Positions 1 to 40,251 of a DNA stretch of 40,251 nucleotides are shown piece by piece. The notes under the pieces were generated by a model. The model saw nothing but the letters and a program-made list of their open reading frames with translations. It made no database searches and was not told the DNA's origin. Origin of the DNA: Candidatus Methanophagales archaeon ANME-1-THS (GTDB taxonomy: Archaea; Halobacteriota; Syntropharchaeia; Alkanophagales; Methanospirareceae); NCBI GenBank assembly GCA_004212135.1, contig RXIE01000129.1:1-40251 (forward strand). The letters run 5' to 3'. The position numbers and the translations under genes are program-made. How positions within the stretch are numbered: the first letter of the stretch is position 1; every line of letters starts with the position of its first letter.

Positions 1-3000
1 GACAGGATACACGTTCTGGGTCTAACGTAATTTCTATATTTGGATCTCTTGGTGGAACGGGGTGTGTTGTCTCATGAGCTTTTATAATTGGTTCGATGTT
101 GCCGAGCGAACGCACCATTCGATCAAGTTCCGCGTCCAGGTCACTAACATGCGATGAGAATTGCGAGGTGGGATGGACAACTAAAGCATTCTCTCTTTCT
201 ATGAGATGAGATTCGATAGAATAATCGTGTAAACCAAAAGCACCTATTTTCACGCTATATACATATTCAATTTGACGCGCGGAGCTATTCTTAGCGAGGT
301 CTGGGTTGGCTCCTGGGTTCTCCGCCAGAAATTCTTTTACCTCTTCTAGTGCACCCATTATTTCTCCATATGAGAATATTTCGACTCCTGGAGAAACGCT
401 TCGCAGGTATTGTGCTACTTTTATGCTTAAACCTCTCTTGAGCATTTCAGGCGTAATGTTTTCAGTCCTCTCACCCAGATCCGCTAAATATAGCTCCGCA
501 GCTTCTTCGCTTAAACTTACCAATACCGCTACTTTCGGTTTAGAGCAGGTGCGTGAACCGTCCGAGAGTCGAAGTGGCCATTTGTTTTCGTCCAACAATA
601 ATGTCGCTGAAGCTGAAAATCCTGACGTGCTCGCCTTGTTACGTGAACTAATCCCAAGCCATTCAGGGTCTATTTCGCCTAAGTATTCCAAAATTAGGTT
701 TTGCTGCACTACCTCTCCACATTTTAGATTGACCAGTATCAGGGGAATGGTGTACAAACGCCCATTCTTACTCGCACATTCACCGGTTAGGAAGTACGTT
801 CCCGGGGAAGCGTTGAGAGAATAAGAGCCATGGTCTCCGGTTATCTCTTTTTCCAAAATTTCCATAGTATAGAAGTCGATCAGTCTTATTCGACTCAGCA
901 AGAAGGCAGAGGTGTCATTATCGCTCTCATGTCGCCAGTAAACTCCGCTGATTGTTGCTTGCTTTCTGCAGACATCGAATGTCTCGATATCCTCAGCGAT
1001 CAAATCTCCGTCGTCGCTGTACAAATTACTCCTTACCACGTATATTCCTTCCTTCCAGTTGTTATCCACTGTTTCCTCAAGTGCTATGAAGTAATCAGAT
1101 TTAATGGGGATGTATTCCCTGCCGCTTGCTCTTGCCGAACGCATGGGGAGATAAACTCGCTCGCCACGTGGATTTTCCAGCGAGAGGATGAGGGTACCAT
1201 TCTCAGTTGCATTGCCTGTGAGCATGTGTTCTATCACTATCGTTTGATTGTCCGCGAAAGTCTCGCGATTGATATAGATCTTCACTGAAGTTTGATTACT
1301 ATAATACATTTTATCGGTTGAGAGTGAAAGTGGCGAAACGGAGTTTGCTTCGGTTAGCGTGCCAACGAGCATATAGGTTCCCGGATTAAACGAGTTGTTG
1401 AACTCCAGGATTGCTGGAAGCCTCCCGTAGTAGTTTGTCCGTAAATAATAAGTGTTAATTGGCTTCTCTTCACCGCTCCAATCTGGATAATATCGCTTCT
1501 TGCCATCTGGAGTTAAGAGATAGATATATACATTGTAATCGCTTTCATTCATGATTCCATCTATTTTAACAAGAGGTATCATGCTCCCATGTTCAGAAAT
1601 TGCTTTATCAAAAGTGAAAACTCTTATCTGCGGGAAGCTGAAGGGGAGCGCTGGAATGAGGGAAACATTTTTCACTTCCCAGTCCTTCGCTCCACCGGTT
1701 TCCGCGTTCTTCGAGATAAATGAAATAATATTCTCAGCATCCTCAGTGATATGAGCATAAGAAATGGGAATTTCATAGGTTTGATATGAAAGCGAGGGCT
1801 GGAACGAATAAATCAAGGCGCTGGGTAGGTTTCCATAGCTTCGCATTCCATCCCTATAGTATCCATTCACGTAAATATCGATGGTAACCTCTCCTTTTGC
1901 CTCAAATTTCAATGTGTAATCCACCGCTCGCCCATAGAATGAGAAAGCAGCATCATCAATGAATCGAGGCGAGGTACGCGTTCCAGCAGCATCAACCTCT
2001 CCTAGGGTGAGGGGGATTATTTCAAATTCTACCTCCCCCTTTCCCCGCCGACCATAGTAATCCTCGCCATTCACAATTATCCTATGGCTCCCGAGGAGCA
2101 AGCGATTGATCACTTTTGTTCCCGGGGTTGCAAAGGGAGCTACACTAATAATTTCAGGTTCGTTTTGATCCAGGACATACGAGGCTCTTCGTAGCGGTAA
2201 GGGGGATATGAAGGAAAGAACCAGACCTCTTTCAGAGTAGAACTTATTCTCCTCTGGATTTGTTATCAAGATCTTAAAAACAGGCTCTATGACTTCTTCA
2301 AGGGGCTCCTCCTCTATAATATAACCCTCGCCATCGCCCCCACCACCAACCCATGCTGCGGGAGGAATGCTCACTGTGAAGTTAACTGTGGACGAATTGA
2401 TGTTGCCCGGGGTATCATTCACATAAACCTTTAGATGATAATCGCCATTTGTTAATCCACTAATCGTCGTGTTCGGGGTGAACGATACATTTGCTCCTGA
2501 ATTGAGGCTGTACCACCATCGGTAAACATCGGGATCTGGAGAATATACTTCGAGGTAGACATAGGGAGCAGTATATCTTCCACCCTCAACTGGAGAGACT
2601 ACGTAGATCGCAGGAGGAGTGTAATCGGGGGCAACATTAGTGAGCGGTAAATAATCGCCACCATTCCTTATTTCCCCACTGGAATTATATGGAATCTCGG
2701 TATCTCCTAATCCATCACCTCCAGTTGTATCCATTCCAGTATAATCCTGCCAGTAATTTCCACCCAGGTAAGGTCCATTGATGATGTTTGTGCCCGGTGT
2801 TTTTGAGATATTCCAGTTATTATATCCATAGTCATAAGCATTTATGGTATTGTTGAAGTAGTTGTTGTAAATGGTATTGTTATTCGAGGAAGAGAGATAT
2901 ATCCCATACTTTTGCCTCGTCCCCGTACCTGTGATGTTGTTGGTACAGATGATGTTGTTGTTTGACTCGTAAAAGTATAAACCAACTGGAGTTATTGAAT

Positions 3001-5596
3001 ATATACCTGTTCTGGTAGAGTCTCCATTATTTCTTAACCCTGATTTATTTATACTGTTGTTATGTGAATAATCAAAAGAGATTCCTCTGATTTCATTATC
3101 ATTAATTTCACAATTGATGATCTTACTTGAATTTGTTTTTGAATTTATAACTGTAATATTCGTTGAATTGTAGACCGCTATACCCGATAGAGCATTGTAT
3201 GCTGAAAAAGTAGAAATCGAAGAATCTTTCGTGTTATACAGGAGAACACCATGCGAGTTCGCGTTAAATCCGAAGCCTTCAAGTGTGATGTTACTGCAAT
3301 TGATGCACGCGAAAAAGTCTGCATTAGGCAATGTTGTTGAATTGAATATCTTATTAGATTCATTCTTTAAGTAATAAATCTTAAGCCCATTAACCGTATT
3401 CGATGTATCAATATCCAGGTCAAAGTCATCATCAGTAACTCCTCCCCAGTGGCCTTCATAATTTCCTGGATCAATGTAGAAATTGTATGTATTGCTTGAT
3501 ATTGTATTATTCCTCAGCGTTAGATTAGTTGAATATGCATCAGCTGATGATGACCATATTTCTATACCAGTGTATTTATATTTCACTGTATTATTGGATA
3601 TTATTAAGTTGCTTGCATGATTGATTTTGATGCCAGCATCATCCTTTTGTATTGGCGTTATTCCAGAAATTCTGTTGTTCATGATTTGGTTGTTATCAGA
3701 ATCAACCCTTATACCTCCATAACCCAACAGTTCATTTCCAGAGATGATGTTTTGCTCAGCATAATTATCTATCATCACCATCGGCATAGAATCACTTATA
3801 TTTTTCAGAAATGTATTGTTCTCAATTCGGTTACCAATCGCATGTTTATAGCTCAGCCCTTCAATAGCAATATATTTTTTACTATACCCGCCTTCTATAA
3901 AAATGTTAGAAGTGATAGTGTTATATTTAGATCCTTCCAGCTCAAGATAAGAAGATATGAATGTGTTATTCGCGATAAGATTTCTGTCAGAACTAGATAT
4001 TATATAGCCCTTTACAATAAATACACCACTTTGGTTGAATATATTGTTCCTTATTATATTGTCAGTTGATTCATGATCCGTAATCTGTGTGCAATCCCCA
4101 AGCCCGGAAACAAGGTAGGTTGTATATCCAACTTTTATTCCTGATTCAGGAATCGAGCCTATGGGGCATGGGCCAGAATAGCCGGAATTATTGATGTAGA
4201 ATCCTTGAATAATATTGCCATTAGATTTAAGAGTGAACCCACTGCCTGTTCGATTTGCATTCACCACGGGGTTCTCAACTCCCGTGATGTTCAGGCTCTT
4301 ATCCACAATGACATTCTCAACATAGGTGCCATTGCACACGATAATCGTGTCGCCATCCATCGAGGCATTCACGGCGTCCTGTATTATGGTGAAATTGGCG
4401 CCGGGGCACTGCACTTTATCGTCATCGACAATCCATATCACAGGATTTCGTATGGTGGTGAAGTCTCCAATCGAATTGTTTGAATACAGACTCGTGTTAT
4501 CCACCCGATAGGAGAAAACAGAGTAGTAATAAGTGGTATTGGCGAGCAAGCCAGAGAGCGTTATAGAAGGAAGTTGGGTATTATTATCCCATTCGGACCA
4601 TGACGCTGAGGAGAGATCGGGATTGAGACTATAGAGGATCCGGTTATCCGCTAAAACATTTGTCTGCCAGCTTATTGTTATGCTCGCATTGGTTACATCG
4701 CTCTCCTGAACGTTGCTGATCGAAGGTGGGAAAGGAGTTTCGAAAAGCATTGGGTAGTAATCATATGAAGATATCGAACAGCCCTCACCTCCATATATAT
4801 CTGATTCCGATAAAATATGATAAGGTTCATCTCCGATACCATCCCCATTTGAATCATCTCCCGTGTAATCATCCCAGTAGTTACCCGTATAGTTATTGTA
4901 AACCATCCCTCGGTAGATATATTCTCTTATTTCAGTAGAATTCCATTGATTCACACCGCATTCAATAGCATTGTGGGAATTAGCCCCAAAGCGATTCAGA
5001 TAAATCAAGTTGTTGTAACACCTTGAAATCATAATACCAGTATTTCCATTTGCAATTGTATTATTGATGATTGTGTTGTTAGATGAAGAATCAAATATGT
5101 AGATCCCATCTACAATATTTGTTATCGTGTTGTTTTCTATGCGGCTGAAATTTGCAGATTCAAGCTGGATGCCACCATAAGTATTAAAGATAATGTTATT
5201 TGAGACGGTTGTGTAGTTTGAATATTCAACATCTATACCATCTCCATCAGAATTTCCACCTTTAATCGTGAATCCAGTTATGTTCACATAATCCGCATGG
5301 ACCTTAATAACATCCTCGTTGATATCGAGAGCTTGAATTATGCAGTTTGAGGAGCCATTCTCAGATCTCAGCGTGAGACTCTTAGTTATCAGAATATTCT
5401 CGCTATACGTTCCATCACGTACGATAATAGTATCTCCCCCACCTGCTGCAGATATCGCAGTCTGGATATCCGAGTAATCATCAGGCACGTAGATCTCTGC
5501 AGCGGTGCATATCCCAATACCCGCGGATAAACCAATAAAGAGGAGCAGGCTGCAGGTAAGTACAATCTGTCCTTCCACGCTTTTTATGGGATACAT
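1..5596 (-). CDS. Giant secreted NosD/PbH1-type beta-helix surface protein (C-terminus beyond window)
   Basis: A single reading frame is open from the ATG at 5596 to the left edge, 1,865 codons without a stop. Residues 1-33 form a signal peptide: basic start, hydrophobic core, then a TAA/EIYVPDD junction. Residues about 33-282 and 383-986 are Asn/Thr-rich right-handed beta-helix repeats (many N-N-T-I units). Each block begins with an 'IQ-A-I/V-x-A-x-GDTIIV-x-GTY-E-N' motif and ends with 'NYW-DYTG-D-GDG-GD'. An Fn3-like domain lies between them (about 287-378) and an Ig-like domain follows (about 993-1076). Then come a Gly/Glu linker and several beta-rich domains. Residues about 1680-1865 look alpha/beta. 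It is probably an exported, cell-surface or S-layer-associated carbohydrate-binding or adhesion protein. Substrate is unknown and no membrane anchor is visible, because the C-terminus is missing. Confidence 0.85.
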   Translation of the reverse strand, partial: MYPIKSVEGQIVLTCSLLLFIGLSAGIGICTAAEIYVPDDYSDIQTAISAAGGGDTIIVRDGTYSENILITKSLTLRSENGSSNCIIQALDINEDVIKVHADYVNITGFTIKGGNSDGDGIDVEYSNYTTVSNNIIFNTYGGIQLESANFSRIENNTITNIVDGIYIFDSSSNNTIINNTIANGNTGIMISRCYNNLIYLNRFGANSHNAIECGVNQWNSTEIREYIYRGMVYNNYTGNYWDDYTGDDSNGDGIGDEPYHILSESDIYGGEGCSISSYDYYPMLFETPFPPSISNVQESDVTNASITISWQTNVLADNRILYSLNPDLSSASWSEWDNNTQLPSITLSGLLANTTYYYSVFSYRVDNTSLYSNNSIGDFTTIRNPVIWIVDDDKVQCPGANFTIIQDAVNASMDGDTIIVCNGTYVENVIVDKSLNITGVENPVVNANRTGSGFTLKSNGNIIQGFYINNSGYSGPCPIGSIPESGIKVGYTTYLVSGLGDCTQITDHESTDNIIRNNIFNQSGVFIVKGYIISSSDRNLIANNTFISSYLELEGSKYNTITSNIFIEGGYSKKYIAIEGLSYKHAIGNRIENNTFLKNISDSMPMVMIDNYAEQNIISGNELLGYGGIRVDSDNNQIMNNRISGITPIQKDDAGIKINHASNLIISNNTVKYKYTGIEIWSSSADAYSTNLTLRNNTISSNTYNFYIDPGNYEGHWGGVTDDDFDLDIDTSNTVNGLKIYYLKNESNKIFNSTTLPNADFFACINCSNITLEGFGFNANSHGVLLYNTKDSSISTFSAYNALSGIAVYNSTNITVINSKTNSSKIINCEINDNEIRGISFDYSHNNSINKSGLRNNGDSTRTGIYSITPVGLYFYESNNNIICTNNITGTGTRQKYGIYLSSSNNNTIYNNYFNNTINAYDYGYNNWNISKTPGTNIINGPYLGGNYWQDYTGMDTTGGDGLGDTEIPYNSSGEIRNGGDYLPLTNVAPDYTPPAIYVVSPVEGGRYTAPYVYLEVYSPDPDVYRWWYSLNSGANVSFTPNTTISGLTNGDYHLKVYVNDTPGNINSSTVNFTVSIPPAAWVGGGGDGEGYIIEEEPLEEVIEPVFKILITNPEENKFYSERGLVLSFISPLPLRRASYVLDQNEPEIISVAPFATPGTKVINRLLLGSHRIIVNGEDYYGRRGKGEVEFEIIPLTLGEVDAAGTRTSPRFIDDAAFSFYGRAVDYTLKFEAKGEVTIDIYVNGYYRDGMRSYGNLPSALIYSFQPSLSYQTYEIPISYAHITEDAENIISFISKNAETGGAKDWEVKNVSLIPALPFSFPQIRVFTFDKAISEHGSMIPLVKIDGIMNESDYNVYIYLLTPDGKKRYYPDWSGEEKPINTYYLRTNYYGRLPAILEFNNSFNPGTYMLVGTLTEANSVSPLSLSTDKMYYSNQTSVKIYINRETFADNQTIVIEHMLTGNATENGTLILSLENPRGERVYLPMRSARASGREYIPIKSDYFIALEETVDNNWKEGIYVVRSNLYSDDGDLIAEDIETFDVCRKQATISGVYWRHESDNDTSAFLLSRIRLIDFYTMEILEKEITGDHGSYSLNASPGTYFLTGECASKNGRLYTIPLILVNLKCGEVVQQNLILEYLGEIDPEWLGISSRNKASTSGFSASATLLLDENKWPLRLSDGSRTCSKPKVAVLVSLSEEAAELYLADLGERTENITPEMLKRGLSIKVAQYLRSVSPGVEIFSYGEIMGALEEVKEFLAENPGANPDLAKNSSARQIEYVYSVKIGAFGLHDYSIESHLIERENALVVHPTSQFSSHVSDLDAELDRMVRSLGNIEPIIKAHETTHPVPPRDPNIEITLDPERVSC

Positions 5597-5625
5597 GGTA
5601 TCCTGGATAACACTCGGTGCCAGAT

Positions 5626-5645
5626 TACCCAACTATAGTTGGGTA
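5626..5645. promoter_or_regulatory. 20-bp perfect palindrome upstream of the beta-helix gene
   Basis: The sequence TACCCAACTATAGTTGGGTA is its own reverse complement. It ends 29 bp before the beta-helix start codon. On the minus strand a T-rich TATA-like element (complement of 5650-5662) lies just upstream, so the palindrome would sit over or just after the transcription start. That is a typical place for a dimeric repressor operator in archaea. It could instead be a hairpin in the 5' leader. Confidence 0.5.
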
Positions 5646-5949
5646 CTCCTCTATAAAAAAATTGAAGGACCTGGGTTAGGGACTTAAGGTAAGAACGAAA
5701 GGTCCTGCACCCTTCGACTTTTTATGATCGAAAAAGTTAAGACTAAACGGACGAGAGAAGAGATACTATAAATACTGGTACAAGATCGGCTTCATCCAAA
5801 AATAGGTAGAGCACTCCGCAGTTGATGGTATCTTCGTCTTGGTTTTGGTCGTGCAACCTCGCTAAAGAGAGCTCTTTTCTGCACTAATACCTTCTCAAAT
5901 CCGATTACCCCCGTAGGAGGTCGACTTTCGGGATGAAGCCTACAAAATC
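5646..5949. other. Intergenic stretch with no recognised gene
   Basis: No convincing coding sequence or RNA gene is seen on either strand. It contains a small hairpin (ACTTTTT at 5717-5723 pairing with AAAAAGT at 5731-5737) and an isolated plus-strand TATA-like element (5765-5774) that drives nothing obvious. It ends at the left terminal repeat of the insertion-sequence remnant. Confidence 0.5.
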
Positions 5950-7200
5950 GAGACCATCCAAAAAAGGGAGAACGAGAACAAAAAACTGAGCTATTGATGA
6001 TTAAGGAAGGTGCTTTTTCACAAAAGAAAGGACAATTTTGGATTTTTGTTTTGATTCTGAAGAGGACGAAGCGAACATTTTGAGCGCCCGGTGCCAAAAA
6101 AGCGATACCACCCTCTAGTGCTGCTCACCAATTTTTTGGCTATGTTCTTCTTCTCGTTACTTCAAGATGCCAACGAACAGATCCACCACTTCTCGTTACT
6201 GAAATAGGCGAGGATATTGTGTGCACAGAAATAGAGCTTCATGCCCTTTTCTTTCGCTTTCCGATAGTAACACTTGAGCGACCGTTTCTCCGCGTTCCCG
6301 AATGGTCTTTCTCACAGCTTTCTCCGTCCGTATCTCTCCTTATTCATGGCGTATTTCTCCATATACGCGCGTCTCAGCGCACCCCGAGCTTCTACTCCCT
6401 TCGGCTTTATCAGGATCTCCAGCTTTCGCGCTTCAGCATCGCGGTAATTTGCCCTGTCATCCAGGCGTTCCAACGCCTTACCCAGCCATTCCTCCGGTAT
6501 CTGGCTGTAAACGTAGTGCAGCTCCGAATCACACGGTGTAGAACCATCCACCATGCAATACTCCGTGTCCCGCAATTTCCGTTCCAAATCACTGAACGGC
6601 AAGACGCCCTTGCAGAGGAGGACTGCTATCATCAGCTTCCAGTCATACGTCCTGGGCCTTCCCCGGGATTTGGAAGGCATGGGCATTCCTATTTCATCAA
6701 TAATCTCCTCAGCAATCCCGAGCATCTCCGTGAATGAGGGTTGAGCGTCCTGCACCTGTCCCCTGAAGGGTCTATAGGTCCTTATACCCCACGGGCGCTC
6801 TTTTTCACTTCGCAAAGGGTTTCGTTCCTCGACGTACGTCCGCTGCACTACTTCGGCAAATGCACCATCCACCAATCCTGCAATTATCGCTTCTTCTGAC
6901 GTTTGTACCTCAAAGAGGGCAAAGAACTCGCTGGGGATCATGATCGAGGGGATGTCCTGTCTGCATAAAGAAAACAACTGCTGTTCTCTCACCATTCCCC
7001 TGTAAAACCAGGTGCAAAGCGATTTTTCACTATAAAGGCAAGATCGCACGTTCTCAATGAATTTGCATTCCATCAAAGGAATATATTGTCAATAAAACTT
7101 CACACCTCTGTTGGAATCCAGAATACGCCGTTGTCTTCCACCAGTTAATCGCGAGCCGCTGTCTCTTAACTCATATCATATATTTTTGGGATGGTCTCTG
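5950..7200 (-). mobile_element. Degenerate insertion sequence, about 1.25 kb, with inverted ends and flanking direct repeat
   Basis: The left end GAGACCATCCAAAAAA (5950-5965) and the reverse complement of the right end (7183-7198), GAGACCATCCCAAAAA, match at 15 of 16 positions and face inward. The 8-mer CAAAATCG occurs at 5943-5950 (overlapping the left end by one base) and again at 7201-7208, just beyond the right end. That is what a target-site duplication would look like; the left end seems to have lost two or three bases. Inside lies one minus-strand transposase pseudogene. The size, an approximately 8-bp duplication and a DDE-like transposase would suit the IS5 group broadly, but I cannot name the family. 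Confidence 0.65.
6162..7076 (-). pseudogene. Broken transposase (in-frame stop and probable central deletion)
   Basis: From the ATG at 7076 the frame encodes 254 residues to a TGA at 6312-6314. The same frame then continues for about 50 residues (RPFGNAEKRSLKCYYRKAKE, then a KLYFCAHN stretch) to a second TGA at 6162-6164. That tail resembles the C-terminal end of DDE transposases. The N-terminal part contains SKSRGRPRTYDWKLMIAVLL, typical of IS4/IS5-like transposases. Around residue 200, 'LERLDD' runs directly into 'RANYRDAEARKLEILIKPKG', which resembles the region after the second catalytic Asp in relatives. The catalytic centre therefore appears to be deleted. It is inactive in any case. 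Confidence 0.7.
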
Positions 7201-7212
7201 CAAAATCGAAAG

Positions 7213-7223
7213 ATTTTTAATAA
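7213..7223 (+). promoter_or_regulatory. TATA-like box for the 7260 gene
   Basis: ATTTTTAATAA lies about 40 bp upstream of the ATG at 7260, allowing a start near 7243 with a short leader. It begins 15 bp beyond the right inverted repeat of the IS remnant, so the insertion abuts this promoter. Confidence 0.4.
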
Positions 7224-7259
7224 CTCACCGGATAGTACTGCATACAGAGTGTCAGTCTA

Positions 7260-7616
7260 ATGTTTGAGGAAAAAAAAGGAGAGGTGGAAGTCTCAGAAGC
7301 ATTTTTGAAGACAATAGATACCTTTTACAAGGAACGGGACGCGATTTTTAACGAGTTTGATGCGATACGTGCGAAGTATTCAAAGGGCGAGACTATTATA
7401 GATGCGTTACGCGAGTTTCGACTCAAGCGGGCGAGTATCTTCACGTTGATTGACGCGATCTTTCACAAAGAGGTGGAGCTTGAGGATAAGCTTGCCCGGG
7501 CAGATATAGCGAAAGAAAAGAGAGAGAAGCTCCAGGAATTTAAGGATCGGTTTGCAGATCTCGCAGAAGAGATCGATTTATATGTGCTGAAAGAAATCGG
7601 CGTTGACCAACGGTAA
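7260..7616 (+). CDS. Small helical hypothetical protein
   Basis: 118 residues, highly charged and almost wholly alpha-helical by composition, with heptad-like spacing suggesting one or two coiled-coil hairpins (residues about 10-60 and 65-112). No Cys motif, signal peptide or membrane segment is seen. The ATG at 7260 is preceded by a TATA-like box, so the gene has its own promoter. It converges on coaE, with only 4 bp between the two stop codons. I do not recognise the family. Intact frame, promoter and tight convergence argue that it is real. Confidence 0.6.
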   Translation: MFEEKKGEVEVSEAFLKTIDTFYKERDAIFNEFDAIRAKYSKGETIIDALREFRLKRASIFTLIDAIFHKEVELEDKLARADIAKEKREKLQEFKDRFADLAEEIDLYVLKEIGVDQR

Positions 7617-7620
7617 CCGA

Positions 7621-8235
7621 TCACGTGCTTTGGTAGGAAGAGAGTGTTGCAAAGAGCGCTCGTACCTGGTTCTCAGTCTCCTCCCGTGTGCCTTCATTAC
7701 TGATCACAAAATCAGCGAATCGCAGCTTCTCCTCCAGGGGCAGTTGCAAGGCAATCATCTTTTTAGCTTCATCTCTCGGTATCCCGTCCCGTTCCATCAA
7801 TCTCTGTATCTGCGTCTCTTCGCTGACATGAACCACAATGACCGCATCGAACTCCTCATGAGCGCCTGTCTCTATGAGCAGCGGGACATCAATAACCACG
7901 AGCGCATCAGGCGCTAATTTTAACTTCTTGAGCGCGTCGATCCGCTCGTTGCACTTCCTTTTTACCTCTGGATGGATGATCCTCTCCAAGACCTTCCGTT
8001 TCTGAGCGTCATTGAAGACGATATCCCGCAATTTCTTCCGGTCTATCACTAAATCGTTCCTCAGGATATCCGTGCCGAAGAAATGGACGATCTCCCACCA
8101 CGCCTTCGAACAGGGTATAACCGCCTCTCGGCTGAGCACATCGCAGTCTATTGTGTAAGCGCCAAGATTCATGAATTGGTGGAGCACAAGGCTTTTGCCG
8201 CTCGCTAATCCTCCGGTTATGCCCACGATTCGCAT
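7621..8235 (-). CDS. coaE: Dephospho-CoA kinase, bacterial CoaE type
   Basis: It would phosphorylate the 3'-hydroxyl of dephospho-CoA with ATP, the last step of coenzyme A synthesis, in the cytoplasm. The 204-residue length is typical. Visible motifs are the P-loop GITGGLASGKS (5-15), the substrate-side DCD (30-32), HPE (88-90), the VIDVPLLIE segment (114-121) with the acceptor-lid region after it, and the late ISNEG motif (178-182). Most archaea are known to use an unrelated GTP-dependent enzyme (DUF359), so a CoaE-type protein here is notable and may have been acquired from bacteria. It lies 39 bp downstream of mfnF on the same strand and is probably co-transcribed. An alternative is a related P-loop nucleoside kinase, but the motif set favours CoaE. 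Confidence 0.8.
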   Translation of the reverse strand: MRIVGITGGLASGKSLVLHQFMNLGAYTIDCDVLSREAVIPCSKAWWEIVHFFGTDILRNDLVIDRKKLRDIVFNDAQKRKVLERIIHPEVKRKCNERIDALKKLKLAPDALVVIDVPLLIETGAHEEFDAVIVVHVSEETQIQRLMERDGIPRDEAKKMIALQLPLEEKLRFADFVISNEGTREETENQVRALFATLSSYQST

Positions 8236-8274
8236 CGCTCTTCAAGAAAGTAAAACTAATGCGCCAAGAAAAGG

Positions 8275-9285
8275 TTAAGAAAAATGTGCTAATAACCTTG
8301 CGACCGCATACGCAGGAAATGTCGCTGCGATCCTCTTCCCGTAGATGGAAGCAAGTGGCATAACCTGCATACCGAGGGAATCCGCAGCTTCGTGGACGAT
8401 GAAATCACCTATTCCTGCTGCAATTACCAGGTCCAATCCATACTTCTCCTTCATACTGTTTAACGACGCACGTAGCTCCTTTATTTGAGCACTTTTTACC
8501 TGTTCTGCAATGCGGATGGCGCCATCCTCGCCCAGTTCGTCGAGATCACTGCATACCACTCGTGAGAGTCTTCGGAGCGCACTCACTCTGCTCTTTTCAG
8601 CATGTTCGCGACCCGCAAATGCATACCTGTTCGGGCTCTCACAGCTATACTCATCCTCGGTCAGGTGGCCGAGAACGAGGTACGCGTCGGCCGTGATGGC
8701 GAACAGCTCTGAGGATATACCGCATTCTTCCCTCAGCACACCGAGCTTTACCTTCTTCAGCAGTGCGGCAATGTTGGTTCGCAGGATGCCGGAATAGATC
8801 AATTCGCCTGATTTGAGCCGTTCAAGATCCGTTCTCCGCGCCTTGAGCTCACCTCCAACGATTGGAATCACGTCCGTTGTCGTGCTGCCGATGTCAACGA
8901 ATATCGCATCCTTGTTTTGTACAGCGACGAATGTTGCCGATGCGAGCCAGTTGGTCGATGCGAACGAAAGTGGGTCTTTGTCTACCTCGGAGCTCTCTTT
9001 GAACATGCAATTCCGGTCGAAGAAGTGGGGGGCTTTAAAAGTGGTGGAGAGTGCGTTCTTTATGTATAAAACCCCTTCTCGTTTCGTCTCAAAGCAATCA
9101 CTGAGTTCCCCGGTCATCACAGCGCCAACAGCTTCTAGTTCTGTCCCGAATTGCTGGTTCGCCTCAGCAAGTACATCGTACAGTCGCTCCTTAGTTCTCC
9201 ATAATGGTGCATACCGCGAATCTACAAATCCATCTGAAGTGGCTATTTTGGTATTCGCACCCCCGACATCTATACCCACAAACAT
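8275..9285 (-). CDS. mfnF: MfnF-like methanofuran biosynthesis protein (H4MPT-linked C1 family)
   Basis: 336 residues of the hydantoinase/ASKHA-fold family seen in organisms with H4MPT/methanofuran C1 metabolism. In methanogens MfnF joins the furan and tyramine-glutamate parts of methanofuran. N-terminal phosphate-binding motif GIDVGGANTK (4-13), second nucleotide-binding motif VDIGSTTTDVIP (130-141) and a late AAGIGDF loop (289-295) are visible. The frame is open farther upstream, but the ATG at 9285 is chosen. It gives the canonical MFVGIDVGG start, and a T/A-rich box (complement of 9299-9309) lies about 20 nt upstream, suggesting a leaderless transcript. It is divergent from grpE and followed by coaE. 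Confidence 0.8.
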   Translation of the reverse strand: MFVGIDVGGANTKIATSDGFVDSRYAPLWRTKERLYDVLAEANQQFGTELEAVGAVMTGELSDCFETKREGVLYIKNALSTTFKAPHFFDRNCMFKESSEVDKDPLSFASTNWLASATFVAVQNKDAIFVDIGSTTTDVIPIVGGELKARRTDLERLKSGELIYSGILRTNIAALLKKVKLGVLREECGISSELFAITADAYLVLGHLTEDEYSCESPNRYAFAGREHAEKSRVSALRRLSRVVCSDLDELGEDGAIRIAEQVKSAQIKELRASLNSMKEKYGLDLVIAAGIGDFIVHEAADSLGMQVMPLASIYGKRIAATFPAYAVARLLAHFS

Positions 9286-9362
9286 GCGATCACAACCAAA
9301 TTTAAAAAGAAAAGTTATTGAAAGAAATAGTATTGCTTTTGTGCCTGTTCTTCTCATGAACC
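9286..9362. promoter_or_regulatory. Divergent promoter region, mfnF / grpE
   Basis: 77 bp between the divergent start codons. The T/A-rich core around 9299-9312 can serve as TATA box for the leaderless mfnF on the minus strand and for grpE on the plus strand with a leader of about 30-35 nt. No clear operator was found. Confidence 0.45.
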
Positions 9363-10106
9363 ATGACCGAGACCAAAGACGAAGTGGCAACGAAAAAGGA
9401 CTTTGAAGAACGGCTGGACCGCTTGTTGAATCGTGCTGATGCGTGTAGTAAGTCGGTAGAAGCCGAATTGGGCAGATTAAAGAGTATAAAGGGCGAACTG
9501 AACGCACTCGTGAAGGAGTCGAGACGAATAAAGCTGAAGTTGAAGGAGGAGCATGAGTTCAGTGAGGAAGAACTTGAGGAACTGAGCGATACGATAGAGA
9601 TTTTGGAAGAGACGTTTGAACCGAAGCGGAAAAAAGCGGAAGAGGTATTGAGAGGAAAGGAGGCTGAGTATTTAACCTCGTTACAATACCTGAAGGCGGA
9701 ATTCGAGAACTATAAACGGAGAGCAGAGAAGGAGAAGCGGGAGTTTGGCGATTATCTGCTTGAAGGCTTTATAAGAGACTTGTTACCCATCAAAGACGCT
9801 TTAGAGGTCGCCATAAGGCATGCAAAAGAGAATGAGCAATCTGAAGGTCTGCTCAGGGGAATGGTGAGAGAACAGAAGCAAATCACTGAGCTCGTAACAC
9901 GGGAGGGGCTCGAGGAGATACAAGCTGAGGGACTGCAATTCGATCCGTTCAGGCACGAAGTGGTCTCAAGGCAGGTGGTTGAGCATCATCCTGAGAACAC
10001 GGTGATCGAGGTGCTGAGAAAGGGCTATCTGTTCCGTGGCAAGGTTATAAGACCCGCAATGGTGAAGATAGCGATCAAGGAGCAGATTGAGGGGGGCCAC
10101 GAATGA
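9363..10106 (+). CDS. grpE: GrpE nucleotide exchange factor with long coiled coil
   Basis: GrpE releases ADP from DnaK in the Hsp70 cycle. At 247 residues it is longer than typical GrpE (about 180-200), because the N-terminal coiled coil (about 10-135) is extended. The family signature YLKAEFENYKRRAEKEKREF is at about 104-123. The C-terminal beta head contains GLEEIQAEGLQFDPFRHEVV and the closing GYLFRGKVIRPAMVKIA. dnaK and dnaJ, often adjacent in other genomes, are not in this window. The gene overlaps dph6 by four bases (ATGA), so the two are translationally coupled. Confidence 0.9.
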   Translation: MTETKDEVATKKDFEERLDRLLNRADACSKSVEAELGRLKSIKGELNALVKESRRIKLKLKEEHEFSEEELEELSDTIEILEETFEPKRKKAEEVLRGKEAEYLTSLQYLKAEFENYKRRAEKEKREFGDYLLEGFIRDLLPIKDALEVAIRHAKENEQSEGLLRGMVREQKQITELVTREGLEEIQAEGLQFDPFRHEVVSRQVVEHHPENTVIEVLRKGYLFRGKVIRPAMVKIAIKEQIEGGHE

Positions 10107-10747
10107 AGGTCTTTGCATCCTGGAGTGGCGGTAAAGAAAGTTGTCTGGCATGCTATCGAGCGATGCTGAATGGTTTTGAGGTAGTGTATCTCCTCAATTT
10201 TGTAGACGAGGATGGAACGAGATCAAGATCGCATGGGATCCCGTCATATTTGTTGGATCTGCAGGCCGAGGCACTTGGAATACCGATTGTTCATGTACGG
10301 ACATCGTGGGATGAGTATGAACGGAAGATGAAGAACGCGGTTGAGGAGTTAAAGAGGGAGGGTATAAAAGGCGGTGTTTTTGGTACCGTGGATATCAGGG
10401 AGCACAGGGAATGGCATGAACGGGTGTGTAATGAACTGCAGATCGAGCCGGTCTTTCCTCTCTGGGGACGCAATCCTGAAGAGCTTCTGGTCGAATTCAT
10501 CGAAACGGGCTTTGAAGCGTATGTAATCGCCACGACGCTCGGAGAAGCGTGGCTCGGAAGAAAGATTGATCGAGCGTTTATTAATAATCTGAAGAAGCTC
10601 GAGATCCATCTCTGTGGCGAATCGGGTGAGTATCATACCTTCGTCACGGACGGTCCGTCCTTCAAGCGAGGCATCAGGATCACGCATGGGAAAAAGATCG
10701 TACGAGATGGTTCGTGGCTTCTGGAGATTGGGGTCGAATTATCATAA
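10103..10747 (+). CDS. dph6: Diphthine--ammonia ligase family PP-loop ATPase (Dph6-like)
   Basis: ATP-pyrophosphatase that would amidate diphthine on elongation factor 2, the last step of diphthamide formation. It shows the PP-loop SWSGGKES (6-13), a conserved LWGR (120-123) and the family's CGESGEYHTFVTDGP (171-185). The length of 214 residues fits the archaeal MJ0570-type family. The start ATG overlaps the grpE stop (ATGA). Bacterial-type relatives with undefined roles exist, but the archaeal setting favours diphthamide synthesis. Confidence 0.82.
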   Translation: MKVFASWSGGKESCLACYRAMLNGFEVVYLLNFVDEDGTRSRSHGIPSYLLDLQAEALGIPIVHVRTSWDEYERKMKNAVEELKREGIKGGVFGTVDIREHREWHERVCNELQIEPVFPLWGRNPEELLVEFIETGFEAYVIATTLGEAWLGRKIDRAFINNLKKLEIHLCGESGEYHTFVTDGPSFKRGIRITHGKKIVRDGSWLLEIGVELS

Positions 10748-10765
10748 CGGTATGGTTGGGGTACA

Positions 10766-12052
10766 ATGACCCTGAAGATAAACGATGTGGATGCGTACTA
10801 CGGAAGCGTGAAAGTACTGGAGCGTGTGGATCTGAGTGCGGAGAAGGGCGAGCTGTTAGGAATCATCGGGCCGAACGGGTCAGGAAAGACAACGTTACTG
10901 CGAACCATTGCGCGCGTGGTGAAGCCTCGAACGGGTGTGATCTTATTAGATGGCAAAGAAGTGACGCAGATGAAGGCTAAGGAGTTTTCGCAGCAGTTCG
11001 CCACAGTTCCTCAAGATACCACCGTCCATTTTGACTTCATGGCTCTGGATGTCGTGCTCATGGGCAGGAATCCGCACTTAGGGCGGTTAGAACTGGAGAG
11101 TGAGAAGGATATCGAAGTGGCACGCCGGTGCATGGAGCTGACCAACTGCTGGCATCTCGCGGAACGGCCGATTACCGAGTTGAGTGGTGGTGAACGGCAA
11201 CTGGTTATTATCGCACGAGCGCTGACGCAGGAGCCAAAAGTCTTATTGCTGGACGAGCCCACGTCGCATCTTGATATCAATTACCAAATCGCGATCATGG
11301 AGCTGCTCAAGCACCTGACTAGGCATGAAGGCTTGATTATTATCGCGGTTATCCATGACCTCAATTTAGCCGCTCAGTACTGCGACCGACTGGTACTGCT
11401 GCAGAAGGGGAAGATTCTTGCGATGGGCTCGCAGCACGAGGTCTTAACTGCTGCGAACATCAAACTTGCCTTCGGTGCCGACGTCATGGTGAAGCGGCAT
11501 GCAGTAACGAACCAGTGTTACGTATCACCTATCCCCATATCTAAAAAGGGAATGAGAGCAGCCTCGTCCGTTGCACATGACAATGAGCGGCATATCACGG
11601 TTCATCTGATCTGTGGTGGTGGAGAAGGCGCGCCGTTACTCTATCTCCTTTCAGAGCATGGGTATAACGTGACCGCGGGTGTGGTGAACCTGCTGGATAC
11701 CGATTGCGAGGTTACACAACATCTGGATATCCCCGTAGTGACTGAAGCGCCCTTCTCGCCGATAACCGAGGATGCGTATCAAGCCCACCTTGCGTTAATC
11801 GAAAAGGCGGACGTTGTGGTGCTCTGTAATATCCCCGTCGGGTTCGGCAATCTGAGGAATATCGAGGCAGCGGAGGTAGCATTAGAGCGGCTGGGTAAAA
11901 AAGTAGTGGTTGTTGAAACAGACGGACTCGAAAAAAGGGATTTTACGGGTGGAGAGGCCACGAAACGACTGGTGGAATTGAAGAATAAGGGTGCTTTAGT
12001 GGTTAAGAATAATGACGAGGTGCTTGAGGTGCTGAACACATACAAATTGTGA
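10766..12052 (+). CDS. ABC transporter ATPase (BtuD/FecE type) with extra C-terminal domain
   Basis: The first 260 residues are an iron-siderophore/cobalamin-type import ATPase: Walker A GPNGSGKT (35-42), Q-loop Gln83, signature LSGGE (139-143), Walker B VLLLDEP (159-165) and switch His197 (AVIHDLN). Residues about 275-428 form an additional alpha/beta domain starting HITVHLICGGGEGAPLLYLL. It has a nucleotide-binding-like glycine run and alternating beta strands. No permease (BtuC) or binding protein (BtuF) lies in this window, so partners must be elsewhere. It starts 18 bp after dph6 and may be read from the grpE promoter. Cobalamin import is the best guess; the role of the C-terminal domain is unknown to me. 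Confidence 0.75.
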   Translation: MTLKINDVDAYYGSVKVLERVDLSAEKGELLGIIGPNGSGKTTLLRTIARVVKPRTGVILLDGKEVTQMKAKEFSQQFATVPQDTTVHFDFMALDVVLMGRNPHLGRLELESEKDIEVARRCMELTNCWHLAERPITELSGGERQLVIIARALTQEPKVLLLDEPTSHLDINYQIAIMELLKHLTRHEGLIIIAVIHDLNLAAQYCDRLVLLQKGKILAMGSQHEVLTAANIKLAFGADVMVKRHAVTNQCYVSPIPISKKGMRAASSVAHDNERHITVHLICGGGEGAPLLYLLSEHGYNVTAGVVNLLDTDCEVTQHLDIPVVTEAPFSPITEDAYQAHLALIEKADVVVLCNIPVGFGNLRNIEAAEVALERLGKKVVVVETDGLEKRDFTGGEATKRLVELKNKGALVVKNNDEVLEVLNTYKL

Positions 12053-12061
12053 TTCGAATAT

Positions 12062-13177
12062 CTAAAAGGGTTTAATCCCAAACCTTAATATCGCAGCGAT
12101 GCCACCCAGGGCGTTGAGCCGCTTCCCCGGCTCGAACTCCGTGCTGAAGATTATGACGTCGCCTCCTTGCCGTTCCGCCTCCTCGAGCATCCATTCGATC
12201 TCCTCCTCTTCCTTCTCTTCTTCCTCACCGCAGGCCTTCATGAGTTTCGCATCACTGACCAGCAGTGTTTCGACCGCGCCGTACTCCAACGCTTTTCTCA
12301 CTCCTACCTTACCATACACCGCTTTTCCACCTTCCTCTTTGCTGATCTCTGCCATTAACCGATCCAGCAGCGTTACTTCTTTTGTTAATCGCTCCTCTCT
12401 CTTCAGCCGGTCCACCGCGCCCCGTTTCAATACTTCTAAGAAACCAGAGATACCAATAGAAGAAGCTTGCTCCAGCCTCGTTCGTTTTGCTAACTCCGCA
12501 TCCCGTTCCTTCAGGAACGAAACGAAATCGTCTTTGATAAAGCCGGGACCTGCAATGATGAGCGCTTCCGCATTTGTGGCTTGGAACGAGTTTTTCACCT
12601 GCCTCGCGAGCTCGTCAAAAAATTCCCTTTTACTACCTTCTGCGCGCTCCATACCTTTCCCCGAACCATAACGGATCGAGAAGAGCTCATCCACACCGTA
12701 CTGGCGCACGATTCCCGCAACCGCCTCGCCTTCCTCGATAGTTACGAGGAGCACGTCAGGCGAGGCAACTGCTTTTTCCGCTTCTCGTATCCGCTTCAGT
12801 TGATGCTCTTTCCAGTCCTTTACAATCGAGAGCTCCACGCCCGGTTCGATATTAAAGGTATGATAAGCGCCCAGTTCAGTCTCCGGACCCTCTTCAATCA
12901 TCCCCTTTATACGCAGCCGACGTGAGAATTTGTGAAATTCGATGCCGTCCGTTCTTAAGCCCAACCTAACCGGCTTTTTGTCCACTTTATCCGGTCGTAG
13001 CTTATCGGTCGCCTCGTCGAGCCTTCTATACGTCAGTGAATACACGAGGTCGCCTGTGTCGATTACATGCTTGAGGTGCCAGAGGTCATCCAGCGACTCG
13101 GGAACCAGGCAAATCTCACCGACACGCCTTCGGTCTCCGTTCTCCTTTATCCTGAGCTTCTTCTTGACGACCCGCAT
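12062..13177 (-). CDS. pelA: Pelota, mRNA surveillance / ribosome rescue factor
   Basis: Archaeal Pelota (Dom34) pairs with aEF1A and ABCE1 to free stalled ribosomes. The 371-residue length is normal. The N-terminal Sm-like domain (1-130) contains the EGPETELGAYHTFNIEPG segment typical of the family. The central eRF1-like domain (about 135-260) contains ALIIAGPGFIKDDF. The C-terminal eRF1 domain 3 (about 265-371) ends with FEPGKRLNALGGIAAILRF. The GGQ peptide-release motif of eRF1 is absent, as expected for Pelota. It converges with the ABC ATPase (9 bp apart) and diverges from the phosphoesterase. Confidence 0.93.
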   Translation of the reverse strand: MRVVKKKLRIKENGDRRRVGEICLVPESLDDLWHLKHVIDTGDLVYSLTYRRLDEATDKLRPDKVDKKPVRLGLRTDGIEFHKFSRRLRIKGMIEEGPETELGAYHTFNIEPGVELSIVKDWKEHQLKRIREAEKAVASPDVLLVTIEEGEAVAGIVRQYGVDELFSIRYGSGKGMERAEGSKREFFDELARQVKNSFQATNAEALIIAGPGFIKDDFVSFLKERDAELAKRTRLEQASSIGISGFLEVLKRGAVDRLKREERLTKEVTLLDRLMAEISKEEGGKAVYGKVGVRKALEYGAVETLLVSDAKLMKACGEEEEKEEEEIEWMLEEAERQGGDVIIFSTEFEPGKRLNALGGIAAILRFGIKPF

Positions 13178-13246
13178 AGACTCTTACTTAAAAAGAAGCG
13201 GTCATTTTAAAAAAATATCTATAGAAAAGCGGTTTTTTTATAAGAG
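13178..13246. promoter_or_regulatory. Divergent promoter region, pelA / phosphoesterase
   Basis: Between the divergent starts. The A/T-rich element at 13203-13216 serves the minus strand (pelA, start near 13182). An AAAAATATCTATAG element at 13211-13224 lies 23-36 bp before the plus-strand ATG at 13247, suggesting a leaderless transcript for the phosphoesterase. The two promoters overlap. Confidence 0.45.
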
Positions 13247-14062
13247 ATGAGCGGCACGATAACCTTAAAACCGATACTCAACCAGGCAGCGCTTGTTGTC
13301 GAGCATGAGCATAAAACACTGGTGATCGCCGATCTCCATTTAGGTATCGAAGCTGAGTTCAGGCAAAAGGGGATTAATATCGGCAGTCAAACGGAAAAAT
13401 TGCTGGAGCGAGCGATAACCTGTGTAAAAGTCGCTGAACCTGATGTGATCATCCTCTTGGGCGATGTGAAACATGCCGTGCCACAGATCTCGTTTGTGGA
13501 TAGAAAAGAAGTGCCTTTTTTCCTGGCTGAGTTGGCTGTGTATGCACCGATCTACGTGGTTAAAGGGAACCATGATGGCTATCTGAACAAACTGCTGCCC
13601 GATTTGAGCGAGTCTGTGCGGAAGCATGAGATCGTTATAAAGAGCGCGCAAGGATTCCTCTTTGACCAGGTTGGGTATGCTCATGGGCACTCATGGCCCT
13701 CGCCCGAATTGTTCGCTGCCCCGTATATCCTGATCGGGCATAATCATCCGAGGATACGACTGGTAAGTTCAAACACCCCGTATAGGAGCATGAAACCGGT
13801 ATGGATTCGTGCGCACTTCGATTATGACGCGGTGAAGAGGCATTACACAGAGGTAATGATGAACGATCGGAACGCGCCCAGAGTCATCATAATGCCGGCA
13901 TTTAACGAGCTCTGTGGTGGCGTTGCGTTCAACGCAGCGAACAAGGAGCTGCTGGGTCCAATAGCCTCAAAGCTGCTTCGCCTGGAGAGTATGGAGGCGT
14001 ACCTGCTTGACGGGACGTATATTGGCAAGGTGGGTGATCTGGAGAAAAAAATAGCTGTGTAA
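13247..14062 (+). CDS. Calcineurin-like metallophosphoesterase (archaeal MJ0037-type)
   Basis: 271 residues with the full binuclear-metal motif set: DLH (29-31), GDVKH (72-76), GNHDG (107-111), AHGHSWP (145-151) and GHNH (164-167). The fold is that of the archaeal SbcD-related phosphoesterases annotated from MJ0037. The substrate is not known, and nucleic acid or a small phosphodiester are both possible. No rad50-like partner is adjacent. The start is chosen by position: it lies about 25 bp after a TATA-like box, which fits leaderless initiation. Confidence 0.85.
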   Translation: MSGTITLKPILNQAALVVEHEHKTLVIADLHLGIEAEFRQKGINIGSQTEKLLERAITCVKVAEPDVIILLGDVKHAVPQISFVDRKEVPFFLAELAVYAPIYVVKGNHDGYLNKLLPDLSESVRKHEIVIKSAQGFLFDQVGYAHGHSWPSPELFAAPYILIGHNHPRIRLVSSNTPYRSMKPVWIRAHFDYDAVKRHYTEVMMNDRNAPRVIIMPAFNELCGGVAFNAANKELLGPIASKLLRLESMEAYLLDGTYIGKVGDLEKKIAV

Positions 14063-14108
14063 CTCTTACCCAGAAAACCAACCTGCTCAAACCTCGAAGC
14101 GGCTATGA

Positions 14109-14250
14109 GTGCGCCGAGCAACGTTCATACTATCCAGGTGGTGAAAATCCAACCCAAGGAAAGGTTAGCTAGCCACTAACTCTGAACAGAACTCTGCATC
14201 CCGTCTGATAACACTGTGATGAAGCTAGGGGCTGGCAAAACAAAGCGAAA
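14109..14250 (+). ncRNA. Group II intron-like ribozyme fragment, 5' part
   Basis: Begins with GTGCG (14109-14113), the consensus 5' end of group II introns. About 30 nt later comes CCAGGTGGTGAAAATCC, like the domain I segment found near the 5' end of many bacterial and archaeal introns. Small helices then follow: GTTAG pairing with CTAAC (around 14165-14181), CAGA with TCTG (14189-14198), and a GGGGCTGGCAAAAC segment. No reverse transcriptase follows; the sequence passes into the promoter of the next gene. Identification rests on motif resemblance; no covariance model was run. Confidence 0.55.
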
Positions 14251-14278
14251 AGTTTAAAAACAGGTAAAAGGATATTAG

Positions 14279-14746
14279 TGCGATAAAAATATCATCCAGT
14301 CTGTAGTCTTTGGGTTTCTTCTTCTTGCAATTCTGGATCAGCTCTCGGATTTCAGCAAAGGCACCTTTGACCCCCTCTGGATTATTCTGATTTTTGCCCT
14401 CCTCTTCTTCGTGATAGCCATCTGGATAAGCTATACAAGACAAGTGCCTTTATTCCAAATTACTCCCCAGACCCTGGACGGCATCGTTCCATTCTGTTTC
14501 GGCGTGACCCAGGCCCTTGCAGTATTCAGCATCAACCTGAAAGAGATCTCCTGGTACTATTTCTCGTTGAGTTCCATTGCTGTTGTCGGACTCCTCCAGT
14601 ATGCCCACACGTTCCATCAGGCACGGTTGCATTACGAGAGGAATCGAACTCTTAAAAACCAAAAAGCTTTTCAATTCCGGAACTCAAAACCAAGCAAGGT
14701 GAAGACCGATGGCAAAGATGCCAAAAGAAGTTATGGAAATGTTTAA
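14279..14746 (+). CDS. Small multi-spanning membrane protein, start codon unclear
   Basis: The frame is open from a TAG at 14276-14278 to the TAA at 14744-14746 and encodes four likely membrane segments: VVFGFLLLAIL, then PLWIILIFALLFFVIAIWIS, a weaker one around GIVPFCFGVTQALAVFSI, and YYFSLSSIAVVGLLQ. A charged tail follows. The first two segments lie before the first usable start (GTG at 14411), yet no ATG, GTG or TTG precedes them in frame. Either the start codon was lost and this is a decaying gene, or translation begins at the GTG, or a rare start is used. A T/A-rich box lies at about 14252-14260. It overlaps the next gene by 38 bp. I do not recognise the family. Confidence 0.5.
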   Translation, partial: CDKNIIQSVVFGFLLLAILDQLSDFSKGTFDPLWIILIFALLFFVIAIWISYTRQVPLFQITPQTLDGIVPFCFGVTQALAVFSINLKEISWYYFSLSSIAVVGLLQYAHTFHQARLHYERNRTLKNQKAFQFRNSKPSKVKTDGKDAKRSYGNV

Positions 14747-15113
14747 CGACCCTTCCGCGTCTAAAGTTCTGGGGACAATTGATGATAAGGGTGTGCTGAA
14801 TGTCGCTCCTATAGGGACCTTAAGAGCGATTAGCGAGGAGACAATAGTTTTTGCGGAAGTTTATGGAGGAAAGACGAAAAGGAATTTGGAGCAGACAAAG
14901 AAGGCAGCCGCCGTGGCGTTTAAATATCCACCTCCTGCAGGGTATCAAATAAAGGGCACGTTTGTTGGCTGGCAGACCTCCGGTCCACTTTTCGACCAGA
15001 TGGATAAAAGAATGAAGGAAATATTGAAGACAGGTATAAAACGTGTTGGCACGATAAAAGTCGAAGAGGTTTATTCAATGGGCATGCCGGAGCCGGGAAA
15101 GAAGATAGTCTAA
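14709..15113 (+). CDS. PNPOx-like FMN-binding split-barrel protein
   Basis: 134 residues of the pyridoxamine 5'-phosphate oxidase-like fold, a flavin- or F420-binding split barrel. Typical features are the early 'DPSASKVLGTIDDKGVLNVAPIG' strand pair, the TIVFAEVYGGKTKRNL segment that lines the cofactor phosphate, and 'AVAFKYPP' before the central strand 'YQIKGTFVGW'. Function and cofactor cannot be settled; small archaeal members are often called flavin-nucleotide-binding proteins. A GGTGAAG sequence just upstream may act as a weak ribosome-binding site. The next gene starts 14 bp downstream with a strong one. Confidence 0.75.
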   Translation: MAKMPKEVMEMFNDPSASKVLGTIDDKGVLNVAPIGTLRAISEETIVFAEVYGGKTKRNLEQTKKAAAVAFKYPPPAGYQIKGTFVGWQTSGPLFDQMDKRMKEILKTGIKRVGTIKVEEVYSMGMPEPGKKIV

Positions 15114-15120
15114 GGAGGTT
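15113..15120 (+). promoter_or_regulatory. Strong Shine-Dalgarno for the 15128 gene
   Basis: AAGGAGGT sits 7 nt upstream of the ATG at 15128 and overlaps the end of the preceding gene. It fixes the start and implies co-transcription of the two genes. Confidence 0.6.
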
Positions 15121-15127
15121 CTACACG

Positions 15128-16063
15128 ATGAATGCATTAAATGTGCGAGAAGTAGACAAACTGGAAGTTACAGTCTTGGTAGACAATTACACCGATGTAC
15201 TCTTACTCCAGAGCACCGAGGTCGTCAAGCGATCAGGGACTCCTCCTCCGAATCTGCCTCTCGCAGAACATGGATTAGCATGTCTTCTCAAAGTTAAGGC
15301 GGGCTCAGAGGAACACGTAGTGCTCATGGACGCAGGTGTATCGCCAACCTGTCTCTTTCACAATGCCGATGTTTTAAAGATAGACTTGAGCAAAGTCGAG
15401 TCGGTGGTTCTGAGTCATGGTCATTACGACCATTTCGGAGCACTCGTAGAATTTCTAAATAATGCACCAAAGGGAATACCCCTTATCCTCCATCCGGACG
15501 CTTTTTATGAGCGCCGCCTCAATGTCCCCCGTATTGGAGTAGCAGGCTTGCCTACGTTAGATGAAATAGCCTTAAAGAAAACCGGGGTGACGCTTCGTAA
15601 AGCCAGAGAGGCTTCTCTGTTGGTTTCAAATCTCATCTTGGTTTCAGGAGAAGTGGAGCGAGTAACCGATTTTGAGAAAGGCTTTCCTTGGGCTGAGGCG
15701 AAAATCGATGACAAATGGGTTGTAGATCCCTTTCACGATGACCAAGGTGTAGCGGTCAAGGTGAAAAACAAAGGTCTGGTAGTTATCAGCGGATGTTCCC
15801 ATGCTGGCATCATCAATACGGTCAAATATCTCCAGAAAGTTGCACGGACGAATAAGGTTCACGCGGTTTTGGGCGGTTTTCACCTCACAGGCCCGATTTT
15901 TGAGCCAATCGTTGGACCTACCATTCAGGAGATGAAGAGGATAGGCCCAGATTTCGTCGTGCCCATGCATTGCACCGGGTGGAAGGCTATCAATCAATTT
16001 GCCCAGGAGATGCCTGAGCAGTTCCTCCTCAATAGTGTAGGGACAACCTACGTCTTCCAATAA
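15128..16063 (+). CDS. Metallo-beta-lactamase-fold hydrolase (COG1237-like)
   Basis: 311 residues with the metal-binding HGHYDH (97-102), SGCSHAG (221-227, His225), GGFHL (249-253, His252) and PMHCTGW (279-285, His281). This pattern belongs to the COG1237 branch, whose members are often labelled 7,8-dihydropterin-6-methyl-4-(beta-D-ribofuranosyl)aminobenzene-5'-phosphate synthase-like and occur widely in methanogens and anaerobes. A link to methanopterin synthesis is therefore possible but unproven. It follows the FMN-binding protein in one transcription unit and is followed by a terminator-like hairpin. Confidence 0.8.
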   Translation: MNALNVREVDKLEVTVLVDNYTDVLLLQSTEVVKRSGTPPPNLPLAEHGLACLLKVKAGSEEHVVLMDAGVSPTCLFHNADVLKIDLSKVESVVLSHGHYDHFGALVEFLNNAPKGIPLILHPDAFYERRLNVPRIGVAGLPTLDEIALKKTGVTLRKAREASLLVSNLILVSGEVERVTDFEKGFPWAEAKIDDKWVVDPFHDDQGVAVKVKNKGLVVISGCSHAGIINTVKYLQKVARTNKVHAVLGGFHLTGPIFEPIVGPTIQEMKRIGPDFVVPMHCTGWKAINQFAQEMPEQFLLNSVGTTYVFQ

Positions 16064-16074
16064 TCCTCATACCA
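16057..16074 (+). repeat. 18-bp direct repeat, copy 1
   Basis: CCAATAATCCTCATACCA, identical to 17904-17921. This copy covers the end of the metallo-beta-lactamase-fold gene and its stop codon. The two copies bracket the thioesterase and PIG-V-like genes. Confidence 0.6.
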
Positions 16075-16104
16075 TGCCCATTCAGAGAAGGGCACGATTT
16101 TTTT
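16075..16104 (+). terminator. Hairpin plus T-run terminator
   Basis: TGCCC (16075-16079) pairs with GGGCA (16090-16094) across a 10-nt loop. Three bases later comes a run of seven T (16098-16104). It lies 12 bp after the stop of the metallo-beta-lactamase-fold gene, as expected for an end of transcription. Confidence 0.5.
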
Positions 16105-16346
16105 CCGATTCTGTCAATAAGCAGGTGGAGGAAGAATAGCAAAACTCTCGGGGTTGAAAATTTATTGCGAGGTTGGATAAATCGAATTACTCCTCTCATT
16201 TCTTTTTTAAACCATTGCACTTACAAAAGATGTCATTTCCTTCTTCTTCCCTCACTCTTCGCAGGCGGTACCGTGCTATCAACACGAAGGATATACAGAG
16301 TGACGAAATACAAACACTTAAAAACTCCACAAACTTCTAAGGAGGT

Positions 16347-16751
16347 ATGGCACAGAAGATCGCAGCATTCTTTCAGAAGGATACCTATGCCGCGTTGACG
16401 GGGATCAAACTGCTCGACGTTTCGGAAGGGCACGCAAAAGCGATGCTTGAGATAACCGAAAATCATCTCAATAGCGCGGGCATGGTGCACGGGGGCGTAA
16501 TCTTCACCCTGGCCGATTTCGCGTTCGAGGTCGCATCGAATTCCTATGGCACGCTTGCCCTCGCAATCAATGCCCAGATCTCATTTTTTAAAGCGGTATC
16601 GGCCGGCGTTTTATATGCCGAAGCAAACGAAGTATCACGCCATCCTAAACTTGCCAGTTACTCGATCGATGTCACCAATGAAACGGGTGACCTGATCGCC
16701 TCATTTCAAGGCATGGTGTATCGCAAAAAGGACCTGCTGAAGATCGAGTAA
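16347..16751 (+). CDS. PaaI-type hotdog-fold thioesterase
   Basis: 134 residues of the hotdog family that hydrolyses acyl- or aryl-CoA esters. The diagnostic segment is 'NHLNSAGMVHGGVIFTLAD' (39-57), with the catalytic-region HGG at 48-50. The strands 'ALAINAQISFFKAV' and 'GVLYAEANEVSRHPKLASYSIDV' follow, as in PaaI. The substrate is unknown; phenylacetyl-CoA-type or fatty acyl-CoA are options. AAGGAGGT sits directly before the ATG, a very short spacing. The gene stands alone between a terminator and a converging membrane protein. Confidence 0.85.
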   Translation: MAQKIAAFFQKDTYAALTGIKLLDVSEGHAKAMLEITENHLNSAGMVHGGVIFTLADFAFEVASNSYGTLALAINAQISFFKAVSAGVLYAEANEVSRHPKLASYSIDVTNETGDLIASFQGMVYRKKDLLKIE

Positions 16752-16795
16752 ATGGTTTGAAAACGTCCGGTACGCTCCGTCCCTTAGGGGTGAAC

Positions 16796-17896
16796 TCAAA
16801 ACGCCCAGTAACCCTGTGTGAAAAGAACGAGCAGGATACTAAACAGGAACAGGAAGGTCATCATCAGCAGGTAATGCAACTCCTCTCGCTTATCACTGAC
16901 CAGGGCGAGGATTGTGAAAATAGGGAAGATGGAGAGCGTGTAACGCGGCATACTCAGCCAGAACCGGGTTGAAGCCACCGTTAGCCAGGTAAGGATCATA
17001 TAGATGGTATAAGAAAACCGGAATTTGGTGAAGGAGGCGTAAATTATGCACGCTAAGCCAAATACGCTGAATATAATTTCCGCTCCTCCTACAAGCACTT
17101 TTTCTACCGGATCATGCCATAAAATGATCCACAAAGCGCTCAAGAGCCCCTCCCAGGGCGGTGCGAGGTACTTTGACCAATGCTCCCGCTGGAGTTCAAG
17201 AAACATAAATGCATTGCCAAAGACGATAGAGTTCACAATGAGATACGACAGAAATCCGAAACTGATCATACAGATGAAAACAATATCCTTGATGCTTCGT
17301 GATTTGCTTTTTGATTCTGCCGAAAAATACTCGTACAGCACCGAAGGGATAAGAACGAGCCCGGTGATCCGGGTAGCAGAGGCGAACATCCCCAGCAGAC
17401 CCGCGGGGAGCCACTTCTCTTGCCTCGCATAATAAAAGCAACTGATGGTCAAGCACAAAAATAAACCTTCGGTATAGCCCGCAATCAAGAAGTACGACGT
17501 GGGGAATAGAGCGAAATAAAGAAGACTTTTCAATGCCGTGCTATGCGCATAATCAATTCTGGCGAGTTTATAAAGGAAGATGCCTGCGAGGAGCGATGCT
17601 GAATTTGATATCAGGAGTGCAGAGATCTCGTAGTTACCACTCAGAGCGGTTAAGAGTCTTATCACCAGGGGGAACAGTGGCATAAAAACGATTAAATAGC
17701 TCGCTTCTCTGACATTGGTGTACCCATTCTTCGCGATCTCCACGTAATGCGGCGCGTCCCAGCGGTTCCACCGTGATATGATATCACCGGGTTGATGTAA
17801 CCCAAGCCCAACGAGAAGAGTTAAGGTAAAGGCGAAGATCTTTATCGCGAGTAATATGACAACAATCTCAATTACGATACGTCTTTCTATCTTCAT
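16796..17896 (-). CDS. PIG-V-like membrane mannosyltransferase (GT-C fold)
   Basis: 366 residues with about nine hydrophobic membrane segments. The loop after the first segment holds SRWNRWDAPHYVEIAKNGYT (41-60), the WDA-HY signature of PIG-V and related GT-C enzymes with the catalytic-type Asp47. 'FMPLFPLVIRLL' and 'FALFPTSYFLIAGYTEGLFL' follow, both typical. In eukaryotes PIG-V adds the second mannose to GPI. Prokaryotic relatives presumably use dolichyl-phosphate sugars to glycosylate surface polymers or lipids. It has its own start at 17896 and no minus-strand neighbour until 12 kb of other genes. The acceptor is unknown. Confidence 0.75.
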   Translation of the reverse strand: MKIERRIVIEIVVILLAIKIFAFTLTLLVGLGLHQPGDIISRWNRWDAPHYVEIAKNGYTNVREASYLIVFMPLFPLVIRLLTALSGNYEISALLISNSASLLAGIFLYKLARIDYAHSTALKSLLYFALFPTSYFLIAGYTEGLFLCLTISCFYYARQEKWLPAGLLGMFASATRITGLVLIPSVLYEYFSAESKSKSRSIKDIVFICMISFGFLSYLIVNSIVFGNAFMFLELQREHWSKYLAPPWEGLLSALWIILWHDPVEKVLVGGAEIIFSVFGLACIIYASFTKFRFSYTIYMILTWLTVASTRFWLSMPRYTLSIFPIFTILALVSDKREELHYLLMMTFLFLFSILLVLFTQGYWAF

Positions 17897-17903
17897 CTAC
17901 TCC

Positions 17904-17921
17904 CCAATAATCCTCATACCA
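17904..17921 (+). repeat. 18-bp direct repeat, copy 2
   Basis: Identical to 16057-16074, 1,847 bp away and in the same orientation. It lies just upstream of the PIG-V-like gene and 15 bp before the second group II intron-like piece. Confidence 0.6.
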
Positions 17922-17935
17922 ACATGAGATTTTTT

Positions 17936-18140
17936 ACATGAGTTGGCTTACGTGCAGTAACGCAAAGGAGCGAACAAGGGATGCGTGGGGCATCAAAATC
18001 CACCTGTGTGCATAGGAATAATTGGTGAAGGAACTGAGGAATACGGAAGCACCCGCGTTGGGATACAAGACGTGCGTGGATTTCGCTACGGCTATGGACC
18101 TAAAACTCATCAAACTCAGAATCGGGATTTAATCTCGACA
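17936..18140 (+). ncRNA. Group II intron-like ribozyme fragment, later domain I part
   Basis: No protein is encoded here. The sequence contains segments resembling group II intron domain I: GGCTTACGTGCAGTAACGC, the helix GATGC pairing with GCATC (around 17982-17996) followed by AAAATCCACCTGTG, GGTGAAGGAACTGAG, GGGATACAAGACGTGCGTGG, and CTACGGCTATGGAC. The last resembles the conserved GGTTATGGTTGTGGACTTA of the Ll.LtrB intron. It has the same orientation as the piece at 14109-14250 and would follow it in an intact intron. It stops against the 3' end of fqoF with no reverse transcriptase, domain V or domain VI. Confidence 0.55.
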
Positions 18141-18143
18141 AGA

Positions 18144-19223
18144 TCACTCTGGCAGTTTTAATTCTTTGATATGCTCCTCTCTCTTCTTCTTGAACTTGAT
18201 GAGATAATCAATCTCGTCCATCACGACCTTTTCGCCAAATTCCGCAGTTCCCTTCTCTCTGATAAAAGCCATAACCTCCTTTGCATTCTCATTCCGCACA
18301 ATAATGGTTGAAAAGCCCGCTTCGCTTCCAACGCTCCCAACCGAGGCATCGCTTTGTACCGCAGTGAAGTCAGTACAGAAATCACAGCCCTTCGCCACTA
18401 ACCCGCGCTCCTCAAACTCCGCCATTTTAATCTTCCGCTTCTTCTCCGCGCCCGCCACCGTGACGTACATGCTGCCCTTACTGATGTTCGTCTTGAGTAT
18501 CTTCTCGATCTCAATACCCTTCTCGTCACGAAGGAACTTCATAAGATCGTTATAATGGAAATTTTCAGTGCAGAAGAGACCCACCACGAGCTTCACCTTC
18601 TCCTTGAATACCGGGAACTCCTGCTGCAGTTTCCGTATCCCTGAGATCATACAGGGCGTCCCCACAACGCCAACCCCTTTCTTCGTGAACCGAATAGCCT
18701 CCTTCAATGCGGGGAGAATACCTGCAAAAACATACTTCGTTCCACCAAGGGTTCCAACACCCACTTGTTCTGGGTATCGCACGTGGAAAATGCTCGTCTC
18801 CCATTTCTCATTCCGATCAACAAATAAACCCTGGTCAATCATCCCCATATCTATCGCGGATGCAATGAGTTCAGTGGCCATCGCACCATCCTGACCTTTG
18901 AACCGCTTTGATTTCGCAGCAACAATTTCGATATAGTTCCCTAAGCCACTCGGCGGTTCGTAAATGAAGCGCGGACAGACCCGCACACAGGCGCCGCAGT
19001 CAAAGCAGTTCTTCTCAAAATCAGGGAAACCCACGATATCCTCGTCGGTTACAATTAATCCGCTCGGGCAGATCGAGACGCAGGTCAAGCAGCGGCTGCA
19101 TAAGTTCGTATCGATCACGACCGCCTTGAGATTCTCGAAAAACAATTTATCCTTCAGCTTCTTCTCCGGGACTTTTACTTCCCATTTCGATTCGCCCAGC
19201 TCTTCTTCTGCGGGAGTTGCCAT
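18144..19223 (-). CDS. fqoF: F420H2 dehydrogenase subunit F (FqoF/FpoF, FrhB family)
   Basis: Input module that oxidises reduced F420 and passes electrons into the membrane complex. From the chosen ATG (19223) it has 359 residues. Two ferredoxin clusters: C42, C45, C48, C52 and C73, C76, C79, C83. The FrhB-type FAD and F420 domain follows, with cluster-type cysteines C191, C218, C280 and C283. An ATG at 19265 is in frame, but it lies inside fqoI. The 19223 ATG follows GAGGAAGT with good spacing and lies 5 nt after the fqoI stop. It is the last gene of the operon, as in Archaeoglobus. Confidence 0.92.
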   Translation of the reverse strand: MATPAEEELGESKWEVKVPEKKLKDKLFFENLKAVVIDTNLCSRCLTCVSICPSGLIVTDEDIVGFPDFEKNCFDCGACVRVCPRFIYEPPSGLGNYIEIVAAKSKRFKGQDGAMATELIASAIDMGMIDQGLFVDRNEKWETSIFHVRYPEQVGVGTLGGTKYVFAGILPALKEAIRFTKKGVGVVGTPCMISGIRKLQQEFPVFKEKVKLVVGLFCTENFHYNDLMKFLRDEKGIEIEKILKTNISKGSMYVTVAGAEKKRKIKMAEFEERGLVAKGCDFCTDFTAVQSDASVGSVGSEAGFSTIIVRNENAKEVMAFIREKGTAEFGEKVVMDEIDYLIKFKKKREEHIKELKLPE

Positions 19224-19228
19224 ATGTA

Positions 19229-19963
19229 TCACTTCCTCACCAGTCTTAATATTTGCATGGAGCATTCCTTAACGCATAAACCACATCCAGTGCACTTCTC
19301 AGCATCGATCGCCATCTTGACGATCAGCCTCTCCTCATCTTTTATCGAAGAAACCGCGCCACTTTCGCAGACCTTCTCGCAGACCTTGCACGCAATGCAA
19401 CTCGCTCGATCGACGCACTGGCTCACCATGGGAACACCCTGCGATGGTGCAATTTCCACAATAAGATTGTCTCTGCCTTTTGTCCGTTTCAACGAGAGAT
19501 CCTCGGTGTCTATGACATAGTCGACAAAGACCTTATCCTCACGAATGATCTCCGGTGGTTCAACCATCTCCTCGGTCAGTGTGAGCATCTCCTCCATGGT
19601 CCGGTATGCCACATCATGGATCTTTGTGGGCTTTAACGCGCCGCCCGGGCAGCTATCGACACAGAAATGGCAGAAGATGCATTTACCATAATCCAGGGTG
19701 GGGTAATACCGGTTGCTGGGTGCTTCCTTCATCCAGATCGCATTCGCCGGGCAGATGAACGAACATTGAAAACAACTGATACAGCGCTCAGGGTCAAAGA
19801 GAATATAGCCTCTGAAACAGTCCGGCCACCTCCTCCGTTCCCGCGGGTAATGGGTCGTTATGTTCAATGGCAGTGCTACTTGCTTTGCCGCGGTTGACAG
19901 AGCAGACAGGTGATACTTGAGTTTGTCTTGCAGATTGTATTCCGGTGTTCCAACTTTCTTCAT
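19229..19963 (-). CDS. fqoI: F420H2 dehydrogenase subunit I with four [4Fe-4S] motifs
   Basis: NuoI-type electron-transfer subunit between FqoF and the B/C/D module. 244 residues from the ATG at 19963, which overlaps the fqoH stop (ATGA) after an AGGAGT ribosome-binding site. The longer frame to 20029 lies within fqoH. The usual two clusters are C61, C64, C67, C71 and C95, C98, C101, C105. A linker of about 80 residues leads to two more ferredoxin motifs at C189, C192, C195, C199 and C224, C227, C230, C234. NuoI subunits normally carry only the first pair, so the C-terminal half is an added 2[4Fe-4S] ferredoxin domain. Confidence 0.9.
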   Translation of the reverse strand: MKKVGTPEYNLQDKLKYHLSALSTAAKQVALPLNITTHYPRERRRWPDCFRGYILFDPERCISCFQCSFICPANAIWMKEAPSNRYYPTLDYGKCIFCHFCVDSCPGGALKPTKIHDVAYRTMEEMLTLTEEMVEPPEIIREDKVFVDYVIDTEDLSLKRTKGRDNLIVEIAPSQGVPMVSQCVDRASCIACKVCEKVCESGAVSSIKDEERLIVKMAIDAEKCTGCGLCVKECSMQILRLVRK

Positions 19964-21123
19964 AGTACCACTCCTAAGACAATTGACCATGCGACGGCGA
20001 TGAGTCCTAAGGTAAGCATGGCGCCCCATCCAATTCTCAGGCCCTGGTCGAGTCGGTACCGCGGATACACGCCGCGGAGGTTAACCATGACCAGCAGAAT
20101 GATCAGGGTCTTTATCACGAACAAAATCGCATAATACAGGTCACCCAGAAGCGGAGTCACGTACGGAATCGCCGGGCCACTTCCCGCGCCGAGGAATAAC
20201 ATCGTCATGATCGCACTGAGCACATACATCTTCTCGTACGCCATCACATACGCAAGCCCGAATGCAATGCCCGAATACTCGATGAATGGTCCAAAGGCCA
20301 ATTCCTGGTCTGCTTCCGGGATCTCAAACGGTAACCGCGCGGTAGCCATCACCGCAGCGACGAAGAAGGTGAGCGCGGCGAGGGGATTGAGGATAATGCC
20401 CCAGTTCCACCAGGAGGTTTGTGCACTCACGACTCCAACGGTGTTCGAAGTTCCGTATAAGATGACCATTGCGAGGATTGCGATGATAAACGGAATCTCG
20501 TAGGCGAAATACATGAACGCCTCTCGTACCGTACCGATGAATGCAAATCGGTTGTTTGAGGACCAGCCGACACCGAGGATGAAGACCGGCATCAAGCTTA
20601 TCAGAGCGATCATTAGCTGGAGTGCATACTCGCTTTCTATAGGAACAAGTGTACGGCCGATGGTACCCGCATTGATAAACAGGAGCGGCAGCAGCACGGG
20701 GAGGAAATAGAGGAACGGGAACTGCAAGAAATACGGCTTGTGGGCCTCCTTATGGATGATTACCTCCTGACAGAGGAATCGGAGAGAATCGGCGAGTAAC
20801 TGGATGCTGCCTCTCGTGCGTGGCGCGATTTCACGAGGACCAACGCGCCACTGCATCCGTCCCACTAACTTCCGTTCAAGCCAGGGGAGAACGAGGAGCA
20901 TGGTGCCGAGTGTCCCGAAGCCCGGGATGATGAGTAAGATAAATATCGGTTTCCAGAGTATGAAGGCGATGAGGTACCGTATGATGGGAATACCGAGCAG
21001 GAATGCAACGATATTCCCGATCACAGGTATCTTGAGCACGAAATTGTAGATGATGGGATAGAGTAAGGGGATGTTCACCTGCTCCGCAATCATCAGGTTC
21101 ACGAGACCGCTTATATCAATCAT
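19960..21123 (-). CDS. fqoH: F420H2 dehydrogenase membrane subunit H (NuoH type)
   Basis: 387 residues. NuoH forms part of the quinone chamber at the junction between hydrophilic and membrane arms. Typical loops are seen: 'ERKLVGRMQWRVGPREIAPR', 'QLLADSLRFLCQE', 'ARLPFEIPEADQEL' and the late 'LRGVYPRYRLDQGLRIGWG'. About 60 residues with an extra hydrophobic segment precede the usual first transmembrane helix, making it longer than most NuoH (about 320-340). The start is 16 bp after the fqoBCD stop and the gene overlaps fqoI by four bases. Confidence 0.92.
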   Translation of the reverse strand: MIDISGLVNLMIAEQVNIPLLYPIIYNFVLKIPVIGNIVAFLLGIPIIRYLIAFILWKPIFILLIIPGFGTLGTMLLVLPWLERKLVGRMQWRVGPREIAPRTRGSIQLLADSLRFLCQEVIIHKEAHKPYFLQFPFLYFLPVLLPLLFINAGTIGRTLVPIESEYALQLMIALISLMPVFILGVGWSSNNRFAFIGTVREAFMYFAYEIPFIIAILAMVILYGTSNTVGVVSAQTSWWNWGIILNPLAALTFFVAAVMATARLPFEIPEADQELAFGPFIEYSGIAFGLAYVMAYEKMYVLSAIMTMLFLGAGSGPAIPYVTPLLGDLYYAILFVIKTLIILLVMVNLRGVYPRYRLDQGLRIGWGAMLTLGLIAVAWSIVLGVVL

Positions 21124-21138
21124 TGCTCGTCACCTCAC

Positions 21139-23466
21139 CTACCTATCCGCCTCCGGCGGGAAGTACCCGAAACTACCATAAACTGCCCAGAAGTCCGCAT
21201 ATCGTTCACCTTTGACCGCTTCCATGAATCCACGCAGGTTCATCCAGCAGGGGCTTATTACCCGCACACGGTACGGAACATTTGACTCGCCATCGCTGAT
21301 CAGCGAAAAGAGCAACGTGCCTCTCCCCGCTTCAGTAAGGCACGTCCATTCACCACGCGGCAGTACCAGGTTACCAAAAACGCGGAAGAAACTGCCCTTG
21401 ATATCACTCGCTGCCTCTTTATATTCGCCAAGGATCGCATCGCTCAAAATGGGGCCTTTGATACCTCGTACCGCATCCCCGGCCTGCTTTATGATCTTAA
21501 CGCTCTCCTTTATCTCTTCCAGCCTGCCCAGGAACCGTCCCAGACAATCGCCATCGTCGCCCGTCGTGACTTCCCAATCGAGCTTATCATACACCTCATA
21601 GGGCGACACTTTCCTGATATCATGGTTCACCCCGGATGCCCTCAGGAATGGTCCAACCATGCCGCACCGGATTGCATCCTCCTTCGTCAGCACCCCTACC
21701 CCCTTTGCCCGCGCCACGGTTACCGGGTTGGTCACGAAGATATCCTCGAACTTCTTCATCCGTTTATGGACTGCAAAGGTGATGTTATCAATCATTTTGA
21801 GCACATCGTCTGGAATGTCTCTCCGTATCCCACCAGGGACGACGAACGAAGGACCGCTTCTCGATCCCGTGATTCGCATCAGCGCTTCAATGATCATCTC
21901 ACGGATCGCCATGCAATACATGAACCCGGTCGTATGTCCAAAGAAGAGTGAGAAGATACCCGAATCGTAATAAAACGCTTCGATCCGCGAGAGTTCAGCC
22001 ATGATCGTCCGCAAATACTGTGCTCGTTCTGGAACTTCAATCCCGAGCGCCTTCTCGATCGTTCGCACATACCCCAGGTTCATATTCACCGGGTCATTGA
22101 TCGCCAGTCGCTCGAATAGCGGAATATTCTGGATGTATAGCTTATTCTCCGCGAGCTTCTCCATAGACCGATGCACAAATCCCGGTTCGGGGATCGCATC
22201 CACAATGACGTCGCCTTTTATTCTGAATGTCACCCGGAGATGCCCACTGCCCGCGTGATGAGGCCCTATGGGGACTACAATCTCGTCACTCTCGTATGCA
22301 TCTTTAATAAATTCTTCCCAGATCGGGACATAAAGATCCTTTGGCGGCTCGATGGGAACCATGAACTCAGGAGTCACATCCTTTTCAAACACGTATCGTT
22401 CCTCCGGGATCTTGAACTCTTTCCTCAAGGGGAGATCCGGTGTGTCGGGAGCAAGCAGGAACTTCTTGCCCATCCAGGTATTGCCCTCAAACCAGACCCC
22501 GAAGAACTCGTGCATTTCCCGTTCGCAATAATTCGCGCTCTCCCAGACCGAAGTAAGGCTTGGGATCTTCGGGTCTTTCATCCCGATCTCAGTGAAAATG
22601 GTGACGAGAACCGGCATCAGCGCCTCGACACTATAACTCGAAGCGGTATACTCCACAATAAACTTCCGCTCGTGGGGCACTTCGATCACATTCACGCTCT
22701 TCACGTGATCCAGTTGCATCTGATCCCGGAGTTTCCGGGCGACTTCCAACAGGTTTACCGGCGTGGTTCTGATCGCTATACGGTCCTTGCCGGTAATCGT
22801 TACGGATTTATAAAGCCCGTTAAGTTCTTTTTTGATTGTATCTGCCAATTCCTTCCCGAAATCCCAATCTACCTCCTGTTTAACATCCACTTTGATTGCC
22901 GGTGTGGGGGCATAGAGCTTGGGCGAGGTAGGCACCTTTCGCTCCTCCAGTTCCACGAACGGCAACTCCACCGTCTTAAATTCGATCGTCTTTCGGTCTA
23001 TGCCCATTATCTTATCTTGCAGCGCTCTCACACCTCGTAAAAGGGCTTCAGGAGTTATTGGACATCCCGGAACAAAGAAATCAACCGGAACGATATCAGA
23101 AGGATGGGTGATATTATAACTGTTCCAGAATATCCCGCCTCGTTCTCCACAGGCTCCTATCACGTTCACAAACTTCGGATCCGGCATCTGCCCATACACG
23201 AATTGCAACGCCCGTGCCATCTTCCTCGTTATCGTCCCCTCAATAATGATGAAATTCGATTGCCGCGAAATGCCCAGGTTTAACGTGATAGGAGCCTGTG
23301 GAGAACGAGGGCAGGCAAATGCATGAGCGAGCTCAACGCCGCAGCACGAGGTGATGAAGTGGCACGGCCATAAACTCCATTTCGCAGCCCATTTTTTAAA
23401 CGGTGCAAGCGGTCCTGATTCGAGGAATTGTATATGCGCGTTCTTATTTTCCATTTTTGTTCTCAT
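21139..23466 (-). CDS. fqoBCD: Fused F420H2 dehydrogenase subunit B-C-D
   Basis: One uninterrupted 775-residue frame carries three subunits of the hydrophilic arm. Residues about 20-160 are NuoB, with N2 cluster ligands C41, C42 (TSCCGVE), C106 (GACGE) and C135 (VPGCP). Residues about 195-360 are NuoC, with 'VWESANYCEREMHEFFGVWF' and 'LPLRKEF'. Residues about 390-775 are NuoD, with 'PIGPHHAGSGHLRV', 'DPVNMNLGYVRTIEKAL', 'RIEAFYYDSGIF' and the C-terminal 'VYGSFGYFPPEADR'. A proline- and lysine-rich linker (about 165-195) joins B to C. The ATG at 23466 follows GAGAGGTG closely; an ATG four codons later is possible. BC and CD fusions are known in other organisms. Confidence 0.92.
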   Translation of the reverse strand: MRTKMENKNAHIQFLESGPLAPFKKWAAKWSLWPCHFITSCCGVELAHAFACPRSPQAPITLNLGISRQSNFIIIEGTITRKMARALQFVYGQMPDPKFVNVIGACGERGGIFWNSYNITHPSDIVPVDFFVPGCPITPEALLRGVRALQDKIMGIDRKTIEFKTVELPFVELEERKVPTSPKLYAPTPAIKVDVKQEVDWDFGKELADTIKKELNGLYKSVTITGKDRIAIRTTPVNLLEVARKLRDQMQLDHVKSVNVIEVPHERKFIVEYTASSYSVEALMPVLVTIFTEIGMKDPKIPSLTSVWESANYCEREMHEFFGVWFEGNTWMGKKFLLAPDTPDLPLRKEFKIPEERYVFEKDVTPEFMVPIEPPKDLYVPIWEEFIKDAYESDEIVVPIGPHHAGSGHLRVTFRIKGDVIVDAIPEPGFVHRSMEKLAENKLYIQNIPLFERLAINDPVNMNLGYVRTIEKALGIEVPERAQYLRTIMAELSRIEAFYYDSGIFSLFFGHTTGFMYCMAIREMIIEALMRITGSRSGPSFVVPGGIRRDIPDDVLKMIDNITFAVHKRMKKFEDIFVTNPVTVARAKGVGVLTKEDAIRCGMVGPFLRASGVNHDIRKVSPYEVYDKLDWEVTTGDDGDCLGRFLGRLEEIKESVKIIKQAGDAVRGIKGPILSDAILGEYKEAASDIKGSFFRVFGNLVLPRGEWTCLTEAGRGTLLFSLISDGESNVPYRVRVISPCWMNLRGFMEAVKGERYADFWAVYGSFGYFPPEADR

Positions 23467-23508
23467 CTCACCTCTCTATCTCGTTCGTGTAACGTTTTAT
23501 AGACTCCG

Positions 23509-23865
23509 TTAGCCTTTTGACTTCGCCATATCGAGCGTTATCGTATAGCCCACATAGAGCGCGGGCAGGAGGAGCAGGAGTGAGAGCAGCAGGAGTACCA
23601 TGAAGCTCGAACTCGGGTACGCGGAGAAGAGGAGCAGGATGACCACAATTGGTTCCACAGCCATAAACAGGAACATAAACCCGAAATACTGCATGGGGAG
23701 TGTATATTTCGGGAATTTCATCGGTGGGTTCCCTGCTTCCCATCGCATCGTTTTTATCTCTGTCAGGTTATACCTCGGCAATACCCGTACGAGCAGGAGC
23801 AGAATCATATCTACCAGCACGCAAATAAGGACCAGAACACCGATTATTAACGCATTTTCTAGCAT
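23509..23865 (-). CDS. fqoA: F420H2 dehydrogenase membrane subunit A (NuoA type)
   Basis: 118 residues with three transmembrane segments (about 4-26, 58-80, 85-108). The conserved stretch between the first two is 'YNLTEIKTMRWEAGNPP'. The ATG at 23865 is chosen because GAGGAGG lies 7 nt upstream. A longer frame to 23892 would overlap fqoN and has no better site. NuoA lies at the hinge of the complex beside NuoH and NuoJ. Confidence 0.9.
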   Translation of the reverse strand: MLENALIIGVLVLICVLVDMILLLLVRVLPRYNLTEIKTMRWEAGNPPMKFPKYTLPMQYFGFMFLFMAVEPIVVILLLFSAYPSSSFMVLLLLSLLLLLPALYVGYTITLDMAKSKG

Positions 23866-23881
23866 TTTTCGTCCTCCTCGC

Positions 23882-25144
23882 TCATATCGCAATACTTATA
23901 GCCTGAGCAATGACCTCCATACTTCTAAAGAACCAGTCTGGCAGGAATGTAATTAAGGTTATGATTACGACGGCAACGCAGATGAAGTTGGTAAGATTCG
24001 CTTTCCAGCCAACCCCGAGTTCTCGTGCGAGCCGCAAATAATACGGAATGGATATTGCGGAATTCAGGACCATGAGCGCAACGAGCCAGAAATACTCAGC
24101 TTTGACCAGCGAGAAGAGAATGAAGAGCTTGCCCCAGAACCCGATGAGCGGTGGGAGACCGATGAACGAGAACGCAAGCAGGTACATCGTGAGTGAAAAA
24201 GCTCCTTCGCCCTTGATCGCATTGAAGAACCCAATCTTGCCCACCGCGTTTGCAAATAACATGAGCAGTGCTCCAGTCAACGCGAAGTAGAAGAATTCCG
24301 GCTTGATGATCACGACCGCGCAGGCTAACAAATAGCCCATGTTCGCCACGGTCGAGTAGGCGAGGATTCGTGCATGCTCTTTTGAGGTCAGTGCGCCTAT
24401 ATTACCGGTGAACATGGAGATCGCAGCAAGGACCGCGGTGAAGAGGGTTACCGAAACGGTCAGGGAGTTAGATGTGCTGATCAGTATCCGCAACGCGATG
24501 ACAAACGGCACGATCTTTGCGAGCGATGCGATGATGGACATCGGGATGGGATCGGCACTGGTAAAGACATCCGGAACCCACTCGTGTAACGGCGCGACGC
24601 CTACCTCAATGCTCAGTCCTAAGATGAGCATCACATAGCCGAGTATGTACAGCAGGCCATTAAATGCGTTTTTAGTATACGCTAAGGTAACCGCACCGAT
24701 TAAGAAGAGAACCGTAGCGAGTACCATGAAGGTGATATACTTGATACCCACCTCGACGTTTGTCCCCCCTTCTCGCACCATAACCAGGATGTAGGTTGGC
24801 ACGGAAACAAGGACGAACGCTGCGAGTATCAGAGCAAGGTTGTGTGTCGTAAAGATGTAGAGGGTTACCAGTGCCATCAATGCTACCAATCCGTAGTCCA
24901 CACCCTGAATCACGCTCTTGATCACTTTAAGCGAAACCAGGTTGAGGATACCGATGGCAAACACAAATGCGGTATAATAAATAAGAGCGGGTATGAGGAG
25001 TGTTACGGCTGCAGATGCCAGTATAAGCGCAGCGATCGCGCCGTAGAAGCCCAAATCGCGGTACTTAACGGAAAAAGCAGAGCAAAGCGTCAGGATTACT
25101 AAAGCACCGAGCAGCATCAGCACGGGCATTGAGAATTCGATCAT
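23882..25144 (-). CDS. fqoN: F420H2 dehydrogenase antiporter-like subunit N
   Basis: About 420 residues and some 13 membrane segments of the NuoN/Mrp antiporter-like family that moves protons. The half-channel signature 'EVGVAPLHEWVPDVFTSADP' and 'SLAKIVPFVIALRIL' with the central lysine are present, and 'ILAYSTVANMGYLLA' follows. The ATG at 25144 overlaps the fqoL stop (ATGA), with AGGAGG 9 nt upstream; an ATG two codons earlier (25150) has tighter spacing. Confidence 0.92.
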   Translation of the reverse strand: MIEFSMPVLMLLGALVILTLCSAFSVKYRDLGFYGAIAALILASAAVTLLIPALIYYTAFVFAIGILNLVSLKVIKSVIQGVDYGLVALMALVTLYIFTTHNLALILAAFVLVSVPTYILVMVREGGTNVEVGIKYITFMVLATVLFLIGAVTLAYTKNAFNGLLYILGYVMLILGLSIEVGVAPLHEWVPDVFTSADPIPMSIIASLAKIVPFVIALRILISTSNSLTVSVTLFTAVLAAISMFTGNIGALTSKEHARILAYSTVANMGYLLACAVVIIKPEFFYFALTGALLMLFANAVGKIGFFNAIKGEGAFSLTMYLLAFSFIGLPPLIGFWGKLFILFSLVKAEYFWLVALMVLNSAISIPYYLRLARELGVGWKANLTNFICVAVVIITLITFLPDWFFRSMEVIAQAISIAI

Positions 25145-27096
25145 AGCCATACGCCTCCTATCGCGACTACTACGAGCAGGATCATGACGAGCCCGAGCAC
25201 AATATTGATGTATCGGCTGAGATAGCCTGTTTGAATGCCTCGGATTCGCTTCGAGATCGTGCCGAATAAGCCGGGTATCGTCACGGTATTAAAGAATCCG
25301 TCAATTCCACGATTTCCATAGTCCTGAACCAGATGAGAGACAAAGAAACCTATCTTCGGAATGATAAAATCATTCATAAAGGGCAGATACATACGGTCGC
25401 CGAAGAACGCGCCGAGCTTGTTTAGCGCATGTATCTGGGGTCGGTAGAGTGCAACCATATACGCGAGTAAGGCCAGTATTCCAACGCCAAAGGAGATGGT
25501 GATCGTGCCGTGCTTCAGAACGGATCCCGCGGCAACGAATTCATGGCCTTCTTCACTTGTGAAGATGATATAGAGCAAGACGAAGAGCACCGAGACCATC
25601 AGAGAGTACCCCACCTTCATCAATCCCCCGCCATGCGTATGCTCGTGGTGTGGTTTCTCGCCTTTAATAAAATTCAAAGCAAGGAACTTCGCCATTATCC
25701 CGGAATAGACTACCGAGGTGAGCACGAGCAGGATGAGCGGCAAATAGCCCACCTCGTGGAAGAGATGCTCCATAACCTCGTCCATCGCCGACTTCACCCA
25801 GTATGCGGTAAGCGGCGGTATGCCAACGAGGAAGGTGGTCGCGACGATCGTAACGATAAAAGCAGGGACCATCTTCTTGCCAAACTCGAGACCACCGCTT
25901 AAGAACCTGCTATGCGTGGCATGGATCAAATGACCACTGACGAGGAATAAACTCGCTTTCGCAAATGCATGGACTGCCATGTACCAGAACGCAACGAGCA
26001 CGGCGAAATTCATGTGCATTTCGCCAACCTCAACATCAACCCAGTAGGATGCGGCGGCTGCTGCGAACATCAGACCGATACTGGACATCGTGGATGCTGC
26101 GAGCAGAACCTTCCGTTCGAGCATACCAGAGCCAGAGAGCGCACCATACAATCCGGAAAGCAGTCCAATAAAGAGCACAAGGAGATACACATACTCGAGC
26201 CCATGCACGCCGTGCAATGTCCATGGCGCAATATACCACGTGAGTTTGATGAATACAAACGCCCCCGCAGCCACCATGGTCGCACTGTGCAGGAGTGCAC
26301 TCACCGTGGTTGGGCCGGTCATTGCGGTCATGAGCCACTCACTGAAGGGTACCTGAGCAGACTTGGTGAAGAGCCCCATGAGCAGACAGAGGAGCAGAAT
26401 TATCGTGCCGCCCGCACCAAGTGTTTCAAAGAGCGTGCCCCACTCGATCTCCGAGATATTGAGCGTTGGTGATAATGCCCATATCGCAGCGAGTGCTAAG
26501 AACATAGGAACATCGCCGAACCGTATGGTGGAGATCGCGCGCCATCCGCCGAAGCTTGGTGGCCAGCTCAGCTCGAGCGGTCCCACCTTCCTGCCCGCTT
26601 TACCGACATAGCTAATATCATTGTCGTCCCTGAACCAGTGCCCGATCAATCCCCACGAAGCGGCGCCCAGTCCCTCCCAGCCGACAAAGAGCAGGAATAA
26701 ATTGTCGCTATACACGACGAGGAGCATCGATGCGGTGAAGAGGTTGAAGAAGAACCAGTACCAGCTCGGCCGGTAATCTCCCTTCATGTAGTCCAAGCCG
26801 TAAATAGCAATAAAGAAGGCTATAAGTGCGGTAATAACGCCCATATACCTGCTCAGATAGTCAGTAATAAGGACGATGTTTATGCCGAATTCAGGAATCC
26901 AGGGGTAACTGAACTGCTGGTTCTCGGGTAGAACGAAGAGGATATACAGGCTCATGATCACTGAGACGAAGATCCCGAAGACCGAGAGATAGGGTAGCTT
27001 CTCGGTCCATGCTTTACTCTTGTAGGCGAGTACAATGGGAACACTGCTCAGCACAGGTGACAGGAACAGTAACAGGAATATGAGCCACTCGTTCAT
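25141..27096 (-). CDS. fqoL: F420H2 dehydrogenase antiporter-like subunit L
   Basis: 651 residues, the largest antiporter-like subunit, as usual for NuoL. The glutamate of the first half-channel is in 'FVGWEGLGAASW' and the lysine motif in 'GLFTKSAQVPFSEWLMTAM'. 'GPTTVSALLHSATMVAAG' and a C-terminal extension with the lateral-helix region and a final membrane anchor follow. It also has a His-rich cytoplasmic or external loop (KGEKPHHEHTHGGG). The start overlaps the fqoM stop (ATGA) with GGGAGGT 9 nt upstream. Confidence 0.92.
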   Translation of the reverse strand: MNEWLIFLLLFLSPVLSSVPIVLAYKSKAWTEKLPYLSVFGIFVSVIMSLYILFVLPENQQFSYPWIPEFGINIVLITDYLSRYMGVITALIAFFIAIYGLDYMKGDYRPSWYWFFFNLFTASMLLVVYSDNLFLLFVGWEGLGAASWGLIGHWFRDDNDISYVGKAGRKVGPLELSWPPSFGGWRAISTIRFGDVPMFLALAAIWALSPTLNISEIEWGTLFETLGAGGTIILLLCLLMGLFTKSAQVPFSEWLMTAMTGPTTVSALLHSATMVAAGAFVFIKLTWYIAPWTLHGVHGLEYVYLLVLFIGLLSGLYGALSGSGMLERKVLLAASTMSSIGLMFAAAAASYWVDVEVGEMHMNFAVLVAFWYMAVHAFAKASLFLVSGHLIHATHSRFLSGGLEFGKKMVPAFIVTIVATTFLVGIPPLTAYWVKSAMDEVMEHLFHEVGYLPLILLVLTSVVYSGIMAKFLALNFIKGEKPHHEHTHGGGLMKVGYSLMVSVLFVLLYIIFTSEEGHEFVAAGSVLKHGTITISFGVGILALLAYMVALYRPQIHALNKLGAFFGDRMYLPFMNDFIIPKIGFFVSHLVQDYGNRGIDGFFNTVTIPGLFGTISKRIRGIQTGYLSRYINIVLGLVMILLVVVAIGGVWL

Positions 27097-28547
27097 GGTA
27101 CTATACCTCCCATACCCATCAATGGCCAGATCACCGATTTAAGCCCGGGAATCAATGCGGTCGAGAGCGGCGGGAATACCAGCAAGACTGAGGTGATACC
27201 GATTAGAAAGAGTGGTACGTAGAGGTATCTACTTATCTCCTTTCGTGTGGTATCCTTGGGCTTGCCATAGAATACCTTCCGTATGGTGTAGAATCCATAC
27301 CACACTGAGAGGATGAACATGAAGATAACCGCCAGGAGGATTGCTAAACTCCCGGTAGAAACGCCGAACGTTTCCACCACACCACGCAATATGAAGAATT
27401 CACCGAGCATGCCAACCGTTAAGATCCCGCCGAGGTTCAGAAATCCGACCACCGCAGCATTTGAGATCGCCGGTATGGAATCGTGCAAGCCGCCCATCTG
27501 CCGAACATCACGAAGACCATGATGCACGGCGATGATCCCGCCCGCGCTCGAAAACAGGATTGACTTACCGAAGGCGTGCGACATGTACTGGATCACCACA
27601 CCGACCAGCCCAAACGGACCGAGACAGAGTGCAGCGAGGATATAACCCATCTGTGAGACGGTGGAGTATGCTAACAGCCGTTTGAAATCTGTCTGTTTGA
27701 AGACCGAGAACCCGGCATAAATGCTTGAAAAGAGCGCGTACCCAAAGATGTAGCTGCGATAGGTCACGATGAATGAGTAATCGATGAGTGCGATTCGCAG
27801 CAGAACATATCCAGCCAGACCAACGGTTAATGGGCTCAGCAGTGCACTTAATGGTGTTGGAGCTTCTGCATGCGCCCAGGGAAGCCATACATGGGGTCCT
27901 AACACGGGGAGCTCGATGACCATGCCCACGAAGATGAAGGGCCAGGCATATCGACCCACCGTCTCGATATATTTGAGCGCGAGTGTGTCATTGTTAATAC
28001 CGATGATGAGGAAGCCAGCGAGCGTAAGAACACCGGCTACTAAGCTCCAGATCAGGTACAATTGACCAACCCATCTCCGGTTTCCATAGCCATAGAAGTA
28101 GATGAGGAGGAACGCGGTGATCAGTGCGATCTCGAGGAAAATGTACAGGAGGATGAGATTGCCACTGTACACGAGCCACAACATCGAAGCGGCATAGAGA
28201 TCATACAGGAAGATATATTTCCTGAACTCGCTCTCAACACTGAGCTCCATCTCCACAAATCGGTGCTCCATATAGGGGAGCGCAAAAAGACCGACCATCG
28301 CAGAGACGATACAAATCGTCAGTCCAAATGCATGCGATATAAAGTCAGCACTGAGATAGAGCTCGCCTATTGGTGCTGAAAAGGTCATTAAATGGACCTC
28401 CGCGCAGCCGTAAAAGAGACACGAGAGGATGGCAAAGAACGGCAGCAGGAAGAACGACACGGTAAGATGGGTCGCGGCCTTTGGTTTCAAAAGTGGTGCT
28501 AAAACCGCTGCGAGGAGCGGCAAAATCAGAAAGTAGAGCAGCATCAT
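27093..28547 (-). CDS. fqoM: F420H2 dehydrogenase antiporter-like subunit M
   Basis: 484 residues with about 14 membrane segments of the NuoM type. Key motifs are 'YIFLEIALITAFLLIYF' with the proton-path glutamate, 'VWLPWAHAEAPTPLSALLSPL' and 'RLLAYSTVSQMGYILAAL'. Two adjacent ATG codons (28547 and 28544) can start it. Both follow a near-perfect GGAGGTGATC ribosome-binding site and overlap the fqoK stop. Confidence 0.92.
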   Translation of the reverse strand: MMLLYFLILPLLAAVLAPLLKPKAATHLTVSFFLLPFFAILSCLFYGCAEVHLMTFSAPIGELYLSADFISHAFGLTICIVSAMVGLFALPYMEHRFVEMELSVESEFRKYIFLYDLYAASMLWLVYSGNLILLYIFLEIALITAFLLIYFYGYGNRRWVGQLYLIWSLVAGVLTLAGFLIIGINNDTLALKYIETVGRYAWPFIFVGMVIELPVLGPHVWLPWAHAEAPTPLSALLSPLTVGLAGYVLLRIALIDYSFIVTYRSYIFGYALFSSIYAGFSVFKQTDFKRLLAYSTVSQMGYILAALCLGPFGLVGVVIQYMSHAFGKSILFSSAGGIIAVHHGLRDVRQMGGLHDSIPAISNAAVVGFLNLGGILTVGMLGEFFILRGVVETFGVSTGSLAILLAVIFMFILSVWYGFYTIRKVFYGKPKDTTRKEISRYLYVPLFLIGITSVLLVFPPLSTALIPGLKSVIWPLMGMGGIVP

Positions 28548-28864
28548 ACTTGATCACCTCCTATAGTAATCACCGCGGTGTGAATATCCTTTTTCTGCCG
28601 GTCAAGTATCACAATTGCCGATATCAAGATTAACAGCTCGCCACTGCTCGCGAAGATCGTGATCACCGCAATACCGAATGCGGTATGAGCAGCAACTGAG
28701 AAGAGCGGAATCAATGCCATAAACACCGCACCAAACATCATCTCCAGTGATATAAGGAGCCGGATCACATCTTTACTCGAGATCGCTGTGAGGTAGCCCA
28801 CGAATAAGATTGCAAAGGACGCGGCATAGAGCACTGATATACTCGCGACATCAAGAGCAGCCAT
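28544..28864 (-). CDS. fqoK: F420H2 dehydrogenase membrane subunit K (NuoK type)
   Basis: 106 residues with three transmembrane segments. The family's paired glutamates are in 'LISLEMMFGAVF' (second segment) and 'ASSGELLILISAIVILD' (third). The ATG immediately follows the fqoJ stop (TGAATG), so translation is coupled. Confidence 0.92.
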   Translation of the reverse strand: MAALDVASISVLYAASFAILFVGYLTAISSKDVIRLLISLEMMFGAVFMALIPLFSVAAHTAFGIAVITIFASSGELLILISAIVILDRQKKDIHTAVITIGGDQV

Positions 28865-29347
28865 TCAACTCCTCCCTCCTATCCCCATCTTTAATACGGA
28901 CAATAACAAGAGAATAACGAGCGCTATCAGCAGTATAACGACTAAAAAGTATTCGGTCGTGGATAGAAAATTCATCAGTTCAAATTGGATCTCGCCGGGC
29001 GATGCTGCCGGCGGATTGAAGATCGGGTAACTGTAAATGGAGAAGCCGATAATGAACGCAGCGAGAGCCACTGGCGCAGCCCAGAATACCGACACCTGCC
29101 TTACCGGTTCAGATCGATAGGTTGCTGCAAGCGCTACGGTGACAATACCAATCGCACCGACAAAGATAAACACGATCAATACGAAGACTGGTTGAAGATT
29201 GAAGAGAGCGTAAACCGCTGCAACAAAAATTAAGGTCCCGGACATGTAGAGCGAGGAGTAGAAATTATCTTTGCTCACGAGAACCCCGAGCGAGAATAAG
29301 ACGGCGATGCCTGCAAGCGCTGACAGCAACAGCACATCTGCACTCAT
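28865..29347 (-). CDS. fqoJ: F420H2 dehydrogenase membrane subunit J (NuoJ type)
   Basis: 160 residues and five transmembrane segments. The NuoJ region 'YALFNLQPVFVLIVFIFVGAIGIVTVA' includes the third helix with its pi-bulge-like glycines. First gene of the operon; its ATG (29347) lies just after a palindrome and about 25 nt after a T/A-rich promoter element. Confidence 0.9.
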   Translation of the reverse strand: MSADVLLLSALAGIAVLFSLGVLVSKDNFYSSLYMSGTLIFVAAVYALFNLQPVFVLIVFIFVGAIGIVTVALAATYRSEPVRQVSVFWAAPVALAAFIIGFSIYSYPIFNPPAASPGEIQFELMNFLSTTEYFLVVILLIALVILLLLSVLKMGIGGRS

Positions 29348-29350
29348 GGA

Positions 29351-29367
29351 ATGACAATTTTTGTCAT
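29351..29367. promoter_or_regulatory. 17-bp palindrome at the fqo transcription start (candidate operator)
   Basis: ATGACAA-TTT-TTGTCAT: two perfect 7-bp arms around a 3-bp centre, ending 4 bp before the fqoJ start codon. It lies where RNA polymerase would begin transcription from the TATA-like element at 29369-29381, so a bound dimer could block initiation. Confidence 0.55.
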
Positions 29368-29368
29368 C

Positions 29369-29381
29369 TCTTTAAAAAACT
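29369..29381 (-). promoter_or_regulatory. TATA-like element of the fqo operon
   Basis: The minus-strand sequence AGTTTTTTAAAGA lies 22-34 bp before the fqoJ ATG. It is the only T/A-rich box upstream of the operon and suggests a very short or absent leader. Confidence 0.5.
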
Positions 29382-29519
29382 TTCGTTTTTTTTCAGATGC
29401 CCCAGGATCACAGGTTGTCCACGCCCTGTAAAGGGGGATAAAAAAGAATTCGGCATAACTCGTCTGAGCTTCAGCGTGAACAGAGCGCTCACGTGCGGAC
29501 GAAAGAGGGCTTCTCTTTC

Positions 29520-30524
29520 TTATATAAAGGTATTCGAGACGTGGATTTTTATTCGTTCCATAGAAAACTGGGCGATGAACTGGAGTTTCTGCTTCGCCTC
29601 CGAATCTTCGAGTCCCGCAATACAATTCCGCGCTGTTCGTACAAACTCTTCAGCGAGCTGAAGTGCGTACTCGATTGAACCTGCGTCGACCAAAATGCTC
29701 CTCACCCGGTTGATGTCAAAGATGCCAGGGTCTCGTTCTCGAGACAGAATCGCTTTTATATACTCCTTTTCAGATTCGTTTGAATGATGTAACGCGTGGA
29801 TGACGAGCAATGTCTGCTCACCATTTTTAATGTCCAATCCCACAGGCTTGCCAGTATTCGCCGGGTCACCGCAGATATCCAGGATATCATCTTGAATCTG
29901 GAACGCAACCCCTAGGTTCTTACCATAGGTACGCAGATTCTCGATTTCCACTTCGTTTCCGCCTCCGAGTACCGCACCCGCTTCCGCGCTCGCCATAAAA
30001 GTCGCAGCCGTCTTCAGTTCAGCGACTTCCATGTACGAATGCAGGTTCGCCTCTTGCAAGGTTCGTAACGTGAACTCCAGGTATTCCCCCATCGCAATAT
30101 CCGCCACCGCATTCGAGACCAGGCTCACGACTTCCGGGACACCGCAGCGTGCAAGCATCTCGCACGAGAGCCCGAATAAAAGATCACCGATAATAATCGC
30201 CTTCTTTTCACCGTATCTCGCGGGATTAGACGGATTTTTTCGGCGAATGTCGTTCTCATCGATGATATCATCATGTACCAGAGACGCATTGTGAAGCAGT
30301 TCAATCGCTATGGCGGTCGATAGCGCTTTTTCACGTGAACCGCCCACGGCTTCTGCTGAAAGAAGGCATATGATAGGTCTCAGTCGCTTGCCGCCGGTCT
30401 CCTGTATGTAGGTCAGCGCGTCGCGTAAGATCTCATGGTTGCATTCGAGCAATTTTTGCTCGATGACCTCACCTAACTTCTGATTGAAATACAGTACCTC
30501 CTCGTGGAATAGCCGCTCCTTCAT
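29520..30524 (-). CDS. idsA: Polyprenyl (geranylgeranyl-type) diphosphate synthase
   Basis: 334 residues; condenses isopentenyl diphosphate with allylic primers to make the C20 or longer chains of archaeal lipids. First aspartate motif DDIID (85-89), second DDILD (212-216), 'GGKRLRP' (44-50) and the KTAA lysine (171-174) are present. The residues five and four before the first aspartate motif are small (Ala80, Ser81), permitting chains of at least C20. The exact product length cannot be read. AAGGAG precedes the ATG and a TTATAAAAG box (complement of 30552-30560) lies about 30 bp upstream. Confidence 0.9.
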   Translation of the reverse strand: MKERLFHEEVLYFNQKLGEVIEQKLLECNHEILRDALTYIQETGGKRLRPIICLLSAEAVGGSREKALSTAIAIELLHNASLVHDDIIDENDIRRKNPSNPARYGEKKAIIIGDLLFGLSCEMLARCGVPEVVSLVSNAVADIAMGEYLEFTLRTLQEANLHSYMEVAELKTAATFMASAEAGAVLGGGNEVEIENLRTYGKNLGVAFQIQDDILDICGDPANTGKPVGLDIKNGEQTLLVIHALHHSNESEKEYIKAILSRERDPGIFDINRVRSILVDAGSIEYALQLAEEFVRTARNCIAGLEDSEAKQKLQFIAQFSMERIKIHVSNTFI

Positions 30525-30551
30525 TCGTTCCTACTCCTTATTATACCACCC

Positions 30552-30560
30552 TTTTATAAA
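30552..30560 (-). promoter_or_regulatory. TATA box of the prenyl synthase gene
   Basis: Minus-strand TTTATAAAA, 28-36 bp before the ATG at 30524. It is a good archaeal TATA match and would give a leader of only a few nucleotides, just enough to hold the AAGGAG site. Confidence 0.5.
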
Positions 30561-30683
30561 TACCCCTTATTTTTGTACCGATGAGCATATGCGATTGATA
30601 TCGGTTCTCCCTGTGGCGCGGCTCTTTCGCCCGTCAACAGGTGACCCGTTTTGTAAAAGCTCGGCTGATCTACCGCCGACTTT

Positions 30684-32741
30684 CTAGCGGGCTTCTTGGA
30701 GCTTCGCCTCTGCATTCCCGTTCTTCTCGCCCCACTGCAGGAAATTGCAGTACGGACAGCCGAAATCCCACGGGCGCTTCATACCACGCTTCATTATCCT
30801 CAACTTGAATAAGAACGGGTGTGTAGCACAGGCATCCGGGGTGACGATTACTCGCCCACTTTTGGGGAGTGGCAACGAGAACGTGCAGGTTGGATAATTC
30901 AGACAGCCCACGAATCGCTTTCCCCGTGGTGAACTCGCGAGGAAGAGATCAGAGCCACATTGGGGGCATCTTCCGAGTATCGTATCCACTCTGATCGCTT
31001 CTTTAAGTGATTTCACGATCTCCTCTCGGTTCTGCGTCATCTCCGTGAAGACGAGGCGCAGCATATCCCTCGAATCATGTACCACGTCCTTCTTCATTCG
31101 TTTCCCGTCACGTATCTCATCCATCTCCAGCTCCAGCGTCTTGGTCATCTCCGGTTTCGTGAGCATCGCCGCATATTTTTCCAGTGAATCGATGAGTGCG
31201 AATGCCTTCTCAGTCGGTTTAACCGGATTATCCTGCACATAGCCGCGTTCGTACAACTTTCCTATAATCTCATGTCGTGTGCTCTTCGTGCCCAGCCCCA
31301 GATCTTCCATCTTTTTTATCAAGCTCGCCTGTGAAATCCTGTTTGGTGGTTTTGTCTCCTTCTCCACGACCTCTACGTGCTCAAGTGTAACGTTCTCGCC
31401 CGTTTTTAACTGCGGTAAGATCCATTCCTCTTTCTTCTGATAGGGATAGACGGCGAGGAATCCGGGGTCCTTTAACGCTCTTCCCTTTGCTACCAAAGTC
31501 TCGCCGCCGAGCTCGATCTGGACTTCGGTATCCTCCCAATGTGCGGGATCTGAGAGCGTTGCTAAAAACCGCCGTACGACCAGTTCATAAATCTTCCATT
31601 CCGCCGTGCTGATCTTTTCGCGCGAGGCTCCTGAGACGGGATGTATCGGTGGATGGTCCGTGGTTCGTTTTTTGCCAGCAGTTGGCTTCAATTGCTTCTT
31701 CCGCGTTATCATGCGAGCATGCGCGCCGAATTCCTCATGCTCGATAAACATCGTCACCAGCGCCTTTAGATCAAGCGTATCGGGATACGTCGTATTATCC
31801 GTGCGATGGTACGAGATGAGCCCGTGCAGATATAAGCTCTCCGCGATATTCATTGCCCGCTTCGGTGCATAGCCAAGCGCAGATGCAGCCCGTATAAATC
31901 CGGTTGTATCAAACGGAACAGGTGGTTTCTCCTCTCTCGACCGTGTCTCCACCGCACGAACCGAGCCGTCCTTTGCAGCTTCAATCCTCGCTTTTATTAT
32001 CTCGACTTCTGCTCGTTCCCAGAATTTTTGTGTCTCATGGGTGACCTCGAAGCGCTCGCCCGTTTCCGTCCTCACCATTGCATGCAGCTCCCAGTAGGTA
32101 CGGGGGACGAATTTCCCGATCTCTTTCTCCTTCGCCACTAACAGTGCGAGTGTTGGTGATTGCACCCGGCCAACTGAAAGGAAGTCCTCACCTAACCGAT
32201 TCGCCGAGAGGGAGATGAACCGTGTCAGTGCTGCTCCCCATATTAAGTCGATGATCCCTCTCGCTTCAGCGGAGGCCGCCAGGTTATAATCAACCGCACT
32301 CCGGTTGGCGAAACTTTCTTTTATCGCTTGCTCGGTTATCGCACTGTATCGCATCCGGTCAACCTGCACGTCAGGATTTATTTTTTTGATGATGCGGAGC
32401 GCTTCCACACCGATCAACTCACCTTCGCGGTCATAGTCTGTGGCGATCGTGATAGACCTCGCGTTCCGTGCGATGTGTACCAGTGCATTCACAATACTCT
32501 TTTTTATCGCAACGGGTATGATCTTGGCGTCTATCAGCGTGTAGGGATTTATCTTGCTCCAGTTACTATACCGTGTTGGGAAGTCCAGACGAAAGACATG
32601 TCCGCTCAGGCCGGCGATGACCGTTTCATCGAACTCATAGGCCTCGATCCCCTCGATCTTGCTCTTCTTTGCCTTACCGGCTGATAGAATCGCGGCGATT
32701 CGCTTTGCTGTTGTCCCCTTCTCAGTGATTATGTAGTGCAT
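30684..32741 (-). CDS. topA: DNA topoisomerase I, type IA (archaeal)
   Basis: Relaxes negative supercoils through a transient 5'-phosphotyrosine link. 685 residues. Toprim domain (1-140) with the acidic motif 'TDYDREGE'. The catalytic tyrosine is in 'GLISYHRTDNTTYP', where most family members have Pro instead of His after the Tyr. 'SVGRVQSPTLALLV' and 'LGLGTKSTRHEII' are also typical. The C-terminus has a zinc ribbon 'CPQCGSDL...CLNYPTC' and a second partial one ending 'CPYCNF'. It lies 159 bp upstream of the prenyl synthase on the same strand but has its own promoter region. Confidence 0.92.
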   Translation of the reverse strand: MHYIITEKGTTAKRIAAILSAGKAKKSKIEGIEAYEFDETVIAGLSGHVFRLDFPTRYSNWSKINPYTLIDAKIIPVAIKKSIVNALVHIARNARSITIATDYDREGELIGVEALRIIKKINPDVQVDRMRYSAITEQAIKESFANRSAVDYNLAASAEARGIIDLIWGAALTRFISLSANRLGEDFLSVGRVQSPTLALLVAKEKEIGKFVPRTYWELHAMVRTETGERFEVTHETQKFWERAEVEIIKARIEAAKDGSVRAVETRSREEKPPVPFDTTGFIRAASALGYAPKRAMNIAESLYLHGLISYHRTDNTTYPDTLDLKALVTMFIEHEEFGAHARMITRKKQLKPTAGKKRTTDHPPIHPVSGASREKISTAEWKIYELVVRRFLATLSDPAHWEDTEVQIELGGETLVAKGRALKDPGFLAVYPYQKKEEWILPQLKTGENVTLEHVEVVEKETKPPNRISQASLIKKMEDLGLGTKSTRHEIIGKLYERGYVQDNPVKPTEKAFALIDSLEKYAAMLTKPEMTKTLELEMDEIRDGKRMKKDVVHDSRDMLRLVFTEMTQNREEIVKSLKEAIRVDTILGRCPQCGSDLFLASSPRGKRFVGCLNYPTCTFSLPLPKSGRVIVTPDACATHPFLFKLRIMKRGMKRPWDFGCPYCNFLQWGEKNGNAEAKLQEAR

Positions 32742-32895
32742 GCTCCTCGATTTTCATGCGATCTTAGCCCGGTTGACTGTATAGCTGATAGGATCGTGGT
32801 ATTTAAAGTAAGTAACCTCCACTGGCAGATAATAATATGTTATTATAGTAATTGCTGTATCAGTAAGTATTATCTATTAATTTACCTTCTCCACG
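32742..32895. promoter_or_regulatory. AT-rich intergenic region with topA promoter and a small inverted repeat
   Basis: A minus-strand T/A-rich box (around 32798-32812) can serve topA with a leader of about 38 nt. Farther on, ATAATAA (32829-32835) and TTATTAT (32840-32846) form a perfect inverted repeat around a 4-nt loop, downstream of gatA on the minus strand. No gene is seen. Confidence 0.4.
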
Positions 32896-34341
32896 TCAAT
32901 GGGCGTTTTGTTCGTACCAGTACGCTGCTCTTAACAGGGCATCCTCTTCAAAATGGGTTGCCACGAGCTGTAACCCGATCGGTAAACCGTGCGAAGACCC
33001 ACAGGGAAGCGATATTGAAGGGACACCTGCGAGATTAACCGAGACGGTATTCACATCGGCGAGATATAACGAAAGCGGGTCTTTTATCCGTTCACCGAGC
33101 TTAAAGGCGACGAACGGCATGGTTGGCATCGCCAGTATATCATGGCTTTTCAATGCTTCCTCAAATTCATGCTTTATCAGCGTTCGGACCTTCAATGCCT
33201 TCAAATAATACTTCCCGTAGTAACCAGCCGAGAGTGCGTACGTGCCAAGAATAATCCGCCGTTTCACTTCTTCGCCAAATCCTTCGCTCCGTATCCTCGA
33301 GAACGTGGTATGCCAATCTTCATCTTTGCCAGTTCGGAGTCCGTATCTGAGCCCGTCGAATCGCGCAAGATTTGAGGATGCTTCGGACATCGCAATGAGG
33401 TAATAGGCCGCAAGCGCATAGTTCAAGTTCCGCATTCGGAGCTCCGTATAGGTCGCCCCGAAATCCTCAAAGGTATGGATCGCGTCCCATACCGATCGTT
33501 CAACCTCCGGAGAAGAGCCCTCGATGAATTCACGGGGAACGCCGATCCTCATGCCTTTAATCGCAGCAGGTTCAGTTCGTGGTACGTCGAGCCACGAGCA
33601 GCGGTAGTTCGTCGGTGCGTTATTCGGTAGCTTTATCTGCGTACTGTCGCGTTCATCCTTCGCGGCTAGTACTTCTAAGAGTAACGCGGTGTCCATCACC
33701 GTGGATGCCATTGGTCCTATCTGCTCTAAGGAATTGGCATACGCGATGAGCCCGTATCGTGAAACAAACCCATAGGTGGGCTTCAGTCCGGTGATTCCGC
33801 AGAACGAAGCCGGGCACCTTATCGAGCCGCCGGTATCAGAACCGAGTGCCAGAACACTTTCTCCTGCGGCTATCGCCGCTGCGCTACCACCCGAAGAGCC
33901 GCCAGGCACTCTGGTGAGGTCATGGGGGTTTTTTGTCGGCCCGAAATAACTGGTTTCAGTCGAAGAACCCATACAGAACTCATCCATATTCGTTTTCCCG
34001 AGAATAATAGCCCCTTCGTTCTTCAAGGCCTCGATGACCGTGGCATTGTAGGGAGGAATGTAACCCATAAGAATCTTTGATGCGCACGTCGTTTGAATGC
34101 CCCGTGTCGAGATACTGTCTTTGATGGCTATGGGCACTCCGAGCAGCTTCTTTTGCCTGTATTTTTCTTCCTCGTGTCTCTTATCCACGTCTCGCGCGTC
34201 TTCAATCGCGGCTTCCTTATTCAACGTAATATAGCAATTTAATTCGCTCCGCTCTATCCGTTCAAAGATCCTGTGGATCAATTCCTCACATGAGCTATTT
34301 CCACGTTTTATCTCCTCTACGACTTCCACTGCGGTCAGCAT
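32896..34341 (-). CDS. gatA: Glutamyl-tRNA(Gln) amidotransferase subunit A
   Basis: 481 residues of the amidase-signature family. GatA frees ammonia from glutamine and, with GatB and GatC, converts misacylated Glu-tRNA(Gln) or Asp-tRNA(Asn). The Ser-cisSer-Lys triad is readable: Lys74 in VPIAIKDS, Ser149 in PGGSSGGS and Ser173 in SDTGGSIRCPAS. Normal length. gatB and gatC are not in this window, although they often sit apart in archaea. The promoter is shared divergently with the radical SAM gene. Confidence 0.92.
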   Translation of the reverse strand: MLTAVEVVEEIKRGNSSCEELIHRIFERIERSELNCYITLNKEAAIEDARDVDKRHEEEKYRQKKLLGVPIAIKDSISTRGIQTTCASKILMGYIPPYNATVIEALKNEGAIILGKTNMDEFCMGSSTETSYFGPTKNPHDLTRVPGGSSGGSAAAIAAGESVLALGSDTGGSIRCPASFCGITGLKPTYGFVSRYGLIAYANSLEQIGPMASTVMDTALLLEVLAAKDERDSTQIKLPNNAPTNYRCSWLDVPRTEPAAIKGMRIGVPREFIEGSSPEVERSVWDAIHTFEDFGATYTELRMRNLNYALAAYYLIAMSEASSNLARFDGLRYGLRTGKDEDWHTTFSRIRSEGFGEEVKRRIILGTYALSAGYYGKYYLKALKVRTLIKHEFEEALKSHDILAMPTMPFVAFKLGERIKDPLSLYLADVNTVSVNLAGVPSISLPCGSSHGLPIGLQLVATHFEEDALLRAAYWYEQNAH

Positions 34342-34424
34342 GGGTTCTTATCACTCTATTAAGATGGACGTACTTTTATATATCTCATCGGGTTTAAAAT
34401 TACTACAGATGTCAGAACTGATGG
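34342..34424. promoter_or_regulatory. Divergent promoter region, gatA / tes
   Basis: On the minus strand, TATATAAAA (complement of about 34373-34381) lies some 32-40 bp before the gatA ATG. On the plus strand, TTTAAAAT (34393-34400) lies 25-32 bp before the radical SAM start, suggesting a near-leaderless transcript there. Confidence 0.5.
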
Positions 34425-35912
34425 ATGGTATGTATGAACCGGAAAACGAGATCAGTATGTCCGCGGTGCCTCGAGGTTATTGATGCGGACGTGTATGAAG
34501 AGGGCGGTAAAATACTGATAAGGAAGAGATGTGAGGAGCACGGCGAATTTGATGATGTCTACTGGTCGGATGCTGACCTTTATAAGAAATTTGCGAAGTG
34601 GCAGTATAGAGGTACTGCGGGTATCAAACTTACTGAGAGCGATAAGGGCTGCTTTTTCGATTGCGGACTCTGTCCCGCGCATAAGAGCTCGACCTTGCTC
34701 GCCATTATAGACCTCACGAACCGGTGTAACCAGCGCTGTCCCACCTGTTTTGCAAATGCTGCGGTCACCGGTTATCTGTACGAGCCGACGGTGGAGCAGC
34801 TTGAGGAGATGATGAAACTGCTCAGGAGCGAAGTGCCGCCATGTCCAGCGGTACAGTTTGCGGGCGGTGAGCCGACCATGCGAAACGATTTCGTGGAGAT
34901 TGTTCGAATGGCACGCACGCTTGGCTTCCCTCATGTGCAGGTCGCGACGAATGGGATGGTAATGGCACGGAGCGTAGCCTTCTGTCATGACTTGAAAGAG
35001 GCCGGCTTGCATACGGTGTATCTCCAATTTGACGGCATGACTGAAGAACCCTACAAGCAATTGAGGGGCTATTCAGCCTTAAACACGAAGTTAAAGGCGA
35101 TAGAGAACTGTCGGAGAGGTGGGATCAAGAGTATCGTGCTCGTTCCCACGCTCATGAAAGGGGTGAACGACGACCAGATCGGTAATATGGTCCGATTTGC
35201 AGCGAGCAATCTGGACGTTATCAAGGGTCTGAATGCACAACCTATTGCGTTTGAGGGGCGAGTAGACGAGTCAATAAGGAAAAAAGGGCGAATAACCATT
35301 CCGGATTTCATCCATCTCCTGGAAGAGCAGACTGATGGCGAGATACCGAAAGAGAGTTTTTATCCCGTGCCGTTCGTCATCCCGGTCTCTCATTTCGTTG
35401 AGGCGTGGAAGAAGGTCCCACAGATCGAATTCACGGTGCATCCACATTGCGGCGCCGCAACGTATCTCTTTGTCGAAAACGGGAGGTTCATACCCATAAC
35501 GGACTTTATTGATGTTGAGGGTTTCATAGAATTCACCAGGAGGGCCGCGGAGGAGATGAACCGGTCGAAGGTCGGCAAGCTGAAAGCAATCGCCGGGCTT
35601 ATAGCCGCGTTACGGAAATTTATTGACAAGGAGCGGGCGCCTGAGGGTATCGATTCGTTAACGCTCCTGGCAAATATTCTGGGAATAGGAACTCGCGATT
35701 CTCTTGCGGATTTTCATCGTAAAACGCTTTTTATCGGTGTGATGCACTTCCAGGATCCATATAACTTTGATTTGGAACGAGTTAAGAGCTGCGGCATCCA
35801 TTATGCCACGCCGGACCTTCGTATAATCCCATTCTGTTCTTACAACGCGTTTCACCGACCGTTAGTCGAGAAAGCGTTCTCCACACCGCTCAATAAATTT
35901 CGTTCGGACTGA
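34425..35912 (+). CDS. tes: Radical SAM protein of the tetraether lipid synthase (Tes) type
   Basis: 495 residues. The radical SAM cluster motif is CNQRCPTC (C101, C105, C108), followed by the SAM-binding FAGGEPT (145-151). Upstream are extra cysteines for further metal sites: C12, C15 and C36, and the cluster GCFFDCGLC (C76, C80, C83). The C-terminal 'GIHYATPDLRIIPFCSYN' carries one more. This layout is that of the MJ0619/MA_1486 family, in which Tes joins two archaeol lipids by sp3-sp3 carbon coupling into membrane-spanning tetraethers (GDGT). The organism therefore probably makes GDGT lipids. Related radical SAM methylases remain an alternative. Confidence 0.8.
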   Translation: MVCMNRKTRSVCPRCLEVIDADVYEEGGKILIRKRCEEHGEFDDVYWSDADLYKKFAKWQYRGTAGIKLTESDKGCFFDCGLCPAHKSSTLLAIIDLTNRCNQRCPTCFANAAVTGYLYEPTVEQLEEMMKLLRSEVPPCPAVQFAGGEPTMRNDFVEIVRMARTLGFPHVQVATNGMVMARSVAFCHDLKEAGLHTVYLQFDGMTEEPYKQLRGYSALNTKLKAIENCRRGGIKSIVLVPTLMKGVNDDQIGNMVRFAASNLDVIKGLNAQPIAFEGRVDESIRKKGRITIPDFIHLLEEQTDGEIPKESFYPVPFVIPVSHFVEAWKKVPQIEFTVHPHCGAATYLFVENGRFIPITDFIDVEGFIEFTRRAAEEMNRSKVGKLKAIAGLIAALRKFIDKERAPEGIDSLTLLANILGIGTRDSLADFHRKTLFIGVMHFQDPYNFDLERVKSCGIHYATPDLRIIPFCSYNAFHRPLVEKAFSTPLNKFRSD

Positions 35913-35997
35913 CGTGGAGCTGGGGACTCGGATATGAGTGCGCTCTGACCTCTGGTGCAGTTTGCCTTGCTTGAACTCTGGTTTCTTCGTTCAATAC

Positions 35998-36007
35998 CTT
36001 TAAATAG
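35998..36007 (+). promoter_or_regulatory. TATA box for the small ORF at 36027
   Basis: CTTTAAATAG, with its centre about 25 bp before the ATG at 36027. It predicts a leaderless transcript starting at or next to that ATG. Confidence 0.5.
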
Positions 36008-36008
36008 A

Positions 36009-36036
36009 AAAAGGGCTGATATACACATGCCCTTTT
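36009..36036 (+). other. Stem-loop across the start of the small ORF
   Basis: AAAAGGGC (36009-36016) pairs with GCCCTTTT (36029-36036) around a 12-nt loop. It could end tes transcription, 97 bp after its stop codon. Since it also covers the predicted start of the 36027 ORF, it could instead be an operator. Confidence 0.45.
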
Positions 36037-36194
36037 CGAAGAGTAGTATGACCTCGCTCGACGAGCGAAGGACGATTACTATGGCAAACAAAGGGCTACA
36101 ACCCAAGCCGTATTGCACGGTCCCGGCGGTATGCTACATCAAAAATGATGGCGATGACCGTCAAGAGGCAACTACAATACGGTACACCACTTAA
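36027..36194 (+). CDS. Small hypothetical protein, 55 residues, probably leaderless
   Basis: Begins MPFSKSSMTSLDERRTIT and ends with a basic, threonine-rich tail; contains two cysteines (in KPYCTVPAVCYIKND). The upstream frame is open to 35955, but the TATA box at 35998-36007 points to 36027 as the first codon. It lies between tes and the thioredoxin gene on the same strand. No family is recognised. A spurious frame cannot be excluded, given the length. Confidence 0.4.
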   Translation: MPFSKSSMTSLDERRTITMANKGLQPKPYCTVPAVCYIKNDGDDRQEATTIRYTT

Positions 36195-36263
36195 AGATAA
36201 AGCTTATCAATGATTCCCGTCTTGTTTAAGAAATCAAAAAGGGTCCGTGAAGGAGGCATGAAT

Positions 36264-36725
36264 ATGAGAGAAGAAAGAGAGAGAGGAAGCGCGGCGGAGA
36301 GCACTGGAGAACGGGAGATAGAGCAGATAAGAGCGCGAAAGCTCCGTGAGATGGAAGAGAGAGCGGCAGCGGAGAAAGCAGGCAGAAGCTCGGGCGAAGC
36401 GATACTCGATCATCCCCTCGTGATAACTGATAAGACCTTCGTCGAAACGGTAAAGAGATATCCCGTGGTCGTTGTAGATTGCTGGGCTCCATGGTGTGGT
36501 CCCTGTCGGATGATTGCGCCAGTCATTGATGAATTGGCACAAAAATACGCGGGAAGGGTCGTATTTGGCAAGCTGAACGTGGATGAGAATCCCAGAACCG
36601 CCACAGAATACGCAATCATGGCTATTCCCACACTCTTCATCTTCAAGGGAGGCGAGCCCGTGGATGTCATCCAGGGAGCTCTGCCCAAACCGTATTTAGA
36701 AGCGAAGATAAAGGAATGGTTGTGA
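36264..36725 (+). CDS. Thioredoxin with charged N-terminal extension
   Basis: A standard thioredoxin domain of about 105 residues with the redox-active WAPWCGPCR and the cis-proline segment 'AIMAIPTLFIFKGG'. It is preceded by about 45 residues rich in Arg and Glu (REERERG, EIEQIRARKLREMEERAAAEK), likely a single long helix. The ATG at 36264 is chosen because AAGGAGG lies 7 nt upstream; ATGs at 36258 and 36210 are in frame but worse placed. The helix could tether it to a partner or complex. It overlaps the next gene by 10 bp. Confidence 0.88.
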   Translation: MREERERGSAAESTGEREIEQIRARKLREMEERAAAEKAGRSSGEAILDHPLVITDKTFVETVKRYPVVVVDCWAPWCGPCRMIAPVIDELAQKYAGRVVFGKLNVDENPRTATEYAIMAIPTLFIFKGGEPVDVIQGALPKPYLEAKIKEWL

Positions 36726-38275
36726 GAGAACCTTTCTTGAAAAGATCTGTCGAAGAAAGAATGGTTGTGCGAAATGAGAGCGAGAGACGAGGGAGTTTGA
36801 AGGAACTCGAGATTGTAAAGAGGTTCGCCGATTTTGGATTCCAGGTTCAGCCGGAGGCACTTGAGCTGCTCAGCCACTACTCCAGCACCTGTGATCGCGA
36901 GGGGGACTTCAACATTGGTGAATTAGCCGAATGCGTGACGAAATCGGTCGATCCCTCTATTTTTGTCATTTCGCCTGAGCTGATAGCCGATATTATCAAA
37001 AAGAAGGACGTACGAAGTGCTGAAAAGGTAACGAGCGTCGTGGAACAGCAGCCGCAGGTGGACGCACCGGCCATACTCAAATCCTTCCCGGAGCATGGTA
37101 AGGCTGCGGATCAGAAGGATTTCTTACCGCACTTCATTGACCGATACGAGCGACTGAGTGGCATTATAAAGAAGCGGTTAAAATGCGGGCAGATACGGTT
37201 CATCAAGAGCGGGAGTGCGAACGAAGAGATCTCGGTCGTGGGCATGGTCTCTTCGGTAGCCAAAACGGCGAAGGGGAATATACGGGTGGAACTGGAGGAT
37301 ACCTCTGGTTCTCTCTCGGTGATCGTACCGCATAAAGAAGAGATAATACCCGATGAGATCATTGGTGTAACGGGTTTTCTATCCAGTGGACGCCAGCTCA
37401 TTGCCGAACGGATCATCTATCCCGATGTGCCCATTCCTACTGCGACGTCGCAATCAGCACTACCGCTCTCGGACAAGGAGCAGCAGCGACGAGCCACCCA
37501 TGCGGTATTCATCTCTGATCTGCACTTTGGAAGCACCACCTTCCTGGACGGTGCCTGGGATCGTTTTGTGCAGTGGATGAATGAGGAATCCAGTCGCCTT
37601 GAGATTGCCTATCTGGTGGTTGCGGGTGATATAGTCGATGGTATAGGTGTTTACCCCGGCCAGGAAGAGGATCTCTCTATTACGGATATAGAAGCGCAGT
37701 ACAAGATGGCGGCAGGCTCGATTTCCGATCTTCCGTCGCACCTGCATATCATCTTAGCGCCCGGGAACCACGATGCAGTGCGAAGTGCCGAGCCCCAGCC
37801 TCCGTTGCCCGAGAAGATCCAGAAGTTCTTCCCTGAGCATACCTGCTTTGTGAGCAACCCTGCGTATATCCGAATTGGTGGCCGGCAGGTATTGATCTAT
37901 CATGGTCAATCGTATGATGATTTTGTGAACGTGGTCTCGAGGCTGAGTTATGCAAAGCCTGAAGATGTGATGATCGAGATGCTGAGAAGACGGCATCTTG
38001 CTCCCCTGTACGGGAATAATGTCTCGATTCTTCCTGATGGACATGACTATGGTGTCATTGACCCGGTTCCTGAGATATTCCAGTGTGGGCATACGCATAC
38101 TGTGGGGATCTCGAAATACCGGAACGTGCTCCTCATCAATGCCGGCACGTGGCAAGCACAGACACCGTATCAGAAAAAGCGGGGTATAAATCCGGTCACG
38201 GGTTGCGCGACGCTTGTGGACCTTTCTGAGCTCAAGGTAAAGGTACTGGACTTCGGAGGCAGATCAGGGGCGTGA
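36716..38275 (+). CDS. polB: DNA polymerase D small subunit (DP1)
   Basis: Exonuclease and accessory subunit of the archaeal replicative PolD. 519 residues. The N-terminal helical region (about 25-100) is followed by a flexible linker, an OB fold (about 155-240: 'ISVVGMVSSVAKTAKGNIRVELEDTSG') and a calcineurin-like 3'-5' exonuclease domain. Its metal motifs are SDLHFG (267-272), AGDIVDG (303-309), PGNHD (349-353), YHGQSYDD and CGHTHT. The start may be the ATG at 36716, overlapping thioredoxin, or the one at 36761. The large subunit DP2 is not in this window. Confidence 0.92.
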   Translation: MVVREPFLKRSVEERMVVRNESERRGSLKELEIVKRFADFGFQVQPEALELLSHYSSTCDREGDFNIGELAECVTKSVDPSIFVISPELIADIIKKKDVRSAEKVTSVVEQQPQVDAPAILKSFPEHGKAADQKDFLPHFIDRYERLSGIIKKRLKCGQIRFIKSGSANEEISVVGMVSSVAKTAKGNIRVELEDTSGSLSVIVPHKEEIIPDEIIGVTGFLSSGRQLIAERIIYPDVPIPTATSQSALPLSDKEQQRRATHAVFISDLHFGSTTFLDGAWDRFVQWMNEESSRLEIAYLVVAGDIVDGIGVYPGQEEDLSITDIEAQYKMAAGSISDLPSHLHIILAPGNHDAVRSAEPQPPLPEKIQKFFPEHTCFVSNPAYIRIGGRQVLIYHGQSYDDFVNVVSRLSYAKPEDVMIEMLRRRHLAPLYGNNVSILPDGHDYGVIDPVPEIFQCGHTHTVGISKYRNVLLINAGTWQAQTPYQKKRGINPVTGCATLVDLSELKVKVLDFGGRSGA

Positions 38276-38285
38276 GTACGAGCAG

Positions 38286-39248
38286 ATGATGGAAGAGAGT
38301 GAGGCAAACCAGCACGGTCTGAAGTTTTTTGCGGTGCGTAAAGCTGCGGACCTCTACACCTGGTCGCGAGCGCGTGTTTACGGCGAATACGAGAAACGAT
38401 TGGAGGAGGAGATAGCAGAGCGGCGTTTACCCGAGCACGTCGCGATCATCATGGACGGGAATCGACGATATGCGAAGAAGATCGGGATTTCAACGGAGGC
38501 GGGATATGCCTACGGCGCGGGTAACACCGAGCGAGTGATCGAATGGTGCTTTGACATCGGCGTGAAACAACTGACGCTCTACGCCTTTTCCATCGAGAAC
38601 TTCTCCCGCACGGCTGAGGAGATCGAGAAGCTCTTTAAACTCATGCAGGTGGAGTTTGAGAAGATAAGCGAGGATGAGCGGATCCATAAGCATGAAGTGA
38701 GGGTGAGGGCAATAGGGAACGTCAACCTGCTCCCGAAATCAGTGAGGGAAGCAATAAAAAAGGCAGAAGAGGCGACCGAGCAGTATAACAAATTCAAACT
38801 GTTCATTGCCGTGGCGTACAGCGGCCGCATGGAGATCGTGGATGCGGTGCGAATCATAGCGAACCGGGTAAAGAGCGGCGTAGTAAAGCCTGAGGAGATC
38901 AATGAGGAGACGATTTCCAAGCATTTATATATAAGCGAACTGGAAGGAGAGGACGAAGCCCCGGATTCGGGCGCCAAACCGAGTGTGGATTTGATCATAA
39001 GAACCGGTGGGCAACTGAGATTGAGCAATTTCGTGCCCTGGCAGGCGCTCGGAAATGAATGTGCTGCGTATTTCTGCGCGCCCTACTGGCCTGAGTTCAG
39101 GCGGGTAGACCTCCTCAGGGCAATACGGACGTATCAGGAGCGAGAAGAAGAGAGACGGCAACGCGCGGACTCGAGAAGGCTAACTTTAGCCCTTCTTTTA
39201 AGACGAAAAGCGTTACCGCGAGAGGATAGAGCAGTACATCGTGAGTAA
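38286..39248 (+). CDS. uppS: Cis-prenyltransferase (undecaprenyl/dolichyl diphosphate synthase type)
   Basis: Extends a prenyl diphosphate with cis units to make the lipid carrier for glycosylation. 320 residues. Diphosphate-binding IIMDGNRRYA (54-63) with Asp57, 'TLYAFSIENFSR', 'AVAYSGRMEIVDA' and the closing 'DLIIRTGGQLRLSNFVPWQ'. An N-terminal helix of about 48 residues precedes the catalytic domain, as in many archaeal members. The C-terminal tail is basic. It starts 10 bp after the DP1 stop in the same transcription unit. Confidence 0.92.
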   Translation: MMEESEANQHGLKFFAVRKAADLYTWSRARVYGEYEKRLEEEIAERRLPEHVAIIMDGNRRYAKKIGISTEAGYAYGAGNTERVIEWCFDIGVKQLTLYAFSIENFSRTAEEIEKLFKLMQVEFEKISEDERIHKHEVRVRAIGNVNLLPKSVREAIKKAEEATEQYNKFKLFIAVAYSGRMEIVDAVRIIANRVKSGVVKPEEINEETISKHLYISELEGEDEAPDSGAKPSVDLIIRTGGQLRLSNFVPWQALGNECAAYFCAPYWPEFRRVDLLRAIRTYQEREEERRQRADSRRLTLALLLRRKALPREDRAVHRE

Positions 39249-39268
39249 AGGTATTTGTGAGGAGGATC

Positions 39269-39850
39269 ATGAGAGCATTTATCGCAATTGACCTGTCTGA
39301 GGAAATAAGGGCGAAGATCGAGGAATTACAGAAGGCATTCGAAACCCTCGGGCTGCATAATGCACTGAAATTCGTGGATCCGAAGCAGGCGCATCAGACG
39401 GTAAAATTCCTCGGTGAAGTTCCGGATGCTGGTGTGGAACGAGTTACAAGCGCCTTAGCGGAACTTCGGCACGGACCATTTGCTATCGAACTCCGGGGTG
39501 TGGGTTTCTTTCCCGAGGCGTCCCGTGAACGAGTAAGAACCATCCGGGTTATATGGGTGGGTATTGATGAGGGCGCGGAGCAGTTGCGCACGTTGCAAGA
39601 AGCGGTCGAATTGAAGCTGTATGCGGTCGGCTTTCCACTTGAACGACGGTTCAGTGCACATGTGACGCTCGGTCGGGTGAAGCGGCCGTTAAAGTCAGAG
39701 GAGATCGTGCGGATCGTGAAGAAGATAGCGGAACTGAAGGATGTAGCGGTGGGGAAGATGCTCGTCGAGGAGTTGAAATTAAAGAGGAGCACGCTTACGC
39801 CGAATGGACCTATCTATGCGGATGTGTATGTGAAGCGGTTGGTGGAATGA
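39269..39850 (+). CDS. thpR: RNA 2',3'-cyclic phosphodiesterase (2'-5' RNA ligase family, ThpR)
   Basis: 193 residues of the 2H phosphoesterase superfamily, opening 2',3'-cyclic phosphates in RNA. The two catalytic HxT motifs are HQT (42-44) in 'AHQTVKFLGE' and HVT (131-133) in 'AHVTLGRVK'. The ATG at 39269 is chosen since the GGAGG just before it is a ribosome-binding site; a GTG start four codons earlier would place that site inside the gene. It closes the thioredoxin-DP1-uppS-thpR run. Confidence 0.9.
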   Translation: MRAFIAIDLSEEIRAKIEELQKAFETLGLHNALKFVDPKQAHQTVKFLGEVPDAGVERVTSALAELRHGPFAIELRGVGFFPEASRERVRTIRVIWVGIDEGAEQLRTLQEAVELKLYAVGFPLERRFSAHVTLGRVKRPLKSEEIVRIVKKIAELKDVAVGKMLVEELKLKRSTLTPNGPIYADVYVKRLVE

Positions 39851-39883
39851 ACAACTTCCCGGAATTCAAAAAAGCAAAAAAGA

Positions 39884-40183
39884 TTATCTCGACATACTAC
39901 TAAATATCGCCATAATTATCGTCACCCACATCGAGATTATGATGCCCATGGTCATTAAGAACATCCCGACCATCCATCTAAAGTTTGTTTTCATCTCGCT
40001 TTCTATCCTTGTGAATCTCTCATTCATATCTCCTCTCAATTTACCAATCTCTGTCTCAACATGATTTAACCTGAGATAAGCATCGTTAAACCTTGAGTTA
40101 GAGTCGTTCCTGAGATCATCTATCCTCTTCGAAAGCTCGATTATAGCCCCTTCCCCTTCCGGATCATCTGTCCCTTCTCTCAT
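39884..40183 (-). CDS. Small coiled-coil protein with C-terminal membrane anchor
   Basis: 99 residues. Residues about 12-66 form a coiled coil with regular Leu, Ile and Phe spacing (IIELSKRIDDLRNDSNSRFN, then IGKLRGDMNERFTRIESEM). A single hydrophobic segment (about 69-93) follows and the chain ends SSMSR. This is a tail-anchored topology with the coil probably in the cytoplasm. GGTGGT precedes the ATG and an AATATATATTC box lies 20-30 bp upstream. Many archaea have such proteins of unknown role. It converges with thpR. Confidence 0.65.
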   Translation of the reverse strand: MREGTDDPEGEGAIIELSKRIDDLRNDSNSRFNDAYLRLNHVETEIGKLRGDMNERFTRIESEMKTNFRWMVGMFLMTMGIIISMWVTIIMAIFSSMSR

Positions 40184-40251
40184 TTGACCACCTTGATTTA
40201 AGAATATATATTCTCTCTAAGTTAATATGTTTCATCGGCGGATATGGATGA

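Follow-up and report, generated by a model that had tools for sequence, protein, structure and literature searches.

Single-chain fusion of subunits B, C and D in the F420H2:quinone oxidoreductase of an ANME-1 archaeon and the divergent quinone site of its lineage

Fusions among the connecting subunits of complex I are known from archaea and bacteria. In the available part of PMC11237513, a survey from 2024, archaeal BC fusions were reported in 47 assemblies (cluster 482), ten of which were also fused to D, and the architecture of these fqoBC-D fusions is the same as that of the protein studied here; that part of the paper holds no analysis of the junctions, the history or the quinone site (Q-site). 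In bacteria, NuoBCD was named in a proteomic study of Geobacter sulfurreducens (PMC7894505), and NCBIfam has a model for the B/C/D arrangement. The Fqo complex of ANME-1 was previously grouped with that of Archaeoglobus, with quinone as its predicted partner, and is considered an important point of entry for F420H2 at the membrane, which gives it a bearing on energy conservation in the anaerobic oxidation of methane (PMC9012536). The first-pass annotation of the present locus considered a B-C-D fusion in an F420H2 dehydrogenase to be not commonly described, which does not hold in view of these three sources. The fusion architecture is already known and the protein is a further member. We consider it very probable that FqoBCD naturally unites the three core connecting subunits of the ANME-1 F420H2:menaquinone oxidoreductase in one chain, with the history, the working and the rebuilt quinone site that are put forward below.

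The fused frame and its operon

The window, i.e., the whole stretch of DNA that was analysed, comprises 40,251 nucleotides of a contig of Candidatus Methanophagales archaeon ANME-1-THS, whose genome is 86% complete in 181 contigs. The fqoBCD gene (subunits B, C and D of F420H2:quinone oxidoreductase), which was assigned using Pfam, NCBIfam and the loci of relatives, occupies positions 21139-23466 of the minus strand as a single frame of 775 codons with an ATG start and zero internal stops; the first-pass annotation gave the uninterrupted frame of 775 residues correctly and left its strand unstated. Pfam placed Oxidored_q6 at residues 68-149, Complex1_30kDa at 234-355 and Complex1_49kDa at 510-775, and thus the B, C and D domains lie within one open frame. 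The B (NuoB/PSST-like) domain, which was delimited using Pfam and NCBIfam, covers residues 20-155 (23002-23409, minus strand) and has the N2 cysteines C41, C42, C106 and C135, which were invariant across 33 fused relatives. It is followed on the same strand by the B-C linker (residues 156-215; 22822-23001), the length of which differs in-frame between relatives, the C (NuoC/30 kDa-like) domain (residues 216-352; 22411-22821; Pfam), the C-D junction (residues 353-392; 22291-22410), which was recognised by comparison with Archaeoglobus and by codon analysis, and the D (NuoD/49 kDa-like) domain (residues 393-775; 21142-22290), which was aligned to Thermus Nqo4.

Because the window copy holds a 29-nt inverted patch in its B domain, a relative that is 86% identical to it (L003) was chosen for modelling. 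An AlphaFold run with 33 fused rows had a pLDDT of 58.6 and was redone using a 79-row alignment, which gave a pLDDT of 86 and a pTM of 0.88. The top PDB matches of the second model were the NuoCD chains of E. coli (TM 0.84 of the target, about 610 columns). The predicted fold was shown to be confident, with C and D arranged in the model as in E. coli NuoCD.

The gene lies in an operon of ten genes that runs 5' to 3' on the minus strand from 29347 down to 18144 in the order J-K-M-L-N-A-BCD-H-I-F. Upstream of the fusion are fqoJ (NuoJ; 28865-29347; weak matches below the cut-off), fqoK (NuoK; 28544-28864; a Pfam match slightly below the cut-off), fqoM (NuoM; 27093-28547), fqoL (NuoL; 25141-27096), fqoN (NuoN; 23882-25150) and fqoA (NuoA; 23509-23892), and downstream are fqoH (NuoH; 19960-21123), fqoI (NuoI; 19229-20029; ORF list and Pfam), which has an extra C-terminal pair of [4Fe-4S] motifs, and fqoF (18144-19265), an F420H2-oxidising subunit of the FpoF/FrhB-like type that has a ferredoxin-like pair of its own; M, L, N, A, H and F were assigned using both Pfam and NCBIfam. 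The match of FqoF to FrhB_FdhB_C (E 3.9e-40) was accompanied by FpoF-like matches. The operon thus holds the F420H2-oxidising subunit and the complex I core subunits A-D and H-N, with J and K recognised by weak matches; NuoEFG are absent from these ten genes. In the tree, the complex clustered with Archaeoglobus Fqo and not with the methanophenazine Fpo (branch support 100). The initial reading of the frame, as B, C and D fused in a complex I of the F420H2-dehydrogenase type, is borne out.

By analogy with its family, electrons would pass from F420H2 to FqoF (a flavin and two clusters), then to FqoI (four cluster motifs) and on to N2 in the B part, from which a quinone bound between B and D would be reduced and the membrane arm of H, N, M and L driven. 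Adjoining the first gene of the operon on its upstream side is a polyprenyl synthetase (29520-30524), which could provide isoprenoid or quinone tails, and farther along the window there is a radical SAM protein whose N-terminus bears a zinc ribbon of the HMPTM type (34425-35912).

Authenticity and history of the fusion

The survey consisted of a phylum sample and of loci that were read in detail. Full-length, single-frame Fqo BCD was found in 40 genomes of the class, 36 of which belong to the same family, two more to the order and two more to the class, while the remaining Fqo copies of the class stop at contig edges or went undetected; none was split. The relatives with the same single frame were mostly 61-87% identical to the window protein; the named ones at 81-86% identity are labelled mostly as Methanophagales, Methanosarcinales or Methanomicrobia, and a Candidatus Alkanophaga relative stands at 61%. 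These labels agree with a place in ANME-1. A codon analysis of eleven close copies gave dN/dS ratios of 0.051 for B, 0.116 for the B-C linker, 0.088 for C, 0.098 for the C-D linker and 0.060 for D, which are rough values, as dS was near or above 1 and synonymous change almost saturated. Judged by these ratios, both linkers were shown to evolve like translated protein, under apparent purifying selection.

These findings bear on two other explanations of the frame. If B, C and D were separate genes and the continuous frame were an assembly or frame error, one might point to the fragmented state of the genome and to the anomalous 29-nt patch in the same gene; however, the identical single frame recurs in the 40 copies from separate genomes, selection acts on both linkers, and the patch lies within B, away from the junctions, and leaves length and frame unchanged. 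We give this explanation practically no weight, and a chance frame or an assembly fusion is ruled out by the full-length copies together with the selection on the linkers. The second explanation accepts the fused DNA frame and has D also, or mainly, translated from an internal start at M369 (about 22362), which would yield two proteins. M369 does lie near the position where the separate D of Archaeoglobus starts, but a plausible ribosome-binding site was looked for upstream of it and no suitably spaced Shine-Dalgarno-like sequence was found; moreover, the methionine is unconserved, and many fused relatives have none there, which makes an internal start very unlikely. Separate genes in close relatives, which the first-pass annotation had named as the finding that would speak against a fusion, were looked for, and the entire class was found to be fused instead. 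On the sequences compared, the fusion is genuine and common to the whole class, and no assembly error.

The patch itself (23282-23310, minus strand, over residues 53-62) was detected by a repeat search and the alignment of relatives. It is a perfect reverse complement of positions 23138-23166 on the same strand, 115 nt apart, which encode NVIGACGERG around the N2 Cys106. As a result, residues 53-60 read PRSPQAPI, while the compared relatives have GYDGERLG, a near-invariant motif with several columns that are at least 90% conserved. The claim that the motifs of the protein are complete is thus right for the four N2 cysteines and wrong for this part of B. A local double frameshift was considered and rejected, as the motif does not appear in the other frames and what stands there is an inverted copy. 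The patch probably accounts for the Pfam match in the B domain being short and starting only at residue 68. It is either a local template switch in the organism or an amplification or assembly chimera, and in both cases it stands outside the design of the family. That it is a true mutation fixed in the strain by a replication template switch is the less likely of the two, although it has a real chance: the in-frame, equal-length swap with CACGTT common to one edge is what short inverted template switches leave behind, and the 40-kb window has no second close inverted repeat as long as this one. On the other hand, the overwritten motif is nearly invariant and belongs to a core subunit, the patch was not found in the relatives checked, and amplification chimeras produce an identical pattern.

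The gene arrangements differ between groups. B, C and D are separate in the Methanosarcina-like f8, B stands apart from a fused CD in f23, BC apart from D in f10 and f33, and all three are fused in Syntropharchaeia; in two further families (loci L070 and L071) B is separate from a long, CD-sized D frame. We take f10 to be the Archaeoglobaceae, including A. fulgidus, A. profundus, A. veneficus and Ferroglobus. Most of its members have BC and D, with the BC stop adjoining or overlapping the D start, and in four of its loci (L073-L076) BC and D are in-frame with one stop separating them. The fused C-D junction is equivalent to the last part of Archaeoglobus BC followed by the first part of Archaeoglobus D, and apart from the fusion, the gene order of the window is that of an A. 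fulgidus-like locus (L085). The earlier statement that BC is fused in Archaeoglobus agrees with these loci and with what is available of PMC11237513. One genus of the family (g23; G046 and G109), which we presume to be A. profundus-like, also has BCD, but the sequence at its junction is another one. The tree requires two changes to BCD; a single origin was not rejected by the AU test (p = 0.19). We favour the view that D was joined twice independently, in Syntropharchaeia and in this genus. The first step would have been the fusion of B and C in an ancestor shared by the Fqo complexes of Archaeoglobi and those of Syntropharchaeia; D may then have been added in Syntropharchaeia through loss of the stop separating BC from D, with an apparent repeat of the joining in the one Archaeoglobaceae genus. 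The fusion marks the lineage and would illustrate a stepwise route from B, C and D through BC and D to BCD by lost stops between neighbouring genes. Loci of Chlorobi and Bacteroidetes, which the span of their matches had suggested to be triple fusions, were found on inspection to have separate genes.

Further differences between loci were recorded. Two Syntropharchaeia (L068 and L069; genomes G040 and G042) have another complex I as well as the fused Fqo; in it, B, C and D are separate and the Q-site is of the canonical THG/Tyr type. The second C-terminal [4Fe-4S] pair of FqoI was present in nearly all of the Syntropharchaeia loci checked and in most Archaeoglobaceae (loci including L062, L078, L075-L077, L089, L090 and L085); in genus g23 the extra pair is on the N-terminus of FqoF rather than on FqoI, and the A. 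veneficus-like group is without it. In L085, the two iron-sulphur pairs of FqoI lie in different frames (about 10150-10460), which points to either a frameshift or a long-standing error in the sequence. In L058 (G011), the 5.5 kb downstream of the fused BCD showed neither an FqoI nor an FqoF frame, in which this locus differs from nearly all of the other members checked.

Subunits B, C and D are present in complex I at 1:1:1. The suggestion that the fusion fixes the stoichiometry of the module accordingly loses most of its force, as the fusion adds little to this ratio. It probably mainly tethers parts that are already together, and may aid co-translational assembly or be nearly neutral. Because the parts assemble 1:1:1 already, and because archaea and bacteria are both known to have such fusions, the fusion settles little.

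The quinone site

The D domain was aligned to Thermus Nqo4 using HMMER, in which the alignment was ungapped over Y87 and D139, and using MAFFT. The canonical residues H38, Y87 and D139 are all missing from the Fqo clade: the His38 column (Thermus numbering) is deleted in 21 of the 21 Fqo rows, with the local sequence GPxHxGSGH[LM]R, the Tyr87 position is Ile in all 21, and the Asp139 position is Phe in 20 and Met in one. Asp401, which is invariant in the other groups aligned, is Gly in the Fqo clade. In the window protein, V40 of Thermus corresponds to H409, Y87 to I456, H89 to D458, D139 to F508, A142 to H511 and D401 to G767, with H38 deleted. At neighbouring positions, the clade has the new invariant residues H409, D458, Y500, D501, H511 and Y768 (numbered as in the window protein), which are absent or rare elsewhere. 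The earlier remark that the fused module holds half of the quinone pocket presumed a canonical pocket, which this lineage lacks. We found no description of this divergence in the open-access literature. In canonical complex I, H38 and Y87 are the ligands of the quinone headgroup; Y87 was described as essential and H38 as paired to D139, with H38 and Y87 as the putative proton donors to quinone (PMC7434922).

The loss of H38 and the replacement of Y87 by Ile and of D139 by Phe throughout the clade could mean an acceptor other than quinone, such as a methanophenazine-like carrier, or direct transfer, and the ANME-1 carrier cannot be told from genomes alone (PMC5244752). Nevertheless, the A. fulgidus-like genome, which we presume to be matched correctly, has the same Q-site residues as the rest of the clade. 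A. fulgidus was reported to be an organism with menaquinone, and its Fqo probably to pass electrons to the quinone pool (PMC3949148). Futalosine-pathway genes were present in G001 and G003, two genomes of the same genus as the host, and in those Archaeoglobaceae that were tested (PF02621; MqnC above the cut-off), which aligns with the menaquinone (futalosine) genes reported in ANME-1 (PMC9012536), and the methanophenazine-type Fpo retains Tyr87. Genes of the MqnA/D type were not found in the host genome, at 86% completeness, or in the Alkanophagales genome G037, and futalosine-pathway genes were not found in two Fpo-type genomes. Taken together, a non-quinone acceptor seems improbable, and we infer that quinone is the electron acceptor of ANME-1 Fqo. 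The clade probably reduces menaquinone at a rebuilt site without His38, Tyr87 and Asp139. We lean, by a small degree, towards the broader proposal that the whole Fqo lineage (Archaeoglobi, ANME-1 and their kin) reduces menaquinone, that H409, D458, Y500, D501 and H511 take over proton donation, and that the His/Tyr donor model is not universal.

A leading model of complex I pumping relies on the protonation of quinone by His38 and Tyr87. A large natural clade that has a reported link to menaquinone and is without both residues and the paired Asp offers a direct test of whether coupling depends on these residues or can be solved in several ways, of which they are one. The divergence of the Q-site is more surprising than the fusion and more worth pursuing.

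Comparison with known systems

Bacterial NuoBCD (NCBIfam NF009808/PRK13292), which Geobacter sulfurreducens has, likewise carries three subunits per chain in an identical order, but it belongs to a different lineage with NADH-type modules, whereas the operon in the window has FqoF. Against the NF009808 model, the window protein scored 398 bits and other fused relatives 408-438 bits, all well short of the curated cut-off of 1156. The bacterial fusion is presumably separate in origin. In the NuoCD of E. coli and Aquifex, the placement of C and D is like that in the predicted fold of the window family, while B is separate and the Q-site canonical. The Methanosarcina-type Fpo is also an F420H2 dehydrogenase type of complex I, but its B, C and D are separate (L065, L066 and L096), and it retains Tyr87 and has Pro at the His38 position. 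Archaeoglobus Fqo shares the J-K-M-L-N-A-B-C-D-H-I-F order, the homologous B-C fusion, the unusual Q-site residues and, in most members, the extra iron-sulphur pair of FqoI; it differs in that D is mostly a separate adjacent or overlapping gene, except in the A. profundus-like genus, which has BCD.
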